Of a stretch of 64,000 nt of DNA, positions 1-64,000 are shown piece by piece. Numbering within the stretch: the first letter of the stretch is position 1; each line of letters opens with the position of its first letter. Source of the stretch: Hyphococcus luteus (GTDB lineage: Bacteria; Pseudomonadota; Alphaproteobacteria; Caulobacterales; Parvularculaceae); NCBI RefSeq assembly GCF_002943565.1, contig NZ_PJCH01000010.1, positions 62,001-126,000 on the forward strand, in the 5' to 3' direction. A program made the translations under genes and the position numbers. Under the pieces are notes generated by a model. The model searched no databases, was not told where the DNA came from, and saw only the letters and a program-made list of their open reading frames with translations.

Positions 1-423
1 AGCATGTGGACGCCTTCGCCGGAGCCGGTGAGTTTCGCCGATGCGTTCCCCGTGCTGGTGACGAGCACGGGCTCTCTGGCGGCGCTTAATCGCGATATTG
101 AGGCTCATGGCGGCGCGGCCGTTCCCATGGCGCGGTTCCGTCCGAATATTGTCGTCGATTGCGATGAGGACTGGCCGGAAGATAACTGGCGCAGGCTGAA
201 GATCGGCGGCGTCGAACTCGACCTTGTCAAACCATGCGACCGCTGCATTGTGACGACGACCGATCAACGCTCCGGCGCGCGCATGGGGCCGGAGCCGATC
301 GCCTCCCTGGCGCGCATTCACCGTTCCACGGACCCGCGCATCAAAGGCGTGATTTTCGGCATGAACGCCGCGCCGCGCGCGCTCGGCGACATCGCCGTGG
401 GCGACAGCGTCGAGGCGTCATAG
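1..423 (+). CDS. MOSC domain protein, C-terminal part (cut by window start)
   Basis: The reading frame is open to the first base, so the N-terminus lies outside the window. The visible 140 residues match the MOSC domain of YcbX-like proteins: an ARFRPNIVV strand, the cysteine segment CDRC followed by a TTTDQ.SG stretch, and a closing GVIFGMNA motif. MOSC proteins bind sulfur or molybdenum cofactor and act in reductive pathways such as N-hydroxylated compound reduction or as sulfur carriers. The Cys of CDRC is the usual candidate sulfur-binding residue. The gene ends 2 bases before the convergent zinc-ribbon gene. Substrate is not predictable from this fragment. Confidence 0.85.
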   Translation, partial: SMWTPSPEPVSFADAFPVLVTSTGSLAALNRDIEAHGGAAVPMARFRPNIVVDCDEDWPEDNWRRLKIGGVELDLVKPCDRCIVTTTDQRSGARMGPEPIASLARIHRSTDPRIKGVIFGMNAAPRALGDIAVGDSVEAS

Positions 424-425
424 CC

Positions 426-653
426 CTAATGGTGATGCGGCTCGATATTGAGCTTGCCGCACTTGCCGCATTTGATCACCGCGCCATGCGCGTCATGGTG
501 AGCCACATTAACCAAGAGCTTGGTCTTGCAGCCGCCACAGCGATAAGTCTCGTCGCCGCCGCCTTCGCGCAAAGGCGCGCCGGCCGTATGCTGTTCGATG
601 TCGGCGCCTTTGGCGCGCTCCGGATCGATCACGATCATGTCGAATTGCGGCAT
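426..653 (-). CDS. Small zinc-ribbon protein
   Basis: A 75-residue protein with two CxxC knuckles (CGGC near residue 39 and CGKC near 63) separated by about 20 residues, the layout of a zinc ribbon. A His-rich tail (EPHHH) closes the protein. ATG start at 653. Zinc ribbons of this size usually mediate protein or nucleic acid contacts; no catalytic residues are visible. It is convergent with the MOSC gene and divergent from the acylphosphatase gene, so it is probably transcribed alone. Function unknown; the zinc-binding fold is the only supported statement. Confidence 0.75.
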   Translation of the reverse strand: MPQFDMIVIDPERAKGADIEQHTAGAPLREGGGDETYRCGGCKTKLLVNVAHHDAHGAVIKCGKCGKLNIEPHHH

Positions 654-745
654 GGACGGTTTCCTTTCTTCGATTCAGTGCAGCCGCTTTCGCCGCGCCT
701 GACAAGCCCTTAGACTCTGTTGAAGCATGACAAGGAAGCGGCGCG

Positions 746-1024
746 ATGGCTGACAAAACCGTGCAGGTCCGCATCACGGGACGCGTGCAGGGCGTCGCCT
801 ACAGGGCCTGGACGCAGGATGCGGCGCGGGCGCGCCGGCTTTCCGGCTGGGTGCGCAATTGCCCCGACGGCGCCGTCGAGGCGGTGTTTTCGGGACCTTC
901 AGAGGCGGTCGACGCCATGCTTGCGCTTTGCCGTGAAGGCCCGCCTGCCGCGCGGGTCGATGCCGTCGAAACCGAGGACGCCATAGCCGCGCAAACGGAC
1001 GGGGAATTCTATATCCGCTACTGA
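746..1024 (+). CDS. acyP: Acylphosphatase
   Basis: A 92-residue protein, the normal length for acylphosphatases, which hydrolyse acyl phosphates such as 1,3-bisphosphoglycerate or carbamoyl phosphate in the cytosol. The phosphate-binding loop GRVQGVAYR near residues 12-20 supplies the catalytic Arg, and the second signature (GWVRNCPDGAVEA, about residues 34-46) supplies the catalytic Asn. In this copy the usual Phe of the GVxFR motif is Tyr, a common conservative variant. ATG start preceded by an AAGGAAG-type ribosome site. Monocistronic between a divergent zinc ribbon and a convergent GST. Confidence 0.93.
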   Translation: MADKTVQVRITGRVQGVAYRAWTQDAARARRLSGWVRNCPDGAVEAVFSGPSEAVDAMLALCREGPPAARVDAVETEDAIAAQTDGEFYIRY

Positions 1025-1037
1025 AGATTTGCAGGCG

Positions 1038-1676
1038 TCAGGCCGCTTCCCGGAAGTCGCCAAGCTGCGCCTCAAGGGCGCGACTGAAGGCCGGCCGGCT
1101 TGTACAGCGGTCGATATAGGCGGCAAGACATGGATCGCGTTCGGCGATCGCGGGAAGAATCCGCAAGACCGTCGACATGACGAGATCGCCTGCGGTGAAA
1201 TTGTCTCCGTCGAGAAATTTCTTGTCGCCGAGCGCGCTCGACAAGGCGTCGAGACGTTTGTTCATGAATTCGACAGCGCTTGGTCGGCGCAGTTTTGCCC
1301 ACTCTTCATCGGCATAAAACAAGTCGATCAGCGCCACATTCATGATGAAGGGCTCAATGGAGTTGAGCGCCGCAACGAGCCATTGCTGTGCCTTGGCGCG
1401 GGCCTTCGCCTCTTTTGGCAACAACGCTTCGCAGCGTTCGCCGATATGCAGAACGATGGCGCCCGTTTCAAACAGAGAGAGTCCGTCCTCCTCGAAAACC
1501 GGCACCTGCCCGAATGGCTGGAGCGCGCGATAGTCCGGCTTGTCCTGGTCGCCCTGCTCGAGAAGGTGCGTCTTGTAAGGAAGCCCTGCTTCTTCCAGCG
1601 CCCAGCGCACGCGCAGATCGCGCACCTGGCCTTTGGCGAAATCGGGGACCCAGGCGAACGCGGAAATGGTGATCAT
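1038..1676 (-). CDS. Glutathione S-transferase family protein
   Basis: A 212-residue GST: N-terminal thioredoxin-like half with RVRWALEEAGLPY (helix 1) and the cis-Pro strand GQVPVFEED followed by LFETGAIVLHI, then an all-helical C-terminal half with the N-capping segment FTAGDLVMSTVLR. The start at 1676 is chosen because an AAAGGAG ribosome site lies just upstream; a longer in-frame extension would run into the preceding gene. It is the last gene of a four-gene unit with ArsR, SRPBCC and YCII proteins, a set seen together in many proteobacteria, so a small-molecule detoxification role is likely. Substrate unknown. Confidence 0.9.
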   Translation of the reverse strand: MITISAFAWVPDFAKGQVRDLRVRWALEEAGLPYKTHLLEQGDQDKPDYRALQPFGQVPVFEEDGLSLFETGAIVLHIGERCEALLPKEAKARAKAQQWLVAALNSIEPFIMNVALIDLFYADEEWAKLRRPSAVEFMNKRLDALSSALGDKKFLDGDNFTAGDLVMSTVLRILPAIAERDPCLAAYIDRCTSRPAFSRALEAQLGDFREAA

Positions 1677-1707
1677 CAGGGTTTCTCCTTTTGTCGTTAT
1701 ACGGACG

Positions 1708-2058
1708 TTACATTCCGGGCATGGGCAGGCATTCCATGATCTCGACGGAATCACCTGGAAAGATCGAAAAGTGCGGATGGTTTTCAAACATCTGCGCCGC
1801 CGCTTCGTGGGATTGCGCCTCGACAACGATGTATCCCGCCAGATTGTTCTTGGTGTCGGATATTCCGTCCGGACCGGCGCGTTTGGTTTTGCCGAGCGGG
1901 CCGCCCTCAACAACAATAGCCTTCGCGTGCGCGGCGCCCCAATCCGTCCAGGCTTTCATGCCTTTTTCTTCGCGCTTCTTACGTTCCGCCTCATCTAGGG
2001 CCTGCCATTTTTCAAATGACGCCGGCGTTCCTGTGTAGACAGCCAGAAATTGTTTCAT
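1708..2058 (-). CDS. YCII/DGPF domain protein
   Basis: A 116-residue YCII-related protein. This ferredoxin-like fold is common in small enzymes or sensors that accompany SRPBCC and ECF or ArsR regulators. The family is visible in the MKQFLAVYTG first strand, the VVEGGPLG turn in the middle and the GYIVVEA strand followed by the HPHFSIFPG segment. ATG start with an AAGGAG ribosome site 7 bases upstream. It lies 3 bases downstream of the SRPBCC gene and 31 bases before the GST, so it is co-transcribed. No specific reaction can be assigned. Confidence 0.85.
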   Translation of the reverse strand: MKQFLAVYTGTPASFEKWQALDEAERKKREEKGMKAWTDWGAAHAKAIVVEGGPLGKTKRAGPDGISDTKNNLAGYIVVEAQSHEAAAQMFENHPHFSIFPGDSVEIMECLPMPGM

Positions 2059-2061
2059 GAT

Positions 2062-2532
2062 TTACTCCTTTTCTGGTTTAATAAGGCTTGCGACATAGGT
2101 TTCCTGCTTTGTGAACGCGCTCGACCATCCGCCCATTTGGGAGTCGCGGCGTTCGGCGTTGAGGATTCCCGACTGATGAAAGATCTGTTCGGTCTTGCCA
2201 TCGATTTCGCGGAACAGGATTGTGATGAGGGTTTCAACACCGTCGGAGGGGCCGCCGCTGTCCCAGATGAAGGTGAAAACGAGGCGGCTGTAGGGTTCGA
2301 TCTCCTTGTAGACGCCGCCGAACCAGTTCTCGCCATGCTCGTCCGAACGGATCATCGCGCGGTATTTACCGCCCTCGCGAAAGTCCATCTCAACAACGGG
2401 ACACTCGAATGTCTCCGGGCCCATCCAGTTTTTGAAGTGCTCCGGGTCAGACCACATGGAGAATACAAGCGCAGCGGGCGCGTCGAAGGTGCGGGTGATC
2501 AGGAGTTCGTCATCGGCGAGTTGGGCGCTCAT
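2062..2532 (-). CDS. SRPBCC (AHSA1-type) ligand-binding protein
   Basis: A 156-residue START/Bet v1-fold protein of the AHSA1 subgroup. Diagnostic are the opening segment ITRTFDAPAALVFSMW, DPEHFKNWMGP, the YSRLVFTF strand and the C-terminal helix with WSSAF. The fold makes a hydrophobic pocket for lipophilic small molecules. Its ATG overlaps the stop of the upstream ArsR gene by 4 bases (ATGA), so translation is coupled. In ArsR-SRPBCC pairs of this kind the SRPBCC protein is thought to bind or process the effector; here that is an inference from neighbourhood. Confidence 0.9.
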   Translation of the reverse strand: MSAQLADDELLITRTFDAPAALVFSMWSDPEHFKNWMGPETFECPVVEMDFREGGKYRAMIRSDEHGENWFGGVYKEIEPYSRLVFTFIWDSGGPSDGVETLITILFREIDGKTEQIFHQSGILNAERRDSQMGGWSSAFTKQETYVASLIKPEKE

Positions 2533-2876
2533 TTTCGTTTCTCCTTTTTCTGCAGGCGGGTGAGATAGGCGTCCATTTTATCGAAGCGCTGATCCCAGAA
2601 GCGGCGATAGAAGGAGAGCCAGTCGTCGACGCCTTTCAGGGCTTTCGGTTCGAGCTTGCAGGGCCGCCATTGGGCGTCGCGCCCGCGCGTGATGAGACCG
2701 GCGCTTTCGAGCACTTTCAGATGCCGCGACACGGCGGGAAGGCTGATGTCGAAGGGCTCGGCGATCTCGTTCACCGTCGCTTCTCCTTCCGCCAGCCGGG
2801 CGAGAATGGCCCGGCGCGTCGGGTCGGCAAGCGCAGAGAAAGCAGAGGATAAAGGGTCCATATTTAACCGACTCAT
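2529..2876 (-). CDS. ArsR family winged-helix repressor
   Basis: A 115-residue regulator: the segment FSALADPTRRAILARLAEGE at residues 13-32 and the recognition helix SLPAVSRHLKVLESAGLI (about 45-62) are textbook ArsR winged helix-turn-helix. No ArsR metal box (ELCVCDL) is seen; the equivalent position reads TVNEIAE, so it belongs to the non-metal YgaV/SdpR-like branch. It leads the operon with SRPBCC, YCII and GST. Start at 2876 is an ATG inside a palindrome; an alternative ATG at 2861 would leave the palindrome wholly upstream. Neither start has a clear ribosome site. Confidence 0.92.
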   Translation of the reverse strand: MSRLNMDPLSSAFSALADPTRRAILARLAEGEATVNEIAEPFDISLPAVSRHLKVLESAGLITRGRDAQWRPCKLEPKALKGVDDWLSFYRRFWDQRFDKMDAYLTRLQKKEKRK

Positions 2877-2900
2877 TAATTAACAAGAATGTTAAATAAT
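2875..2900. promoter_or_regulatory. Palindromic operator of the ArsR operon
   Basis: An imperfect inverted repeat whose core is TTAACA-AGAA-TGTTAA (2880-2895), extended outward by ATTA/TAAT on both sides with one mismatch. It is AT-rich in a GC-rich neighbourhood and sits exactly at the start of the ArsR gene, as expected for an autoregulatory operator. Binding by the local ArsR protein is inferred. Confidence 0.7.
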
Positions 2901-2952
2901 GGAACCCCAGCCGCCCTGTCAAGCAGGCGCCCAAAAACCGGAAAAACGCTGT

Positions 2953-4416
2953 TTACTGCTCGCCCGCCGTCTGTCGCATGAGAAGCTCGTACCAGGCTGC
3001 GCCGCGGGCGAGATCCTCGATGAGAACGCGTTCGTTATTGCCGTGAATGCGTTCAAGATCGTCGCTTTGATAAACAAACGGCGTGAAGCGGTAATTGTCG
3101 TCCGCAAGGCCGGTGTAATGGCGCGTGTCCGTGCCCTGTAATGTCAGGAAAGGCGCCGCCGGCACGGTTCCGAAAATCGTCTGCGTCGCGGTTTCGATGG
3201 CGCTGTAGCCGGGCGACATTGTCGAGGAGGCAGGGCTCGGCTCGCGCCCGCCGACGGCCTCCACGGCGATGCGTTCGTCATCGATAAGGCGGATGGCGCG
3301 CTGTTTCACCGCCTCCACAGTATCGCGCGGATGAATGCGGTAATTGACGAAGGCTTTCGTTTGCTGCGGCAGAAGGTTCACCTTGGCGCCGCCTTCGATG
3401 ATGGTCGGCGCCGTCGTCGTGTGAAGCGCGGCGGCGGTGGTCGGGCTCTCGCCAAGCTGTGCTTTAATCATCGGCCCGGTGAGCCAGAGATTGGCGAGCG
3501 CCAGGCGCTGCAGGAACGGCATTTCACCCGCGATGGCGTGCAGGAAGGCGACCATGTTTTCGTCGAGTTCGAGCGGATAAGGATTGTCCGTCACCGCAAT
3601 GACGGCGCGCGCGGCGAGGCTCACCGCCGTGTCCTTGCCCGGCGCCGAGGAATGCCCGCCTTCGGCGTGCGCGGTGAAGCGCAGGGTGGTTGCGCCTTTC
3701 TCGCCGATTGAAATCAGCGCGACAGGCGAGGCGACGCCGGGGATCAGCCCCTGAACGAGGCCTGAGCCTTCGTCCAGCGTCCATTCGAAATGAACGCCGC
3801 GGTCTTTCAAGAGCTTCGCAATCTCGCCGGCGCCGTCGAACCCGCCGAGTTCTTCGTCATGACCGAACATAAGATAGATGTCCCGCGCCGGTTGAAACCC
3901 TTCCGAGGCGAGGCGCTCAACCGCTTCCATGATGGCGATAAGCTGGCCTTTATTGTCCATGGCGCCGCGGCCCCACACTGCGCCGTTATGGACGGCGCCG
4001 GAAAAGGCCGGCCGCGTCCATAAACTTTCCGTGCCTTGCTCCACCGGGACGACGTCCATATGGGCGATCAGGCCGACGGGCTTTTCTTCTCCCGACCCCT
4101 CCCACTTATAAAGCAGGGAATGACCGTTCACGATCTCCCGCGTCATGGCGCCGTGCGCCGCCGGATAGGCGTTTTCGAGAAAGGCGGCGAATGCGGCGAA
4201 GGCTTCCCCTTCGGGCGGCGTTTGCGTGTTCCAGGAAATGGTTTCGATCTTGATGGCGCGGGAGAGCCGCTCGGCGATGGCGTTTCCGTCATGAGGCGTG
4301 TAAGCGGCGTAGGGGGCGGCGCGGCTTTCTGGCCCCGGCAGCATGAGCGTGCGCCCGACTAGAACCAGAACGAGAAACGCGAAACCGCCCGCGAGGGCCA
4401 AACCGATTTTTTTCAT
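2953..4416 (-). CDS. Membrane-anchored M20 family metallopeptidase (PM20D1/carboxypeptidase S type)
   Basis: A 487-residue M20 enzyme with an N-terminal hydrophobic anchor (about residues 4-24) and no obvious cleavage site. Zinc ligands follow the family: the AHMDVVPV segment (His, then catalytic Asp), GRGAMDNKG (bridging Asp), and GHDEELGG (general base Glu-Glu). A dimerisation lid domain with the LNVNYRIHPRD-like NYRIHPRD motif follows. PM20D1-like enzymes cleave or form N-acyl amino acids or dipeptides. Start at 4416 chosen over 4437 because of the GGAG site upstream and the clean signal anchor. Catalytic domain is probably periplasmic. Transcribed alone. Confidence 0.9.
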   Translation of the reverse strand: MKKIGLALAGGFAFLVLVLVGRTLMLPGPESRAAPYAAYTPHDGNAIAERLSRAIKIETISWNTQTPPEGEAFAAFAAFLENAYPAAHGAMTREIVNGHSLLYKWEGSGEEKPVGLIAHMDVVPVEQGTESLWTRPAFSGAVHNGAVWGRGAMDNKGQLIAIMEAVERLASEGFQPARDIYLMFGHDEELGGFDGAGEIAKLLKDRGVHFEWTLDEGSGLVQGLIPGVASPVALISIGEKGATTLRFTAHAEGGHSSAPGKDTAVSLAARAVIAVTDNPYPLELDENMVAFLHAIAGEMPFLQRLALANLWLTGPMIKAQLGESPTTAAALHTTTAPTIIEGGAKVNLLPQQTKAFVNYRIHPRDTVEAVKQRAIRLIDDERIAVEAVGGREPSPASSTMSPGYSAIETATQTIFGTVPAAPFLTLQGTDTRHYTGLADDNYRFTPFVYQSDDLERIHGNNERVLIEDLARGAAWYELLMRQTAGEQ

Positions 4417-4535
4417 TTTCGAAACTCCGGAACGCACGGCTTTGTGTTATGCGCGGCAGCTAGCGCGCCGTCGAGGTTCATGCGCAGATTAGGACGGCGT
4501 ATGCAAAGCCCCCTCACGCCGATATGATGACTCTT

Positions 4536-5465
4536 ATGACCACGCTCCTATACACCCACGCCTCTTTCGGCGCCCATGAAGTCCCGCCCGGCCATGTGGA
4601 GCATCCCGGCCGTTACGCCGCCGTCGAGAAGGCGCTGGAACAGGAGGCGTTCACGGCGCTCGAACGCCGGGTCCCGCCGCGCGCCAGCGCCGGGCAGGTA
4701 GAGCTTGTCCATCCGCCGCGTTTCCGCGAACTCGTCGAGGACAATGCGCCGGCCGAAGGTCTTGCGCAGTTCGACGCCGACACCTTCGCCGGCCCCCATT
4801 CTCTCGACGCGAGCTTGCGGGCCGCCGGCGGCGCCTGCGCGGGCGTTGATGCGGTTTACGCCGGCGAGGCCAAAAACGCTTTCGTCGCCGCCCGCCCGCC
4901 GGGCCACCACGCCGAGCCGGAACGCGCCATGGGCTTTTGCCTTTTCAACGGGGCCGCCATCGCGGCGCTTCACGCCCGCGCCGCCCACGGCGCCAAACGC
5001 GTCGCCGTGGTCGATTTCGACGTCCATCACGGCAACGGGACGGAGGCCGCCTTCTGGAACGAGGAAGACGCCTTTTACGCCTCCTCCCATGAATGGCCGC
5101 AATATCCGGGCACAGGCCGGACAACGGACCGGGGCGGCTTCGACAATATCGCCAACGCCCCGCTCGCCGGCGGCGAGGGGAGCGAGGCCTTCCGCCGCGC
5201 CTGGGGAGAAACCCTGCTGCCCGCCCTGTCCGATTTCGGGCCGGATTTGATCGTCATTTCCGCCGGCTTCGACGCCCACCGGGCGGACCCCCTGGGCGGG
5301 CTGCAGCTCACGGAGGCGGATTTCGCCTGGGTGACCGCCGAAATCGCCGGCGTCGCCCGGGACAAGGCCGCCGGGCGGCTCGTTTCCATCCTCGAGGGCG
5401 GTTATGACCTGCCGGCGCTGGGGCGAAGCGCCGCCGCCCATGTCAAAGCCTTGATGGAAGCGTGA
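4536..5465 (+). CDS. Histone deacetylase superfamily (class II-like) amidohydrolase
   Basis: A roughly 309-residue arginase-fold, zinc-dependent deacetylase. Active-site elements are all present: the tandem His of RPPGHHAEP, the DVHHGNGT segment that carries the zinc-binding Asp and His, and SAGFDAHRADPLGG with the second zinc Asp. Bacterial members deacetylate acetylpolyamines or other small acetyl-amines; histones are not the substrate. The ATG at 4536 gives the usual MTTLLYTH beginning; 4524 is an alternative. In many alphaproteobacteria an HDAC-like gene lies near xseB and dxs, and the same holds here at larger spacing. Confidence 0.92.
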   Translation: MTTLLYTHASFGAHEVPPGHVEHPGRYAAVEKALEQEAFTALERRVPPRASAGQVELVHPPRFRELVEDNAPAEGLAQFDADTFAGPHSLDASLRAAGGACAGVDAVYAGEAKNAFVAARPPGHHAEPERAMGFCLFNGAAIAALHARAAHGAKRVAVVDFDVHHGNGTEAAFWNEEDAFYASSHEWPQYPGTGRTTDRGGFDNIANAPLAGGEGSEAFRRAWGETLLPALSDFGPDLIVISAGFDAHRADPLGGLQLTEADFAWVTAEIAGVARDKAAGRLVSILEGGYDLPALGRSAAAHVKALMEA

Positions 5466-5506
5466 AAACCGCGTCATAAGGGCGGCGAGACAAAGCAGCA
5501 CCCTTA

Positions 5507-6121
5507 ATGACCGGCCGCATCATCACCGCACGCCACGGGCGTCCCGACCTCTCCCGTGATGTCACCATCACGGCGCGGGAATATGGCGAGTGGTGGGCGC
5601 GCTATGACGAGAGCGGCCTGCACCCCGACGAGCGCCCGCCGGAAAGCCTTATCGCCCTCGCCCGGGGCGCGAAGACGGTTCTCTCCTCGACCCTGCCGCG
5701 GGCGATCGAGACCGCGGCCAAGGCCACCGGCGGCGCCCGCGAGGTTCCGGCGGACCCGATCTATGTGGAGGCGCCGCTGCCGGCGCCGCCGCTGCCCGAC
5801 TTCCTGAAATTAAAGCCCGGCCTGTGGGGCGTCGTCTCGCGGGCTTTCTGGATCCTGGGCTACGCCCCGGCGGGCGTCGAGCACAATCGCGAAACCTGGG
5901 CGCGGGTCGACGAAATCGCCGCGCGCCTCGACGCGCTCTCGCAAAAGGGCGACGTTCTTTTATGCGCCCATGGCTATCTCAACTGGATGATCGACCGGCG
6001 CCTCTTGCGCGAGGGCTGGAAACGCACCGAACGCGAAGGCGGCAACCACTACTGGTCCTGGCGCATCTACGAACCCGCGGGCGATAAACGCGCGGTGGGG
6101 GCGGAGGTCGCGGCGGAGTAG
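5507..6121 (+). CDS. Histidine phosphatase family protein
   Basis: A 204-residue member of the phosphoglycerate-mutase-like histidine phosphatases. The catalytic ARHG motif is at residues 8-11, the STLPRAIETA segment supplies the second phosphate-pocket Arg, and the late LLCAHGYLNW supplies the second His. The usual RHG(E/Q) continuation reads RHGRPD. The gene starts 41 bases after the deacetylase on the same strand, so the two are probably co-transcribed. Substrate unknown. Confidence 0.88.
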   Translation: MTGRIITARHGRPDLSRDVTITAREYGEWWARYDESGLHPDERPPESLIALARGAKTVLSSTLPRAIETAAKATGGAREVPADPIYVEAPLPAPPLPDFLKLKPGLWGVVSRAFWILGYAPAGVEHNRETWARVDEIAARLDALSQKGDVLLCAHGYLNWMIDRRLLREGWKRTEREGGNHYWSWRIYEPAGDKRAVGAEVAAE

Positions 6122-6252
6122 GGGGGCTCTGAAATGAGGGAGCTTCGTGATCGGTACACAGCATCAGTTCCGACGCCAAAGCGGATATCCGGCTATACTT
6201 CAGAGACGTAGAGGACCGACGCTGGAATCCTAGTCATTGAAAAAGCCTCTGC

Positions 6253-7185
6253 TTATTCCTCATCCTCATCTAATCCGTAGTGGAGGTAATCAGATACTGC
6301 GACATTAAGCATGTCTCTTCGGGTCCCGAAATCTGAAACATCCTCTTCGTAGAGAGTTTCGAGTTCGTCCATGACTTTTAGCTTCTTGCGGTCGCACCTA
6401 AGTGCGGCAATGTAATCGGCTTCCAAAGCAGAATCGAAGGAAAGAGCTTCAATGCACTCGCGTAAGAATTTGGTATTAGCTCCTGTCGGGATATCTGATA
6501 AGAAGTAGACGAGAAGTTCTATCTGTAGAATGTCCTCATTTTCAAAATCGAAGCTTTGGAACTGAAAGATTTTTGAAGCTTTCGACCCATATTCAATTTC
6601 ATAGGTGTAAAGGTTCAGTCTGCCAGCTTCATTTCTAATAATGTTGAATATGGGCACTACGATTTTTGAAATGACTTTGCCTACAAATTTCTTATGACGA
6701 CGTTCGTTTGGGGTGACAAAGAACATAGTTTTAGTGTCAATTTTGATCTTGAGATATTTTTCAAGAAAAATATTCAAGTCATCTCGCTCCTGTGCAGGAG
6801 CGGTGGCGGACGCTAGGCTATATCTTCCATAGCGATGCGAATTGTAGAAACGTGATAGAAGGCTGATAAACTCGTTGTGTACCTGCCCTAATGTCAGAGA
6901 GTGATTTTCTTTTAAGCGTCTCAGCAGTTCTTGGTGGCTGTGAGTTATAAGTTCCTGTTCAAACGCCTCTTGATCGGTGTGGTGATCATGTTCGGTCAAG
7001 ATCAGCGCAATTTTAAGCAACCTTTCGATGCCTACTGACACCGCATAGAGAAACTCGAACGCGTCTTCTTCTCCGGCAAAGGTCTCCATTTGATGGAAAG
7101 TCTGAAGGCCGTTATACAAAAACCGTCCCGCGATATCGAGTTCGGTTCCAAGGTTGAAGTTTTTCCAATATTCGTCTGGCTGCAT
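6253..7185 (-). CDS. Orphan AT-rich hypothetical protein
   Basis: A 310-residue protein I do not recognise. Composition differs from every neighbour: it uses many A/T-ending codons and is rich in Phe, Ile, Lys and Asn. The N-terminal 150 residues look all-helical, with a GIERLLKIALIL helix followed by a HSHQELLRRLKENHS helix and FYNSHRYGRYSL, vaguely like HEPN-type helical bundles, but no firm Rx4-6H signature can be claimed. The C-terminal half is mixed, ending in a very acidic tail (GLDEDEE). ATG at 7185. It stands alone between + strand genes, which together with base composition suggests recent transfer. Confidence 0.75.
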   Translation of the reverse strand: MQPDEYWKNFNLGTELDIAGRFLYNGLQTFHQMETFAGEEDAFEFLYAVSVGIERLLKIALILTEHDHHTDQEAFEQELITHSHQELLRRLKENHSLTLGQVHNEFISLLSRFYNSHRYGRYSLASATAPAQERDDLNIFLEKYLKIKIDTKTMFFVTPNERRHKKFVGKVISKIVVPIFNIIRNEAGRLNLYTYEIEYGSKASKIFQFQSFDFENEDILQIELLVYFLSDIPTGANTKFLRECIEALSFDSALEADYIAALRCDRKKLKVMDELETLYEEDVSDFGTRRDMLNVAVSDYLHYGLDEDEE

Positions 7186-7402
7186 CGGTTAAGCCCTCTT
7201 TGACGGTCATATCGCGCGCCAAGTTGAATCTTAGACTTTTGACTTCGAACAGATATAATAAAACTATTTAAAGCCTTCTTTGAGGGTTTTGGCGACGTAG
7301 TTAAAACGTGGGGGGCAAGGTATTCTCCGCGCCTTGGCGCTCCTTCCCGTTAATCAAACCCCACCCCTTCCCCTCAATGCTGCATTGCGGTAAGGGCCGC
7401 GA

Positions 7403-9043
7403 ATGTTGACGATCTCAAATCTCGATTACCGCGTTGAGGCGCGCCCCCTGTTCGAGGGCGCGAGCGCCCAGATCTCGTCCGGCTGGAAGGTCGGGCTGGT
7501 GGGACGCAACGGCACGGGCAAATCCACCCTCTTGCGCCTGATCCGCGAGGAGATCGCCGAGCCCCCGGCCGCGAATGCGGCCAATCCAAAATCAGCGCGC
7601 CTTCGCGCGCGGGCGGAGAGCGCCATCCGCATGAGCGGCAGGGCGAGCCTCGGCTGGGTCGCGCAGGAGGTGGCGCCCACGGACGAGACCATCCTCGACG
7701 TGGTGCTCGCCGCCGATCATGAGCGCTGCGCCCTGATGGCGGAGGCCGAGACGGCCGAAGACCCCATGCGCATCGCGGATATCCATACCCGCCTCATCGA
7801 CATCGACGCCTGGTCGGCGGAGGCGCGCGCGGCGGAGGTCCTCAAAGGTCTCGGCTTTTCCGACGCGGATCTTTCCCGCGCGACGCGCGAGTTCTCCGGC
7901 GGCTGGCGGATGCGCGCGGCGCTTGCGGGCGTGCTCTTCGCCGAGCCGGATCTGTTGCTCCTCGACGAGCCCACCAACTATCTCGATCTTGAGGGCGCCT
8001 CCTGGCTCGAGGGCTATATCAAGAAATATCCGTATACGGTGCTCATTGTCTCTCACGACCGCGAGCTCTTGAACCGCTGCGTCACGCATACGATGGCGCT
8101 CGAGCATAAAAAGCTGACGGTCTGCCCCGGCGGCTATGACGCCTGGCTTGAGCTGCGCGCCGCGAAAGTCGCCCAGCTTGAAAGCCAGCGCGCCAAACAG
8201 GACGCGGAGAAGGCGCATCTGCAGGCCTTTGTGGACCGCTTCCGCGCCAAGGCCTCGAAAGCCCGCCAGGCGCAATCGCGCGTCAAGAAACTCGAAAAGA
8301 TGCAGGACGTCACGATCCCGCTCGCCGAGCGCACGACGCCGTTTCATTTCCCCGCGCCGAAAGACCCCTTGTCGCCGCCCATGCTGCATCTCGCCGGCGC
8401 CGATCTCGGCTATGGCGAGGATGCGCTGATCCTCGCCGACGTCGATCTGCGCGTCGATCCGGAAGACCGCATCGCGATTATCGGCGCCAACGGCCAGGGC
8501 AAGACGACGCTGGTGAAATCCATCGCCGGACGGTTGAAGCTGATGGGCGGGGCGTTGACCGCGCCGAATTCCATCCGCATCGGCTATTTTTCTCAGGACC
8601 AGCTCGACGAGTTGAGGCTGGGCGAGTCGGTGCTCGATCATGTGCGCCGCGCGCTCCCGAAGGACATGCCCGTGGGCAAGCAGCGCGCCAGGGCCGCGCA
8701 GATGGGCTTTTCCCATGAGAAGGTCGAAACGAAAGTCGAGAAACTCTCGGGCGGGGAGAAAGTGCGCCTGCTTCTCGGGCTCATGTCCCTCGATGCGCCG
8801 CATATCCTCATCCTCGACGAGCCGACCTCGCATCTCGATATCGACAGCCGCGAGGCGCTGATCTATGCGCTCAACGATTATCCGGGCGCGGTCCTGTTGA
8901 TCACCCACGACGTCTTCCTTGCCGAGGCGACGGCGGAACAGCTCTGGCTGGTGAAAGACGGCGCGGCGAAACCCTATGACGGCGATCTCGAAGACTATCG
9001 CGCCCTGATCACCCAGGCCGACAAGCGCCAGAAAGCGGCTTAG
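7403..9043 (+). CDS. ABC-F family ATPase
   Basis: A 546-residue soluble protein with two complete ATP-binding cassettes and no membrane segments: first Walker A GRNGTGKST at about residues 34-42, signature FSGGWRMRA, Walker B LLLLDEPTNYLD; second Walker A GANGQGKTT, signature LSGGEKVRL, Walker B ILILDEPTSHLD. The charged linker between cassettes (about residues 245-320, rich in Lys/Arg/Gln) is the P-site tRNA interaction motif region of ABC-F proteins, which act on ribosomes. It ends soon after the second cassette, so the DNA-binding C-terminal extension of Uup is absent. Which subgroup (EttA, YheS or Uup-like) is uncertain. Confidence 0.92.
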   Translation: MLTISNLDYRVEARPLFEGASAQISSGWKVGLVGRNGTGKSTLLRLIREEIAEPPAANAANPKSARLRARAESAIRMSGRASLGWVAQEVAPTDETILDVVLAADHERCALMAEAETAEDPMRIADIHTRLIDIDAWSAEARAAEVLKGLGFSDADLSRATREFSGGWRMRAALAGVLFAEPDLLLLDEPTNYLDLEGASWLEGYIKKYPYTVLIVSHDRELLNRCVTHTMALEHKKLTVCPGGYDAWLELRAAKVAQLESQRAKQDAEKAHLQAFVDRFRAKASKARQAQSRVKKLEKMQDVTIPLAERTTPFHFPAPKDPLSPPMLHLAGADLGYGEDALILADVDLRVDPEDRIAIIGANGQGKTTLVKSIAGRLKLMGGALTAPNSIRIGYFSQDQLDELRLGESVLDHVRRALPKDMPVGKQRARAAQMGFSHEKVETKVEKLSGGEKVRLLLGLMSLDAPHILILDEPTSHLDIDSREALIYALNDYPGAVLLITHDVFLAEATAEQLWLVKDGAAKPYDGDLEDYRALITQADKRQKAA

Positions 9044-9063
9044 GCGCGACGCGGCCCGCCCTC

Positions 9064-9153
9064 GATCCTTCGAGACGCAAAATTTCTTCATCCTGAGGAG
9101 GCCGATAGGCCGTCTCGAAGGGCGAAGAAATTTTGCTCCTCAGGATGAAGGCT
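9064..9153. repeat. Dispersed palindromic repeat, copy A
   Basis: About 90 bp reading GATCCTTCGAGACGCAAAA onward to GCTCCTCAGGATGAAGGCT. Its two halves are imperfect inverted repeats (CCTTCGAG..CTCGAAGG, AAATTTCTTC..GAAGAAATTT), so it can fold into a long hairpin. The reverse complement recurs almost base for base at 62000-62092. It lies between two convergent genes, where such elements could also stop transcription. Elements with this CTTCATCCTGAGGA core are common in alphaproteobacterial genomes. Confidence 0.85.
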
Positions 9154-9188
9154 CTTTCCATTCGAAAGCGGGTTGTTTCAAACCACTT

Positions 9189-9238
9189 GTCCTGCGGCCC
9201 AGCCGGACGACTACGCCCATTGGAAATGATAGCCGCCG
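9189..9238 (-). pseudogene. Vestigial copy of the 3' end of the adjacent flavoprotein gene
   Basis: Fifty bases match 9782-9831 (the last codons of the FAD-dependent oxidoreductase) with about five differences. Read on the minus strand it still encodes GGYHFQWA, then a TAG in place of a Trp codon, then SSGWAAG, against GGYNFQWAWSSGWAAG in the intact gene. The copy is in the same orientation as the intact end, 593 bases away, with one gene between. This is the pattern of a tandem duplication or of a cassette inserted at a gene end. Confidence 0.8.
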
Positions 9239-9253
9239 GAAGAGCAGGCTGAT

Positions 9254-9760
9254 CTAATTTTCCGGCCAGACGAATGTCATCGTTTTTCCCAACGGCGCGG
9301 GAAGCCACTCCTGGTTCAGGCGCGACAGGCGCGTGCGAATTTCAGCCGCGGTTTTTTCGTCAAGCGAAACCGTCGCCACGAAAGAACTGGCGCAGGCGGC
9401 GTCGATGACGCCTTGCAGAGTTCCAAGATCGGACGGCGCGCTCCAAAGCTCGGCTTCAAAACATTCCACAATGCGTTCAGCCTGCAGGAGTTCGATGATC
9501 GACGGATCCGGTTCGCATGCGCGTTTGGCGCTGGCGTGACCTGCTTCTTTCGCAAGCGCCTGAATGTCTTCGGGATGCTTGCCTTGCGCGATCATGCCCC
9601 AGAAAGCGTTGTTGAGGTCGAGCGCTTCTTCAACGACCACATGGACGGCGTCATGAGGAAAGAGACCCTTTTTCGGGAAAGTCGTTTCCGCCGTCGAGCC
9701 GTCGTCACGCGTGATATGGATATCGTCATGCTCGGCGAGCTTCGCGATTTCAATGATCAT
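9254..9760 (-). CDS. Hypothetical protein, single gene between direct repeats
   Basis: A 168-residue protein that I do not recognise. It begins MIIEIAKLAEHDDIHI and has a middle helical region rich in Glu and Ala with two cysteines (AKRACEPDP and IVECFEAE), and ends TMTFVWPEN. No signal peptide or membrane segment is seen, so it is probably cytosolic. ATG at 9760 has an AAAGGGGCC ribosome site; extending the frame upstream would run into the flavoprotein gene. It is exactly bracketed by two copies of the flavoprotein 3' end (9189-9238 and 9782-9831), which suggests it arrived as a unit. Confidence 0.75.
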   Translation of the reverse strand: MIIEIAKLAEHDDIHITRDDGSTAETTFPKKGLFPHDAVHVVVEEALDLNNAFWGMIAQGKHPEDIQALAKEAGHASAKRACEPDPSIIELLQAERIVECFEAELWSAPSDLGTLQGVIDAACASSFVATVSLDEKTAAEIRTRLSRLNQEWLPAPLGKTMTFVWPEN

Positions 9761-9770
9761 GATGGCCCCT

Positions 9771-10949
9771 TTACGCCGCCTGTCCCGCGGCCCAGCCGGA
9801 CGACCAGGCCCACTGGAAATTATAGCCGCCGAGCCAGCCGGTGACGTCGACCGCCTCGCCGATGACATATAATCCGGGAACGGATTTTACTTCCATGGTT
9901 TTTGAAGAAAGCGCGCCCGTGTCGACGCCGCCGAGGGTGACCTCCGCCGTGCGCCAGCCTTCCGAGCCCGCCGGCTTGACGCGCCAGTCGGTGACCGCGC
10001 CGGCGAGGGTTTTGAGTTTCGCGTCGCTGTAGTCGCCAAGGCGCGGGCCCGCGCCGGCTCTTTGCGCGATCCAGTCGGCGAGACGTTTGGGCAGGAGCTG
10101 CGCCAGCACGGTCTGCGGCGCCTGCTTGCCGTTTTCCTGGCGTGCGGCTTTGAGCGCCGCGAAGACATTCGTCTCCGGCGCCAGGTCGATAGAAAGTTCG
10201 TCTCCCTCACGCCAGTAAGACGAAATCTGCAAAATGCTCGGGCCCGATAGCCCGCGATGGGTGAAGAGGAGGGCCTCGCGAAACGCCATGCCATTGCAGG
10301 AAACGCACGCCTCTGTGCTGACGCCGGAAAGCGGCGCGGTTTCCTCCAGCACGCCGTCAGTAAAGGTGAGGGGAACGAGCGCCGGGCGCGGTTCGACGAT
10401 ATCAAGGCCGAATTGCCGCGCGATGCGATAGGCGAAATCCGTCGCGCCCATTTTCGGGATCGACTTGCCGCCGGTGGCGATGACGAGCGAGGCGCATGCA
10501 ACGGCGCCGCCGCTGGTCGCCAGGGTAAAGCCGTCCTCGGTTTTTTCCACTGTCTCGACGCTTGTGGACAGCCGCATTTCCACGTCCGCCGCGCGGCAAT
10601 CGTCGGTCAGCATCTCGATAATCGAGCGTGAGCTATCGTCGCAGAAAAGCTGGCCCAGCGCCTTTTCATGCCAGGCGACGCCGCGCTTGTCGACGCGCGC
10701 GATGAAATCCGCCGCCGTAAAGCGCTTCAGGGCCGACTTGCAGAAATGCGGGTTCTGCGAGATGAAATTTTTGGCCCCCGCATGGATATTGGTGAAATTG
10801 CAGCGCCCGCCGCCGGAAATGCGGATCTTCTCGCCGGGTTTCGCCGCATGGTCGATCAGAAGCACGCGCCGCCCGCGCCGGCCCGCCTCGATGGCGGCCA
10901 TCATGCCGGCCGCGCCGGCCCCGATAATGATGACGTCAAACAGTTCCAT
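9771..10949 (-). CDS. NAD(P)/FAD-dependent oxidoreductase, HI0933/BaiN family
   Basis: A 392-residue flavoprotein. The N-terminal dinucleotide fold VIIIGAGAAGMMAAIEAG (residues 6-23) and the family hallmark KIRISGGGRCNFTN (about 41-54) identify the HI0933-like group (also called aminoacetone oxidase family or BaiN). A second fold element VIATGGKSIPKMGATDFAY and the C-terminal FAD contact GGYNFQWAWSSGWAAG are present. The physiological substrate of most members is unknown. Its last 50 bases are duplicated at 9189-9238 beyond the neighbouring hypothetical gene, so the 3' end may have been rebuilt during an insertion. Confidence 0.92.
   Translation of the reverse strand: MELFDVIIIGAGAAGMMAAIEAGRRGRRVLLIDHAAKPGEKIRISGGGRCNFTNIHAGAKNFISQNPHFCKSALKRFTAADFIARVDKRGVAWHEKALGQLFCDDSSRSIIEMLTDDCRAADVEMRLSTSVETVEKTEDGFTLATSGGAVACASLVIATGGKSIPKMGATDFAYRIARQFGLDIVEPRPALVPLTFTDGVLEETAPLSGVSTEACVSCNGMAFREALLFTHRGLSGPSILQISSYWREGDELSIDLAPETNVFAALKAARQENGKQAPQTVLAQLLPKRLADWIAQRAGAGPRLGDYSDAKLKTLAGAVTDWRVKPAGSEGWRTAEVTLGGVDTGALSSKTMEVKSVPGLYVIGEAVDVTGWLGGYNFQWAWSSGWAAGQAA
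9782..9831. repeat. Intact partner of the 50-bp direct repeat
   Basis: This is the functional copy, forming the last codons of the flavoprotein gene. It pairs in direct orientation with 9189-9238 (about 45 of 50 bases identical). The pair frames a 593-base unit that holds one complete gene. Confidence 0.8.
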
Positions 10950-11060
10950 GCCGGGCTTTTATGGGGTTCGGGCCCATAACGATAGAGCGGGGCGACAGGG
11001 GCGGGCGAGAGGGAGAAAACCGGCTTGCCAGAGCCGGGCGGCCCCCGTTAAACATCGCCC

Positions 11061-11318
11061 ATGGCCAAAGCACCGACCAAGACGCCCGCCGACATCGCCG
11101 AGCTTTCCTTCGAAAAAGCCCTCGCGGAGCTCGAAGAGATCGTCGCCAAGCTCGAAAGCGGGCAGGCGGCGCTCGAGGAATCGATCAAGCTTTACGAGCG
11201 CGGCGCCGCCCTGAAAGCCCATTGCGAAACCACGCTGAAATCGGCGCAGGAAAAGATCGAAAAGATCGTGGTCGACGGCGATGGGAAACCCAAAACCGAA
11301 AAAGCCGATTTCGAATAG
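11061..11318 (+). CDS. xseB: Exodeoxyribonuclease VII small subunit
   Basis: An 85-residue, all-helical protein with the XseB signature: [19 protein letters not shown] (residues 16-34), the Leu/Glu pattern of the coiled coil, then [15 protein letters not shown]. Several copies bind one XseA to form exonuclease VII, which degrades single-stranded DNA to oligonucleotides. ATG at 11061 with no strong ribosome site. The large subunit is encoded far away at 50928-52382. In related genomes xseB is usually followed by ispA and dxs; here an SDR and feoBA lie between xseB and dxs. Confidence 0.95.
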
Positions 11319-11321
11319 GCG

Positions 11322-12143
11322 CTAGTCTTCGCGGCGCAGCTTTTTCAAAATCTTCGCATAGCTTTGCGGGAACAGGCGCTGGATGGCGGAAACGAATTTC
11401 GCGTCCGAGCCGACGATGACGCGGCGTTTTCCTTTCGCGGCGCCGGCGAGAATAAGGTCTGCCGCTTTTTCCGCCGGGGTGATGGCCATCTTGTCGAAAG
11501 CGTCGTCGAACGCCGCCTTGTCTTCGACGCCCTCGGGCAGGGAATCGAGCCCCGCATTGCGCACGATATTGGTGGCGACGCCGCCCGGATGAACCGAGGT
11601 GACGGCGACGCCTTTTTCTTCCAGTTCGATGGCCAGCGTTTCGGAAAAACCGCGCACGGCGAATTTCGATGCGGAATAATGGGTCTGCCCGCGAAAGCCG
11701 ATGAGGCCGAAGAGGCTCGAAATATTGATCACGCCGCCTTTCGTCGCCAGCAATTGCGGCAGGAAGGCTTTGGTCAGGCGCACGACGCCCCAGAAATTAA
11801 CGTTCATCACCTTTTCGAAATTCTCGAGCGAGGTTTCGTTGAAATCGCCAAGCCGCGTCATCCCCGCGACATTGAAAAGATAGTCCGCGTCGCCGAGGCT
11901 TTCTTTCACGCTCGCGGCGTAAGCTTCGACGGCGCCGGCGTCGGAGACGTCGAGCCGGTCGGTGCGGATGGAATTGGACGCAGGCGCGCCGATAAGGCGG
12001 ACGGTTTCCGCCAGGCCTTCCTCATTGACGTCCGACAAGGCGAGCCTTGCGCCCTTGGCCGCGAGAGCGCGCGCCAGGGCGCGGCCGATGCCCGATCCGG
12101 CGCCGGTAATGACGCACAGCTTGCCTGAAAATTTATCGTCCAT
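11322..12143 (-). CDS. Short-chain dehydrogenase/reductase
   Basis: A 273-residue classical SDR. The cofactor motif TGAGSGIG is at about residues 14-21, the NVAG motif near 89, and the catalytic Ser-Tyr-Lys set is seen as INISS followed by YSASK. The Asp after the second strand (LSDVNEEG) suggests a preference for NAD(H), an inference. The enzyme interconverts a hydroxyl and a keto group on an unknown substrate. It is convergent with xseB, with stop codons 3 bases apart, and has its own ATG at 12143. Confidence 0.93.
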   Translation of the reverse strand: MDDKFSGKLCVITGAGSGIGRALARALAAKGARLALSDVNEEGLAETVRLIGAPASNSIRTDRLDVSDAGAVEAYAASVKESLGDADYLFNVAGMTRLGDFNETSLENFEKVMNVNFWGVVRLTKAFLPQLLATKGGVINISSLFGLIGFRGQTHYSASKFAVRGFSETLAIELEEKGVAVTSVHPGGVATNIVRNAGLDSLPEGVEDKAAFDDAFDKMAITPAEKAADLILAGAAKGKRRVIVGSDAKFVSAIQRLFPQSYAKILKKLRRED

Positions 12144-12226
12144 GAGAGAAACGCTCCGCCGCTTGGGAAGAGATCATGGAAACCGCCGGCGTCGCGCGCA
12201 AGCGGGGAGCGCAGCCTAAATCCGGA

Positions 12227-14074
12227 TCACAGGCCTGCGGCGCGGGCGCCCCAGTAAACGATCCCGGCGCCGGCATAGGCGAGGGTGAAGAGATAGAGAA
12301 GCGCGAAGCCCGACCATTTCCAGGAGCCGGTCTCCCGCCGGATCGTCGCCAGCGTCGCGAAACATTGCGGCGCGAAGACATACCAGGCGAGAAAGGCCAG
12401 CGCGGTGGGCAGGCTCCAGGCCGATTGCAGCGTTTCGGAAAGGCCTTGCGCGTTGTCCGGCCCGCCATGGACGGCGTAGACGGTCCCCAGCGCCCCGACC
12501 GCGACTTCGCGGGCGGCCATGCCGGGAACGAGGGCGATGGCGATTTCGAGATTGAAGCCGATGGGCGCGAGCAGGGGTTCGAGAAGCGCGCCGATGCGGC
12601 CTGCGAAGCTTTCGCGCAATGTCGTCGCCGAGGCCGGAAAGGCGGCGAGAAACCAGAGAATGACCGAGGTCGCGAGGATCACCGTGCCGGCGCGTTTTAA
12701 AAAGGCCGAGGCGCGCATCCAAAGGCTGATGAAGAAGTCTTTCGCGTTCGGAACCTTGTAGGTCGGGAGTTCCATGATCAGCGGTTGCGAACGGGCTTTG
12801 GCGATCGTCCGTTTGAAAAGAAACGCGATGAGAACGGCGCTGACGACGCCTGCAATGTAAAGCGCGAAGAGCACGAGCCCTTGCATGTTGAACGGCCCGA
12901 CATTCTCCTTGGGGATGAAGGCGGCGATGATCAGCGTATAGACCGGCAGGCGCGCCGAGCAGGTCATCAAAGGCGCGATCAGGATCGTCGTCAGCCGGTC
13001 GCGGTCGTTCTCAATGACGCGCGAGGCCATGATGCCGGGAATGGCGCAGGCGAAACTCGACAAGAGCGGGATGAAAGCGCGGCCGTTCAGGCCGAAGCGG
13101 TGCATGATCTCGTCCATCAGGAACGCCGCCCGCGCCATATAACCGGACGCTTCGAGCAACAGGATGAAGGTGAACAGGATTACGATCTGCGGCAGGAAGA
13201 CGACGACGCTGCCGACCCCGGCGATCACCCCGTCCACCAGGAGATCATGCAGCCATCCGGCGGGCATATGCGCGCCAACGAAGCCGCCAAGCGCCCCGGC
13301 GCTGGCGTCGAGGAAATCCACCGGACCCGTCGACCAGGTGAAAACCGCCTGGAACATGAAAAAGAGAAGGGCGGCGAGAATGACGGGCCCGAGCAGGGGA
13401 TGCAGCACGAAGCGGTCGATGATGCGCGTCGCCCGGTTGAAAAGCGGCTCATGCTCGATTGCGGCGTCGGCGATGCGCCGCGCCGCGCCCTGATGGGCGC
13501 GGATGTCCTCCGGCGCCGGATACCGTCCGGCGGGGGCGGGTTTAATGTCTGTCAGATGCGCCAGCACGCCGTCGAGCTTTGAAAGCAGGGCTTCGCGACC
13601 GGCCTTGCGCGTTGCATTGGTGGTGACGACCGGAAGCTCGAGTTCTTGCTCAAGCTTGTCGAGATCGATTTCGAAACCGTCGCGCAGGGCGAGGTCGTAC
13701 ATGTTGAGGACGACGATCATCGGCGCGCCGATGGCGCGCAATTGCAGCACCGACTGAAGGTGGGTGCGCAAGTTCGCGGCGTCGACAAGGGCGAGGATCA
13801 GCTCCGGCGCCGCGCCGTCTTTGCCGAGCACGGTTTCGAGCGCGATCTTCTCATCGAGGGAGCGCGGCGACATGCCGTAAAAACCGGGCAGGTCGATGAG
13901 ATCGACGTTGCGGCCGCCCGGCGTTTCGAAACGGCCATGCCGGGTCTCCACCGTGGCGCCCGGATAGTTGGCGACCTTGGCGCGCCCGCCGGTGAGCCCG
14001 TTGAAGAGGGTCGACTTGCCGCAATTCGGGGCGCCGACCAGAGCGATGCGTGTGGCTGCAGCGGCTGCGGTCAT
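12227..14074 (-). CDS. feoB: Ferrous iron transport protein B
   Basis: A 615-residue inner-membrane Fe(II) importer with an N-terminal GTPase. G1 is GAPNCGKST (residues 14-22), G3 is DLPGFYGMS, and G4 is NMYD. The transmembrane part has the conserved gate motifs CAIPGIMAS and PLMTCSARLPVY and about eight hydrophobic helices, ending with a Trp/Tyr-rich helix. It is shorter than enterobacterial FeoB (about 770), as is common in alphaproteobacteria. Its ATG overlaps the feoA stop by 4 bases (ATGA). Control is probably by Fur through the box upstream of feoA. Confidence 0.95.
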   Translation of the reverse strand: MTAAAAATRIALVGAPNCGKSTLFNGLTGGRAKVANYPGATVETRHGRFETPGGRNVDLIDLPGFYGMSPRSLDEKIALETVLGKDGAAPELILALVDAANLRTHLQSVLQLRAIGAPMIVVLNMYDLALRDGFEIDLDKLEQELELPVVTTNATRKAGREALLSKLDGVLAHLTDIKPAPAGRYPAPEDIRAHQGAARRIADAAIEHEPLFNRATRIIDRFVLHPLLGPVILAALLFFMFQAVFTWSTGPVDFLDASAGALGGFVGAHMPAGWLHDLLVDGVIAGVGSVVVFLPQIVILFTFILLLEASGYMARAAFLMDEIMHRFGLNGRAFIPLLSSFACAIPGIMASRVIENDRDRLTTILIAPLMTCSARLPVYTLIIAAFIPKENVGPFNMQGLVLFALYIAGVVSAVLIAFLFKRTIAKARSQPLIMELPTYKVPNAKDFFISLWMRASAFLKRAGTVILATSVILWFLAAFPASATTLRESFAGRIGALLEPLLAPIGFNLEIAIALVPGMAAREVAVGALGTVYAVHGGPDNAQGLSETLQSAWSLPTALAFLAWYVFAPQCFATLATIRRETGSWKWSGFALLYLFTLAYAGAGIVYWGARAAGL

Positions 14075-14304
14075 GGGTCAAGGCTCACGGAAATGGCTTT
14101 CGCTTCGTCGAGCCGCAGGGCGATCAGCGTGCGGTTGAGGCGCACGCAGACCGGCGTGCGGCCTAAAGGGCCGATATGGGCGAGCTCGACCGCGTCGTTT
14201 TCGGCGAAGCCGATTTCACGGAGTTTCGCCTCGATCAGCGGGTCCTCGGCGCTGATCGCCGAAATCCGGCCGGCGGCGCCTTTTTTCATCTCGCTCAGGA
14301 GCAT
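14071..14304 (-). CDS. feoA: Ferrous iron transport protein A
   Basis: A 77-residue SH3-like protein that assists FeoB. The family pattern is visible as LREIGFAENDAVELAHIGPLG in the middle and VRLNRTLIALRLDEAKAI near the end. ATG at 14304 with a GAGGA site upstream. First gene of a feoA-feoB operon that carries a Fur-type box 35 bases upstream of the start. FeoC is not present. A second out-of-frame ATG lies 7 bases upstream of the chosen start and is ignored because its frame does not give FeoA. Confidence 0.93.
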   Translation of the reverse strand: MLLSEMKKGAAGRISAISAEDPLIEAKLREIGFAENDAVELAHIGPLGRTPVCVRLNRTLIALRLDEAKAISVSLDP

Positions 14305-14338
14305 GGGGCATTGTCCTCGGGACTCCTATCTCGCTCTT

Positions 14339-14355
14339 TTGAGAATCATTTTCAA
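14339..14355. promoter_or_regulatory. Fur-type box upstream of feoAB
   Basis: TTGAGAATCATTTTCAA is a near-perfect palindrome around a central C (arms TTGAgAAT and ATTtTCAA) and matches the Fur consensus core (GATAATGATAATCATTATC). It lies just upstream of feoA. A closely similar site is found before bfd at 53717-53733, which supports a shared iron regulator. Confidence 0.8.
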
Positions 14356-14654
14356 TTAGGAAAGGCGGCGCCGGGCTGCGGCGAAACGGCTTCCCGTCTT
14401 CCGAAAAGCCCTGGCTGGCGGCGCGCCCGCTCCCCCGCGGCCCCTCGGCAACATGGGGGTCAATTCTCCGCGGGGGCGCCCTCTTTTCACCTCAAAAAGG
14501 GTGGAGAAATCTTGTCGAAACGTTAGAACTGGCGGTTACTGCGCTGCAGCGCGGGCGCGCGGCGGCTGAGACCGCCGGACGCCCTGATTCGCTTCGCAAA
14601 ACCGGGCCGAAAGGCGCATCACGGCAAGGCCGCACAACAATAAGAGGGACTTCC
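14356..14654. other. Intergenic region between feoA and dxs
   Basis: About 300 bases between the divergent feoA and dxs genes. Apart from the Fur-type box at its left edge, I see only GC-rich sequence with short palindromes (for example GCGCTGCAGCGC near 14541). No gene, RNA or clear promoter is recognised; the dxs promoter must be in here. The dxs ribosome site AGAGGGA lies just before 14655. Confidence 0.5.
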
Positions 14655-16568
14655 ATGGCCGTAGAAACACCGCTCCTGGACAATGTCAAATTTCCCGCTG
14701 ATCTGAGAAAGCTGGACAAGAGCGAGCTGCGCCAGTTCGCGGACGAGCTCCGGGCGGAAATGATCGACGCGGTTTCGGTGACCGGCGGGCATCTGGGCTC
14801 CGGCCTCGGCGTCGTCGAACTGACGACGGCCATCCACTATGTCTTCAACACGCCGGACGACCGCCTCGTTTTCGACGTCGGCCACCAGTGCTATCCCCAC
14901 AAGATCATCACCGGCCGGCGCGACCGCATCCGCACCCTGCGCCAGGGCGGCGGGCTTTCCGGTTTCACCAAGCGGTCCGAAAGCGAATACGATCCCTTCG
15001 GGGCGGCCCATGCGGCGACGTCGATTTCCGCCGCCACCGGGTTCGCCGAGGCTTCGCGGCATCTCAAAAAAGAGACCACTTCCATCGCCGTCATCGGCGA
15101 CGGCTCCATGTCCGGCGGCATGGCCTATGAAGGCCTCAACAACGCCGGGCATCTGGGCTCGAAGATGGTGGTGATCCTCAATGACAACGACATGTCGATC
15201 GCGCCGCCGGTGGGCGCCATGAGCGCCTATCTGGCGCGCGCGTCCTCGTCGGGCGTCTATCAGGGCTTCCGCACTTTCGGAAAGCAACTCGCCAAGCGCC
15301 TGCCCAAGGCGATCTACAACCAACTCGCCAAGGCCGAGGAATACGGCCGCGGCATGGTGTCCGGCGGCACGCTCTTCGAAGAGCTCGGCTTTTATTATGT
15401 GGGCCCCATCGACGGGCATAATCTCGACCAGCTGGTGCCGGTGCTTGAAAATGTCCGCGACATGAAGGACGGCCCGGTGCTCGTCCATGTGGTGACGCGC
15501 AAAGGCGCCGGTTATCCGCCTGCGGAGGAATCCGCCGACAAATATCACGGCGTCGCGAAATTCGACGTGGTCTCCGGCAAGCAGAAAAAAGGCACGCCCA
15601 ACGCGCCCGCCTATCAGAAAGTCTTCGCCAAGACCCTGATCAAGGAAGCGGAGAAAGACGACCGCATCATCGGCATCACCGCAGCGATGCCGTCGGGCAC
15701 CTCGCTCGACATGTTCGCCGAAGTCTTTCCAGATCGTTGCTACGATGTGGGCATCGCCGAACAGCACGCCGTCACCTTCGCGGCGGGTCTTGCGGCGGAC
15801 GGGCTAAGGCCTTTCGCGGCGATTTATTCGACCTTCCTGCAGCGGGCCTACGACTCCGTCGTCCATGACGTCGCCATCCAGAACCTGCCCGTGCGCTTTC
15901 CCATGGACCGGGCCGGGCTCGTGGGCGCGGACGGCCAGACCCATGCCGGCTCCTTCGATCTCGCCTATCTCGGCTGCCTGCCGAATATGGTGATCATGGC
16001 GGCGGGCGACGAAGCCGAGCTCGTCCATATGACGGCGACGGCCGCCGCGTTCGACGACGGTCCTATTGCGTTCCGCTATCCGCGCGGCGAGGGCGTCGGC
16101 GTCGACATGCCCGAGCAGGGCAAGCTTCTCGAGATCGGCAAGGGCCGTATCGTCCGCGAGGGCACGAAAGTCGCGATCCTCTCGCTCGGCGGACGGCTTC
16201 AGGAATCGCTGAAAGCCGCCGACACGCTGGAAGCGCAAGGGATTTCCACGACGGTCGCCGATGCGCGTTTCGCCAAACCCCTCGACCATGATCTTATCAT
16301 GCGCCTCGTCAACGAGCATGAAGCGCTGATCACCGTCGAGGAGGGCTCGCGCGGCGGCTTCGGCGCTTTCGTCCTGCACTTCCTGTCCGAGACCGGGCTT
16401 CTCGATAATGGGTTGAAGATCCGCACCATGCACCTGCCGGACGTGTTCCAGGACCAGGACAGCCCCGAAAAGATGTATGACGCGGCCCGGCTCAACGCCG
16501 CCCACATCGTCGAGCGCGCCCGCGAAGCCCTCGGCATGGAATCCAATGTGGTGACCTTGCGCGGCTAA
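14655..16568 (+). CDS. dxs: 1-deoxy-D-xylulose-5-phosphate synthase
   Basis: A 637-residue thiamine-diphosphate enzyme that condenses pyruvate and glyceraldehyde-3-phosphate, the first step of the MEP isoprenoid pathway, also feeding thiamine and pyridoxal synthesis. Visible signatures: [15 protein letters not shown] near residue 41, [15 protein letters not shown], the diphosphate motif [18 protein letters not shown], and the transketolase half with [13 protein letters not shown] and [15 protein letters not shown]. Full length. ATG at 14655 with an AGAGGGA site. In most related genomes ispA directly precedes dxs; it does not here. Confidence 0.97.
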
Positions 16569-16578
16569 GGACGCGCTC

Positions 16579-16597
16579 CTCCTTTCATTGAAAGGAG
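16579..16597 (+). promoter_or_regulatory. Inverted repeat covering the ribosome site of the downstream gene
   Basis: CTCCTTTCA-T-TGAAAGGAG is a perfect 9-bp inverted repeat. Its right arm contains the AAAGGAG ribosome-binding sequence of the methyltransferase gene starting at 16603, so the arm would be hidden if the RNA folded. It begins 10 bases after the dxs stop codon. A regulatory role is inferred. Confidence 0.5.
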
Positions 16598-16602
16598 ACG
16601 GA

Positions 16603-17076
16603 ATGACTGAAGACCAACGGCTCCGCCCTTCCTGGCTGGTGATTATTCCCCCGCCGGCCTGGGCGCTGGTGTTCGTTCTCGCCGCCTGGCTCGCCGGCTG
16701 GGCGCTGGGGCTCTCCGCGCCCTGGCGTTATCCGATGGCCGGATGGGCGGTTTTCGTCCTCGGGTTCTTCATTTCTGCGTCGGGCCGGTTCGCCTTTGCG
16801 AAAGCCAAGACCGAGGTGGTCCCGGTGTCGAAAAAGAACTCCGCGCTGGTGATGACGGGGCCGTTCCGCTTCACGCGCAACCCGATGTATCTCGGAATCC
16901 TTGTTGCGACAGCGGGGCTCGCCCTGGTGATCGGGACCTATCTCGGCTTCGCCGCGCCTGTCGCCTTCTTCGTCTTCGTCAACTTCATTTCGATCCCTTA
17001 CGAAGAAGAGAAGATGGAGCGCCAGTTCGGCGGCGACTATCGCGCTTACAAGGCCCGCGTGCGCCGCTGGATTTGA
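16603..17076 (+). CDS. Isoprenylcysteine carboxylmethyltransferase-like membrane methyltransferase
   Basis: A 157-residue integral membrane protein with about four hydrophobic helices and the conserved C-terminal ICMT/PEMT motif: GPFRFTRNPMYLG (about residues 90-102), then PYEEEKMERQFGGDYRAYKARVRRW. These residues bind S-adenosylmethionine in family members, which methylate isoprenylated or small lipid-like substrates. The substrate here is unknown. ATG at 16603 follows an AAAGGAG site embedded in a palindrome. It follows dxs by 34 bases and is probably co-transcribed. Confidence 0.85.
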   Translation: MTEDQRLRPSWLVIIPPPAWALVFVLAAWLAGWALGLSAPWRYPMAGWAVFVLGFFISASGRFAFAKAKTEVVPVSKKNSALVMTGPFRFTRNPMYLGILVATAGLALVIGTYLGFAAPVAFFVFVNFISIPYEEEKMERQFGGDYRAYKARVRRWI

Positions 17077-17090
17077 GATTGCGCTTAATC

Positions 17091-17231
17091 TTAGCCGTGA
17101 AGCGTTATCGCGCCGATGATCAAAAAACCGATTGCGCCGACCGCCATCACCAGTCCGAGCACTTTGGCTGCGAGCGGGTCCGGTTCGCCGGTCCAGTCGC
17201 GCGGGCGGGGGTTTTGAGGAGCGTCAGCCAT
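17091..17231 (-). CDS. Small single-pass membrane protein
   Basis: A 46-residue protein starting MADAPQNPRPRDW, with a polar N-terminal 25 residues followed by one hydrophobic helix (VLGLVMAVGAIGFLIIGAI). A strong GGAGGCGCC ribosome site lies 6 bases before the ATG at 17231, which is the main reason to accept it. It sits between convergent and same-strand-free regions, so it must have its own promoter. Function unknown; it could be a small regulator or subunit of a membrane complex. Confidence 0.6.
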   Translation of the reverse strand: MADAPQNPRPRDWTGEPDPLAAKVLGLVMAVGAIGFLIIGAITLHG

Positions 17232-17515
17232 AAGGCGCCTCCATGACGTAAAGTTCGGTCCCCTCAGGCGGCGCACAGCTCTTTGAGATATAAGAACCGG
17301 CGAGGCGAAATGAAGGGAGCGGGGCGCGTGGGGCCGGTGCGGCCTTTGCCCGCAGAGGCGCGGCGGCTTCTCGGGGCGATCCGGCGTCTTTTTGTTGCAA
17401 TAAGCGCATTATCCGGCGTTTTCCTGCGCCGGATTTCTGCTGCGCGCGCCTTTCGGCTTTTCAAGCGTCGTGATTTGCGGCTGAATACGCGCTTTCGCAA
17501 GGCGGGGGCCGGTCC

Positions 17516-18994
17516 GTGCTCGATCTCGAACGCAGTGAACTGATCTTCTTTATCGCGATCTATGTGGTGTTTCAGATCGCGCTCGGGCTGTGGTTTGCGC
17601 GCGGCACGAAGAGCGACACCGAATATTACATCGCCGGCGGGCGGCTCGGTTTCTTTCCAATCACCTTGTCCTTGTTCGCCACCTGGTTCGGGGCGGAGAC
17701 GATCCTCGGCTCCTCGGCGGCGGTGGCGGAAGGCGGTCTTTCCGGCGCCCGGGCCGAGCCTTTCGGCTATGCGATCTGCCTTGTGGCTATGGCGTTCCTT
17801 GTCGCCGGGCCGATCCGCAGCCATGGCTATGTGACGATTTCCGATTTCTTCCGCGACCGCTTCGGCAAACACGCCGAATTCATCACCGCCATTGTCCTCG
17901 TCATCATTTCCGTCATCTGGGCCGGGGCGCAGCTCCTGGCCATCGCCGCAATCCTTGAAACAACGGTTGGCCTGCCGGGCGTTCTGACGCTCTTCGTCGC
18001 GGCCGGCGTCGTGATTTTTTACAGCATGTTCGCGGGGCTGATCGGCGACGTCGTCACCGACGTCGTTCAGGGGCTTTTCCTGATGGCGGGCGTCGTCGTC
18101 CTGTTTGTGGTGGTGGCGCATCAGTTCGGCGGGCTTTCCATCATGATCGGCTCGATAGAGCCTGAACAGCTGCGGCTCGTCGGTCCGGGCGAGTCCGTTT
18201 TCTCGCGCGCCGACGCCTGGGCGATCCCGGTCATCGGCAGCCTCGTCACCCAGGAAGTCATCACCCGGTTTCTCGCCGCGCGGTCTTCGACCATCGCCAA
18301 GGGCGCGGCGTTTTCGGCGGCGGGGCTTTACATGGTCATCGGCCTGATGCCGGTGCTGATCGGGCTTTCCGGCGCGCATCTCGACGTGCCGGGCGCCGTC
18401 GGCGATAATTTCCTGCCGGCGATCGCCGTTCAGTATCTGCCGCCGGTTCTGGCCATTGTTTTTGTCGGCGCGCTCTTTTCCGCGATCCTGTCGACGGTCG
18501 ACTCCAACCTGCTGGCGGTCTCCTCGCTCATCTGCATCAACATTCTCAAAAAGCTTCACCAGCGCTCAAGCGAGCGCGGACAGCTCATGATCGCGCGTTT
18601 CGGCACCGCGTTTGCGGGCGTCGGCGCGCTTGCGGTGGCGCTTGGCGGCTCGGACATTTACGAGCTGATCGCGCTCACCTCCGTCTTCGGACAAGGCGCC
18701 ATCGTGGTCGCAACCCTGGTGGGCCTTCGAACCCGCTTTGGCGGTCCGGCGGCGGCGCTCGCTTGTGTTTACAGCTGCGTCGCGTTCAATCTGGCGACGC
18801 TTCTGATCCTGCCGCTCAAGGACGCGCTGGCGGAAGGGATGGCCATGGGTCCGGCCCTGTCGGCGGTGCTCGCCGGCGACGTGGAGCCGATCGCCGGCTA
18901 TTTCATTTACTCGGTGATCGTCTCGTTCATCGTCTATTTTGTGGTTGGCGCGCTGGAATCCCTCGGCGGCGCGGCGAAGCGGAAATCGGCCTGA
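17516..18994 (+). CDS. Sodium:solute symporter family transporter
   Basis: A 492-residue, very hydrophobic protein with about 13 membrane helices. The SSS signature is visible: YYIAGGRLGFFPITLSLFATWFGAETI (about residues 33-59), GLIGDVVTDVVQG and a late PAILSTVDSNLLAVSSL-like segment reading FSAILSTVDSNLLAV. These import small organic solutes with Na+. GTG start at 17516. No neighbouring catabolic gene points to the solute. It appears monocistronic. Confidence 0.92.
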   Translation: MLDLERSELIFFIAIYVVFQIALGLWFARGTKSDTEYYIAGGRLGFFPITLSLFATWFGAETILGSSAAVAEGGLSGARAEPFGYAICLVAMAFLVAGPIRSHGYVTISDFFRDRFGKHAEFITAIVLVIISVIWAGAQLLAIAAILETTVGLPGVLTLFVAAGVVIFYSMFAGLIGDVVTDVVQGLFLMAGVVVLFVVVAHQFGGLSIMIGSIEPEQLRLVGPGESVFSRADAWAIPVIGSLVTQEVITRFLAARSSTIAKGAAFSAAGLYMVIGLMPVLIGLSGAHLDVPGAVGDNFLPAIAVQYLPPVLAIVFVGALFSAILSTVDSNLLAVSSLICINILKKLHQRSSERGQLMIARFGTAFAGVGALAVALGGSDIYELIALTSVFGQGAIVVATLVGLRTRFGGPAAALACVYSCVAFNLATLLILPLKDALAEGMAMGPALSAVLAGDVEPIAGYFIYSVIVSFIVYFVVGALESLGGAAKRKSA

Positions 18995-19201
18995 AGCCGC
19001 ACGCCGTCTTCGCGCTTCCCGTTTCTTTCGCTTCGCCGCCCCCGCCGGTTGAGCGGTCTCAGCCGATTACATTTCGTAAGGGAGACAAAGAAATATTTAT
19101 GGTTAACGGGAACTTAAATAGATGAATTTCATTGCTTTATTTTTAGGACGCTTGATAAGTTGAAAATCAGTATCGGGCCCTGGCTCCGCGGAGTATTGAG
19201 T

Positions 19202-19762
19202 ATGATGAAGAGATTATTCGCTGCTGCAGCAATTGCGACGTCTGGCGCGGTTCTCGCCGCTGGCGGGGCAGCGAACGCCGCTTATATCAATCCGGCGACC
19301 AACAAGATCGAATCCTCAAATGGCGGGGACATTACTGTTGTGTTCGACAGCAGCTGGGCGGGCGATTCCAGTAATCTCGTCTCCGTCAATACCGGCGCAA
19401 CGCTCTTTAACAACCACGCCGACTCTTTTGGCACGACGGTCAATATTGGATCGTTTCTCCCCGGGGAAGAGATTGATTTCCGCCTCGACAATCTTTCGAA
19501 GTCGCTCTCCTTCGTCACGGGGCTCGCCGCAGACAATTACGACAATGTCCTCCACGCGATCCTGTCGCAAAATGCGGACGGATCGATCACGGTAGGGTTC
19601 GAAGATCTGCCGAACGGCGGCGACCTCGACTATAATGATCTGGTCTTCACGGTCTACGAGACAGCGTTCGAAACGCCGATCCCGGCGGCGGGCGTGCTCT
19701 TGCTGACCGGCCTTGCCGGTTTCGGTTTCGCCGGACGCAAGCGCAAGGCCGCCAGGGCTTAA
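19202..19762 (+). CDS. Secreted protein with DUF4114-like domain and VPLPA-type C-terminal sorting signal
   Basis: A 186-residue protein with a Sec signal (MMKRLFAAAAIATSG..., cleavage probably after AANA). The body ends with GFEDLPNGGDLDYNDLVF, the acidic calcium-binding-like motif of DUF4114 domains. The C-terminus is IPAAGVLLLTGLAGF followed by FAGRKRKA, a PEP-CTERM/VPLPA anchor recognised by exosortase-type proteases. The start at 19202 gives a clean signal peptide; an upstream TTG frame is discarded. A strong terminator follows. No exosortase gene lies in the window. The second protein of this kind is at 37715. Confidence 0.88.
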   Translation: MMKRLFAAAAIATSGAVLAAGGAANAAYINPATNKIESSNGGDITVVFDSSWAGDSSNLVSVNTGATLFNNHADSFGTTVNIGSFLPGEEIDFRLDNLSKSLSFVTGLAADNYDNVLHAILSQNADGSITVGFEDLPNGGDLDYNDLVFTVYETAFETPIPAAGVLLLTGLAGFGFAGRKRKAARA

Positions 19763-19793
19763 CGCTCTCAAGAGCAAAGCGATGGAATCAAAA

Positions 19794-19819
19794 GCCCCGC
19801 CAAAAGGCGGGGCTTTTTT
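19794..19819 (+). terminator. Rho-independent terminator
   Basis: GCCCCGCC-AAAA-GGCGGGGC forms a perfect 8-bp stem followed by six T, 31 bases after the stop of the VPLPA-CTERM gene. It can also serve the convergent PfpI gene. Confidence 0.92.
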
Positions 19820-19849
19820 CGTCGCCGCGCGGGGGCGAGATAGGGGAGG

Positions 19850-20422
19850 TTACGCGGCGACTGATTTCTTTTGCCTGGCGTGTTTGCCTTCGCAGAATTC
19901 TTCGATGATCTTTTTGTTGAAGGCGTCGAGATCGTCTGGATTGCGGCTTGTGACGAGCCCCTCGTCGACAACCACTTCCGTATCGCTGACTTCCGCGCCG
20001 GCGTTTTCGAGATCGATCTGAATGGCTTCGAAGCCGGTCATCTTGCGGCCTTCGACCACGCCGGCGCTGATCAGCACCTGGGGCCCGTGACAGATTGCGG
20101 CGACGGGCAGGTTTTTTGCGAAAGCCCCGCGTACAAAGGCGAGCGCTTTTTCATCCCGGCGCAGCGCATCCGGGTTAAACAGACCGCCGGGAATCAAAAG
20201 ACCGTCATAGTCATTAATGTCGGCGTCTTCCAAAGTCTTGTCGACCCGGATGTCCCGCAGCGGAACCGTATGCCGGAACCCTTGAATAGAGCCGGTTTTA
20301 ATCGACACGATATCCACGCTCGCGCCAGCCTCTTTGAGCGCCTTCAGCGGTGAAAACAATTCGGACTCTTCGAATCCGTCCGCAGCGAGGATTGCGATTT
20401 TCCTGTTTTCGAGTTGAGCCAT
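19850..20422 (-). CDS. DJ-1/PfpI family protein (type 1 glutamine amidotransferase fold)
   Basis: A 190-residue PfpI/YhbO-like protein. The nucleophile elbow reads AICHGPQVLISAG (Cys near residue 108), and the acidic partner lies in ADGFEESELFSPL (residues 13-25). Such proteins act as glyoxalase III/deglycase-type stress enzymes or proteases in the cytosol. ATG at 20422 has a perfect AAAGGAGG ribosome site; the longer frame upstream is rejected. Transcribed alone, facing the terminator at 19794-19819. Confidence 0.92.
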   Translation of the reverse strand: MAQLENRKIAILAADGFEESELFSPLKALKEAGASVDIVSIKTGSIQGFRHTVPLRDIRVDKTLEDADINDYDGLLIPGGLFNPDALRRDEKALAFVRGAFAKNLPVAAICHGPQVLISAGVVEGRKMTGFEAIQIDLENAGAEVSDTEVVVDEGLVTSRNPDDLDAFNKKIIEEFCEGKHARQKKSVAA

Positions 20423-20572
20423 TATTGGGCCTCCTTTCCGTGAGCGGAGGAAACCGATCACACCTATAAAAACGGAAACACGAGACGCCCCGGACTCGTT
20501 CCTGGCTTTAGGAATCTGCACAAAACTTCATCTTCCTAAAAAAACCCGGCGAAAACAAGCGTTTGGAAAGTA

Positions 20573-21553
20573 TTAATCGGTTCTCCGCGCCAGCAGGCGC
20601 GCGCCGTGCTCGCCGATGAGGATCAGCGCGCCGGCATCGTCGATCTCGAAGCGCCGGGTTTTGGCGAGGCTGTCGAACAATTTCCGTTCCTGCTCCATCA
20701 GGGCAGGCGGGCAGGCTTTTTTCGTCGCCGCGATAGGGCCGATGGAGAAGCGCTCGGGCCCGAGCGTATAGGCGGCGCTGTAATTGTTGCAGGAGCCGCG
20801 CCCCGCAAGGCGCCCGTCCGCGCTGAAGGACAGCGTGGCGTGGGAGTTATCGATGACGCCGCCGCCATTAATGTCTTCCACCACCCATTCGCCGGAAAGG
20901 AGGGAGGCGGGATCGCCGCCGCAGCCATGCAACGTCTGGCCGCGAATATCGACGGAGACGCGAAAAGGATGCGGCATGCCCGTGGCGTCGTCATGACAAA
21001 TCTCTTCTCTTGTCGTGATGACAAGGTCTTCATCCGGAATGGCGTAGCGCGTGACGGCGCCGTCTTCTTGCGGTTCGGGCGCGGGCGCTGAAAGCTCATC
21101 CTCTCCATAGTTCCAGGTGAGCGAAAGCTCGCCGCGGGCGATCTCGAGACGCCAGCCGGGTTCATTGCCCTGCGCGTCGAACGCTCGCTCTGTTGCCCGT
21201 TGGCTCTCTTCGACGGCTACGCAGTCTTCCAGAACGCCGCCGCGGATGGAGATTGTCGCTTCCTTCCCTTTGTTCCAGATATAGGTCCCGGGATTTTCCG
21301 GATCTTCATATCGGGCGCCGGAAGCGGTGCGGGTTTGCATCAGCGAAAATGTTTCGTCTGCGGTTTCGAGCGTAGCGTTCTCGCCGGCGCCGCTGAAGCG
21401 GATGCGTTTGTCGCCGCATTGGAATATAGCGGCGAAACTTTGGGCGGGTTGCGCGGCGGCGGCGGTTTCTGATTCGTCGCCGATTTCCGCGGGGTCGTCG
21501 CAACTGGCGAGAAACAGCGCGGCGCCGATAAAGAGGAAAGAAGAGCGGCTCAT
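20573..21553 (-). CDS. Lipoprotein with MliC-like and META (HslJ-like) domains
   Basis: A 326-residue lipoprotein. The signal peptide ends in the lipobox LASC with Cys18. Residues about 45-115 resemble the C-type lysozyme inhibitor domain MliC: FQCGDKRIRF strand, SASGARY-like TASGARYEDP, and WNKGKEATISI. The C-terminal 105 residues are a META/HslJ domain: LSGEWVVEDINGGG, GRLAGRGSCNNYSAAY and ATKKACPPALMEQE. The first may block lysozyme; META domains are linked to stress tolerance. The middle region (120-215) is unassigned. It is on the outer or inner membrane, facing the periplasm. Confidence 0.85.
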   Translation of the reverse strand: MSRSSFLFIGAALFLASCDDPAEIGDESETAAAAQPAQSFAAIFQCGDKRIRFSGAGENATLETADETFSLMQTRTASGARYEDPENPGTYIWNKGKEATISIRGGVLEDCVAVEESQRATERAFDAQGNEPGWRLEIARGELSLTWNYGEDELSAPAPEPQEDGAVTRYAIPDEDLVITTREEICHDDATGMPHPFRVSVDIRGQTLHGCGGDPASLLSGEWVVEDINGGGVIDNSHATLSFSADGRLAGRGSCNNYSAAYTLGPERFSIGPIAATKKACPPALMEQERKLFDSLAKTRRFEIDDAGALILIGEHGARLLARRTD

Positions 21554-21700
21554 GACAGGGCCTCCGGTAAACGGATGAGGGCTGATGAAAATGGAAAAGC
21601 AACTATGGCGTCAGAATATGCCCATATGGGGACGGGCGCATGATTTTTCTGTCAGGTTTCTGTTATAATATCGCAGGCGTTTAAGGAGGCGTCTTGCGCC

Positions 21701-22426
21701 ATGCGCCTAGATCAATATCTCGTTCAAAGCGGGCTCGCCGAAAGCCGCGCCAAAGCGCGCGAAGCGGTGGAGGCCGGGCTTGTCGCGGTGAACGGCGCGG
21801 CGGCGAAAAAAGTGTCACAGAAAATCGCCGACACTGACGAAGTCGCCGTTTCCGGCGAAGTTCATCCCTTCGTATCCCGCGGCGGGGTGAAGCTCGACGT
21901 CGCCTTGCGGAGGATGGAAATCGACGCGGAGGGAAAAACCTGTCTCGATCTCGGCGCCTCCACCGGCGGCTTTACGGATGTCCTTCTGCGCGCCGGCGCC
22001 GCGAAAGTTTACGCGGTGGATGTGGGGCGCGGGCAATTGCATGAAAAAATCGCGGGCGACCCCCGTGTCGTCAATCTCGAACAGACCCATGCGAAGGATC
22101 TGTCGTCCGCGCTTATTCCCGATCCGGTGGAAGTCATTGTCTGCGACGTCAGTTTCATCAGTCTTAAAAAAGCGCTGCCTTTCGCGCTGGCGCTGGCCGC
22201 GCCCGGCGCGCGTCTCGCCGCGCTCGTCAAGCCGCAATTCGAAGTCGGCCCCGAAGGGATCGGCAAGGGCGGGCTGGTGAAGGAAGGCTTGGCCGGGCCG
22301 GTTGCGGACGATATGGCGCAATGGATAGAAGCGCGAGGATGGCGTCTTCTTGGATTGATCGACAGCCCCATCAAGGGCGGCGACGGCAATAAAGAGTTTC
22401 TGATTGGCGCGGCGAAGACAGCATAA
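21701..22426 (+). CDS. tlyA: TlyA family RNA ribose methyltransferase
   Basis: A 241-residue protein: N-terminal S4 RNA-binding domain (MRLDQYLVQSGLAESRAKAREAV) and a FtsJ/RrmJ-type methyltransferase core with the SAM loop LDLGASTGGFTDVLL near residue 85 and VIVCDVSFISLKKALP near 148. TlyA methylates ribose 2'-OH of cytidines in 16S and/or 23S rRNA and has haemolysin-like effects in some species. ATG at 21701 with AAGGAGGC upstream. It overlaps the next methyltransferase gene by 23 bases, so the two RNA-modifying genes form one operon. Confidence 0.94.
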   Translation: MRLDQYLVQSGLAESRAKAREAVEAGLVAVNGAAAKKVSQKIADTDEVAVSGEVHPFVSRGGVKLDVALRRMEIDAEGKTCLDLGASTGGFTDVLLRAGAAKVYAVDVGRGQLHEKIAGDPRVVNLEQTHAKDLSSALIPDPVEVIVCDVSFISLKKALPFALALAAPGARLAALVKPQFEVGPEGIGKGGLVKEGLAGPVADDMAQWIEARGWRLLGLIDSPIKGGDGNKEFLIGAAKTA

Positions 22427-23696
22427 AAGAAAACCGGCGAAACAGGCGCCGCTTCAAAGCGCCGAGATTCGCATCGGGGAAATCGGCGCGCGCGGCGACG
22501 GCGTTGCAAATGTTGATGGCGAGCGGGTTTTCGTACCGCTGACGGCGCCGGGCGATATGGCGCGCATTTCCTTTCGGGGAAAGCGCGGCGAAATCGACAC
22601 GATTTTGGAGCCGAGCGATCATCGCGGAGAGCCGGTCTGCGGCTATTTCGGCCGCTGCGGCGGCTGCGCCCTGCAGCATCTCGATGCGGCCTATTACCGG
22701 GACTGGAAACGCAATCTCGTCATCACTGCGCTGGTCCGCGAAGGCTTTGACGAGAATCTTGTGGCGCCGCTCTTTTCCTGCCCGTCGGCGTCGCGCCGGC
22801 GCGCTTCTTTTGCGGTCAAGAGAACGGCGAAAGGGCTCGTCTTCGGTTTCAATGCGCGGCGCTCGGCGCAAATCGTCGATATCGATCATTGCCCGGTGCT
22901 GGCGCCCGTCTTTGCCGAAAACCTTCCCGCCTTGCGCGCGCTCGCCGAGGCGGCGCCGGCGCGCTGGCGCGGTTTCGATCTCGCCGTAACGTTTTGCGAC
23001 AACGGGCTCGATGCGGCTTTGACGGGCGGCGACGCAGAAGACGATCTGACGGGGCCGGAAATCCTCGCGCTGACCGATGCGGCGCGGGCGGGCGGCGTCG
23101 CGCGTCTTACCGTCGAGGGCGCGCCGGTCGCGGCTTTCGCCGCGCCTTGCGTGCGCTTCGGCGGCGTTCCGGTTGCAGTCCCGCCCGGCGGGTTTTTGCA
23201 GGCGAGCCGGGAAGGCGAGGCGGCGCTGAGCGATTTCGTCGTCAGCCATCTGAAAGGCGCGAAACACATCGCCGATCTCTTCTCGGGATGCGGGACCTTT
23301 TCCTTGCCATTGGCGAAGAACGCCGCCGTCGACGCTTTCGACACGGATGCGCCCGCTGTCGCCGCGCTCGACGCCGCGGCGCGCGCGGCGGGGTTGCGCC
23401 ATCCGGTGAAGGCGGAGACGCGCAATCTTTTCGAGCGGCCCTTGCGCGCCGAAGAGCTGAAGATTTACAGCGCCGCCGTCTTCGATCCGCCGCGCGCGGG
23501 CGCCGAGGCCCAGGCGGCGGAGCTTGCCCGCTCTTCTGTCCCGGTGGTTGTCGGCGTTTCCTGCAACCCGCAGAGCTTTGCGCGCGACGCCTCGATCCTG
23601 CGCGAGGGCGGGTATCGTCTGTCGCAGGTGCTTCCCGTTGATCAGTTCGTGTTTTCCCCCCATGTTGAACTTGCCGGGCTTTTCACGAAAGGATAA
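22404..23696 (+). CDS. Class I SAM-dependent rRNA uracil methyltransferase, RlmD/RumA family
   Basis: A 430-residue TrmA/RlmC/RlmD-type enzyme that forms 5-methyluridine in RNA. A TRAM-like beta-barrel occupies about residues 18-75. The iron-sulfur cysteines are CGYFGRCGGC (Cys79, 85, 88) plus the later DIDHCPV Cys. The SAM site is DLFSGCGTFSLPLA and the catalytic end contains FDPPRAGAEAQ and VSCNPQSFARD. It begins with TTG at 22404 inside the tlyA gene; no ATG occurs before residue 52, which would remove the TRAM domain. Which uridine it modifies is not predictable. Confidence 0.93.
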   Translation: MARRRQHKRKPAKQAPLQSAEIRIGEIGARGDGVANVDGERVFVPLTAPGDMARISFRGKRGEIDTILEPSDHRGEPVCGYFGRCGGCALQHLDAAYYRDWKRNLVITALVREGFDENLVAPLFSCPSASRRRASFAVKRTAKGLVFGFNARRSAQIVDIDHCPVLAPVFAENLPALRALAEAAPARWRGFDLAVTFCDNGLDAALTGGDAEDDLTGPEILALTDAARAGGVARLTVEGAPVAAFAAPCVRFGGVPVAVPPGGFLQASREGEAALSDFVVSHLKGAKHIADLFSGCGTFSLPLAKNAAVDAFDTDAPAVAALDAAARAAGLRHPVKAETRNLFERPLRAEELKIYSAAVFDPPRAGAEAQAAELARSSVPVVVGVSCNPQSFARDASILREGGYRLSQVLPVDQFVFSPHVELAGLFTKG

Positions 23697-23699
23697 GCG

Positions 23700-24773
23700 A
23701 TGGCGCCTTTGAACACGGTTATCGCCAATGGCGCAAAGCGTGCGGCCTATGGCGCCGCCCAGGCGGCGCGGGTGCTCTGGTATACCGGCCATTACGCCTA
23801 TGGCCGCCGCCTGATGGGCCCGCTCACCGATCCGGGCCAGGCGCCTTATGCGGAGGAATTCGGCCCCCTCGACCGCGCGCGGCTCAAGAGCGCTTTTCGC
23901 GAACTCTTTCAGCGCGACTGGAAAAACATCGAAGCCGGGCTTTACAAAATGCCGGCGGAGTTGCGCCGTGCGCCGTCCTTTTCGAAGCTCTGGCGCGAAA
24001 GCCGCGACTATTTTCTCGATGCGCGCAAGGTCGCGCGGCGCAAGGCGGTGCGCGCGCATTCGGAAGTGATGACCGATGCACACCGGGACAAATATCCGCG
24101 CTATTATCTCCAGAATTTCCATTACCAGACCGATGGCTGGCTCACCGATGAGTCCGCCGCGCGTTACGACATGCAGGTCGAAACGCTGTTCACCGGCTCC
24201 GCCGCCGCCATGCGCCGGCAGGCTTTGCCGTTCGTCGCCCGCGCGCTTCAAGGCAAGGACGCAGGGCGCGCCTCTCTCCTCGATCTTGGCTGCGGCTGCG
24301 GCGGGTTTATCGAAGAAGTGAACAACAACTGGCCGATGGTTCAGCTGACGGCGCTCGATCTGTCGCCCGCTTATCTTGGCCGGGCGCGCACGGCGCTGGG
24401 CGAGGCGAAAAAAATTTCTTATGTGCAGCAGCCCGCGGAGGCGACGGGCCTTGCAGACGCATCCTTCGACATCGTCTCCTCGGTCTATCTCTTTCACGAA
24501 TTGCCGCCCAAGGTGCGCGCCGACGTCGCGGCGGAAATCATGCGGCTCTTAAAGCCGGGCGGAACCTATATTCACGTCGACACTATTCAGTATGGCGATG
24601 AATCGGGTTTCGATATCCTTCTGGAGAATTTCCCGCGCGGTTTTCACGAGCCTTATTACGATAGTTACTGCCGCACTGACCTGGACGCGCTGTTCGGCGA
24701 GGCGGGATTGGCGAAAGACGACGAGACGCTCGCTTTTCTTACCAAGATATCCTCGTTCCGGAAGCCGGCCTGA
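23700..24773 (+). CDS. Class I SAM-dependent methyltransferase
   Basis: A 357-residue methyltransferase of unassigned substrate. The SAM motif LDLGCGCGGFIEEV (about residues 198-211) is followed by an acidic second strand (LTALDLSPAYL), and the post-motif FDIVSSVYLFHELPP. The first 190 residues are a separate helical domain (PAELRRAPSFSKLW, YLQNFHYQTDGWL) seen in a family of small-molecule or lipid methyltransferases. ATG with an AAAGGA site 3 bases after the preceding gene, so it is the third gene of the tlyA operon. It converges with aroC. Confidence 0.88.
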   Translation: MAPLNTVIANGAKRAAYGAAQAARVLWYTGHYAYGRRLMGPLTDPGQAPYAEEFGPLDRARLKSAFRELFQRDWKNIEAGLYKMPAELRRAPSFSKLWRESRDYFLDARKVARRKAVRAHSEVMTDAHRDKYPRYYLQNFHYQTDGWLTDESAARYDMQVETLFTGSAAAMRRQALPFVARALQGKDAGRASLLDLGCGCGGFIEEVNNNWPMVQLTALDLSPAYLGRARTALGEAKKISYVQQPAEATGLADASFDIVSSVYLFHELPPKVRADVAAEIMRLLKPGGTYIHVDTIQYGDESGFDILLENFPRGFHEPYYDSYCRTDLDALFGEAGLAKDDETLAFLTKISSFRKPA

Positions 24774-24777
24774 GCTT

Positions 24778-25878
24778 TCACCCGCATTGCGCGCGATGAA
24801 GAAGCGCGTGGTCCGCAAGGACGAGTGCCATCATCGCCGCGCCCACGGGCACGCCGCGAATGCCGACGCAAGGATCATGACGGCCCTTGGTCTGAACGGT
24901 GGTTTCCTCGCCTTTCGTGGTGATGGTCTTGCGCGGGGTGAGGATCGAGGAGGTCGGTTTCACCGCAAACCGCGCGACAATGTCCTGGCCGCTTGAAACG
25001 CCGCCGAGAATGCCGCCCGCCTTGTTGGAGAGGAATTGCGGCGCGCCGTCTTTCATGCGGATTTCGTCGGCGTTCTCCTCGCCGGTGAGCGCGGCGGCCT
25101 CCATCCCGGCGCCGATCTCGACGCCTTTCACGGCGTTGATCGACATCATGGCGCTCGCAAGGTCGGCGTCGAGCTTGCCGTAGACCGGCGCGCCCAAACC
25201 GGCGGGAACGCCCGAGGCGACGACTTCGATCACGGCGCCGTAGGACGAGCCGTTTTTGCGCGCTTCGTCGAGTTTTTCCGCCCAGCGTTCGGCGGCTTTC
25301 GCGTCCGCGCACCAGAACGGATTCTTCTCGATTTCCATCCAGTCGAAATTGGCGCGGTCGATCTTGTCGGGGCCCATCTGCACCATGGAGGCGCGAATCC
25401 ACACCGCGCCGCCAAGGACATGGGCGAGAACCTTTTCCGCCACGGCGCCGGCGGCGACCCGCGCCGCCGTTTCGCGCGCCGAGGATCGCCCGCCGCCGCG
25501 ATAATCGCGAAACCCGTATTTCGCGTCATAGGTGAAATCGGCGTGGCCGGGGCGGTATTTGTCGCGAATGTCGGAATAGTCTTTCGAGCGCTGGTCAGTG
25601 TTTTCGATCATCAGGCTGATCGGCGTTCCCGTGGTGCGCGGGCCGTCCGTGCGCTCGTCCTCGAAGACGCCGGAGAGGATTTTGACTTCGTCCGGCTCTT
25701 TGCGCTGGGTGACGAATTTCGAGGTGCCGGGCTTCCTTTTGTCGAGGGCCGTCTGAATGTCCTCGGGGCGCAGGACGATGCCCGGCGGGCAGCCGTCAAT
25801 AACGACGCCGAGCGCGGGCCCGTGGGACTCCCCCCAGGTCGTGAACCGGAACATCCTGCCGAAAGAGTTGAAAGACAT
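24778..25878 (-). CDS. aroC: Chorismate synthase
   Basis: A 366-residue enzyme of the shikimate pathway, converting 5-enolpyruvylshikimate-3-phosphate to chorismate with reduced FMN. Three signatures are clear: [18 protein letters not shown] (residues 17-34), [18 protein letters not shown] and the C-terminal FAVKPTSSI and [13 protein letters not shown]. Full length with ATG at 25878. Single gene, divergent from pdxH. Confidence 0.97.
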
Positions 25879-25996
25879 GCCTTTTCCGTATTAATCGCTT
25901 TCTCGCGGGATGAGCTTATAGCCAATCCCGTAGCGATTTCCTAACGCCCCGGCCATCCCGGTCATCCCGGCCATGGGGGGCTTCCGAGGAGCCGAC

Positions 25997-26653
25997 ATGT
26001 CCGATCTCATTCCCCCGAGCCCCTCGGAAGAGGCCTATGCGGTCGACGAGGACCAGGGCGACGTCTTCACGATTGAAGATCCGGTCGCCCTTTTCGCCGA
26101 GTGGCTGGCGCTCGCCCGCAAGAAGGAGCCGAACGATCCCAACGCCATGGCGCTCGCCACCGTGGACGAGAGCGGCATGCCCGACGTGCGCATGGTGCTC
26201 CTGAAAGATGTCGACGCCTGCGGGCTCACTTTTTACACAAATCTGGAAAGCGCCAAGGGGCGCGAGCTCGCCGCCAATCCGAAAGCCGCCGTCGTGTTTC
26301 ACTGGAAGTCGATCCGCCGCCAGGTGCGCTTCCGGGGCGGTGTGGAGCCGGTGAGCGATAAGGAGGCCGACGCCTATTTCGCCTCCCGCGCCCGGGCTTC
26401 GCGTATCGGCGCCTGGGCCTCGCAGCAATCGCGCCCGCTGGAAAGCCGCTTTGCGCTGGAAAAAGCCGTGGCCGCGAAGACGGCGAAATTCGGTCTTGGC
26501 GAGATTCCGCGCCCGCCGCACTGGTCCGGATACAGAATAAAGCCAGTGCAGATTGAATTTTGGGTGAACCGGCCCTTCCGTCTTCACGAGCGGCTTTTAT
26601 ACGCCCGAGAAGATGTTTCGTCCCCCTGGACAAAGGAACATCTTTATCCGTGA
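25997..26653 (+). CDS. pdxH: Pyridoxamine 5'-phosphate oxidase
   Basis: A 218-residue FMN flavoprotein, final enzyme of pyridoxal phosphate synthesis and salvage. Family motifs are present: [20 protein letters not shown] (about 48-67), [20 protein letters not shown], and the terminal [25 protein letters not shown] at 25997 with CGAGGAGCC upstream; an in-frame ATG 24 bases earlier is less likely. Dxs-derived intermediates also feed this pathway. The ridA-like gene starts 15 bases later, so the two probably form an operon. RidA proteins protect PLP enzymes from 2-aminoacrylate, which fits. Confidence 0.96.
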
Positions 26654-26668
26654 CGGGAGGAAGGCCGC

Positions 26669-27064
26669 ATGGGACGTTCGGTAGAAAGTTTTACGCTGCC
26701 CGACCTGATGAAGCCCATCGGGCCTTACTCGCATTACACAAAAGCCGGGGATTTTATTTCCATCAGCGCGATTGCGGGCGTCGATCCCGAAACCGGCGCG
26801 CTTGCCGGCGATGATGTTGAAAGCCAGACGGCGCAGATCCTGGAAGCGATCAACACCATCCTTGAGGATGCGGGCTCGGATTTTGAGCATGTGTTGCACA
26901 TCAATATTTTTCTGACCGATATGGCGTTGTTCGACCGAATGAACGCTGTCTATGCGGATATTCTGGGCGAGCACCATCCGGCCCGCTCTGTGTTTGAAGC
27001 AGCCGCCCTGCCGAAGGATGGCGCGCTGTTGACCATGAATGCAACAGCGGTGGAAAAGCCTTAA
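26669..27064 (+). CDS. RidA family (YjgF/YER057c/UK114) protein
   Basis: A 131-residue RidA-like protein, expected to form a trimer whose clefts hydrolyse reactive enamines and imines from PLP enzymes. The family pattern is PIGPYSHYTKAGDFISISA near the start, VLHINIFLTDM in the middle and PARSVFEAAALPKDG near the end. The substrate carboxylate Arg is kept (PARS), but the catalytic Glu of the IEIEAIA motif is Asn (LLTMNATA), so enamine hydrolase activity is uncertain. Co-transcribed with pdxH. Confidence 0.88.
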   Translation: MGRSVESFTLPDLMKPIGPYSHYTKAGDFISISAIAGVDPETGALAGDDVESQTAQILEAINTILEDAGSDFEHVLHINIFLTDMALFDRMNAVYADILGEHHPARSVFEAAALPKDGALLTMNATAVEKP

Positions 27065-27177
27065 GGCTGGCGCGGAGAGACTGCGCCGATTTTCTTTTCT
27101 GGTTTCCTCTTCCGGAGCGTCCCTCTGGCGCAGCGGCGTAACATCGCCGCAAAACACCGCGCCAAGGAGAGGAAACA

Positions 27178-28212
27178 ATGGCCAAACTCAGAACAATTGC
27201 GACGGAAGAAGCTTTTTCCATCCCTGAAGTCGCCGCGGCGCTGAAAGAGGTCGCGCGCGGCCCGAGCCAGTCCCTCGACAAGCTCCTCGTCCGGGGCATT
27301 TACGACGCGGGAGCCAGCAAGGGCTATGACGCCCTGAACTTCCTCGACGGCCTCCTCGATGTTGAGGACCGGCGCCTGAAACAGATGGACGAGCTCGACA
27401 TCGACATGCATCTCCTGTCGCTGACCGCGCCGGGGGTGCAGATGTTCGACGCCGACACGGCGACGGATCTGGCGGCGCTCGCCAATGACGCGCTCGCCGA
27501 TATCTGCAAGCGCCATCCGGCGCGCTTTGCGGGGCTCGCGAGTTTCGCGCCGCAATCGCCGAAGCGCGCCGCGAAGGAGATGGAGCGGGCGATCAACGAT
27601 CTGAAGCTCAACGGCTTCATTTTGAACTCGCACACCAATGACGAATATCTCGATGATCCGAAATTCTGGCCGTTCCTCGAGGCGGCGGAAGCTTTGGACG
27701 CCTGCATCTATATTCACCCGCGCGCGGCGTCTTACGGCCTCAAGGGCCCGTTGCAGGATTACGGCATGGATTCGGCCATGTGGGGCTATGGCGTCGAGAC
27801 CGGCACGCACGCCGTGCGGATGATGACCTCCGGCGTCTTCGATCATTTCCCGAAACTGAAAATCTGCATCGGCCATATGGGCGAGGCGATTCCATTCTGG
27901 CTCTGGCGTCTCAATTTCATGAACTCCCGCGCCCAGGAAGGCGGACGGGCGCCGAAAACATCGCTCACCATGGCGGAATATTTTCAGCGCAATTTCGTCA
28001 TCACCACGAGCGGCGTCGAGGATCCTCTGGCGCTCGATTACTCCATCAAGAAGCTCGGCGCCGACAATGTTCTGTGGGCGATCGATTACCCTTACCAGCC
28101 CATGAAGCCAGCGGTGGATTTCATCAGGTCGGCGCCCCTCGATGACGAGACAAAAGCCAAGGTCGCGCACAAAAACGCCGAGCGCGTCTTCCACATCAAG
28201 CCGCTGGGCTAG
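27178..28212 (+). CDS. Amidohydrolase-2 family protein (decarboxylase-like)
   Basis: A 344-residue TIM-barrel metalloenzyme of the ACMSD/gamma-resorcylate decarboxylase branch. Recognisable are IDMHLLSLTAPGVQ, FAPQSPKRAAKEM, the metal His in IYIHPRAAS, the second His in CIGHMGEAIPFW and the catalytic Asp in WAIDYPYQPM. The N-terminal metal site, usually EEH, reads TEEAF (residues 8-12), so one metal-ligand His is absent; several family members share this. Substrate unknown, possibly an aromatic acid. ATG with GGAAAC upstream. It follows ridA by 113 bases. Confidence 0.85.
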   Translation: MAKLRTIATEEAFSIPEVAAALKEVARGPSQSLDKLLVRGIYDAGASKGYDALNFLDGLLDVEDRRLKQMDELDIDMHLLSLTAPGVQMFDADTATDLAALANDALADICKRHPARFAGLASFAPQSPKRAAKEMERAINDLKLNGFILNSHTNDEYLDDPKFWPFLEAAEALDACIYIHPRAASYGLKGPLQDYGMDSAMWGYGVETGTHAVRMMTSGVFDHFPKLKICIGHMGEAIPFWLWRLNFMNSRAQEGGRAPKTSLTMAEYFQRNFVITTSGVEDPLALDYSIKKLGADNVLWAIDYPYQPMKPAVDFIRSAPLDDETKAKVAHKNAERVFHIKPLG

Positions 28213-28456
28213 GTTTTTACAGATTGCCGGGCGCGCACGATTCCCGTAATCTTGCCGTGGATGCGGGGAGAGGCCCATGCACATCATCATCGCCATTCTC
28301 GGCGCGCTGGCGGCGGCCTTCTGGGCATTCACCTATTTCATGCGCGCAGCGAATGAAGGCCGCGAGGCGATTGGCGATGTCAAAGGCGTCATCCGCCGGG
28401 GACAATGGAACCGCCGGGTCGATCAGCGGCTCATCGAAAACCTTTCCGACCCGCGC

Positions 28457-28505
28457 CCCGCGCGCGAATGCGCGCAGGTTATTATTAAGCCGCCTTCGCG
28501 GCTGG
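28457..28505 (-). repeat. 49-bp twin-hairpin element, copy 1
   Basis: On the minus strand: a CCGC-GAAG-GCGG hairpin, an AT-rich 12-15 base core, and a GCGCGC-ATTC-GCGCGC hairpin. It aligns with the reverse-oriented copy 2 at about 39 of 49 positions. Its removal restores the frame between SDPR and AAAVLLYQ. No open reading frame, no transposase and no clear target duplication. Confidence 0.85.
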
Positions 28506-28646
28506 GCGGCCGCCGTGTTGCTCTATCAGATGGCCGCCTATGACGGCGCCGTCACCGACCGGCAAGCGGCGCAGATTGTTGCGGATATGCGCGATGTTTT
28601 CGAAGCGGACGAGGAAACCGCGCAAGGGCTTTATGCGTTCGGCCGC

Positions 28647-28695
28647 CCGACCGCGAAGGCGGTCTGGTTATAATTTGCGCGCGTTCGCGCGCGGG
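28647..28695 (+). repeat. 49-bp twin-hairpin element, copy 2
   Basis: CCGC-GAAG-GCGG (28651-28662), AT-rich core GTCTGGTTATAATTT-like (about 28661-28676), and a perfect GCGCGCG-TT-CGCGCGC hairpin (28677-28692). It is in the opposite orientation to copy 1 and 141 bases away. The two terminal hairpins and the central core make each element look like a compact mobile palindromic repeat. Confidence 0.85.
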
Positions 28696-29020
28696 GCCGT
28701 CGGGCAGATCAACGACGCCGGCAACAGCGTGCGCAAGATCTTGCGGCCGGTGACCGAAATCTGCACCGATGAGGAGAAAAAACAGCTTGTCGCTCTCCTT
28801 GAGCGCACGGCGGAGATCGAAGGTCCGCCAGCGGACGTTCAGCGCCGCCTCATCGCCGAGGCGCGGCGGGTCCTGCTTGCCGCCTAAATCAATATTGCGA
28901 GACTGTAAGAGAGAAAAACAGCGCTGAAATTTGCCCCACGCCGCCGCTTGCCGTTATGGTGTCCCCTTTAGGCCCCGGCGGAGGGGGCGACGATCTGAGA
29001 GTTCAGGAAGGAGACGGACG

Positions 29021-29401
29021 ATGAAAAAAGCAATGATGGCGGCGACAGCGGGGCTGATGGCCATGGCGGGCGCGGCCTTTGCTGAGGAAGAAGAGATGCA
29101 GCCGGCCGAGCCGGTGGCCCAGGTGGGCGAGTGCAAGCTCATGGTTGCGGCGCCGGAAATGCCCGATCCGAAAGAAGCGACCGCTGAAGATCGCTCGGCG
29201 ACGATCGGAGAAATCAAGGCTTACCAGGGCAAGCTCAACGAATATCGCGAATGCCTGACGGCCGTTTCTGAAAATGAGGAGCTTGAAGTCGAGCCGCGTC
29301 AGGCGGCGCTCGACGAGTTCAACCGCACCGTCAAAGTCGAAACCAAGATGGTGGAAGACTGGCAGAAGTTCGACAAGAAATACAAAAAAGAGAACGCTTA
29401 A
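29021..29401 (+). CDS. Secreted hypothetical protein
   Basis: A 126-residue protein with a clear Sec signal (MKKAMMAATAGLMAMAGAAFA, cleaved after AFA). The mature part is acidic with helical Glu/Lys-rich segments (KAYQGKLNEYREC, ELEVEPRQAALDEF) and two cysteines (GECKL and YRECL) that could form a disulfide in the periplasm. ATG at 29021 has a GGAAGGAGA ribosome site. A strong terminator follows, so it is monocistronic. No known family recognised. Confidence 0.75.
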   Translation: MKKAMMAATAGLMAMAGAAFAEEEEMQPAEPVAQVGECKLMVAAPEMPDPKEATAEDRSATIGEIKAYQGKLNEYRECLTAVSENEELEVEPRQAALDEFNRTVKVETKMVEDWQKFDKKYKKENA

Positions 29402-29423
29402 GCGTTGACCGTTCTGAAATGAA

Positions 29424-29454
29424 AGCCCCTGCCTTTTGGCGCAGGGGCTTTTTT
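29424..29454 (+). terminator. Rho-independent terminator
   Basis: AGCCCCTGC paired with GCAGGGGCT (29424-29432 with 29441-29449), an 8-base loop, and a T run to 29454. It ends the secreted protein gene and may also stop the convergent TetR gene. Confidence 0.92.
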
Positions 29455-29475
29455 GTGTTCAGTGTTCTATAGCTG

Positions 29476-30075
29476 TCAATGCGCAAGCGCGATTGCGCGC
29501 GCCGCCGCGACGAGATCATTGAGAGTGCTGCGTGGCGGCGCGGCGCGCATCGGTCGCGGCCCATGGAACAGCATCGATCCTTCCAGGAGGCTTGCGATCG
29601 CCAGCGCGCGTCGCCTGGCCTGTGCTTTTGACAGTTTGGGATTGAGGCGTCGGGTCAGATCGGCCAGAAAGTCGCGATAGAGGCTGAGATATTCATCAAG
29701 CGCAGCCCCAGCCGTTTCATCGACGAAGGCGAGCGCCCAGAATTGAATTTCGAATCGCGTCACCTCGTTCCATTCGGGCGAGGGTTCCAGCAGCCAGTAC
29801 ATCGCTGCATCGAACGTTTCTTTCGGACTTTTACGGTCCTCCGTAAAACCGATAAGGACTGAGCGATAGTGTTCCACAGCATCCTCGATCAGAAGCGCCA
29901 GAAGGGCGGACTTGGTCGGCACGTGATATTGCAGTGACGCAAGCTTGATCCCTACGCGTTCCGCAACGGCGCGCAAGCTTAAGGCCCCGTATCCCTGTTC
30001 GATCATCAGCGTGCGCGCTTCGCGGATGATCTCTGCTCTGCGGTTCGCTGCACTGGTTTTCTTCGTTTTCGTCAT
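29476..30075 (-). CDS. TetR family transcriptional regulator
   Basis: A 199-residue TetR repressor. The helix-turn-helix region is EIIREARTLMIEQGYGALS followed by LRAVAERVGIKLASLQYHV (about residues 17-54). The C-terminal ligand domain is TetR_C-like and contains FEIQFWALAFVDETAG. ATG at 30075; the TTG two codons earlier is less likely. It is divergent from the amine oxidase gene, and two perfect palindromes with the same CTGTCA half-sites lie between them. The pair is therefore a repressor with its target and very likely autoregulated. Ligand unknown, possibly an amine. Confidence 0.93.
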   Translation of the reverse strand: MTKTKKTSAANRRAEIIREARTLMIEQGYGALSLRAVAERVGIKLASLQYHVPTKSALLALLIEDAVEHYRSVLIGFTEDRKSPKETFDAAMYWLLEPSPEWNEVTRFEIQFWALAFVDETAGAALDEYLSLYRDFLADLTRRLNPKLSKAQARRRALAIASLLEGSMLFHGPRPMRAAPPRSTLNDLVAAARAIALAH

Positions 30076-30104
30076 GCTCAACGGCTTTTCTCAAGTCGCT
30101 GTTT

Positions 30105-30118
30105 CTGTCAATTGACAG
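30105..30118. promoter_or_regulatory. TetR operator, site 1
   Basis: CTGTCAATTGACAG is a perfect 14-bp palindrome with CTGTCA/TGACAG arms. It lies 29 bases upstream of the TetR start. Its centre is 24 bp from that of the second site, so dimers on both would lie on nearly the same face of the helix. Confidence 0.82.
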
Positions 30119-30125
30119 ATTGAAT

Positions 30126-30145
30126 AACCTGTCATATGACAGGTT
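30126..30145. promoter_or_regulatory. TetR operator, site 2
   Basis: AACCTGTCATATGACAGGTT is a perfect 20-bp palindrome carrying the same CTGTCA half-sites as site 1. It lies 26 bases before the amine oxidase start. Binding would block initiation of both divergent genes. Confidence 0.82.
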
Positions 30146-30171
30146 GCAAATCCGATAAGGGAAGCGCCGCC

Positions 30172-31572
30172 ATGACCACAAGCCGCCGTGATTTTTTGCT
30201 GGGCTCTGGCGCTGCGGGTCTTGGCTGCGGTTGCGCCCGGCGGCCGCGGGTTGAACCGGGGGCGAAGGTCGTCATTGTCGGCGCCGGCTTTGCCGGGATC
30301 GGCGCCGCGCGCGCATTGCGAAAAGCCGGTTATGCGACTGAGATTGTCGAAGCGCGAGACCGGATCGGCGGACGCGCCTGGACGAAGGAAACGACGCCGG
30401 CGCCGGTCGACCTTGGCGCTTCATGGCTGCATTCCGGGGCGAAAAACGCGCTGGCTGGTCTCGCGCGCGAGAGCGGCCTCGCTTTCAATATTTCCGATTA
30501 TAACAATGTGGATGTGTTCGGACTGTCTGGATCGATGGTTGAAAAGAAACCGATCACGCAAGTTTATGAAGAGCTCGATATTGCCGATCGGTTCAAGTCG
30601 CAGCTTTTCTGGCCATATCTGCGCTGGCGTCTCGGCGGGGGCGCATCCGGGCGAAGCATTGGCGATGTTTGGGAGGAAGCCGTTGCGGGCGAAGTCGATG
30701 CGCTGAGCGGCGAGGCCTATCGCATGATCCTTGAAACGCAATACGCTGTTCCGCTGCATGAAGAGGCGATGGAATCGCTCTTTCTCGGCGGTGAGCAGTT
30801 GCCTAATCATGAGTGGTTCATGACCGGCGGCATGCAGACATTCGCCGACTATCTGGCGAAAGATCTGCAAGTACGCTTGTCCACCCATGTCAGAGAAATT
30901 GAATGGAGCCGCGGCGCAGCGCGCATCGTGACGAATAATGGCGAAATTGAAGCGGCGGCGGTTGTTCTCACAGTCTCTGCAGGACTGTTGAAGCGTCAGG
31001 CGATCAGGTTGACGCCAGGATTGCCGGCCGATGCGCGCGCCGCTCTCGACCGTCTTGGCATGGGGCTGTTGAACAAGATCGCCTTGTCATATCCATCCGT
31101 CTCATGGCCTGTAGATAGTGAATATTTTGTGCTGGCCGGTGGCGAACTGCCGGCGATTATCGCCAATCATCCGGTTTATTCCGGCGCGCCGGTTTTGCTT
31201 GGGTTAACCGGAGGCGCGACGTCCCGTCGTCTTGAAACCATGAGCGATGAAGAAGCGGCGGCACGACTGCATCGCGATTTCGAGCGGGCGCTTGGCCTTA
31301 AGCTGCCGGAGCCTGACGGCGCAGCCGTTACCCGCTGGGCGTCGGATCCGCTGGCTGGCGGCTCCTACTCGCACCGAAAGCCCGGCGCGCGCCTCGATGA
31401 AGGCGATATTCTGGCGCGGCCTGTTGACGACACGCTGTTTCTCGCCGGCGAAGCCATCGTTTCAGACGACGACGCCGGCAATGTTTCCGGCGCCTATCGC
31501 AGCGGACAACGCGCCGCGGCGCAAATCGCAGGGCTTTCCGCGCCGAAAAAACGAAACGCAATCCTAGTCTGA
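30172..31572 (+). CDS. Flavin-containing amine oxidase with Tat signal
   Basis: A 466-residue FAD enzyme of the monoamine oxidase/polyamine oxidase fold. The N-terminus carries a Tat motif (SRRDFLLGS) and a Gly/Cys-rich h-region, so it is folded before export; a lipid-attached Cys is possible but the lipobox is weak. The FAD fold VVIVGAGFAGIGAARALRKAGY and GGRAWT follow, and the C-terminal FAD site is LFLAGEAIVSDDDAGNVSGAYRSG. Start at 30172 (AAGGGA site upstream) because an earlier in-frame ATG at 30136 lies inside an operator. Regulated by the divergent TetR. Last 9 bases overlap the convergent MBL gene. Confidence 0.9.
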   Translation: MTTSRRDFLLGSGAAGLGCGCARRPRVEPGAKVVIVGAGFAGIGAARALRKAGYATEIVEARDRIGGRAWTKETTPAPVDLGASWLHSGAKNALAGLARESGLAFNISDYNNVDVFGLSGSMVEKKPITQVYEELDIADRFKSQLFWPYLRWRLGGGASGRSIGDVWEEAVAGEVDALSGEAYRMILETQYAVPLHEEAMESLFLGGEQLPNHEWFMTGGMQTFADYLAKDLQVRLSTHVREIEWSRGAARIVTNNGEIEAAAVVLTVSAGLLKRQAIRLTPGLPADARAALDRLGMGLLNKIALSYPSVSWPVDSEYFVLAGGELPAIIANHPVYSGAPVLLGLTGGATSRRLETMSDEEAAARLHRDFERALGLKLPEPDGAAVTRWASDPLAGGSYSHRKPGARLDEGDILARPVDDTLFLAGEAIVSDDDAGNVSGAYRSGQRAAAQIAGLSAPKKRNAILV

Positions 31573-32469
31573 AAGTATGTAATTGGCGTTCATGCCCGGC
31601 GCGCCGTCACTTGTGACGACGCCGTTTTGCGTCAGGCGGATTAGATGCGCGAGGACGTTGAGCGCCGCCGCGCCGTGAAGGCGCTTGTCCACATCGGCGT
31701 ACATGGCGGCGGTAATCTCATTGATCGTCGAGCGGCCTTTTCTCAGTTGCTCGAGGATCTGCGCGTCGCGCATCAGCCGGTGGGTTTTGACCGCGCGCAC
31801 AAAGCGCTTCGGGTTTTTAATGGGCGCGCCATGGGTCGGGAAATAAATCTCGTCGTCGCGCGCGAGCAGCGTGTCGAGGCTCGTCAGATAAGCGTTCATA
31901 TCGCCGTCGGGCGGCGCCACAACGGTCGTCGCCCAGCCCATGATGTGATCGCCGGTGAACAGCGCTTTTTGGTCGGGCAAAGCGAAACACAGATGGTTCG
32001 AGAGATGGCCGGGCGTGTGCACCGCTTCGATGCGCCAGTCCGGCCCCTCGATGACGGCGCCGTCGCCGATGGTTTCATCCGGCGCGTATGAATAATCCGC
32101 GCCTTCGTCGAGCGCCGGGGCGTCGTGCTTTTGCTCTTTGACCGGGTGCGCACCGAAACCGAGGAGGGGCGCGCCGGTCGCGGCGGCGAATTTCATCGCA
32201 AGGCCGCAATGGTCGCGGTGGGTGTGGGTGACGAGGATATGGCTGACGCGCTCGCTCTTCAATTCGGCGAGGAGGGCTTCGAGATGCGCGTCATCGTCCG
32301 GGCCCGGATCGATGACCGCCACCTCGCCTTCGCCGATAATATAGGTCCCGCTCCCGGTGTAGGTGTAGGGGCCGGGATTGTTCGCGATGACGCGCCGCAC
32401 GCCCGGCGCGACGCGGTCGGACCGCCCATGCGCAAAGTCGATGTCTTTGACGAAAGGAATAGAGGCCAA
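31564..32469 (-). CDS. Metallo-beta-lactamase fold hydrolase (LACTB2-like)
   Basis: A 301-residue MBL-fold enzyme. The metal motif THTHRDHCG (HxHxDH, about residues 78-86) is present, plus GHLSNHLCFALPD, the LFTGDHIMGW strand and FPTHGAP for the remaining ligands. A small winged-helix-like domain with VLAHLIRLTQNGVV closes the protein, typical of LACTB2-type ribonuclease or thioesterase-like members. It starts with TTG at 32469, 2 bases after the upstream gene, so translation is coupled. Substrate not known. Confidence 0.9.
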   Translation of the reverse strand: MASIPFVKDIDFAHGRSDRVAPGVRRVIANNPGPYTYTGSGTYIIGEGEVAVIDPGPDDDAHLEALLAELKSERVSHILVTHTHRDHCGLAMKFAAATGAPLLGFGAHPVKEQKHDAPALDEGADYSYAPDETIGDGAVIEGPDWRIEAVHTPGHLSNHLCFALPDQKALFTGDHIMGWATTVVAPPDGDMNAYLTSLDTLLARDDEIYFPTHGAPIKNPKRFVRAVKTHRLMRDAQILEQLRKGRSTINEITAAMYADVDKRLHGAAALNVLAHLIRLTQNGVVTSDGAPGMNANYILSD

Positions 32470-32471
32470 TT

Positions 32472-33413
32472 TTAGACCTGCTGTCCCAGCTTGGCGTCGA
32501 TGGCGGCGGCGAAGGCCTCGGCGAGCGCGCGCATGGCGGTGAGCTTGTCCTGATATTTCATGGCCGCGGGCGGGCCCATATCGGTTTTGTTGGCGTCGAC
32601 GATATAGATGCGTCCGTCATGGCGGTCGCGCAGAATGTCGAGCCCGCCGAAATCGAGATGCATGGCGGCGGCGAAACCCGCGATCTTTTCCTGCTCGTCT
32701 GCAGACAGCATGGCGTCGATAGGCGCCAGATCGACGCGGTGATTGTCATTGGTGAAGCGCAGTTCGCGCGTGCGCTTTTTTAGGAAGACGTAAGGCGTCG
32801 TCCTGCCGCCGACGATGGGCGTCCTGATGTCCACATGTTCGCGGCCGTCAAAGGTATTTTCGACCATGCGCTGATAGACATGGCCGGGCTGCTTCGCAGC
32901 GATGGGACAGTCGATGATATGGCCGTCATGCTTGCCGTTGCGTTCGGATTTCTCGACGGCGACGCCTTCATGCGTCGTTGGGTCGACAGCGAGGCTGTAG
33001 CCGAAGACTTCTTCGAAAATGCGCGAGACGACGCTTTTGCGGATGTCGAAACAGTTGACATTGAAGGCGGGTTTTTCCGTCGGCGCCAGGCGCGGCGCGG
33101 TGAGGAATTCGCGGTCCTCGAAATAAAAATGCAGGTCCGCTTCCGCCGGATCTTCGACGATCTTGATGTCGGCGAGCTGGCAGACCGGCCAGACCGCATA
33201 ATAAGAGCGCGGCTTTTTGGGAAAGAAGGAGATGCGGGCCCGCGGTTCGCGCCCGCGCATCATGCGCGTCGCCCGCAGCGCGTTCACCAGCCAGACAAAG
33301 CTGGCGATCCTCAGCGCGTCGCGGGCGAAGCCGCGATCCAGCGGAATTTCAGCGCCCGTTTCGGTCGCAACGAGCTGATTACCGTTAATTTTAAAATCGC
33401 CAAAAATAGACAT
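32472..33413 (-). CDS. Conserved orphan with ATP-grasp-like C-terminus
   Basis: A 313-residue protein not recognised as a whole. The C-terminal third looks like an ATP-grasp fold: the segment LDFGGLDILRDRHDGRIYIVDANKTDMGPP contains the D-x-R...E/N pattern (LDILRD.....IYIVDANKT) in which a backbone Asp and Asn bind Mg-ATP. The centre has SYYAVWPVCQLADIKIVED and VFGYSLAVDPTTHEG with TEKPAFNVNCFDIRKS. It shares an operon with the MBL hydrolase (TTG 2 bases beyond its stop). ATP-grasp enzymes ligate carboxylates to amines or thiols, so a peptide or natural-product ligase is possible, but unproven. Confidence 0.7.
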   Translation of the reverse strand: MSIFGDFKINGNQLVATETGAEIPLDRGFARDALRIASFVWLVNALRATRMMRGREPRARISFFPKKPRSYYAVWPVCQLADIKIVEDPAEADLHFYFEDREFLTAPRLAPTEKPAFNVNCFDIRKSVVSRIFEEVFGYSLAVDPTTHEGVAVEKSERNGKHDGHIIDCPIAAKQPGHVYQRMVENTFDGREHVDIRTPIVGGRTTPYVFLKKRTRELRFTNDNHRVDLAPIDAMLSADEQEKIAGFAAAMHLDFGGLDILRDRHDGRIYIVDANKTDMGPPAAMKYQDKLTAMRALAEAFAAAIDAKLGQQV

Positions 33414-33538
33414 CGACGCTCCGCCTCGGAACCGCCCCCTGCCGCAATGAACATGGCTTCTTCCCCGTTGACAAGGAAATAAAATTACCGAGAGGCGCGA
33501 AATACGGCGGACGGCGCGGCTTTTGCGACGAGCCGCGC

Positions 33539-33892
33539 ATGTGTGCCGAACGTAAACAGAAGCTTAATCTCGCCGCCGCAATCGCGCTGGCGGCGTTTAC
33601 CTTGCCGGGCGCCGCACTCGCACAAAATTCTCAAGGTTCAGCCGGCGGCGTTGCGCTTGGCGACGGGCATGGCGGGATCACCGACCGCGCCTATGTTGCT
33701 GCGCCGCCGAACTATCTTTACGTGGTCGAAAAAGAACGCGGCAGCTTTCTCGATTGCGGCGAAGGCCAGGACCGGCGCGCGACGGATGAAGACGGCCGCG
33801 ACATGGCCGTGCTGCATTGCGGCGTGACGCTGACGGAAACCGTCGTCATTCCGGCGGCGGCGTCGAGCGCGCGCATCATCATTCATTATTGA
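33539..33892 (+). CDS. Small secreted hypothetical protein
   Basis: A 117-residue protein with a Sec signal ending in GAALAQ (cleavage after ALA). The mature part has a Gly-rich stretch (GSAGGVALGDGHGG) and two cysteines (FLDCGEG and VLHCGV) that could form a disulfide. ATG at 33539. Divergent from the ATP-grasp gene and convergent with another small secreted gene. No family recognised. Confidence 0.65.
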   Translation: MCAERKQKLNLAAAIALAAFTLPGAALAQNSQGSAGGVALGDGHGGITDRAYVAAPPNYLYVVEKERGSFLDCGEGQDRRATDEDGRDMAVLHCGVTLTETVVIPAAASSARIIIHY

Positions 33893-33905
33893 GAGCGGAC
33901 AGCCC

Positions 33906-34280
33906 TCACCAGCCCATCAGGCAGCTGTCGGTTTCAAGATCGCCATTCTCGTCATAGCGCGCGGGCACGGAATATTTCTTTCCGTAATCGAAGGTGACGC
34001 CGCAATTGTCTTCGCTGACATTGTGCCAGACGCGCGTGCGCCCGCTGATCTCAAGATCGCTTGATTGGGTGACGTCGAAAATCGTCGCCATGCGGTCTTC
34101 GACCGAATGCCTGTCGGCGCCGAGAATGACTTCGGCGTCGATCACGAAGCCGGTAATGGTCACGTCGGAGTCGTTATAGGCGGGGCAGGTGCAGGCGGAC
34201 TTCTCTCCCAGAACAGGCGGCGCCGCGTAAGGGTCGGGAGTCTGGAGCGCCATCGACAACAGTAACGCAAACAGGGTCAT
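33906..34280 (-). CDS. Small secreted hypothetical protein
   Basis: A 124-residue protein beginning with a short hydrophobic signal (MTLFALLLSMALQ). The mature part has four cysteines (SACTCP, DNCGV and DSCLM) and several beta-strand segments (VTITGFVIDAEVIL, TRVWHNVSEDN). It lies 8 bases after the exported phosphatase gene on the same strand, so it may be its operon partner. An upstream extension of the frame is rejected because it overlaps that gene. No family recognised. Confidence 0.65.
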   Translation of the reverse strand: MTLFALLLSMALQTPDPYAAPPVLGEKSACTCPAYNDSDVTITGFVIDAEVILGADRHSVEDRMATIFDVTQSSDLEISGRTRVWHNVSEDNCGVTFDYGKKYSVPARYDENGDLETDSCLMGW

Positions 34281-34288
34281 TTCAGGCT

Positions 34289-34840
34289 TTAGTCCTCTTG
34301 ATGCGCCGCTTTCAGCGCTTCGAGCGCGGGCCGCTGGCCCGCAATGTCGTAGCCGGCTTCGGCGGCCTCGGCGATGATCTTGTCCGGATCGCGTCCCTCG
34401 GATGCGGCGAGGTAAGCCTGCACCACGGTCGAGCGCGTCCCGGAGCGGCAAAAGGCGAGGGTTTTTTCGCCCGCTTCTGCTAACGCATTTTTCAGGGCGG
34501 AAATATGGCTCATGGAGACGCCGCGCCGGTCCACGGGGATATGCGCATAAGCGATCCCGGCGGCGCGCGCGGCGGCCTCGAGATCGGCGCTTTTCGGCTG
34601 GCCCAACATTTCGCCGTCGGGCCGGTTATTGACGATCAGCGTGTAGCCGGCTTCCGCCGCTTCGGCGATATCGGCGGCGGAGAGCTGGGGCGCGACCGAA
34701 AATCCGGGCCTTAAGGATGTGAACTTGTCTGGCAAGGCTTTCTCCTTATGCGCCGCAGATTTCGCCGCCGCCGGCGGGGCGCCTGAAAAAATCGCATATG
34801 CGAAGGGCGCGGCCAGTAGGCAAGCCATGACGGTTCGCAT
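34289..34840 (-). CDS. Exported TIGR01244/DUF442-type phosphatase
   Basis: A 183-residue protein of the beta-lactamase hydrolase-like/TIGR01244 family. The catalytic PTP loop reads FCRSGTRS (Cys131, Arg137) and the N-terminal half has GFSVAPQLSAADIAEAAEAG. These proteins share the tyrosine-phosphatase fold and are also called sulfur transferases. An N-terminal hydrophobic segment (MACLLAAPFAYAIFSG) suggests export, unusual since many family members are cytosolic. Start at 34840 is preferred; 34828 and 34867 are alternatives. The next gene downstream is a small secreted protein. Confidence 0.85.
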   Translation of the reverse strand: MRTVMACLLAAPFAYAIFSGAPPAAAKSAAHKEKALPDKFTSLRPGFSVAPQLSAADIAEAAEAGYTLIVNNRPDGEMLGQPKSADLEAAARAAGIAYAHIPVDRRGVSMSHISALKNALAEAGEKTLAFCRSGTRSTVVQAYLAASEGRDPDKIIAEAAEAGYDIAGQRPALEALKAAHQED

Positions 34841-34948
34841 AATTTGTCGGTTTCGCAATTGACGCATGGGCGGTATTTCGCGCGTCGCAGGCGATAATGC
34901 AAGCACGGCTTCCTCTGCAGGGGCAAGGCGTGAAAAGGAGCAGAGTTC

Positions 34949-35368
34949 ATGAGCGCGCCCTTGTTTCACCTCGCCATCCCGGTCGACGATCTTGCTGCGG
35001 CGGAGGCGTTTTACGGCGATCTCTTCGGCTGCCCGCGCGGGCGGCGCGACGAGAAATGGATCGATTTCGATTTTTTCGGTCACCAGCTTGTGACCCATCT
35101 CGCGCCGGAGGAATGCGGGCGCGCGGTCACGAACGAGGTCGACGGGAAGAAAGTCCCGGCGAAGCATTTCGGCCTCATTCTGGACGAAGCGCAATGGCGG
35201 GCGCTCGCTGACCTGCTTGTTGCGGCGGGAACCGACTTCATCATCGAGCCTTATGTGCGCTTTGAAGGCGAACCCGGCGAGCAGGGAACGTTCTTTTTGC
35301 TCGATCCGGCGGGCAATGCGCTGGAGTTCAAATATTTCGACGATATGGGCCAGTTGTTCGCAACGTGA
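34949..35368 (+). CDS. VOC (glyoxalase/bleomycin resistance/dioxygenase) family protein
   Basis: A 139-residue vicinal-oxygen-chelate protein. Typical elements are FHLAIPVDDLAAAEAFYGDLFGCP at the start (metal His in the first strand), HFGLILDEAQW in the middle and FLLDPAGNALEFKYF at the end (metal Glu). The family covers glyoxalases, dioxygenases and resistance proteins; the reaction here is unknown. ATG with GGAGCAGAG upstream. Divergent from the exported phosphatase. Confidence 0.92.
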   Translation: MSAPLFHLAIPVDDLAAAEAFYGDLFGCPRGRRDEKWIDFDFFGHQLVTHLAPEECGRAVTNEVDGKKVPAKHFGLILDEAQWRALADLLVAAGTDFIIEPYVRFEGEPGEQGTFFLLDPAGNALEFKYFDDMGQLFAT

Positions 35369-35447
35369 AGATGCGCTTTCCGCGCCCGATGATGAATGCA
35401 AAGGCGCGGAGCTGGTTCTTTCAAGAGCCTTTCGGCCTTCCTGCCGG

Positions 35448-35552
35448 TCAGTCGTCGTCTCCAATATCGCCCAGCGACCGGATCGCGACCCAGATATTCC
35501 AAAGAACGAAAACAGCCAGCAGGAACAGGATCAAAAACAGCCAGAATGTCAT
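35448..35552 (-). CDS. 34-residue single-pass membrane protein
   Basis: A very short gene: MTFWLFLILFLLAVFVLWNI begins the protein and it ends in LGDIGDDD. One hydrophobic helix carries an acidic C-terminal tail. An AGGGGA ribosome site lies 4 bases before the ATG at 35552, which is good support for translation. Similar tiny inner-membrane proteins often stabilise larger complexes. It lies just before the lipoprotein amidohydrolase end. Confidence 0.6.
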   Translation of the reverse strand: MTFWLFLILFLLAVFVLWNIWVAIRSLGDIGDDD

Positions 35553-35634
35553 CGTCCCCTATAGATGGGGAGTGAACGCCCTTCCGGCAAGCGCCCGGCG
35601 GTTTTAGCGCCGCCGGGCGCAGGTTTTTCGGGGC

Positions 35635-37335
35635 TTAGCGCCCGTCGAAGACGATTTCGCCGTCGACGACGGTCATCACCGGTTCGACGGTGAGGATTTC
35701 CTTTTCCGGGATTGTCATGATGTCCTTTGAAAACACCGTGAAATCGGCCTTTTTGCCGGGCTCGATGGTGCCGAGCATGTCTTCCTGGAAGGCGGCGTAA
35801 GCCGGCCAGATGGTGAACATTTTCAGCGCTTCTTCGCGCGTCACCGCCTGGTCCGGGCGCCAGTTTTCGTCCTGATAGCCGTCGATCCCGCGCCGCGCCA
35901 CGGCGGCGTAGAACTCGATGCGCGGATCGCCGCGCTCCACCGGCGCGTCGGAGCCGCCGGCGATGATCGAGCCGGCGTCGATCAGCGCGCGCCAGGCGTA
36001 GGCCCCGTCAAGGCGGTCCGGCCCGAGCCGGTCGACCGCGAAGTAAAGATCGCCGATGGCGTGGCTCGGCTCCATCGACGGGATGACGCCGAGCTCTGCG
36101 AAACGGGGAATATCCTCCGTGCGCAGAATTTGCGTATGCTCGTCGCGCCAGCGCATGTCGGTCTTGTCCGGATGGGCGGCGAAGGCCTCTTCATACCAGT
36201 CGAGCATCAGCTTGTTGCCGCGGTCGCCGATCGCATGAGTGCAGACCTGAACGCCCGCTTCGAGGGCGTCGTTGAGGATCGGCATCGCCTCGTCCTTTTG
36301 CATCAGGAGAAGCCCGCTGGTGTCGGGGCGGTCGGAATAGGGCTCCATCAGCGCCGCGCCGCGCGACCCGAGCGCGCCGTCCATGTAAAGCTTGATGGCG
36401 CGGGTGACGACATGGCCGTTCTCATTGATGCGCGGGCCGCTTTCGATCAGCGCGGGAAGGCCTTCCCGGTCGATGGCGTTGTAGGAGCGCAGCTTGAGGA
36501 CGCCCTCGTCGGAAAGGGCCTCCATCATGTCGACATTCGCCGGATCGACGGACATGGCGTGGACGCCGGTCCAGCCATAGCTCGTGTAAACCGCCGATGC
36601 TTTCGCGTAGCCCTCGCGTTTTTTCGCCTCGCTGGTCTCGCCGAGAAGGCCGCGCACGAGCCCTTGCGCCTTGTCGATGAGAATGCCCGTCGCGCGGCCG
36701 GTTTCGTCGCGCTCGATCTTGCCGCCGTCGGGATCGGGCGTTTCGCCGTCGATGCCGGCGGCGCCGAGGGCGGCGGAATTGGCGACCAGCGCGTGGCCGT
36801 CGGCGCGGGTGAGGAGCACCGGATTGTCCGGGCTCACAGGGTCGAGGTCGTCGCGGGTCGGCATGCGGCCCTCGGGCCAGCCGGTCTCGATCCAGCCGCG
36901 GCCGTAAACGGTTTCGCCTTCGCCCGCATGTTGGACATTCGCCTCGATGATGGAGACGAGCTCCGCAATCGAGCCGACCTCCTCGAGATTGAGCGTCAAC
37001 TCGCGCATGCCGATGCCGAGAAGGTGGGCGTGGGCGTCGGTGAAGCCCGGATAGAGCGCCGCGCCGTCAAGCTCGACGAGCTCCACGGCGTCGCCGGCGG
37101 CGTCCTCCACAAGCGCGCGGTCCCCCACGGCGACGATTTCGCTCCCGGCCACGGCGACGGCCTCCGCCGTCGGCGCGCCTTCGACGCCCGTATAAATCGG
37201 CCCGCCGGTGAAAATCACGACCTTGGCGGCCTCTTCCGGCGCCGCGCCGGCAGACGGCGCGTCACGCCCTCCGCAGGCGGCGAGGGCCGGCAGGGCAAGG
37301 GCGAACAAGGCGTATTTGGCGGCGAAACGCGGCAT
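35635..37335 (-). CDS. Lipoprotein amidohydrolase (YtcJ-like)
   Basis: A 566-residue metal-dependent hydrolase of the amidohydrolase-3/YtcJ type. The signal ends at LPALAAC (lipobox Cys21). The barrel starts VIFTGGPIYTG, with metal His residues in FTDAHAHLLG, then the late motifs CTHAIGDRGN, GSDAPV and the final VVDGEIVFDGR. Substrates of this branch are mostly unknown amides or esters. Start at 37335 has an AAGGAG site; the ATG nine codons earlier would weaken the signal peptide. Probably attached to a membrane with the active site in the periplasm. Confidence 0.9.
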   Translation of the reverse strand: MPRFAAKYALFALALPALAACGGRDAPSAGAAPEEAAKVVIFTGGPIYTGVEGAPTAEAVAVAGSEIVAVGDRALVEDAAGDAVELVELDGAALYPGFTDAHAHLLGIGMRELTLNLEEVGSIAELVSIIEANVQHAGEGETVYGRGWIETGWPEGRMPTRDDLDPVSPDNPVLLTRADGHALVANSAALGAAGIDGETPDPDGGKIERDETGRATGILIDKAQGLVRGLLGETSEAKKREGYAKASAVYTSYGWTGVHAMSVDPANVDMMEALSDEGVLKLRSYNAIDREGLPALIESGPRINENGHVVTRAIKLYMDGALGSRGAALMEPYSDRPDTSGLLLMQKDEAMPILNDALEAGVQVCTHAIGDRGNKLMLDWYEEAFAAHPDKTDMRWRDEHTQILRTEDIPRFAELGVIPSMEPSHAIGDLYFAVDRLGPDRLDGAYAWRALIDAGSIIAGGSDAPVERGDPRIEFYAAVARRGIDGYQDENWRPDQAVTREEALKMFTIWPAYAAFQEDMLGTIEPGKKADFTVFSKDIMTIPEKEILTVEPVMTVVDGEIVFDGR

Positions 37336-37714
37336 GAGCGAACTCCTTGAGAAAGGCTTCATGGGAAGGGCTGGCGCGGGAGAGGCGGCCAGGGTGGCGA
37401 CATTACCGGTGTAACCGGCGCCGCAAGGCCCCGCAATCGATCCCTTGAGACGAATCCAGGGGCACCCGCGAGCTGAAAAGGGCTGTTGAAAACTGGTTTC
37501 GTTTCCGAGAGGGGTTAATTTTCCCGTTATGCGGGAATGCGCCGATCCGGATGCGCTTAAATGTTGCGTTGCAACAAAAAACTTGTAGTTAATCGCCCTA
37601 AACTATTTGACATAACCCTGAAAAAGCTGAGATTGGGGACTGTCGTTAAAGGAGTTTTAACGACGCGGGTTCCGGCGTTTTCCGGATCAATCAGTTTGAG
37701 TGGGGGACTAAACC
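37336..37714. other. Long upstream region of the second VPLPA-CTERM gene
   Basis: About 380 bases with no gene. The first part is GC-rich; from about 37500 it becomes AT-rich. It holds a TTGACA sequence at 37607-37612 with a weak -10 partner 17 bases on, and the inverted repeat at 37642-37664. This looks like a promoter/5'-leader region. Confidence 0.5.
37642..37664. promoter_or_regulatory. Inverted repeat in the VPLPA-CTERM leader
   Basis: GTCGTTAAA-GGAGT-TTTAACGAC, a perfect 9-bp inverted repeat with a 5-base centre, 50 bases before the start of the VPLPA-CTERM gene. It could be an operator or an RNA hairpin. No known factor matches it. Confidence 0.55.
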
Positions 37715-38464
37715 ATGAAAACCCTTCGCTACATGGCGGCAGCCCTTGCCGCCGCGGGCCTGATGGCGGTTCCGGCGAATGCGACGACCTTCGTCTTTAA
37801 AGGCGCAGGCAATAATGTGACGCCGCTCGGCACGGCCGGCGTTGATTTCCAAGAAGATTGCGCCACCACCGGCGACTTCTGCTCGATCGATCACGATGCC
37901 GGGCTTTCCTATACGCTGGACGGCTACGGCCTCCAGGTTAAAGCTTATGAAGACACCGTGTCCGATACGGACACGCTGGAAGTGACGCTCGGCACGGCCA
38001 CGCGTCTGATCCAGGACATCGCGCCGTCGGACTCCGGTCTCGGCGCATGGTCTGAAGATTCTGGCAGTGACGACCAGACGCAGTTCGATTCCGGCGAGTC
38101 GATTGAATTCATTTTCGACAACCTTGTGAAAGTCACCGATGTTGAATTCAACGCCGGCGGCGACACGAACTGCACCAACACGTCTGACGGCAGCGGCGAA
38201 GGCAGCTGCGGCGAGTTCATCCTCGAGATTTTCGATGATGCGGACGCCTTCCTTTCCGCCAGCCTGATCGACATTACCAACACCGATGTGTTGGGCGTGC
38301 TCGGCACAGGCGCCAGATTCGTTCTGACGGCGGTTACGCCGGGCTCCGGCTTCACGGTCGCGAAACTTACCGTGAGCGAAGTTCCGGTTCCGGCGGCGCT
38401 TCCGCTGCTGCTTTCCGGCCTTGCCGGCCTCGGCTTCGCATCGCGTCGCCGTAAGACCGCCTAA
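37715..38464 (+). CDS. Secreted protein with VPLPA-type C-terminal sorting signal
   Basis: A 249-residue protein. Sec signal (MKTLRYMAAALAAAGLMAVPANA), a body rich in Asp, Ser and Thr with paired cysteines (EDCATTGDFCSI and TNCTNTSDGSGEGSC) and beta-strand pattern, and a C-terminal anchor VPAALPLLLSGLAGLGF followed by ASRRRKTA. This is the PEP-CTERM/VPLPA class, processed by an exosortase. Body family unrecognised. ATG at 37715, terminator at 38496-38519. It is the second such protein in the window. Confidence 0.88.
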   Translation: MKTLRYMAAALAAAGLMAVPANATTFVFKGAGNNVTPLGTAGVDFQEDCATTGDFCSIDHDAGLSYTLDGYGLQVKAYEDTVSDTDTLEVTLGTATRLIQDIAPSDSGLGAWSEDSGSDDQTQFDSGESIEFIFDNLVKVTDVEFNAGGDTNCTNTSDGSGEGSCGEFILEIFDDADAFLSASLIDITNTDVLGVLGTGARFVLTAVTPGSGFTVAKLTVSEVPVPAALPLLLSGLAGLGFASRRRKTA

Positions 38465-38495
38465 ACAGGCTTCGCAACACTCTGCGAAACGAAAA

Positions 38496-38519
38496 GCCGG
38501 CCTTCGGGCCGGCTTTTTT
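38496..38519 (+). terminator. Rho-independent terminator
   Basis: GCCGGCC-TTCG-GGCCGGC, a 7-bp stem with a UUCG-type loop and six T, 31 bases after the VPLPA-CTERM stop. Confidence 0.9.
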
Positions 38520-38621
38520 GGTTTTTGAAGGCCAATGGTAAGGGGGGCGTGCGCAAGAGCACTCGATCCGGCGCGATTTTTGTGCCATAGGAGCGCGCCC
38601 GTTCCCTATCGGATACCCCCC

Positions 38622-39791
38622 GTGAAACCGCGCCGCATCGGATTTCTGTTCAATCATGAAGCCGTTCATCAGGTCGCTCACAGCGCCCCGACGGCGTTCG
38701 CGCTTTCGCGGGACTTCCCGGCCATTGACGTTGAGCTGCTGGTTTCCAGCCCCGCGCAAATGGCCGAGCTGGAAAAGATCGCCGCGCATTTTCCCGGACA
38801 GCGCTGCCGCTTCACGCCAATTGACTGCGGGCCGGTTGCAAAGGCGCTCGACAGGCTGTTCGGCAAATTCGCGCCCATAAAAAAGGTCGCCGTCCTGCGG
38901 TCGAATATCGAGCGCTTCGCCGCGCTCGACGCGCTGGTGACGCCGGAAAAGACCAGCGCCATGATCAAGCATCGTTTCGGGCTGACGGATCTGACGATGA
39001 TTTACGCGCGGCACGGCGCCGGCGACCGGTCGCTGAGTTTCAACGCCGACAACGCCCTTTTCGACTTCCTGTTGTTGCCGGGCGCCAAGTTTCGCGACCG
39101 GCTCGCCGCCGCCCATCTTTTGGAGGGGCGCCCTTACGAGATTGTCGGCTATCCGAAATTCGACCTTCTCTCCGGCGCCGCGCCGAAATTATTCGACAAT
39201 GACCGTCCGACGGTTCTCTATAACCCGCATTTCGACGCCCGCCTGTCGTCATGGTACAAATACGGGGCGGCGGTGCTGGACTATTTTTACCGGTCGGACA
39301 AATTCAATCTCATCTTCGCGCCGCATCTCATGCTGTTTGAGCGTCTGCTGCATGTCTCGCTCGAAGAGTTCAGCATGACGATCCGCAAGCGCCTGCCGAA
39401 GCGTTATTATGACTGTCCGCATATGCTGATCGACACAGGCAGTCCGGCGAGCGCCGATATGACCTATACGATGGCGGCGGACATCTATCTCGGCGATGTT
39501 TCAAGCCAGGTCTACGAGTTCATCTACCGTCCGCGCCCTTGCGTTTTTCTCAACGCGCACGGCGCCCAATGGAGGGACGATCCCAACTACAATCATTGGA
39601 TGCTTGGCGAAGTGATTGACGATCCGGCGATGCTGGATGCGGCGCTCGCCCGCGCGCCGGCCGAGCATGAACGAAAATACGCGGCTCTCCAGCGCGAAGC
39701 GTTCGCCTATACGTTCGATCTTCAGGAAACGCCGTCATCGGTCCGGGCGGCGCGCGCCATTGTTGCTTTTATGGAAAGACACAGGGCTTAA
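38622..39791 (+). CDS. CDP-glycerol glycerophosphotransferase-like protein
   Basis: A 389-residue protein related to TagB/TagF-type polyol-phosphate transferases (CDP-glycerol:poly(glycerophosphate) glycerophosphotransferase fold). Matching segments: YARHGAGD (WHG motif), VGYPKFDLL, VLYNPHFDARLSSW (the YAPT position), FAPHLMLFE and DIYLGDVSSQVYEFIYRPRPCVFLN. Such enzymes add polyol-phosphate units to an acceptor at the cytoplasmic face of the membrane. Start GTG at 38622 chosen because the family starts with RRIGFLFN; the longer frame is unlikely. Stop codon overlaps that of the convergent nucleotidyltransferase. Confidence 0.78.
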   Translation: MKPRRIGFLFNHEAVHQVAHSAPTAFALSRDFPAIDVELLVSSPAQMAELEKIAAHFPGQRCRFTPIDCGPVAKALDRLFGKFAPIKKVAVLRSNIERFAALDALVTPEKTSAMIKHRFGLTDLTMIYARHGAGDRSLSFNADNALFDFLLLPGAKFRDRLAAAHLLEGRPYEIVGYPKFDLLSGAAPKLFDNDRPTVLYNPHFDARLSSWYKYGAAVLDYFYRSDKFNLIFAPHLMLFERLLHVSLEEFSMTIRKRLPKRYYDCPHMLIDTGSPASADMTYTMAADIYLGDVSSQVYEFIYRPRPCVFLNAHGAQWRDDPNYNHWMLGEVIDDPAMLDAALARAPAEHERKYAALQREAFAYTFDLQETPSSVRAARAIVAFMERHRA

Positions 39792-40594
39792 CGCGCGGCG
39801 AGGATCGCTTCGACCTGTTCGAGATCGGACGGCTTGTCCACATCGATGGCGGCGTTGGCGTAAGGCAGGAGGATGGCGTGCGCCGGACACCGGACGATCT
39901 TTCCGGCGCGCCGGAAAGCCGTGTCGATGGAGAACAGCTTCAAGGCGAACCCGATGAGATTAAGCGGCCCGAACGCCGCGGCGAGTTTCCATGGCCGTTT
40001 GCGGTTGGCTTCGACTTTCTCCCAGAACCGAACGGCGTTGAGGCCCGAGCGGTCATTGATTGCAAAAAGATTGGCGCCGGAAACCTCCGCGCCGCGAAAT
40101 TTAAGATAAGTCCGCTGCATTTGCGGATACGCGTCCTCGATGGTTTCGCGCGCGACAAGTGCGATGGAAACGCCCGGCTTGCCTTGCGACCGGTCGAGGA
40201 AGTCATTGACCATGTCTTTCGTCAGCAGCGGATGGTCGGCCGTCGCAATGAGGAAGCGCGGATCGTTTTCGCGCGCTTCAATGGCGGCGCAGACGCTGGC
40301 GCTGATTGTCGGCGCGGCGCGCACCCGCTCAACGGGAAGGCGGGTTTTCGCTTCGGCGACGCCGGGTATGGCGTCAAGCGGGCCGATCGCATCTTCCGTA
40401 ACCAGAACAATGCGCGCGATCGCCGGGGCTTGCGACAAGGCGTCAAGCACCCGCGCAATCATCGCCTGTCCATGAATCTCCACAAGCGCCTTATAGGTTT
40501 GCCCCCGCGCCGCGGCGACCGGGTCGGTCCCGGGGCGTTTGCCGGCGATGACGATCGCCGTGTAGCCGGCCTCATGCGGATCGTGGCCGGTCAC
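39788..40594 (-). CDS. MobA-like nucleotidyltransferase
   Basis: A 268-residue NTP-transferase-3 protein. The nucleotide loop reads IVIAGKRPGTDPVAAARG, an altered version of the LAAGxGxRMG motif, followed by YKALVEIHGQAMIARVL, then IATADHPLLTKDMV with the metal Asp. The family makes NDP-sugars, CDP-polyols or cofactor nucleotides. The likely GTG start at 40594 overlaps the stop of the HAD gene (GTGA); the earlier ATG at 40618 would overlap by 28 bases. With its neighbours it may activate a polyol or sugar for the envelope polymer locus. Confidence 0.85.
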   Translation of the reverse strand: MTGHDPHEAGYTAIVIAGKRPGTDPVAAARGQTYKALVEIHGQAMIARVLDALSQAPAIARIVLVTEDAIGPLDAIPGVAEAKTRLPVERVRAAPTISASVCAAIEARENDPRFLIATADHPLLTKDMVNDFLDRSQGKPGVSIALVARETIEDAYPQMQRTYLKFRGAEVSGANLFAINDRSGLNAVRFWEKVEANRKRPWKLAAAFGPLNLIGFALKLFSIDTAFRRAGKIVRCPAHAILLPYANAAIDVDKPSDLEQVEAILAAR

Positions 40595-41304
40595 GCTTTG
40601 CCGCCTTGCGCGATCCATGAACAGATCGGCCAGTCGGCTTTTTGCGCATGGGCGCGCAGGGCCGGTTTGGGATTGACGACATAAGGCGCGTCCGCGCTTT
40701 CAAGCAGCGGCAGATCGGAAATGTGATCCGTGTAGAAGGCAATATTGAGTTTCGCGCGGTCCGCGCCGCAAAGCGCCTCAAGCTGTGCGTCGACCATGGC
40801 GCGCTTGGCGAGGCCGTAGCAATTCTCGCCGGTGATCTGCGGCGGCGCATCGCGCGCGGCATCGAAATCGGTCGGGCTTGCAATGCAATGGTCGAAGCCG
40901 AGGCGTTCCGCGAAGAGCCGCGCATAAAAGTCGACGCTCGCGGTCGCCAGGATCAGCATGTCGCCGGCGGCGCGATGGCGCGCAATCGCCGCAAGCGCAT
41001 CGGCATGGAGGCCGTCCGTCATAATCTGCGCAACAAAGCGGTCGGCATGCGCGGCGATCTCTTCGCGTTCGAAGCCGCCGAGCGCCATGGCCAGCATGCG
41101 GTTTTTCAGCGTCGTGCGGCTGAGGCGCCCGGTCTTATAAAGCGCCATATGCGGCAGGAATCGCGCGAAGAGGGCGAAACGCGCCGGGCCTTGCGCCCGC
41201 ACGGACAGAAGAAACGGCGTGAAGGTCCCGCGCCGCGTGATGGTGCGGTCGAGATCGAAAATCGCAGCGTTTCTCAGCCCGGTGCGGTCCGGCGGGGGCG
41301 CCAA
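40591..41304 (-). CDS. HAD-IB family phosphatase (SerB-like)
   Basis: A 237-residue HAD hydrolase of subclass IB. Motif I is IFDLDRTIT (nucleophile Asp17 in DLDRT), motif II LILATASVDF, and motif III/IV the Lys region and YTDHISDLPLLESAD. Members remove phosphate from small metabolites such as phosphoserine or glycerol/polyol phosphates. TTG start at 41304 with an AGAGGA site. It is translationally coupled to the nucleotidyltransferase. Confidence 0.9.
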   Translation of the reverse strand: MAPPPDRTGLRNAAIFDLDRTITRRGTFTPFLLSVRAQGPARFALFARFLPHMALYKTGRLSRTTLKNRMLAMALGGFEREEIAAHADRFVAQIMTDGLHADALAAIARHRAAGDMLILATASVDFYARLFAERLGFDHCIASPTDFDAARDAPPQITGENCYGLAKRAMVDAQLEALCGADRAKLNIAFYTDHISDLPLLESADAPYVVNPKPALRAHAQKADWPICSWIAQGGKA

Positions 41305-41477
41305 TGGCCTGTCCTCTCTTCTCTAAGCAATTGGAATTTCTGCTTATTCCTAGGGTCAATCGAACGCTTTATGCAAGCCGGGACAAGCCGGCGGGGGCGC
41401 GTCGTTGATCTGGCGCGGATTGTGCGCTTAGTGCGGAAGCTTGGAAAGGCCGTCCTTCGGGCGGGGCAGGAGCGAAG

Positions 41478-42776
41478 ATGAGCGACGCGGAGGCGGCAGG
41501 CGAACCAGCGGGACCGGTCGCGCGCATTTTAAAGAATGCGGGCGCGCTGCTTTCCGGCAAGGCCGCGGCCGGGATCCTCAGCCTCGCCTATCTCGCCATC
41601 GCGGCGCGCAGCCTCGGGCCGGCGGCGATGGGCGCGCTCGTGCTCGCCCACGCCTATGCCGAGGTCGTGGCCGGGCTCGCCCGTTTCCAGTCCTGGCAGG
41701 CGGTGATCCGCTTCGGCGCGCCGATGCTGAAGACCGGCGACGAGGCGCGGTTCAAGGATCTCCTGCGCTATACGATCCGTCTCGACATCATCAGCGCGGT
41801 CGCTTCCGTTGTTGTGGCGCTGGCGGCCGCGCCTTTCGCGGCCCGGGCCTTCGGCTGGTCCGACGATATTCGCGGGCTCATCACCGTCTATTGTTTCGCA
41901 ACGCCGTTTTTGATCGCCGCGACGCCGACCGGCGTCCTCAGGCTTTACGACCGCTTCAAGATTCTCGGCTGGCAATTGACGCTGATGCCGGCGATCCGCT
42001 TTGTCGGCGCGATCGTGCTCTGGGCGACGGGGGCGGGTCTTGGCGCGTTTCTTATCGTGTGGATCGCGTCGGTTTTCGTTTACGGGGGCAGCCTGTGGTT
42101 TCTCGGCTGGCGCGAGCTTCAAAAGAAAAAGCTGACGCCGAACCTGACGGGAGCGGCGGCGCAGCCAGCGGACAAGGAATGGCTGCCCTTCATGATCAAG
42201 ACGAACCTGTCGAGCTCGATCGACCTCATGCACAATCACGTTCCCCTGCTGATTGTCGGGGGCGTCCTAGGCTCGGGCGCGGCGGGGCTTTTCAAGCTCG
42301 CCTTTAATCTCGCCAATGTGCTCGCCCAGCCCGTCAACATGTTCAATCAGGCGACCTATCCCGAACTCTCGCGCATCGAGGCGGAAAATGGCGTGCGCGA
42401 CATGATGAAGACCGCGTTTCGCTCCATCGCCATGGCAGTGCTGATCGCGCTTCCCGTCATCGGGCTTTTTTTCCTGCTGCGCCGGCCGCTGGCTGTCGGC
42501 GTCGGGGGGGAGGCGTTCGCCGCCGCCGCGCCCTTAATTGCGCTCATGGCCTTCGCACAAGTGTTCAAGATTACGGCGCTCGGGCTGGAGAGCGCCGTCC
42601 TCGCGCGCGGGCGCGCCGGCTGGGCGCTGGGCGCGCAGGCGTCCGGCGCCGCCGCGCATCTGGCGTTTCTCGCTGTCATGCTGACGGCGGTCGGCGTCAT
42701 CGCTGCTCCCCTCGCCATCATGACCGGCTGGGCGGTGTTGAGCGCGGTGTTATTGGCGGCGTTGTTGAAGGCATAA
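41478..42776 (+). CDS. Oligosaccharide flippase family protein (Wzx-like)
   Basis: A 432-residue polytopic membrane protein with about 12 helices, of the MATE/PST polysaccharide transporter superfamily. The N-terminal helix AGALLSGKAAAGILSLAYLAIAARSLGP and LARFQSWQAVIRFGAP are typical. These proteins flip undecaprenyl-linked glycans across the inner membrane. ATG at 41478 with an AGGAG site. It is divergent from the HAD/nucleotidyltransferase pair and sits in the same locus. Confidence 0.88.
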   Translation: MSDAEAAGEPAGPVARILKNAGALLSGKAAAGILSLAYLAIAARSLGPAAMGALVLAHAYAEVVAGLARFQSWQAVIRFGAPMLKTGDEARFKDLLRYTIRLDIISAVASVVVALAAAPFAARAFGWSDDIRGLITVYCFATPFLIAATPTGVLRLYDRFKILGWQLTLMPAIRFVGAIVLWATGAGLGAFLIVWIASVFVYGGSLWFLGWRELQKKKLTPNLTGAAAQPADKEWLPFMIKTNLSSSIDLMHNHVPLLIVGGVLGSGAAGLFKLAFNLANVLAQPVNMFNQATYPELSRIEAENGVRDMMKTAFRSIAMAVLIALPVIGLFFLLRRPLAVGVGGEAFAAAAPLIALMAFAQVFKITALGLESAVLARGRAGWALGAQASGAAAHLAFLAVMLTAVGVIAAPLAIMTGWAVLSAVLLAALLKA

Positions 42777-42784
42777 CTGTCATA

Positions 42785-43327
42785 TCATGCGGCAGTGCTA
42801 GGCAGAATTTCTAACAGGTTTGAAAAATACAATAGGGCGATTATGCCAAAGGCAGCAAAAATATTTATTGCCGCTTCTGGAATTTTATCTGCCTTTCTTT
42901 CGGTCACAAGGGTGCCAACGCCAGAGAAAAAGGAAAAAATAAAAGTGAGCCCTATAGAAGACCTGTCTAATTCAATGACATTTAGCGGCGACAAAAGAAA
43001 TATCGCTGCGAGCACCATTAAGAAGCTTGTGAAAATTCCGCTAATTGGAGATGAGCTGTATTTTGCGCTAGTTGTATAAAATGGCATGATCATCACTATG
43101 AAAGAGGTTAGCATGAGTGATTCCGCTGAAGAAATTTTTAGATTTAAACCAAAAGGCAATGTGTTTAGCCAAATAAATGCTCTATTGCTAAAAGCGATAT
43201 AAGCATCAACGATAGTTTGAATTGCGTCAGCGGTGCTGACAACTTCTGCTCGTTGAAGCAAAGCTAATATCGCAATTGTAGTAGTAATCCCGAAAAATAT
43301 CTTGCTGAAAAGAAAGCGGAAAATCAT
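42785..43327 (-). CDS. AT-rich polytopic membrane protein of unknown function
   Basis: A 180-residue protein with about five hydrophobic stretches (FGITTTIAILALL, SFIVMIMPFYT, SFLMVLAAIFLLSPL, FIFSFFSGVGTLV, AAFGIIALLYFSNLL). The DNA is clearly more AT-rich than the surroundings. ATG at 43327 is used; an extended frame upstream gives an Arg-rich unlikely N-terminus. Convergent with the flippase. No family recognised; probably a foreign gene. Confidence 0.7.
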   Translation of the reverse strand: MIFRFLFSKIFFGITTTIAILALLQRAEVVSTADAIQTIVDAYIAFSNRAFIWLNTLPFGLNLKISSAESLMLTSFIVMIMPFYTTSAKYSSSPISGIFTSFLMVLAAIFLLSPLNVIELDRSSIGLTFIFSFFSGVGTLVTERKADKIPEAAINIFAAFGIIALLYFSNLLEILPSTAA

Positions 43328-43400
43328 AGTTTCGTGCCCCCGCATGCCCCGACTAAAGTGAAACAAGTAAAGAAAGCCATTGCAAGTAATATTTAGCGCC

Positions 43401-44462
43401 TTAAGCCCCCGCCTTCTGCGCAAAACTCCACGCCAGCGCGGCCAGGGGCTGCACTTGCGCGCCCATTTCTTTCGCGGCCGGCGACGACGCGTTGCCCTGC
43501 AGCGAGCGGGCATAAACGCCCTGAATGATCGAGGCGAGACGGAACATGTTGTAGGCGAGGCAGAAATCGACGTCGGGCACGCCGTCGCGGCCCGTCTTCG
43601 CCGAATAGTGTGCGACCGCCTCGTCGATGGTCGGCAATCCTTGCGCTTCGAGGTCGACGCCCAACAGCCCGCCGCGCACCGATTTCGGCATGTGCCAGAC
43701 CATCAGGAAATAGGTGAAATCGGCGAGGGGGTGACCGAGAGTCGACAGCTCCCAATCAAGAATCGCCAGCACTTTCGGCTCCGTCGGGTGCATGATCGCA
43801 TTGTCGAAACGATAGTCGCCATGAACGATGGCGTTGGCGTCGTCGGAGGGGATCGCGGTCGGCAGCCACTCAATGAGATTGTTCATCTCCTCGATGGGGC
43901 TCGTCTCCGCCGCTTCATATTGTTTCGACCAGCGTCCGATCTGGCGCTCGAAATAATTGCCGGGCTTGCCGTAATCGCCGAGGCCAGCCTTTTCGTAATC
44001 CACATTGTGCAGGTCCGCGAGTGTGTCGATGAGGGCGTGAAACAGCGGCTTGCGGTCTTCTTTTTCGACGTCCGGCAGGCTCGCATCCCAGAAGATGCGG
44101 CCCTCTACGAAATCCATGATGAAGAACGGCGTGCCGACCACCTCAGAGTCTTCGCACAGCGCATAGGTTTTCGGCACGGGGAAGTCTTGCGTTCCGAGCG
44201 CCGTCATCACCTTGTATTCGCGTTCGACTGCATGGGCGGAGGGCAACAGCTTGCCCGGCGGCTTGCGGCGCAAGACATATTTTTTCGTCGGCGTCGTGAT
44301 GAGATAGGTCGGATTCGACTGGCCGCCCTTGAACTTCTTGACCGAGAGCGGCCCCGCATAGCCGTCGACGTTCTCGCGCATATAGGCGTCGAGCGCGCCT
44401 TCGTCGAATTTCAGATGTTCCGGCGTGTCGCCAAGTCCGGTGAAGTCTTCTGCTTCGGTCAC
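43401..44462 (-). CDS. Phosphotransferase (aminoglycoside/choline kinase-like; ACAD10-type)
   Basis: A 353-residue APH-fold kinase. The nucleotide strand contains KKYVLRRKPPGKLLPSAHAVEREYKV (Lys and Glu anchors), the catalytic loop AIVHGDYRFDNAIMH and the DWELSTLGHPLADF metal motif. This branch often neighbours acyl-CoA metabolism genes. GTG start at 44462. It lies 18 bases after the GDT1-like gene on the same strand, so it may be last in the purD-hydrolase-GDT1 operon. Confidence 0.92.
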   Translation of the reverse strand: MTEAEDFTGLGDTPEHLKFDEGALDAYMRENVDGYAGPLSVKKFKGGQSNPTYLITTPTKKYVLRRKPPGKLLPSAHAVEREYKVMTALGTQDFPVPKTYALCEDSEVVGTPFFIMDFVEGRIFWDASLPDVEKEDRKPLFHALIDTLADLHNVDYEKAGLGDYGKPGNYFERQIGRWSKQYEAAETSPIEEMNNLIEWLPTAIPSDDANAIVHGDYRFDNAIMHPTEPKVLAILDWELSTLGHPLADFTYFLMVWHMPKSVRGGLLGVDLEAQGLPTIDEAVAHYSAKTGRDGVPDVDFCLAYNMFRLASIIQGVYARSLQGNASSPAAKEMGAQVQPLAALAWSFAQKAGA

Positions 44463-44480
44463 GGCGTTTCCCTGTCTGTT

Positions 44481-44759
44481 TTATGCGGCGCGGAAATGGT
44501 CGAGGATCATGAGCCCGCCGATAATAACAAATCCGGCGCCGGCGATAAGCTTCAATGGCAGTGCGGAGAGCCATTTGTCCGCCGCCGCCCCGGCGAGCAC
44601 CGCCAGCCCCGTCGCGGCGATCAGCGCCAGCGCCGCTGCTGAAAACACCATCAGCTTCGACTTGCCGCCGTCGCTTGCGAAAAGGACGGTCGCCAGCTGG
44701 GTCTTATCGCCGAGTTCGGCGAGGAAAACGGTGACGAAGATCGAGAGAAAGGCTGTCAT
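44481..44759 (-). CDS. TMEM165/GDT1 family protein (half-size)
   Basis: A 92-residue membrane protein with the family hallmark FLAELGDKTQLA (residues 13-24) and three predicted helices. Full-length bacterial members have two such halves; this one has one, so a homodimer or partner is needed. The family moves Mn2+ or Ca2+. ATG overlaps the hydrolase stop by 4 bases (ATGA). Confidence 0.9.
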   Translation of the reverse strand: MTAFLSIFVTVFLAELGDKTQLATVLFASDGGKSKLMVFSAAALALIAATGLAVLAGAAADKWLSALPLKLIAGAGFVIIGGLMILDHFRAA

Positions 44760-45643
44760 TTTATGGTTCCCAGTTTTTTGTGGAAATCGAAAAAGGCTTC
44801 TAGCACGCGGTCCGGCGCTTCCGTATGCGGATAATGGCCGATGTCTTCGAGAAGGACTGCGTCGGCGTTCGGGACCTGTTCGAGATAATAGTCGTAAAGA
44901 TGTTTGCCCGAGACCGGGTCCATGCCGCCGTCGATGAGACGCAAAGGAACGGACGCGTCTTGCAAGGCGCCGACCCAGCGCGCGCGCAGAGCATGGCGTT
45001 CGGGAATGTAATGCAACAGCTTGTGCAGGATTTTGCGGCCCTTGTTCTCGTTGATCAGCGCCCAATGGCCGTCGATTTCCTCGTCGGAGGCTTTGGTGTC
45101 GGGTCCGAAAATCTTGTCGAAGGTCGCGCGGAATTTCTCTTTCGTCATCATCATGCCGAGGAGGGGGCCGAGCGGGGAAAGCCCGAGTTTCTGGATCGGC
45201 CGCGCGCGGTGCTGTTCGGGAAAGAGCCCGCCGTTCAAAAACACCATGGACTTCAACGCGAAGCTCAAAGAGCGTTCATTATGGCGCGCCAGCAATTCCT
45301 GGCCGACCGTGTCGCCATAGTCGTGGACGAAAAGATGCGCCTCGCCGGCGCCCATGCGTTCGAGCAGCGCTTCTTGAATATCCGCTTGATCGAGGATCGA
45401 ATAATTGACGTTCGCCGGTTTGTCCGAAAGCCCGAAGCCGAGCATGTCGAGGGCGGCGAGATTGAAATGCGGTTCGAGATCGAGCCACAGCGCCGACCAG
45501 TCCCAGGATGAGGTGGGGTAGCCGTGGATGAGGAGGAGCCAGGGCTTTTGCGGGTCGGGATTGTCCGGCGTCCAGCAGGCGATGCGATGCCCCGCCCAGG
45601 GGTTGAACCGCGCGGCCTTGCGCCATTCTTCAAGCGCGATCAC
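44756..45643 (-). CDS. Alpha/beta-fold hydrolase
   Basis: A 295-residue hydrolase. The oxyanion/nucleophile region is LLLIHGYPTSSWDW (HGYP motif, residues 36-49). The nucleophile position reads LFVHDYGDTVGQELL, typical of haloalkane dehalogenase- or epoxide hydrolase-like HDYG elbows with Asp nucleophile. The late acid and His lie in RLIDGGMDPVSG and DIGHYPHTEAPD. Substrate unknown. Starts GTG at 45643 overlapping the purD stop (GTGA) and is coupled downstream to the GDT1-like gene. Confidence 0.9.
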   Translation of the reverse strand: MIALEEWRKAARFNPWAGHRIACWTPDNPDPQKPWLLLIHGYPTSSWDWSALWLDLEPHFNLAALDMLGFGLSDKPANVNYSILDQADIQEALLERMGAGEAHLFVHDYGDTVGQELLARHNERSLSFALKSMVFLNGGLFPEQHRARPIQKLGLSPLGPLLGMMMTKEKFRATFDKIFGPDTKASDEEIDGHWALINENKGRKILHKLLHYIPERHALRARWVGALQDASVPLRLIDGGMDPVSGKHLYDYYLEQVPNADAVLLEDIGHYPHTEAPDRVLEAFFDFHKKLGTIK

Positions 45644-46932
45644 GCGGGCGTCTCCGCGTCCCGTCTTTCAAGCGCGCGCCAGCCGATATCCTTGCGGTAA
45701 AACCCGTCCGGCCAGTCGATGGCGGCGATCCCGGCATAGGCGCGCGCCACCGCCTCTTCGATGTCATGGCCGGTGGCGGTGACGTTTAAAACGCGTCCGC
45801 CGTTTGAGAGAAGTTTGCCATCTTCCTCTTTCGTGCCGGCGTGAAAGACAACGACGCCGGACAGTTCGTTCGCCGTCTCGACGCCTTTGATCTCGGTCCC
45901 TTTCTCATAAGCGCCGGGATAGCCTTGTGCGGCCATGACGACGAGGGCGGCGGCGTCTTCAGACCAGTCTAACGTCGCGCCTTTGAGATCGCCGGTCGCG
46001 GCCTTGTAGAGGACGGGCAGGAGATCGCTTTTAAGGCGGCGCATCAGGATCTGGCATTCGGGATCGCCGAAGCGCGCATTGAACTCCACAAGGCGCGGGG
46101 CCTCGTCCTCGATCATCAGTCCGGCGTAAAGAACGCCCACATAAGGCGTTCCGCGGTTTTTCATTTCCGCGACCACGGGCTCGATGATTTCCTTCATCGT
46201 CCGTTCACGGACTTTGTCGGTGAAGACCGGCGCCGGGGAATAGGCGCCCATGCCGCCGGTGTTCGGGCCCTTGTCGCCGTCATAGGCGCGCTTGTGGTCC
46301 TGGGCTCCGATCATCGGCAGGATGTTTTCGCCGTCCGTGATCGCGAAGAAGCTCGCTTCTTCGCCGCGCATGAATTCCTCGATGACGATGGCCGCGCCCG
46401 CCTCGCCGAACTTGCCGCCGAGCATCTCGTCAACAGCGACGTCGGCCTCTTCAAGCGTTTCGGCGATGACGACGCCCTTGCCGGCGGCGAGCCCGTCGGC
46501 CTTGATGACGTAAGGCGCAGTCTGGCCGCGCAGAAACGCCTTGGCGGGCTCTGGCGTTTCGAATCGTCCGTAGCCGGCTGTGGGCGCGCCGGCGGCGCTC
46601 GCGACCTCTTTCATGAAGCTTTTGGAGGATTCGAGCTGCGCGGCCGCTTTTCCCGGCCCGAAGCAGGCGACGTCTTTTTTTTCGCGCAGCAAATCGCCGA
46701 GCCCAGCGGCGAGGGGGGCTTCCGGCCCCACCACAACCAGATCCACGGCGTTTTCGGCGGCGAAATCAGCGATCGCCTCAAGCTCGCCGTCTCCAAACGT
46801 CAATTTTTCGCCAAGGTGATTGAGCCCCGCGCCGCCAGGCGCCAGATAGAGCTTTGACAATTCCGGGCTTTGCGCGATTTTCCAGGCCAGCGCATGTTCC
46901 CGGCCGCCGCCGCCAACCAACAGGACTTTCAC
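45640..46932 (-). CDS. purD: Phosphoribosylamine-glycine ligase
   Basis: A 430-residue ATP-grasp enzyme of purine synthesis. N-terminal LLVGGGGREHALAWKIAQSP, the ATP loop GLAAGKGVVIAE, the KRAYDGDKGPNTGGMGAYSP stretch and the metal Glu region LVEFNARFGDPECQ are all present. GTG start at 46932. It is the first gene of a four-gene run (purD-hydrolase-GDT1-phosphotransferase), with 4-base overlaps. Confidence 0.97.
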   Translation of the reverse strand: MKVLLVGGGGREHALAWKIAQSPELSKLYLAPGGAGLNHLGEKLTFGDGELEAIADFAAENAVDLVVVGPEAPLAAGLGDLLREKKDVACFGPGKAAAQLESSKSFMKEVASAAGAPTAGYGRFETPEPAKAFLRGQTAPYVIKADGLAAGKGVVIAETLEEADVAVDEMLGGKFGEAGAAIVIEEFMRGEEASFFAITDGENILPMIGAQDHKRAYDGDKGPNTGGMGAYSPAPVFTDKVRERTMKEIIEPVVAEMKNRGTPYVGVLYAGLMIEDEAPRLVEFNARFGDPECQILMRRLKSDLLPVLYKAATGDLKGATLDWSEDAAALVVMAAQGYPGAYEKGTEIKGVETANELSGVVVFHAGTKEEDGKLLSNGGRVLNVTATGHDIEEAVARAYAGIAAIDWPDGFYRKDIGWRALERRDAETPA

Positions 46933-47045
46933 TTGGGCGTTCTCCGTTTTTCGTCACTCGCGTTTAAGCGCCCCAGTTCCCGGGATCAACGGCTTCGCGA
47001 TCAACGGGCTCGCGATCACCGCCCTGACGGCTGTCTTCCTATTGC

Positions 47046-48575
47046 ATGACCGAATCTGGGGAAAAACCGGCCCCGCCGGAAAAGGCGAAACCCGCGCCCG
47101 CCAAGGGCGGCGCGCTGGCGGCGCTGCGCCGTTTCTGGCTGCGGGTTTACGGGCCCTGGGGGCGCGCCAGCGGGCGCTTTATCGACTATCTCGGGGCCAC
47201 CGACCGGCGCCAGCGCGCCGCCTCGATTACCCTGGCGCTCGCCATCAACCTCATCGTCCTGACGCTCCTGTCGGCTTTCGCCCGGGTGCGGATCTGGATC
47301 CCCAATGCGCCGAGCGACACCATTCAGGTGACGCTGGTGGAGCCTTTGCCCTTCGAGATCGATCTGCGCGATCCGGACCTCGAGCCGGCGCCGGAGCCGG
47401 AAGAGGAAGAGATTGAGCCCGAACCGGAGCCCGAGCCGGAAATCGTCGAGGAGCCGGAGCCCGAACCCGAGCCCGAACCGGAACCGGCGCCCGAACAGGA
47501 GCCGGAAACCCCCGAGCCTGAGCCCGAGCCCGAAGTCATCGAAGAGCCAGAGCCTGAACCAGAGCCCGAGCCGGAGATCGTCGAACTCGAACCGGAGCCC
47601 GAACTCGCCGAGGAGCCGGCGCCGGAACCCGCCGAGCCCGAAGAGCCGGAGCTCAATCTCGATCTCGAACCGCAATTCGCGCCGCCGCCGGAAGAACTGG
47701 CGCCGCTGATCCCCGACGCCGCGCCCGAGGCGGCGGCGGATGACCTCGCGCCCGAGCCCGAACAAGAACCGCAGGCGCCCGAAGAGGAAGCCGATGAGCC
47801 GCTCGTCTCGGTCGAGGAAGAGCAAGCCTCGCCGGAATCGGGCCTTGAAGAGATCCCCGGGGACGATGAAACCGAAGGCGAGGACGCCGCGCTTGAGCAA
47901 AGCGAGGGCGAAGAGCCTGAGCTGGAGGAGGTTCCGCTCGCTGAAGAGCCGCTGGCCGAAGCCCCGTCCGATACTCCGTCCGATGCGGAAATCACCGGCG
48001 ACGACATGTTCGATCAGGAGCCGAGCTTCGGCGGGCGCACCTTCGTCATGCCGCGCGTGCAGTTGCCGACAGCGGAGCTGCCCGCGCCCGGCGAGGCGCC
48101 GCCGGGAGAGGCGGCGATCCTGCCCGGCGATTCCGGCGTGGTGGCGATCTTCTGCCCCGAGGAATTCACCGACGAGGAAAAACAGAAGGAATGCGCCGGC
48201 CGGCCCGAAATCCGCTCCGGCTGGACCCCGGGCTCCAGCGGCGAGGACTGGTCGAAAGCGACGGAGCTCTTAAAGCGCGAGCGCGCCGACGGCGTCACGG
48301 GGCCGACTATCGGTCCCGCTGCCGCCGGGATCGAGGCCCGGCGCGAGGACCGGTTGCTTGAGGATTTGCGCGATCCGCGCCGCAGTCAGGACAGCGTCAA
48401 CAACCTGCCCGATGCGGGCGACGACAATCTCATGCGCGGCGTCGAGGGCAACCGGCCGAATATCGGCCCGGCGCCCTTCGAGCCCTCCTGGACCCTGCGC
48501 GAGGACGGCGAATTGTCACAGGAAGACATCGAAAAGCTCGAAAGGGAGCTTAAAGAGGCCGAAGAGAACAACTAG
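47046..48575 (+). CDS. Glu-Pro repeat inner-membrane protein
   Basis: A 509-residue protein with a basic N-terminus, one TM helix (about residues 58-80, [20 protein letters not shown]), then 100 residues of EPEP-type repeats (about 108-208), a second acidic region to about 320, and a C-terminal domain with two cysteines (FCPEEF and KECAGRP). The architecture recalls TonB-like proteins: a TM anchor and a stiff EP linker spanning the periplasm. The usual TonB beta-domain is not visible. It is divergent from purD. Role unknown; a spacer or envelope linker is inferred. Confidence 0.78.
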
Positions 48576-48648
48576 TCTCCATGGAGATGATTGGCGCCGT
48601 CTATGCAGGGGCCTATATGAGTTTTTTGGTATTCAGTTGAGGTTTTCC

Positions 48649-48855
48649 ATGCTCGAGAAAATCGGGATCGCCTCCCTTGTCATCCTTGTCGCATCCGAAA
48701 GCTTCGCCTTTTCCGAAGCGGTTTTATGGGCGCTCGCCGCCTTCATGCATCTCGGCAAGTTGATGCAGGAAGGAACTTTCGCGCTCGCCGCCGTCATCGG
48801 TCTCGCTTCGGGCTGGTGGATCCTGCAATCGGCGCTCGCCAACCGCGAGAGCTAA
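48649..48855 (+). CDS. Small membrane protein
   Basis: A 68-residue protein with two hydrophobic helices (IGIASLVILVASESFAFSEA and FALAAVIGLASGWWILQSAL) separated by a short loop. ATG at 48649 with a TGAGG-type site. It starts 73 bases after the Glu-Pro protein and may be co-transcribed. Unknown function. Confidence 0.6.
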   Translation: MLEKIGIASLVILVASESFAFSEAVLWALAAFMHLGKLMQEGTFALAAVIGLASGWWILQSALANRES

Positions 48856-48938
48856 TTCTTTCGTCACCGCCTAAAAAAATCGCTCCAAACGCCGGGATGG
48901 CTGTTTGGAGCGATCTTCTCCCCCGCGTCCGCGGGGCG

Positions 48939-50729
48939 TTAAAGCGCGGCGATCTCCGGATAGGTTTTCCGGCCGCCGATCCAGGCGTTCTTGAAGAGCG
49001 CGCCGGCGTATTTCGCCGCCGATTTATCGCCCTCGCGCTTGTAGGTTTCGGTAAGCCCGTAAAGCACCCAGGCATTGTTGGGCGACTCGGTCAGCGCTTC
49101 GAGGAAGAGCTGTTCGGCGCGTTCGATATCGCCGGCCTGCAGCACCATCCCGGCGAGCGTCTGCTTCGCCGGATAATACCAGAAAGGCGGCTCCGTATAG
49201 GGAAGCGCCTCCTGCAGGGCGACGGCTTCTTCCATGGATTCGACTGCCGTGCTGAAATCGCCTTCAGCCGCGCTCGCCCGGGCGATGACCGTAAGGCGGG
49301 CGATGTTGAGAATATCCGTAGCCGGAACGCCGCCTTCCACAAGCGCGGAAAGGTCGGCTTCGGCGACCAGTTTCGAAATGGCTTCGGCTTCTTTCATGGC
49401 GGCGTCGGCGTCGCCGAGTTTCGCGTAAGCCTCGCCGCGCGCATAAAGCCATGCGCCTTTAAGGAAGGGCGAGCCTTCGCCCGGCGCGTCCAGCTGTAGA
49501 ATGTCGGCCGGATCGCCGAACTGCACCATGGTGAAATAAGGCGCCGCCTTGATCGGCTGCACCCAGGGCGCAGCCGACGCCATTTCGGCGGGAAGCTTTT
49601 CGTCGAGCCGTTCGGCCATGGACAGCGCGGTGGCGCCGTCGCCGGCCATTTGCGCCGAGGTCATCGCGAAATGGATGTTGTGCGTGTAATAGCCGTACTC
49701 ATAGAGCATCGAGGCGTCGGCCGTGTCGAGATAGGCCTGATCGATGTCGACAGCACGGATATTGTGCTCCAGCGAGTCCTTGAAACGCCCGACGCGATAG
49801 TAAGTGTGCGACGGCATATGCGTGAGGTGGCCGAGGCCCGGCGCGAGGCCCGCCAGCCGGTCCGCATGCTCCGCCGCGCGGTAAGGATTGCGCGAGGCTT
49901 CGGTGATGTGGATGTAGAGATGAATCGCCGCAGGCCAGTCGGGATTGCGCGCCAGAACGCCTTCGAGAAGCGAAATCGTGCGCGCGGTGCGGCCCTTCGG
50001 CGTGCGGCCGCCGTCGGTCCAGTAATCCCAGGCTTGCGTGTCCATATTGGCTTCCGCCGCGAGCGCGGCGATGAAGTCGTCGTCCGGGTAGTCTTTCACG
50101 ACGTCGGCCATGGCGTCGGCGAAAGCGTTGTCGAGCTTGGAGCGGTCTTCCGGCTGAACTTCGGCGTAACGATAGCCGAGCGCGTTGATCAGCGCCTGTT
50201 CCTTTTCGCTGGCTTTATCGCGCAGCGAGAGCGCTTTGTTGACGGCCTCCCAGGCGGGCGTCACCGCTTCTTCGAACATCGGCGCGTTGATGTTGGGGCC
50301 GAGCGCAAAGGCTTCGCCCCAATAGCACATGGCGCAATCGGGATCGATTTCCTGCGCCCGTTTGAACGCCTTCACCGCCTCGCTATGATTGAAGTTGTAG
50401 GTATGAGCGAGACCCTGGTCGAACCAGGCCTGGGCTTCCGGCTTCGCCGTCGTGACGGCGTAGCTGATCGCGCCGAGATTGGAGCGCAGCATTGGAACGC
50501 CCGTGTCTTTTTCAGCGCCCGATGCGGCGTAGGCCTTGGCGGCGCTGATGAAAAAGGCGCGGCGTTTGGCGAGCCCGTCGGGATTGTCGCCGCAGAGCGT
50601 GCGCGCGATCAGCAACGGATTGAGGAACGGCGCAGCCGCTTCCCTGTCGTCCGCCATCCGGGTCTTGAGACTGACGCCGCCAAGGGCGACGGCCGCTGCG
50701 GCGGCGCCCAGCAATAATTTGGTTTTCAT
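48939..50729 (-). CDS. TPR-repeat exported protein
   Basis: A 596-residue protein with an N-terminal signal (MKTKLLLGAAAAAVALGG) and tetratricopeptide repeats (for example SEAVKAFKRAQEIDPDCAMCYWGEAFALGPN). The CxMCYWGEA motif marks a widespread bacterial TPR family. Further repeats occur near FKDSLEHNIRAVDIDQ and in the last 100 residues (IERAEQLFLEALTESPNNAW). Start at 50729 has a GGGGAG site. It likely scaffolds proteins in the periplasm. Single gene, divergent from xseA. Confidence 0.88.
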   Translation of the reverse strand: MKTKLLLGAAAAAVALGGVSLKTRMADDREAAAPFLNPLLIARTLCGDNPDGLAKRRAFFISAAKAYAASGAEKDTGVPMLRSNLGAISYAVTTAKPEAQAWFDQGLAHTYNFNHSEAVKAFKRAQEIDPDCAMCYWGEAFALGPNINAPMFEEAVTPAWEAVNKALSLRDKASEKEQALINALGYRYAEVQPEDRSKLDNAFADAMADVVKDYPDDDFIAALAAEANMDTQAWDYWTDGGRTPKGRTARTISLLEGVLARNPDWPAAIHLYIHITEASRNPYRAAEHADRLAGLAPGLGHLTHMPSHTYYRVGRFKDSLEHNIRAVDIDQAYLDTADASMLYEYGYYTHNIHFAMTSAQMAGDGATALSMAERLDEKLPAEMASAAPWVQPIKAAPYFTMVQFGDPADILQLDAPGEGSPFLKGAWLYARGEAYAKLGDADAAMKEAEAISKLVAEADLSALVEGGVPATDILNIARLTVIARASAAEGDFSTAVESMEEAVALQEALPYTEPPFWYYPAKQTLAGMVLQAGDIERAEQLFLEALTESPNNAWVLYGLTETYKREGDKSAAKYAGALFKNAWIGGRKTYPEIAAL

Positions 50730-50927
50730 AAAACTCCCCATGGGTTTCTCGAATATGGTTCGTCGCCGTCCTTTGCGAACGGCGTGTTGCGCGCTGCCTA
50801 GGCCGGGGCCCTGCGCAAGAACACTGACTTTGGTTAGGGTCCGGCGCCGCAATTCGGCGGATCGTTCTAAGTCCCAGCCCCGCCGCGCCGCTTATCTGCG
50901 CTTCCGAAACATGCTTTAACACGGCCC

Positions 50928-52382
50928 ATGAGTGAAAAGAATATCGGCAATCTCCGCGAATACACGGTTTCCGAGCTTTCCGGCGCGGTCAAACGCACCA
51001 TCGAGGACACGTTCGGCCTTGTCCGGGTGAAGGGGGAGCTGGGCCGCGTCACCCGCGCCGCCTCGGGCCATGTCTATCTCGACCTGAAAGATGAAAAAGC
51101 CGTCATCTCCGGGGTGATGTGGAAGGGCATGGCCGCAAGGCTCGCCATCAAGCCCGAACAGGGGATGGAGGTGGTGGCGACGGGCCGCATGAGCACCTTT
51201 CCCGGCCAGTCGCGCTATCAACTGATCATCGATTCGCTCGAACCCGCCGGCGTCGGCGCCCTGATGGCGCTCTTCGAAGAGCGCAAGAAAAAGCTCGCCG
51301 CCGAGGGCCTGTTCGCGCCGGAGCGCAAACGGCCGCTGCCTTTCCTGCCGAAAGTGATCGGCGTCGTCACCTCGCCCTCGGGCGCGGTCATTCGCGACAT
51401 CCTGCATCGCCTGCGCGAGCGCTTCCCCCGCCATGTCATCGTCTGGCCGACCCTCGTCCAGGGACGCGGCGCGGAGGAGAAAATCGTCGAAGCGATCCGC
51501 GGCTTCAACGCGCTTCGGCCCGGCGGCGATATTCCGCGTCCGGACGTTCTGATCGTCGCGCGCGGCGGCGGTTCGCTGGAAGACCTCTGGTGCTTCAATG
51601 AGGAAATGGTCGCGCGCGCCGCGGCGGCGAGCGAAATTCCGCTGATCTCGGCGGTGGGCCATGAGACAGACACGACCTTGATCGATTACGCGTCGGACAA
51701 GCGCGCGCCGACGCCGACCGCGGCGGCGGAATTCGCCGTTCCGGTGCGCGCTGAGCTCTTGGCCGAAGTCCTTAACAAGGAGCGCCGCTTTACCGGCGCC
51801 GTGACGCGGATGTTCGAAACCCGGCGTTCGGCGCTTGTCTCCGCCGCGCGCGGGTTGGGGCGACCGGAAGATATTCTGGGCGCGGCGACGCAGCGTCTCG
51901 ACCGCGCCTCGGACCGGTTGCGCTCGGGGCTTCGCGGCAGGCTCGATACGGCGCTCACCGCTTTGGCGCGCGCCAGCGGACGGCTGACCCCCGGCCTTCT
52001 CGCCGCCGGGTTCGGCCAGCGCGAGCATAAGATCGGCGTTCTCTGGTCGCGCATCGAGACCCGCACCGAGCGCATCGTCGCCGACCGGGGCTCGCGGCTT
52101 CAGGCCTCGGCGCGGATGCTGGCGGCGGTCTCTTACGAAAGCGTTCTTGAGCGCGGCTTTGCGCTGGTGCGCGCTAAGGACGGGACGCTTTTGCGCCGGG
52201 CGGGGGATGCGGCGGAAGGCGCGGGCGGCGAAATCCAGTTCGCCGATGGCGTGCGCGCTGTTCATTTCGATGGGGCCGCGCCTTCAAAAAGCCCGAAAAG
52301 TCCCGCAAAATCAGCGTCTCAAAAGGAGACGCCGAAACCGGACGAGGCGGGCAAGCCGCGCCAGCCCCGGCTTTTCGACTAA
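50928..52382 (+). CDS. xseA: Exodeoxyribonuclease VII large subunit
   Basis: A 484-residue nuclease subunit. The OB-fold N-terminus (YTVSELSGAVKRTIEDTFG, VYLDLKDEKAVISGVMWKG) is followed by the catalytic domain with GVVTSPSGAVIRDI, ARGGGSLEDLWCFNEE and AVGHETDTTLIDYASD (PTPTAAAE). The long coiled C-terminus binds XseB. ATG at 50928. The small subunit is 40 kb away. DUF2093 follows, the usual alphaproteobacterial arrangement. Confidence 0.96.
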   Translation: MSEKNIGNLREYTVSELSGAVKRTIEDTFGLVRVKGELGRVTRAASGHVYLDLKDEKAVISGVMWKGMAARLAIKPEQGMEVVATGRMSTFPGQSRYQLIIDSLEPAGVGALMALFEERKKKLAAEGLFAPERKRPLPFLPKVIGVVTSPSGAVIRDILHRLRERFPRHVIVWPTLVQGRGAEEKIVEAIRGFNALRPGGDIPRPDVLIVARGGGSLEDLWCFNEEMVARAAAASEIPLISAVGHETDTTLIDYASDKRAPTPTAAAEFAVPVRAELLAEVLNKERRFTGAVTRMFETRRSALVSAARGLGRPEDILGAATQRLDRASDRLRSGLRGRLDTALTALARASGRLTPGLLAAGFGQREHKIGVLWSRIETRTERIVADRGSRLQASARMLAAVSYESVLERGFALVRAKDGTLLRRAGDAAEGAGGEIQFADGVRAVHFDGAAPSKSPKSPAKSASQKETPKPDEAGKPRQPRLFD

Positions 52383-52455
52383 GCGCCGCTTTGACGAGAC
52401 GCGCCCCGGCGCGGTAGGAATTCACGAGCGATAAGGAAAGGCGCGAGCGTAAACA

Positions 52456-52677
52456 GTGAACCCGTTTGACTCCTTCGGTCCCGACGACGAGGCGGTGCTC
52501 GATTATGACGACGCCGAGTTTCATGTGGTGAAGCCGGGCGCCTATGTCGTCTGCGCCGTCACCGGCGCGCGCATTTCCCTGAAAGCGCTGCGCTACTGGA
52601 ATGTGGACAAGCAGGAGCCCTATGCCGACGCCGCCGCGGCGATGAAGGGGTTCGGACTGAAGGGACACGCCGAATGA
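52456..52677 (+). CDS. DUF2093 domain protein
   Basis: A 73-residue conserved alphaproteobacterial protein: FHVVKPGAYVVCAVTGARISLKALRYWNVDKQEPY is the diagnostic stretch. Function unknown. GTG start at 52456. ATGA overlap with the M23 peptidase gene, so translation is coupled. It is a standard neighbour of xseA. Confidence 0.9.
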   Translation: MNPFDSFGPDDEAVLDYDDAEFHVVKPGAYVVCAVTGARISLKALRYWNVDKQEPYADAAAAMKGFGLKGHAE

Positions 52678-53693
52678 AAACTGCTTTCGCCGCGCTTATA
52701 GCCCTTGCTTTCGCCGCGCCTGCTGTCGCGCAGGACGCGAAGAACACCGATCAAGTTGAAGAAGCGGAAAATCTGCTTCCCCCGGCCGGATCGAAAGTCG
52801 GCAATATCTCCGGCGATGACGGCAAAGCCTCGCTCGCCCGCCGCGCCAATTACGCCGAGGCGATGAACGAGGTCGCCGAGCGCCAGAAAGTGTTCGCCGG
52901 GGAGCCTGTGCATTTCACCCTGGACGGGTCCTTCGCCCAGGGCGGGCTTCTTTTCGGCCAGACCGAAATCGGCGCGACGGCGAAGCTCGACGGCGATGAG
53001 GTGATGGTCGACGATGACGGCCGCTTCATTCTCGGCTTTGGCCGCGATGCGGCGCCGACCGCGCTCCTTGTGGTGACCCTGCCGGACGGAACCGTGGAGC
53101 GCCGCGCTATCGAAATCGAGGACCGGGAGTTCCCGACCCAGCGCATTGACGGGCTCGACCAGTCCAAGGTCTCCGGCTTCACCGAAGAGCAGCTCGCCAA
53201 GATCGCCAAGGATAGCGCGCTCAAAAAAGCCGCCCGCCAGGAGACGCAGCGCATCGCCGACTGGTCGGTGGGCTTCGACTGGCCGGTGACGGGCCGGATT
53301 TCCGGCGTCTTCGGCTCCCAGCGCATTTTGAATGGCGAGCCCAAGCGGCCCCATTCGGGCCTCGACATCGCCGCGCCGGCGGGCACGCCGATTCACGCCC
53401 CCGCGCCGGGGATCGTGCGCCTCGCCGAGACCGGCATGTATTTCGAAGGCGGGCTCGTTTTGCTCGACCATGGCCACTGGCTTGAAAGCGCCTTCCTGCA
53501 CATGTCCCGGATCGACGTGGAGCCGGGCCAGCGGGTGGAAAAAGGCGATGTCATCGGCGCTGTGGGCGCCACGGGCCGCGCCACGGGGCCCCATCTCCAC
53601 TGGAGCATCAAGTGGAAGGGCATGCTGGTCGACCCCCAGTTGACGCTCGACCCGCTTGAACCGGTGAAAGCCGCGGCTTCCGCCGGAAAATAG
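52674..53693 (+). CDS. M23 family metallopeptidase
   Basis: A 339-residue secreted peptidase. Sec signal (MKTAFAALIALAFAAPAVAQ), a beta-rich pro-region, and the M23 (LytM) domain: HSGLDIAAPAGTPI (zinc His and Asp), ESAFLHMSRIDV and the GPHLHWSIKW motif (HxH). These enzymes cut peptide cross-bridges of peptidoglycan in the periplasm. Translationally coupled to DUF2093. Some family members are only activators, but all zinc residues here are kept. Confidence 0.93.
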   Translation: MKTAFAALIALAFAAPAVAQDAKNTDQVEEAENLLPPAGSKVGNISGDDGKASLARRANYAEAMNEVAERQKVFAGEPVHFTLDGSFAQGGLLFGQTEIGATAKLDGDEVMVDDDGRFILGFGRDAAPTALLVVTLPDGTVERRAIEIEDREFPTQRIDGLDQSKVSGFTEEQLAKIAKDSALKKAARQETQRIADWSVGFDWPVTGRISGVFGSQRILNGEPKRPHSGLDIAAPAGTPIHAPAPGIVRLAETGMYFEGGLVLLDHGHWLESAFLHMSRIDVEPGQRVEKGDVIGAVGATGRATGPHLHWSIKWKGMLVDPQLTLDPLEPVKAAASAGK

Positions 53694-53716
53694 GGCGAAA
53701 ATTCATAACTTTGTAA

Positions 53717-53733
53717 TTGACAATCATTATTAA
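53717..53733. promoter_or_regulatory. Fur-type box upstream of bfd-bfr
   Basis: TTGACAATCATTATTAA resembles the Fur consensus core and the feoA site (TTGAGAATCATTTTCAA); 13 of 17 positions match between the two. It lies about 65 bases before bfd. Iron storage and uptake genes thus probably answer to the same regulator. Confidence 0.65.
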
Positions 53734-53798
53734 CTGACCCATCTTTTGCGAGCCGGTCGCAATTCTCTGCGCCGGATTGAAGGATCGGGAACGCCCAC

Positions 53799-53990
53799 AT
53801 GTATGTGTGCATCTGCAACGCGCTGAAGGACCGGGAGCTTTCCGAGGCCGCCAATGACGCGCGCAATGTCGCCGAGGTGTTCCGCCGCTGCGGACGCCGC
53901 CCGCAATGCGGCAAGTGCCTTCCCGATGTGGCGCAGATCATCGAAGACGGCCGCGCGGCCGAAAACCCGGCGCCGCTCGCCGCCGAATAA
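53799..53990 (+). CDS. bfd: Bacterioferritin-associated ferredoxin
   Basis: A 63-residue [2Fe-2S] protein with ligands C4, C6, C37 and C40 (MYVCIC at the start and QCGKC) plus an extra Cys31. Bfd reduces the ferric core of bacterioferritin so that iron can leave. ATG at 53799 with no strong ribosome site. Directly upstream of bfr. Confidence 0.93.
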   Translation: MYVCICNALKDRELSEAANDARNVAEVFRRCGRRPQCGKCLPDVAQIIEDGRAAENPAPLAAE

Positions 53991-54109
53991 GCCTCCCAGT
54001 TGAGAGTCGTTTGCGCCTGAAGGGCGATTTTTTGCGCAAGTGCGAGTCGCTTGCAAAGATTATCCTTGGACGCGCGTGTTCAATCCCTATCCTGCGCAAA
54101 GATTCTTTG

Positions 54110-54159
54110 GCCGCATTTTCTTAACGCGAACCGGCATCCGCTTCGCTTGAAAATGCGGC
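54110..54159 (+). promoter_or_regulatory. Nested stem-loop in the bfr leader
   Basis: GCCGCATTTTC (54110-54120) pairs perfectly with GAAAATGCGGC (54149-54159). Inside, GCGAA (54125-54129) pairs with TTCGC (54142-54146). The structure ends about 8 bases before the AAAAGGAG ribosome site of bfr (GTG at 54185). It may affect translation, RNA stability or read-through from bfd. Confidence 0.65.
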
Positions 54160-54184
54160 GGCGATTCAAAAGGAGAGAGATTCC

Positions 54185-54664
54185 GTGAAAGGCGACCAAA
54201 AGGTCATCGATTATCTCAACAAGGCGCTGAAGCTCGAGCTCACCACCGTCAACCAGTATTTCCTGCATGCGCGCATGTTGAAAGACTGGGGCTTCGACCG
54301 GCTGGCCAAAGTCGAATATGACGAGTCCATCGATGAAATGAAGCATGCGGACGAATTGATCGAACGCATCCTGTTTCTCGAAGGGCTTCCCAATGTCCAG
54401 GATCTCGACAAGGTCTATATCGGTGAAACGGTCAAGGAGATGCTCGAATGCGACCTCAAGGCCGAACAGCGCGCCCATCCGCTTTATAAGGAGGCGATCG
54501 CCTATTTCGAGAGCGTCAGCGATTTTGTGAGCCGCGCCATTCTCGTGCGCATCCTCGAATCCGAGGAAGAGCATATCGACCATCTCGAAACCCAGCTCGG
54601 CCTGATCGAGAAGGTGGGCGAACAGAACTATCTGCAATCGCAGATGCACAAGCACGACGAATGA
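54185..54664 (+). CDS. bfr: Bacterioferritin
   Basis: A 159-residue heme-containing ferritin that stores iron in 24-mers. Ferroxidase residues E18, E51 and H54 and the heme ligand Met52 are in [10 protein letters not shown] and [12 protein letters not shown], and the second pair lies in [12 protein letters not shown] and [20 protein letters not shown] start at 54185 after an AAAAGGAG site. A stem-loop precedes it. Its stop overlaps the start of the Kazal lipoprotein gene (ATGA). Confidence 0.96.
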
Positions 54665-54999
54665 TGCTGCGCGCCGCCGCTCTCTTGCTGTTCTTTTTCG
54701 CCGCCGCCTGCGCGAGCGTCGAGGAGGAGCCGGAAGCCCCGGTCGCGGGCGAGACCGGCGGCATGTGCGGCGGCCTCGCCGGCTTCCAGTGCGAGGCGGA
54801 GGGCGATTACTGCGCCATGGCGGCGGGCGCCTGCAAGGACGTGGCGGACGCCTCGGGCGTGTGCACGCCGCGTCCCGAAATGTGCACCATGGAATACCGC
54901 CCTGTCTGCGGCTGCGACGGCAAGACCTATGGCAACCCTTGCGGCGCGGCGGCGGCGGGCGTCAGCGTCTCCTATCCGGGGGAATGCGTCGCGGAATAA
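54661..54999 (+). CDS. Kazal-type protease-inhibitor lipoprotein
   Basis: A 112-residue lipoprotein: signal peptide with lipobox AAAC (Cys17), a short acidic linker, a Cys-rich middle ([18 protein letters not shown]) and a Kazal domain at the C-terminus ([16 protein letters not shown], then YPGEC). Kazal domains block serine proteases. The ATGA overlap with bfr couples the two. A convergent overlap of 28 bases with the lpxL-type gene follows. Target protease unknown. Confidence 0.88.
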
Positions 55000-55946
55000 G
55001 CCTCTTCCTTCGGCCACCTTCTGTGGAACCACAGCCACTGGCCGGGATTGGCGCGGATGTCCGCTTCCAGCGCTTCGTTGATTTTCAGGGTCAGCGCCTC
55101 GACATCGGCGCCCATATCGCCCGACGGCGTAAAGTCGAGCGGGTCGTGCACCGTAAAGCGGAAATGCGCGCCTTTAAGGCGCACAAGGCTGATCTGGATC
55201 ACTGGCGTTTCGTATTTCAACGCGAGGCGCGCCGCCGCCGGCGCCGTCATGGCGGGCAGCCCCATGAACGGCACCGAAATCCCGCTATTGAGTTTCTGAT
55301 CCACCAGCATGGCGAGCGAGCGGCCCTCTTTCAGCGCGTCGACAAGCGCGCGTCCGCCGCGCTTTCCTTTCGGCACCTGGCGGCGCGACATCACCTTGCC
55401 GCGCTGCTTGATGATCATCTCGTCCGTCAGCGGATTGTTCGCCGCGCGATAGACGAAACTGTAATCGAGGCCGGCGCGATTGAGGATCGACGGGATCAGC
55501 TCCCAATTGGCGAAATGCGGCGCAAAGAGAATGACCGGCTTGCCGCCGGCGATGATCGCGTCGAGCTTTTCCTTGCCGATCATTTCGACGCGGCCGTTTG
55601 TTTCGAATTCGCGCAGCTCGCTTAGGTGGACGAACTCCGCCGCCGTGCGCGCGACATTCTCCCAGATGTCTTTCGTGACGGCGCGAACCTTCTCTTCCGG
55701 CCAGTCCGGGAAGACAAGGCGCAGATTGTTTTCCGCCTTGCGCGAGACGGGCCGGATCATTGGGCCGACCATTCGCATGGTTTTGCCCGCGACAGCGGAG
55801 GCGGCGTCGACGCCCAGAATTTTGAAAAAGCCCGTCAGGCCGAGCGCGGCGGCGTATTCGAGCCGGTGCAGCAGCGTCACCGGCTTGTCGCGCCGCTCGG
55901 GCAGCGCGATCGCTTCACTCCCGCTCGGGGCCCGCGCCTCGCTCAT
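54972..55946 (-). CDS. Lipid A biosynthesis lauroyl acyltransferase (HtrB/LpxL-like)
   Basis: A 324-residue inner-membrane acyltransferase. The catalytic motif HFANWELIP (HX4E, about residues 143-148) follows VILFAPHF, with GRSLAMLVDQKLNSG for the second block. It adds a secondary acyl chain to the Kdo-lipid A precursor. Overlaps lpxK by 4 bases (ATGA); the order lpxL-lpxK-waaA on the minus strand forms one operon. Confidence 0.92.
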   Translation of the reverse strand: MSEARAPSGSEAIALPERRDKPVTLLHRLEYAAALGLTGFFKILGVDAASAVAGKTMRMVGPMIRPVSRKAENNLRLVFPDWPEEKVRAVTKDIWENVARTAAEFVHLSELREFETNGRVEMIGKEKLDAIIAGGKPVILFAPHFANWELIPSILNRAGLDYSFVYRAANNPLTDEMIIKQRGKVMSRRQVPKGKRGGRALVDALKEGRSLAMLVDQKLNSGISVPFMGLPAMTAPAAARLALKYETPVIQISLVRLKGAHFRFTVHDPLDFTPSGDMGADVEALTLKINEALEADIRANPGQWLWFHRRWPKEEAYSATHSPG

Positions 55947-56953
55947 GATTGGCCGCCTTCCTCTCCGGGGCTTTTGATAAGACCCGCGAGGCGCTGCTTC
56001 AACGCTTCTCTGTCCGAGACCTGCATGGCGACGGGCAGCGCCAGAATATCCTCCCGGAAGGCCGGCGGCAGGCGCACATGGTCCTTTTCCGTGCAGATGA
56101 GCCGCGCTTTCTGGCGCGCCGCGTCCTTCATGAGATGCTCAAGTTCGATTTCGGTGAAGGGATGGTGATCGGGAAAGGCGATGCGCCTGGCGAGCGTGAA
56201 GCCGGCCTCTTCAAGCGTCCGGAAAAATTTCTCCGGCCGGCCGATCCCCGCAAAGGCGATGACGCGTTCCGGGGCGGGCGCGCCTTCGGCTTCAAGCCAG
56301 GCGGCCATGTCGGCGCCGTCAGGTTTTTCCGAAGGCCCGGCTTTTACGGCGACGACAATGTCTGCGCGCGCTTTCGCGCGGGACGGGCTTTCGCGGTAGG
56401 GCCCGGCGGGAAACAGCGCGCCGTTGGTCTGCGCGTCTTCTTCGCCGATAAGGAGGATGGAAAGATCCTTGGCGAGACTCGGATTTTGAAAGCCGTCATC
56501 CATGATGATGACTTGCGCGCCTGTCTTCGCGGCGCGCCTTGCGCCGGCAGGCCGGTCCCTCGAAACGATGACAGGCCCGTGGCGCGCCAGCAGCAAAGCC
56601 TCGTCGCCGACGCTGTAAGCGGTGTGTTTGGCGGGATCGACGGTGAGCGGTCCGCCGAGCGCGCCGCCATAGCCGCGGGTCAGGAAGACGGGGGCGACGC
56701 CCGCTTCGCGCAAAAGCGCGGCGGCGAGAATCGCAAACGGCGTTTTGCCCGCGCCGCCCAGGGTCGCATTGCCGACGCAGATGACAGGGAGCGACGCTTT
56801 CGCCGGTTTCGTCATCGCCCAGCGCAGGCGGTGTCCCGCCTGATAAATCCACGCGGCGGGCGTCAGCAAGGCGGCAAGGGCGCGCGCGGTTGGCGTGTCT
56901 GTACGCCAGAACCAGGGCTCGCGCATCATGCGCCCGGTCTCGCCCCCGCTCAT
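55943..56953 (-). CDS. lpxK: Tetraacyldisaccharide 4'-kinase
   Basis: A 336-residue membrane-linked kinase that phosphorylates lipid A disaccharide at the 4' position. P-loop GNATLGGAGKTP (residues 61-72) and the IIMDDGFQNPSL segment are diagnostic. ATG overlaps the waaA stop (ATGA). Full length. Confidence 0.95.
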   Translation of the reverse strand: MSGGETGRMMREPWFWRTDTPTARALAALLTPAAWIYQAGHRLRWAMTKPAKASLPVICVGNATLGGAGKTPFAILAAALLREAGVAPVFLTRGYGGALGGPLTVDPAKHTAYSVGDEALLLARHGPVIVSRDRPAGARRAAKTGAQVIIMDDGFQNPSLAKDLSILLIGEEDAQTNGALFPAGPYRESPSRAKARADIVVAVKAGPSEKPDGADMAAWLEAEGAPAPERVIAFAGIGRPEKFFRTLEEAGFTLARRIAFPDHHPFTEIELEHLMKDAARQKARLICTEKDHVRLPPAFREDILALPVAMQVSDREALKQRLAGLIKSPGEEGGQS

Positions 56954-58254
56954 GCGGCGGCCACGCTCTTTTCAAGATGCGGGTCGAGCGCCTTGCAGAC
57001 ATCGCCGAGAATGCGTTCGGCCCCGTCTTCGGCCGCTTTCTGCGCCGCCATGGTCATGGCGCTGCGGGTCTTGGCGTCGGCGAAAAGCCGGCGCACGGCG
57101 GAGGCGATTTCCCGGTCGTTTCTCACCAGCGCGGCGCCGCCGGTCTTGCGCATTTCGCGATAGGTCTCGACGAAGTTGAAGACATGCGGCCCGTGCAGGA
57201 TCGCCGCGCCGAGGCGGGCGGGCTCCAGCGGATTGTGTCCGCCCTTGTCCACGAGGCTGCCGCCGACGAAACTGACATTGCACAGCCGGTAGAAAAGCCC
57301 GAGTTCGCCCAGCGTGTCGGCGATGTAAATATCCGTATCCGGACCGACCGGATCGCCGGCGGCGCGGCGCGCGGGCTTAAGGCCTTGCGCTTCGCACAGC
57401 GCCGCCACGTCGTCCCCGCGCGTCGGGTGGCGCGGCGCGATAATGGTGAGAAGGTCCGGAAACTCCGCCTTCAGCATTTTCGCCGCGGCGAGAATGGTTT
57501 CCTCTTCGCGCGGGTGCGTGCTCGCCGCCAGCCAGCGCGTGCGCGGGCCGATTTTGCTTTCGAGATCGGCAAGGGCGGCCTCGTCGGCGGGCAGCGGCGG
57601 GGCGGCGTATTTGAGATTGCCGAAAGTCTCGACGCTGCGCCCGGACAGGATCGAGAGGCGCTCGGCGTTTTGCGGATCCTGCGCGACGATGACGTCGAAG
57701 GAGGAGAGGATGAAGCGAATGGCGTTGGGCTGGCGGCGCCAGTCCTCGAAGGAGCGCGGCGAGATGCGGCCGTTGACGAGCGCCATGAAGCGGGTTTTCG
57801 CGCGCGCCCCGAGAACGAGATTCGGCCAGAATTCCGATTCGACGAAGAGCGCCGCATCGGGTTTCCAGTGATCGAGAAAGGCGTCGACATAGTCCGGATG
57901 ATCGAGAGGGATGAACTGGTGAAAGGCGCCGGCGGGCAGGCGCTCCTCCATCAGTTTCGCCGAGGTCACGGTGCCTGTGGTGACGAGAAAGGCGCAGTCG
58001 GGATGGGCGGCCTTGAGGCGCTCTACCAGCGGCAGGACGGAAAGCGATTCGCCGACGCTCGCGCCATGGATCCAGACCAGCGGTCCGTCGGGGCGGGCGC
58101 GGCCCGCATGGCCTTTGCGCTCCTCGATGCGCGCGGGGTCCTCCTTGCCGGCCCTGAGGCGGCGCTTCAGCGCGAAAGAGGCGACGGGCGCGCCGACGCG
58201 GCTCACCGTGCGGTAGATTTTAAGGCCAAGGGGTTCGCGGGCGGAAAGGTTCAT
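56950..58254 (-). CDS. waaA: 3-deoxy-D-manno-octulosonic acid transferase
   Basis: A 434-residue GT-B glycosyltransferase that adds Kdo to lipid IVA at the inner membrane. The N-terminal LVWIHGASVGES (acidic and catalytic region), WPNLVLGARAKTRFMALVNGRIS and C-terminal SFVGGSLVDKGGHNPLEPARLGA (nucleotide site) are typical. First gene of the waaA-lpxK-lpxL operon; ATG at 58254. Confidence 0.95.
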   Translation of the reverse strand: MNLSAREPLGLKIYRTVSRVGAPVASFALKRRLRAGKEDPARIEERKGHAGRARPDGPLVWIHGASVGESLSVLPLVERLKAAHPDCAFLVTTGTVTSAKLMEERLPAGAFHQFIPLDHPDYVDAFLDHWKPDAALFVESEFWPNLVLGARAKTRFMALVNGRISPRSFEDWRRQPNAIRFILSSFDVIVAQDPQNAERLSILSGRSVETFGNLKYAAPPLPADEAALADLESKIGPRTRWLAASTHPREEETILAAAKMLKAEFPDLLTIIAPRHPTRGDDVAALCEAQGLKPARRAAGDPVGPDTDIYIADTLGELGLFYRLCNVSFVGGSLVDKGGHNPLEPARLGAAILHGPHVFNFVETYREMRKTGGAALVRNDREIASAVRRLFADAKTRSAMTMAAQKAAEDGAERILGDVCKALDPHLEKSVAAA

Positions 58255-58323
58255 CGGCGGCGTTCAGTCTTCTTTTCCATCGCGCCGGCCGGCGCATTTC
58301 CATTTTGCGCGTTCCGCGCGGGG

Positions 58324-59025
58324 TTAATCCGTACGTCCCGCGCGCTTGTCCGCCTCTTCGGTCACGGCTTTGAGGGCCGTTTCCAGATCGAGGCGCAGGC
58401 GCTCGCGCGTCTCCCCGTCGGCGTCGGCCGGAACGGTAATGGGCGCGCCCGCGACGTAATAGCCTTTTGAAAAGGGCGCGGCCAGCAGGAAGCGGTCCCA
58501 GGTGGAAAGCCGCTTGCCCCGGCTTGCGGAATAGGCGGCGGGGACGATCGGCGCGCCCGACATCTGGGCGAGGCGGATGACGCCGGGTTTGACCAGTTCG
58601 CCGGGGCCTTTGGGGCCGTCGGGGGTGAAGCCGACGACCGAGCCTTCCGCGAGCGCCGCCGTCATCTGGGCGATGGCCGAGGCGCCGCTCTTGTTCCGGC
58701 CGGGTTTGTTCGGGTTGGCCGCCGAGCCGCGGATGAACTCGACGCCGAAGCCGGAAACCCCCCGGGCGATGATTTCCCCGTCGCGATGGGCCGAAATCAG
58801 CATGTAGACGGGCCGGTTGGTCTCGCGGCGCACGCTCGCCGCCATCAGGAGCCGCCCGTGCCAGAAGGCGAGGATGACGCCGTTTCCTTCCGCCGCGGCC
58901 GCATCGAAATGTTCGAGCCCGACCAGCGTCCAGCGCGAGGTGGCGTGGACGAGGCGGATGTAAAGCCCGATCAGCGCCGCCGCCGCGCGCATCGCGAATC
59001 GGCTCTTGAGGAAGCGTTTCAGCAT
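58324..59025 (-). CDS. Lysophospholipid acyltransferase family protein (DUF374)
   Basis: A 233-residue acyltransferase-like protein: an amphipathic N-terminal helix, ILAFWHGRLLM, the ISAHRDGEIIA motif with the acyl-binding His-Asp (HRDG), and FTPDGPKGPGE. Members usually lie next to waaA in alphaproteobacteria and may acylate lipid A or a phospholipid. ATG at 59025. It is the gene upstream of waaA on the same strand. Confidence 0.9.
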   Translation of the reverse strand: MLKRFLKSRFAMRAAAALIGLYIRLVHATSRWTLVGLEHFDAAAAEGNGVILAFWHGRLLMAASVRRETNRPVYMLISAHRDGEIIARGVSGFGVEFIRGSAANPNKPGRNKSGASAIAQMTAALAEGSVVGFTPDGPKGPGELVKPGVIRLAQMSGAPIVPAAYSASRGKRLSTWDRFLLAAPFSKGYYVAGAPITVPADADGETRERLRLDLETALKAVTEEADKRAGRTD

Positions 59026-59124
59026 GTCTAGGGCGTTCCTCAATTCCCTCATAGGGTCAATAGCTTGCCTCAAGCGGCGGCGCCCGCGAGAATGCGCGCC
59101 CGTCAGTCTCTCAGGAGCGCGCGC

Positions 59125-60906
59125 TTGGCCGATCCATCGCCCGACTCATCATCGCTCGATCCCCATGTCTCGACCCGCATCCTCGCCGGGCGGCTGTGGC
59201 GGGGCTATCTCGCGCGCTACTGGCCGGGGCTGGCCTTGGCGCTCGCCGCCATGGCGGTCTATTCCGGCGCGCAAGCCGGGTTCGCTTTCTCCGTCGAGTG
59301 GATTTTCGGCGGGCTTTCGGGAGAAGAAGGCGCGCCCTCGCTTGGCGCCGTGGCGCGCTTTGCGCCGGTGATCATTATCGGGCTCGCTGTTGTCTATTCG
59401 GCGAGCCTTTACGTCTCGACGCGGCTCACCGCGCGCGCGGCCCTGTCTGCGCTCAGGGACATGCAGAACGACATGTTCGACAAAATGACCGCCCTCGATT
59501 TCGCGCAGCTTCGGGGGCAGGTCGCGGGCCAGTATATGGCGCGCTTCACCAACGACGTGACGGTGCTGCGCGAAACGCTCACCCGCGCAGCGAAAGGCGT
59601 GCGCGATGCGGTGACCTTCGCGGGGCTCTGCGCGGTGATGATCTATTACGACGCCGTTCTCTTCGCCGCCGTCATCGTCATCTATGCGCTGGTCGGCGTC
59701 TTCGTGGCGCGCATCGGCAAGCTGTTGCGCTCGGCCTCGCGCAAGGCGCAGGAGCAGGCGGGCGACTTGACGGCGCTGATCGGCGAAAGCGTTTCCGGCG
59801 CGCGCATGGTGAAGACCTATCAGATCGAACCCTTGGAGCGCGCGCGGGCGAGCGCCGCCTTTGACGAGCGTTTGTCGGTGCTGCTCAAAATGGCTTACAC
59901 GCGCGCGCTCAACGAGCCGGTGATCTTCGTCGCCGGCGCCGCGGCGATCGCGGTCATCATCGCCGTCGTCGCCGCGCGCATCGGCGCCGGCGCCACGAGC
60001 TTTTCCGAATTCGCCGGTTTCCTGACGGCGCTTGTCATGCTCTCGCAACCCGGGCGGGGCCTCGGGACCTTGAACGCCGTGGTGCAGGAAGGCTTCGGTG
60101 CCTTCGAGCGGATCCTGTCGCTGATCGACGCGGAGCCGGCGGTGAAAACCGCGCCGGACGCCTTCGACCTGCCCCCGGGGCCGGGGGCGATCCGCTTCGA
60201 GAATGTGTCTTTTGCTTACGCGGACGGGTCGAAAGCGGTGGCGGGCGTCACCCTCGACATTCCGGCGGGCAAGATGGTGGCGCTCGTCGGCGCCTCGGGC
60301 GCGGGCAAGTCGACGCTGATGAATCTCCTGCCGCGGCTTTACGAACCGGGCGAGGGGCGCATCCTCATCGACGGCGAAGACATTGCGGAGGTGACGCTCA
60401 GGAGCTTGCGCGCGCGCATGGCGCTCGTGTCTCAGGAGGCGGTGCTGTTCAACATGTCGGCGCTCGAAAACATCGCCTTCGGTAATCCGGCGGCGTCGCG
60501 CGCCGACATCATTCGCGCGGCGGAGAATGCGGCGGCGAATGACTTCATCGCGCAATTGCCGAATGCCTATGACACGCCGCTGGGCGAGGGCGGCGCCAAT
60601 CTCTCCGGCGGCCAGCGCCAGCGCGTGGCGCTCGCGCGCGCCTTTTTGAAAGACGCGCCGATCCTGCTTTTAGACGAGGCGACCTCGGCCCTCGACGCAG
60701 AGTCTGAAGCGAAAATTCAGGACGCGCTGAAACGCCTGACGCAAGGCCGCACGACCCTCGTCATCGCCCACCGCCTCTCGACCGTCAAAGACGCCGACAT
60801 GATCGTCGTTATGGACAAGGGCCGCATCGTCGAGACCGGCACCCATGACGAGCTTGTGGAGCGCCAGGGCGCCTATGCGCGGCAGGCGGCGTTGCAGTTG
60901 GTTTGA
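59125..60906 (+). CDS. ABC transporter, MsbA-like lipid exporter
   Basis: A 593-residue half transporter: six membrane helices in the first 320 residues (DALTARAALSALRDMQNDMF.. helix pattern) and a C-terminal cassette with GASGAGKST, LSGGQRQRVALARA, LLLLDEATSALD and AHRLSTV. It has the MsbA/lipid exporter pattern and lies between Kdo/lipid A genes, so export of lipid A core is likely. A TTG start at 59125 with AGGAG seven bases upstream is preferred to the ATG at 59092. Confidence 0.88.
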   Translation: MADPSPDSSSLDPHVSTRILAGRLWRGYLARYWPGLALALAAMAVYSGAQAGFAFSVEWIFGGLSGEEGAPSLGAVARFAPVIIIGLAVVYSASLYVSTRLTARAALSALRDMQNDMFDKMTALDFAQLRGQVAGQYMARFTNDVTVLRETLTRAAKGVRDAVTFAGLCAVMIYYDAVLFAAVIVIYALVGVFVARIGKLLRSASRKAQEQAGDLTALIGESVSGARMVKTYQIEPLERARASAAFDERLSVLLKMAYTRALNEPVIFVAGAAAIAVIIAVVAARIGAGATSFSEFAGFLTALVMLSQPGRGLGTLNAVVQEGFGAFERILSLIDAEPAVKTAPDAFDLPPGPGAIRFENVSFAYADGSKAVAGVTLDIPAGKMVALVGASGAGKSTLMNLLPRLYEPGEGRILIDGEDIAEVTLRSLRARMALVSQEAVLFNMSALENIAFGNPAASRADIIRAAENAAANDFIAQLPNAYDTPLGEGGANLSGGQRQRVALARAFLKDAPILLLDEATSALDAESEAKIQDALKRLTQGRTTLVIAHRLSTVKDADMIVVMDKGRIVETGTHDELVERQGAYARQAALQLV

Positions 60907-60922
60907 TGCGTAAGATGATGGA

Positions 60923-61004
60923 CGCCACGGTCGAGCCGTGGCGAGTCGCTTGTGGCGCACGCCAAACCCATCCCCAACCGATTCCCCACGCTTTAAGCGT
61001 GGGG
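60923..61004. terminator. Double hairpin between convergent genes
   Basis: CGCCACGG-TCGAG-CCGTGGCG (60923-60943) and CCCCACGCTT-T-AAGCGTGGGG (60984-61004). Two strong stems without T runs lie between the ABC transporter and the phosphatase. They may end transcription in both directions or be REP-like sequences. Confidence 0.55.
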
Positions 61005-61012
61005 TCCAGTGA

Positions 61013-61708
61013 TCACTCCCGCCGCAAAACCACTTCCGTCAGGAAATCGCCCCAGCCTTTGGAGCGGTAGGAAGCTTTCAGCGCTGCCGGGTCGTAGACA
61101 TTGTTGACCCAATCGAAAAATCCGTCCACGTCGGAAAGGGAAACGCCTTTTTCCTTCGCATAAGTCATGTAGTTGTCGAAAGCGGCGTCGATAACGCCCG
61201 TCTTGCCGGCTTTGACATGGCCGTATTTGAAGGAAAGCTGGTCGAGGGCTTCGTCTAAAGGAACGTCTTCATGAAAGAAGAGAAATAAGGACGCCATCAG
61301 CCCCGCACGGTCTGCGCCGGACTTGCAGTGCATGATGGCGGGATATTCGATCTCGTCGAACAGCGCCCGCGCGCCATGGAGAATCTCCTTTGACGGCGCC
61401 TCGCGGGAATAAACGCGGAAATTGACGAGCCGCATCCCCAGCCGCTTGCAGGCTTCCTCTTCGAGAAAAAGCTGGCCCGTTGGTTTGGGGCCGCGCAGAT
61501 TTATGACGGTTTTGACGCCCTTCTCCGCCCAGCGCTCCAGATGTTTCGGCGAGGGCTGATAGGTGCGCCACATCTTGCCCGGCGCGATCTCGTGGGAATT
61601 GTCATAGACCGTGCGCAAAAACCCATGATCGCCGAGCATCAGCGCGCGAAAGGCGCGCTTCCGGCCCTTCGGCGTTTCGAATTCCTCGCGGGAAAAGGGC
61701 GCGGCCAC
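61013..61708 (-). CDS. Tyrosine/dual-specificity phosphatase-like protein
   Basis: A 231-residue protein with the PTP loop HCKSGADR (residues 127-134; Cys128, Arg134). It follows the TVINLRGPKP and GMRLVNFRVYSREA strands. The family (PTPLP-like, DUF442-neighbouring) removes phosphates from proteins, lipids or inositols. GTG start at 61708. It shares the minus strand with DUF4170 upstream and pmbA. Confidence 0.85.
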   Translation of the reverse strand: MAAPFSREEFETPKGRKRAFRALMLGDHGFLRTVYDNSHEIAPGKMWRTYQPSPKHLERWAEKGVKTVINLRGPKPTGQLFLEEEACKRLGMRLVNFRVYSREAPSKEILHGARALFDEIEYPAIMHCKSGADRAGLMASLFLFFHEDVPLDEALDQLSFKYGHVKAGKTGVIDAAFDNYMTYAKEKGVSLSDVDGFFDWVNNVYDPAALKASYRSKGWGDFLTEVVLRRE

Positions 61709-61714
61709 GGGCCT

Positions 61715-61948
61715 TTAGAACTTTCCGTCGCCGTCCGGGTCCAGAAGCTTGTGCATATGGACGATGAAATAGCGCATATGCGCGTTGTCGACAGTCCTTT
61801 GCGCTTTGGCGCGCCAGGCTTTTTCCGCCGAGGCGTAATCCGGGAAAACGCCGACGATGTCGAGCTTGTCGAGATCGCGGAATTTCACCTCTTCGAGATT
61901 TTCCAACTCGCCGCCGAAGACGAGATGCAGGAGTTGCTGATCGCTCAT
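61715..61948 (-). CDS. DUF4170 domain protein
   Basis: A 77-residue conserved alphaproteobacterial protein with LHLVFGGELENLEEVKFRDLDKLDIVGVFPDY. Function unknown, usually near waaA and a bisphosphate nucleotidase. It is just upstream of the phosphatase (6 bases). ATG at 61948. Confidence 0.88.
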   Translation of the reverse strand: MSDQQLLHLVFGGELENLEEVKFRDLDKLDIVGVFPDYASAEKAWRAKAQRTVDNAHMRYFIVHMHKLLDPDGDGKF

Positions 61949-61999
61949 GAGTGGCTCCGTTTTAAGTTATGAGCTTTTGGAGGGCGAGGCGCCTTCCAT

Positions 62000-62092
62000 A
62001 GCCTTCATCCTGAGGAGCAAAAATTTCTTCGTCCTTCGAGAACGCCGCTTCGCGGCCCTCAGGATGAAGAAATTTTTGTGTCTCGAAGGATC
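62000..62092. repeat. Dispersed palindromic repeat, copy B
   Basis: The reverse complement of copy A (9064-9153) with only a few differences and two extra bases in the A/T runs. It sits 50 bases upstream of the DUF4170 start and 30 bases downstream of pmbA. Internally it is a long imperfect palindrome with a GCCGC-TTC-GCGGC tip. Confidence 0.85.
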
Positions 62093-62120
62093 GGAGGCGC
62101 TCGTTCATATTCAAAGGCTT

Positions 62121-63464
62121 CTAATCGCCCGCGATGGTCATGGCCTGAACGAAAACGCTCGGCGCGTTGACCGGTCCGCGGATTTCAAGGTCGCTTGCGG
62201 GAACGAGCCCCGCATACATGTCGAGAATATTCCCGGCGATGGTGATTTCGCTCACCGGATGGACGATTTCGCCGTTCTCCACCCAGAAACCCGAACAGCC
62301 CACGGAATAATCGCCGGTGTTGGGGTTCACCTGCGGGCCGAACATGTCGCCGAGAAGAAGGCAGGCGCCGCCTTGCGTCAAAAGATCGTCGAAGCTCGCC
62401 GACCCGGGCTCGAGCGTCAGGTTCGTCGGGCCCGATCCCGGGGCGCCGCCGGTCCCGCGCGTCGCCCGCGCATTGGTTTCAAGGTCCAATTGCGCCGCCT
62501 GCGATGTGTTCAATAACCAGGCGGTGAGAACTCCGTCCTTGATGAGATCGATGCGGGCGTTTGCGACGCCTTCGCCGTCGAACGGACGAGAGCCGGCGCC
62601 GCGCGGCACATGCGGATCGTCGATGATGTTGATCCCGTCGGCGAAGATCTTTTCGCCCATCTTGTTTTTCAGGAAACTGACGCCGCGCGCGATGGCGGCG
62701 CCGTTCACCGCGCCCGCAAGCTGACCGATGAGCGAGCGCGACAGGCGGTTGTCGAAGATGACCGGCGCGGTGCGGCTTTTCAGTTTTTTCGGCGACAAAC
62801 GGCGCACGGCGCGCTGGCCTGCGCTCATCCCCACTTCGACCGCGCCTTTGAGCGCTGAGAGATGCGTTTTGGAGTCGTAGTCGTAGTCGGTCTCCATACC
62901 GTTGTCGTCTTTGGAGATGACGCTGACCGAAACCGAATGGTTCGAGCCGCCGGACTCGCCGAAAAAGCCGTGGCTCGTCATCAGCCATTTCCAGCCCTCG
63001 CCATAGCTCGCGCCGGCGCCGGAGGAATTGACGACGCCTTCAACGGCGAGCGCGGCTTCCTCGCAGGCGGCGGCGCGCTCTTTAAGCGCATCGGTGGAGG
63101 GTTCCTTGAAATCGCCAAGATCGAGATGGGGATAGGGCTCTTTGGCCAGCCGCTCTGCCGGGGCGAGGCCGCAATAAGGGTCCTCCGGCGCGGCCTTCGC
63201 CATGGCGACGGCGCGCTCGGCGAGCTCTTTCAGGGCCGCCTTGGAATGATCGGTGGTCGACACGCTGGCCTGGCGCTTGCCGATCAGGACCCTGAGGCCG
63301 AGATCGGCGCCCTCGGAGCGCTCGACGTCTTCCAGATTGCCCATGCGCCAGGAAACGCCTGTGGAAACAGAGTGATAGAGGACGGCGTCCGCCGCCTCCG
63401 CTCCGGCGGCCTTAGCGTCGGAGATCAGGCTTTCGAGAATGGGTAAAGCGTCTTTGGTTTGCAT
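62121..63464 (-). CDS. pmbA: Metalloprotease PmbA/TldD family protein
   Basis: A 447-residue PmbA/TldE-type protein (partner of TldD, involved in peptide maturation such as microcin B17 and in CcdA degradation). Recognisable segments: DLGLRVLIGKRQASVSTTDHS, FFGESGGSNHSVSVSV, PVIFDNRLSRSLIGQLAGAVNG and FWVENGEIVHPVSEITIAGN. ATG at 63464 chosen for the MQTKDALPIL start; TldD is not in the window. Confidence 0.93.
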   Translation of the reverse strand: MQTKDALPILESLISDAKAAGAEAADAVLYHSVSTGVSWRMGNLEDVERSEGADLGLRVLIGKRQASVSTTDHSKAALKELAERAVAMAKAAPEDPYCGLAPAERLAKEPYPHLDLGDFKEPSTDALKERAAACEEAALAVEGVVNSSGAGASYGEGWKWLMTSHGFFGESGGSNHSVSVSVISKDDNGMETDYDYDSKTHLSALKGAVEVGMSAGQRAVRRLSPKKLKSRTAPVIFDNRLSRSLIGQLAGAVNGAAIARGVSFLKNKMGEKIFADGINIIDDPHVPRGAGSRPFDGEGVANARIDLIKDGVLTAWLLNTSQAAQLDLETNARATRGTGGAPGSGPTNLTLEPGSASFDDLLTQGGACLLLGDMFGPQVNPNTGDYSVGCSGFWVENGEIVHPVSEITIAGNILDMYAGLVPASDLEIRGPVNAPSVFVQAMTIAGD

Positions 63465-63524
63465 TTTCGAGGGGATAGAGGGTCGGATCGCGGCGCGCAA
63501 GGCGTTGTCGAGAACTTGGCCGTC

Positions 63525-64000
63525 CTAACCCGCCGCCAGCTCCGCTTTCGCGCCTTCTATCCATTTTTGCATGGCGGGGAGCGCCATCATCATGTCCCGG
63601 TAAGAAGCGGCCTCGGGCGAAAGCTCCACCGGCCCGTAGGTGGTGAAGCGCGAGGCGACGGGCGCATAGATGGCGTCGGCGATGGAGAACCGGCCGAAGA
63701 GGAAGTCCCCGCCCGCGCCATAGGTCTTCCGGCACAGTGACCAGAGATGATCCACGCGCTCGATATCGCGCGCGACGCCGCTTTGGGTCGTGTGGCGCAT
63801 GTCCTTGCGCGTCACCATCATCGGCCAGACGGCGCGCAGGGCCGAAAAGCCCGAATGCATTTCCGCCGCGACGCTGCGCGCCAGGGCGCGCGCTTGTCTG
63901 TCTTCCGGCCAGAGCTGTTTTTCAGGAAAGAGCTCGTTCAGATATTCCATGATGGCGAGCGAATCCCAGATCTTCACGTCTCCATGGATGAGATAGGGAA
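63525..64000 (-). CDS. Glutathione S-transferase, C-terminal part (cut by window end)
   Basis: The frame runs through the last base as [25 protein letters not shown], which includes the GST thiol-site strand and the DS(L)AI motif, then an all-helical C-terminal half ([39 protein letters not shown]). At least 158 residues are visible; the N-terminus is off the window. It is the second GST in this window but not close in sequence to the first. Substrate unknown. Confidence 0.9.

What the first reader, a model, noticed from the sequence alone, without database searches (positions are those of the whole stretch)
28277..28887. Two inverted 49-bp twin-hairpin elements inside one gene
A TerB-like gene is split into three frames. 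Each break coincides with a 49-base segment, and the two segments are reverse complements at about 39 of 49 positions. Each segment has a CCGC-GAAG-GCGG hairpin, an AT-rich core and a GCGCGC-type hairpin. Removing both leaves exactly 171 codons. Such short non-coding double-hairpin mobile units, landing twice in a single gene, resemble Rickettsia palindromic elements or REPIN-like elements but are not an element I can name. They may be a new family, moved by an unknown enzyme. A sequencing error would not produce matched copies.
Basis: partly seen in the sequence, partly recalled or inferred. Interest (0 to 1): 0.8.

Follow-up and report, generated by a model that had tools for sequence, protein, structure and literature searches.

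The report
Double-hairpin repeats that replace loops
A 50-letter DNA repeat made of two small hairpins has spread through one genus of bacteria, mostly standing in place of the tiny loop of other hairpin repeats and sometimes inside genes, and what moves so short a piece is not known.

Summary
The terB-like gene at 28277-28887 carries two copies of a 50-nt double-hairpin element (28457-28506 minus, 28646-28695 plus); a third lies in frame in an ABC-F gene (7564-7613). None of 24 aligned orthologues of the terB-like gene has an insert; each copy adds a net 46 nt (50 in, 4 out). The element is a genus-wide family: 27 of 28 genomes of the genus, 1 of 8 other genomes of the family, 0 of 24 of other families of the order. 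Of 159 copies collected, 103 sit in six kinds of other palindromic repeats. Same-flank comparison shows the element in place of 2-8 nt; in 33 of 53 distinct cases that is a terminal hairpin loop (14.4 expected), without target duplication. Genes are hit by frameshift (terB-like), by an in-frame stop (nitroreductase) and in frame at +45 nt (ABC-F, DusB, a helicase). Inside genes the hairpin signal rests on the terB pair alone. REPIN/RAYT membership fails: no GTAG/CGTC tag, no Y1 transposase in this genome. Best reading: an undescribed bacterial double-hairpin element, REP- and DHE-like, that spreads by loop replacement; the enzyme is unknown.

The parts
28277..28887 (+). terB-like gene (intact orthologues about 172 aa), broken into three frames by two elements
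   Evidence: TerB match of an intact orthologue
28457..28506 (-). element A, 50 nt (CCC foot, hairpin 1 at 28488-28503, AT linker 28476-28487, hairpin 2 at 28460-28475, GGG foot); net +46 nt
   Evidence: (74.6 bits)
28646..28695 (+). element B, 50 nt (CCC foot 28646-28648, hairpin 1 28649-28664, linker 28665-28676, hairpin 2 28677-28692, GGG foot 28693-28695); net +46 nt
   Evidence: (75.4 bits)
7564..7613 (+). element C, 50 nt, inside an ABC-F gene, read through in frame; net +45 nt against six orthologues
   Evidence: (74.7 bits)
7403..9043 (+). ABC-F family ATPase gene, 546 codons, open through element C

Best explanation
The two segments are copies of an undescribed, genus-specific family of about 50-bp double-hairpin elements: foot CCC, hairpin of 6 bp with a GAAG-type loop, AT-rich linker of about 12 nt, second inverted hairpin with a CTTC-type loop, foot GGG. 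The element codes for nothing and must be moved in trans. It spreads by replacing a short stretch (2-8 nt, mostly 3-5), most often the unpaired loop of a hairpin, so that a simple hairpin becomes a three-way (Y) structure. Most copies sit in other palindromic repeats, whose own spread carries the element along; a minority enter genes, where they break the frame (terB-like, twice), bring in a stop (nitroreductase) or stay in frame (ABC-F, DusB, helicase). Shown: family, distribution, insertion into genes, replacement of short stretches, loop excess in palindromes, paired changes in the stems. Inferred: that the acceptor is folded DNA (cruciform or single strand at the fork), that cutting on both sides of the loop precedes joining, and that a dedicated enzyme does it.
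For: Copies: 15 places in the own genome at E<=1e-4, one of which overlaps a tRNA-Met gene and is taken as chance; 27 of 28 genus genomes. Absent from orthologous genes: terB-like 24 of 24, ABC-F 6 of 6 close orthologues, nitroreductase in the 9 rows that aligned at the site, DusB 9 of 9 rows shown, helicase absent in 6 of 8 rows shown, present in the two sister species G026 and G020. Replacement: 79 filled copies have same-flank empties; in 53 distinct empties the displaced stretch is 2-8 nt and lies in a terminal loop in 33, against 14.4 expected for random placement in the same window, 0 of 20,000 placements reaching it; 11 of 11 in host H1, 8 of 8 in H2, 5 of 5 in H5, 1 of 1 in H6. Stems: 7 of 15 pairs show more complementary pairs than any of 500 column shuffles over 88 distinct copies. 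The composite folds as a Y. Element similarity follows the genome as well as the host: 86.9% in the same genome and different host, 85.8% in the same host and different genome.
Against: Hosts H3 (1 of 6) and H4 (6 of 13) and the mixed rest (1 of 9) do not show terminal loops; in H3 and H4 I read the displaced stretch by eye as a bulge or junction of a larger palindrome, which was not computed. In genes the hairpin signal comes from the two terB sites: six sites together 1.2% of draws, 4.4% if another relative is taken for the helicase, and the four sites outside terB alone 19% or 49%. Composite repeats that stay foldable may be the ones that amplify, which would enrich loops without any targeting. 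Copies within one host and one genome are the most alike (91.2%), so part of the spread is that of the hosts. No enzyme was found. Empties within repeat families are paralogous places, so direction is shown only for genes.
Confidence: 0.6

Rival explanations
1. No dedicated enzyme: hairpin tips are exchanged between palindromes by replication template switching or gene conversion, and the double hairpin is simply a successful tip.
For: Hosts are palindromes that stall forks (established knowledge); tip variants and nested tips occur (five 71-nt copies with another hairpin in place of the loop of hairpin 2); tandem copies sharing a foot; in the helicase gene of G020 a stretch beside the insert looks copied from the insert's own right half, compared with G026.
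Against: The unit keeps the same CCC..GGG ends in unrelated hosts and in genes whose flanks share no evident homology with the hosts' arms (judged by eye). 27 of 28 genomes carry the unit with the same anatomy.
Confidence: 0.27
2. A REPIN-like REP dimer mobilised by a RAYT (Y1 tyrosine transposase).
For: Two inverted hairpin units per element, as in REPINs; RAYT-like Y1 genes exist in G003, G006, G017, G021 and G024, some of them element-rich.
Against: No Y1 match in the own genome nor in element-rich G014, G020, G022 and G026; G019, without the element, has one. The RAYT-like genes are flanked by inverted GTAG-type repeats unrelated to the element. No GTAG foot. IS200/IS605-type insertion loses no bases (recalled).
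Confidence: 0.06
3. Spread through an RNA intermediate, as others proposed for Allomyces double-hairpin elements because target duplications are lacking.
For: No target duplication here either; paired changes in stems.
Against: No reverse transcriptase was sought; nothing shows transcription; the element is nearly its own reverse complement, so strand evidence is lost.
Confidence: 0.06
4. The segments are ordinary parts of the gene, or assembly errors.
For: None found.
Against: 24 of 24 aligned orthologues lack them; independent copies in other genomes.
Confidence: 0.01

Closest known systems
Double-hairpin elements (DHE) of Allomyces mitochondrial DNA and repetitive hairpin-forming elements of sponge mitochondria
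   Same: Short GC-rich double hairpins, in intergenic regions and genes, mobile by comparison of relatives, no target duplication (passages of PMC2800124; the Allomyces paper itself was not seen).
   Different: Mitochondrial, other sequences; replacement of hairpin loops is not stated in the passages I saw.
REPs, BIMEs and REPINs (GTAG and CGTC super-families)
   Same: Short palindromic units in inverted pairs; intragenic copies and double insertions in single genes (uvrA, uvrB) are described; Thermomicrobium roseum GTAG-23 units lie within small palindromes with a 3-4 nt centre (PMC3733652: section 7 whole and passages).
   Different: No GTAG or CGTC tag; no RAYT in this genome; a dimer of 50 nt in all; displaces the loop of CGTC-like and other palindromes, in at least six host families.
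Rickettsia palindromic elements (RPE)
   Same: Palindromic, in frame inside protein genes of an alphaproteobacterium (passages of PMC10969869).
   Different: RPEs are about 150 bp with a conserved peptide in Rickettsia; no Rfam match in the window; sequences not compared.
MITEs
   Same: Small, non-coding, non-autonomous, repeated.
   Different: No target duplication; bases are lost; no parent transposon found.

Membership tests
REPIN / GTAG-REP with RAYT | GTAG (or CGTC) tag at the hairpin foot | tested here: not met
   The feet are CCC and GGG, the inner sides AT-rich, in 88 distinct 50-nt copies
REPIN / GTAG-REP with RAYT | RAYT gene in the genome | tested here: not met
   PF01797: no match in the own genome; 9 of 28 genus genomes match at E<=0.001, 7 over the cut-off
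REPIN / GTAG-REP with RAYT | RAYT flanked by the same repeat | tested here: not met
   Five RAYT-like loci of other genomes are flanked by other inverted repeats, most beginning GTAGGG; the name RAYT rests on recalled motifs, as the NCBIfam scan failed
REPIN / GTAG-REP with RAYT | two hairpin units in inverted orientation | tested here: met
   The model matches both strands of the same copies
MITE | target site duplication | tested here: not met
   2-8 nt displaced in 53 distinct empties; genes net +45 or +46
RPE | in-frame presence in protein genes | tested here: met
   ABC-F, DusB and helicase at +45 nt with open frames
RPE | sequence relationship to a Rickettsia RPE family | not tested
   Only Rfam was scanned
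Double-hairpin element (DHE) | short GC-rich double hairpin, mobile, no target duplication | tested here: met
Double-hairpin element (DHE) | mitochondrial, homologous to the Allomyces elements | tested here: not met
   Bacterial genomes; homology with the Allomyces sequences was not tested

The most novel reading that the evidence does not exclude
A mode of mobility not described for bacteria: a 50-bp double hairpin that excises the loop of a folded hairpin in the acceptor DNA and takes its place, so that palindromes are turned into branched three-way structures and palindromic repeats become its vehicles; the enzyme acts on folded DNA and is neither a RAYT nor Ku-dependent end joining.
Probability: 0.33. 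Interest if true: 0.82.

Novelty: new variant of a known kind. Interest (0 to 1): 0.62.

Why it matters
Short palindromic repeats fill many bacterial genomes, and CGTC-type repeats are reported to lack a dedicated transposase (PMC3733652, passages). Here is a genus with filled and empty sites at base resolution, showing that a palindrome gains material at its unpaired tip and loses the old tip. That makes the question how such repeats move directly testable: any enzyme has to explain fixed ends, no duplication and loss of a loop. It also gives another case, outside Rickettsia, of palindromic elements kept in frame in working genes (DusB, a ligase-associated helicase shared by two species, ABC-F).

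Tried and rejected
REPIN/RAYT: rejected by missing tag, missing Y1 gene and unrelated RAYT-flanking repeats. Ku-dependent end joining after hairpin cutting: Ku matches in 1 of 28 genus genomes, G009 only, so it is not the general route. Known RNA family: none at gathering score in the window. Viral carriage: the pattern of the commonest form has no match in viral contigs. Two attempts to cluster flanks automatically chained nearly everything together and were useless; I replaced them by motif rules for host families, which leave some evident host copies in 'other'. A per-copy arm-pairing test on those faulty clusters was not significant and is superseded. RNA intermediate: not tested. Microhomology at junctions: looked at by eye only. 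Literature: searches gave no paper on this family or on Parvularculaceae palindromic repeats among the rows listed; most subscription papers are not held. PMC2884548 was looked at by passages and not used.

Limits of counts: the 159 copies come from 167 hand-picked best-strand rows, in stretches that I chose because they held copies; at least one weak row (L090:1560) and a weak hit in L038 were left out; some of the 159 are weak, partial or tandem units (135 are 48-52 nt long). In one search a few of the 53 empties are doubtful because a neighbouring copy or a shifted boundary is involved (for example L239, L086, L087, L090, L221:3993, L224). Only the best 100 candidates per genome were scored and 15, so copy numbers are lower bounds and the class-wide absence is of limited sensitivity. 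Of the 30 loci that one search returned, 24 were aligned; L058 and L061 (partial), L062 (own genome) and L063-L065 (weak, other families) were dropped. In one search, 14 rows were aligned and 4 of them were misplaced by my motif choice, 10 of 14 DusB and 8 of 14 helicase loci were shown.

Full report
What is there. The window's terB-like gene (28277-28887) is broken by two 50-nt segments, 28457-28506 on the minus strand and 28646-28695 on the plus strand. They agree at 40 of 50 positions. Each has a CCC foot, a 6-bp hairpin with a GAAG-type loop, a linker of about 12 nt (81% A+T over 88 distinct copies), a second 6-bp hairpin with a CTTC-type loop and a GGG foot. A third copy lies at 7564-7613. 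The pattern is absent from 100 shuffles of the window. Each copy also matches the model on the other strand: the element is nearly its own reverse complement.

A family, in one genus. A covariance model of five own-genome copies finds 15 distinct places in the own genome at E<=1e-4; the one at C3:275641 overlaps a tRNA-Met gene and is taken as chance. At E<=1e-4, 27 of 28 genus genomes match (G019 does not), 1 of 8 genomes from other genera of the family (G031) and 0 of 24 from other families of the order. Among 385 genomes of the class only the own genome matches at 1e-6, with 15 candidates scored per genome. Match counts in the genus run from 0 to 91, with about two matches per copy. A pattern scan of named genome contigs gives 73 stretches, labelled Marinicaulis sp., Parvularculaceae or Alphaproteobacteria MAGs, plus one 'Deltaproteobacteria' MAG contig. 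Contig lengths identify G021 as probably Parvularculaceae PL25a_bin.97. Viral contigs: none.

Insertion into genes. In the terB-like gene 24 of 24 aligned orthologues (21 of the genus, 3 of other genera) lack both segments; 13 are 519 nt against 611 here, so each copy is net +46. Apart from the inserts the length fits exactly, so the loss of the gene looks recent. Net +45 is seen in ABC-F (630 against 585 nt, six orthologues), nitroreductase (537 against 492 nt in G025), DusB of G027 (567 against 522 nt) and a ligase-associated helicase of G026 and G020 (675 against 630 nt). ABC-F, DusB and the helicase stay open; the nitroreductase has a stop inside. The helicase insert is shared by two sister species, so it predates their split and has not closed the frame.

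Insertion into other palindromes. I collected 159 distinct copies with flanks. By motif rules 103 lie in six kinds of palindromic repeat: 34 in H1 (GGATTCCCGC..GCGGGAATGAGC), 18 in H2 (CTTCCCCCG..CGGGGGAAG and kin), 18 in H3 (AAACCGGTTTTTCGC), 25 in H4 (CATCCCGGA), 6 in H5 (ATTCCGGA), 2 in H6; 56 are 'other', which still holds some evident host copies. For 79 filled copies the same flanks exist without the element. Examples: ATTCCCG-CTTT-CGCGGGAAT against ATTCCCG-[49]-CGCGGGAAT; CTTCCCCCG-TTTA-CGGGGGAAG against CTTCCCCCG-[50]-CGGGGGAAG. In 53 distinct empties the displaced stretch is 2 nt (4), 3 (15), 4 (13), 5 (10), 6 (8) or 8 (3); 33 overlap a terminal hairpin loop, where 14.4 are expected for random placement in the same windows (0 of 20,000 draws). 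By host: H1 11 of 11, H2 8 of 8, H5 5 of 5, H6 1 of 1, H4 6 of 13, H3 1 of 6, other 1 of 9. Mean unpaired probability is 0.58 in the displaced stretch and 0.26 in the flanking 8 nt. Filled sites fold as a stem carrying two hairpins. The 53 are not independent, since many share a host family.

Gene sites and hairpins. The two terB sites are small hairpins (stems of 4 and 5 bp; 8% and 3% of window positions do as well). Over six gene sites the summed stem is 20 against 12.6 expected, 1.2% of draws, or 4.4% with another relative as reference for the helicase; the four sites outside terB give 19% or 49%. So loop targeting in genes is suggested by the terB pair and not shown in general.

Structure and descent. 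Seven of 15 pairs have more complementary pairs than any of 500 shuffles; six pairs hardly vary and say nothing; relatedness can inflate this. Among 72 classified 50-nt copies, mean identity is 91.2% (same genome, same host), 86.9% (same genome, other host), 85.8% (other genome, same host) and 85.1% (both differ): part of the spread is with the host repeat, part across hosts within a genome. H1 resembles the CGTC-1 repeats of PMC3733652 (8-bp stem starting AT, 4-nt loop, CCA tail; passages), with a GCTC-like tag here.

What moves it. No Y1 transposase matches in the own genome; 9 of 28 genus genomes match, without relation to copy number: G014, G020, G022 and G026 are rich and have none, G019 has one and no element. 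The RAYT-like genes of five genomes have their own inverted repeats. Ku is in 1 of 28. I therefore favour an unidentified activity on folded DNA that removes a loop and joins the element in its place, with tip exchange by template switching as the main rival.

The pair in one gene. Both copies came in after the split from G025, and they differ at 10 of 50 positions, so they are not a fresh local duplication. Why two of the own genome's few well-preserved copies share one small gene is not explained; once broken, a gene tolerates a second hit, and double REP insertions in single genes are on record (PMC3733652, passages).

On re-reading the calls I corrected the number of other-genus genomes (8, not 7), described the nitroreductase as stopped rather than frameshifted, and added the weak result for gene sites outside terB. 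In that light I hold the novel case at 0.33.

Noticed in passing
L211:5004-5074, L212:5226-5296, L214:5081-5151, L215:4470-4540, L216:5306-5376 (all G021): Five 71-nt copies in which another small hairpin stands in place of the loop of hairpin 2: nested palindromes.
   Followed up: partly
L167, L168, L172 (G010), L183 (G026), L235 (G017): Tandem copies of the element with a period of about 45 nt that share a foot.
   Followed up: no
L360 against L359 (helicase gene of G020 and G026): Beside the shared insert G020 has a stretch that looks copied from the right half of the insert, without change of length: a templated change.
   Followed up: no
L053:2080-2129 (G006), L050:1388-1437 (G007): An H3-type repeat carrying the element lies just downstream of the intact terB-like gene; sister species G020 and G026 lack the whole stretch.
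   Followed up: partly
G000:C1:235214-235275 (L227:5215-5276): A degenerate 62-nt copy within an open frame matching the NADH dehydrogenase 20 kDa subunit, beside a duplicated stretch; orthologues not compared.
   Followed up: partly
L127, L128, L129, L130, L131: RAYT-like Y1 genes in G006, G017, G021, G024 and G003 with inverted, mostly GTAGGG-starting repeats at both ends.
   Followed up: partly
G016:C3:165289-165791 (L058): The terB-like gene matches in two pieces in G016 too, without an element in the locus.
   Followed up: no
G031: The only genome of another genus with model matches (9, best 1.3e-9); its copies were not examined singly.
   Followed up: no
L277 (JAJCZL010000040.1): A copy on a 3.2-kb contig of a 'Deltaproteobacteria' MAG from the same OFTM set as element-rich MAGs; a binning error is likely.
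   Followed up: no
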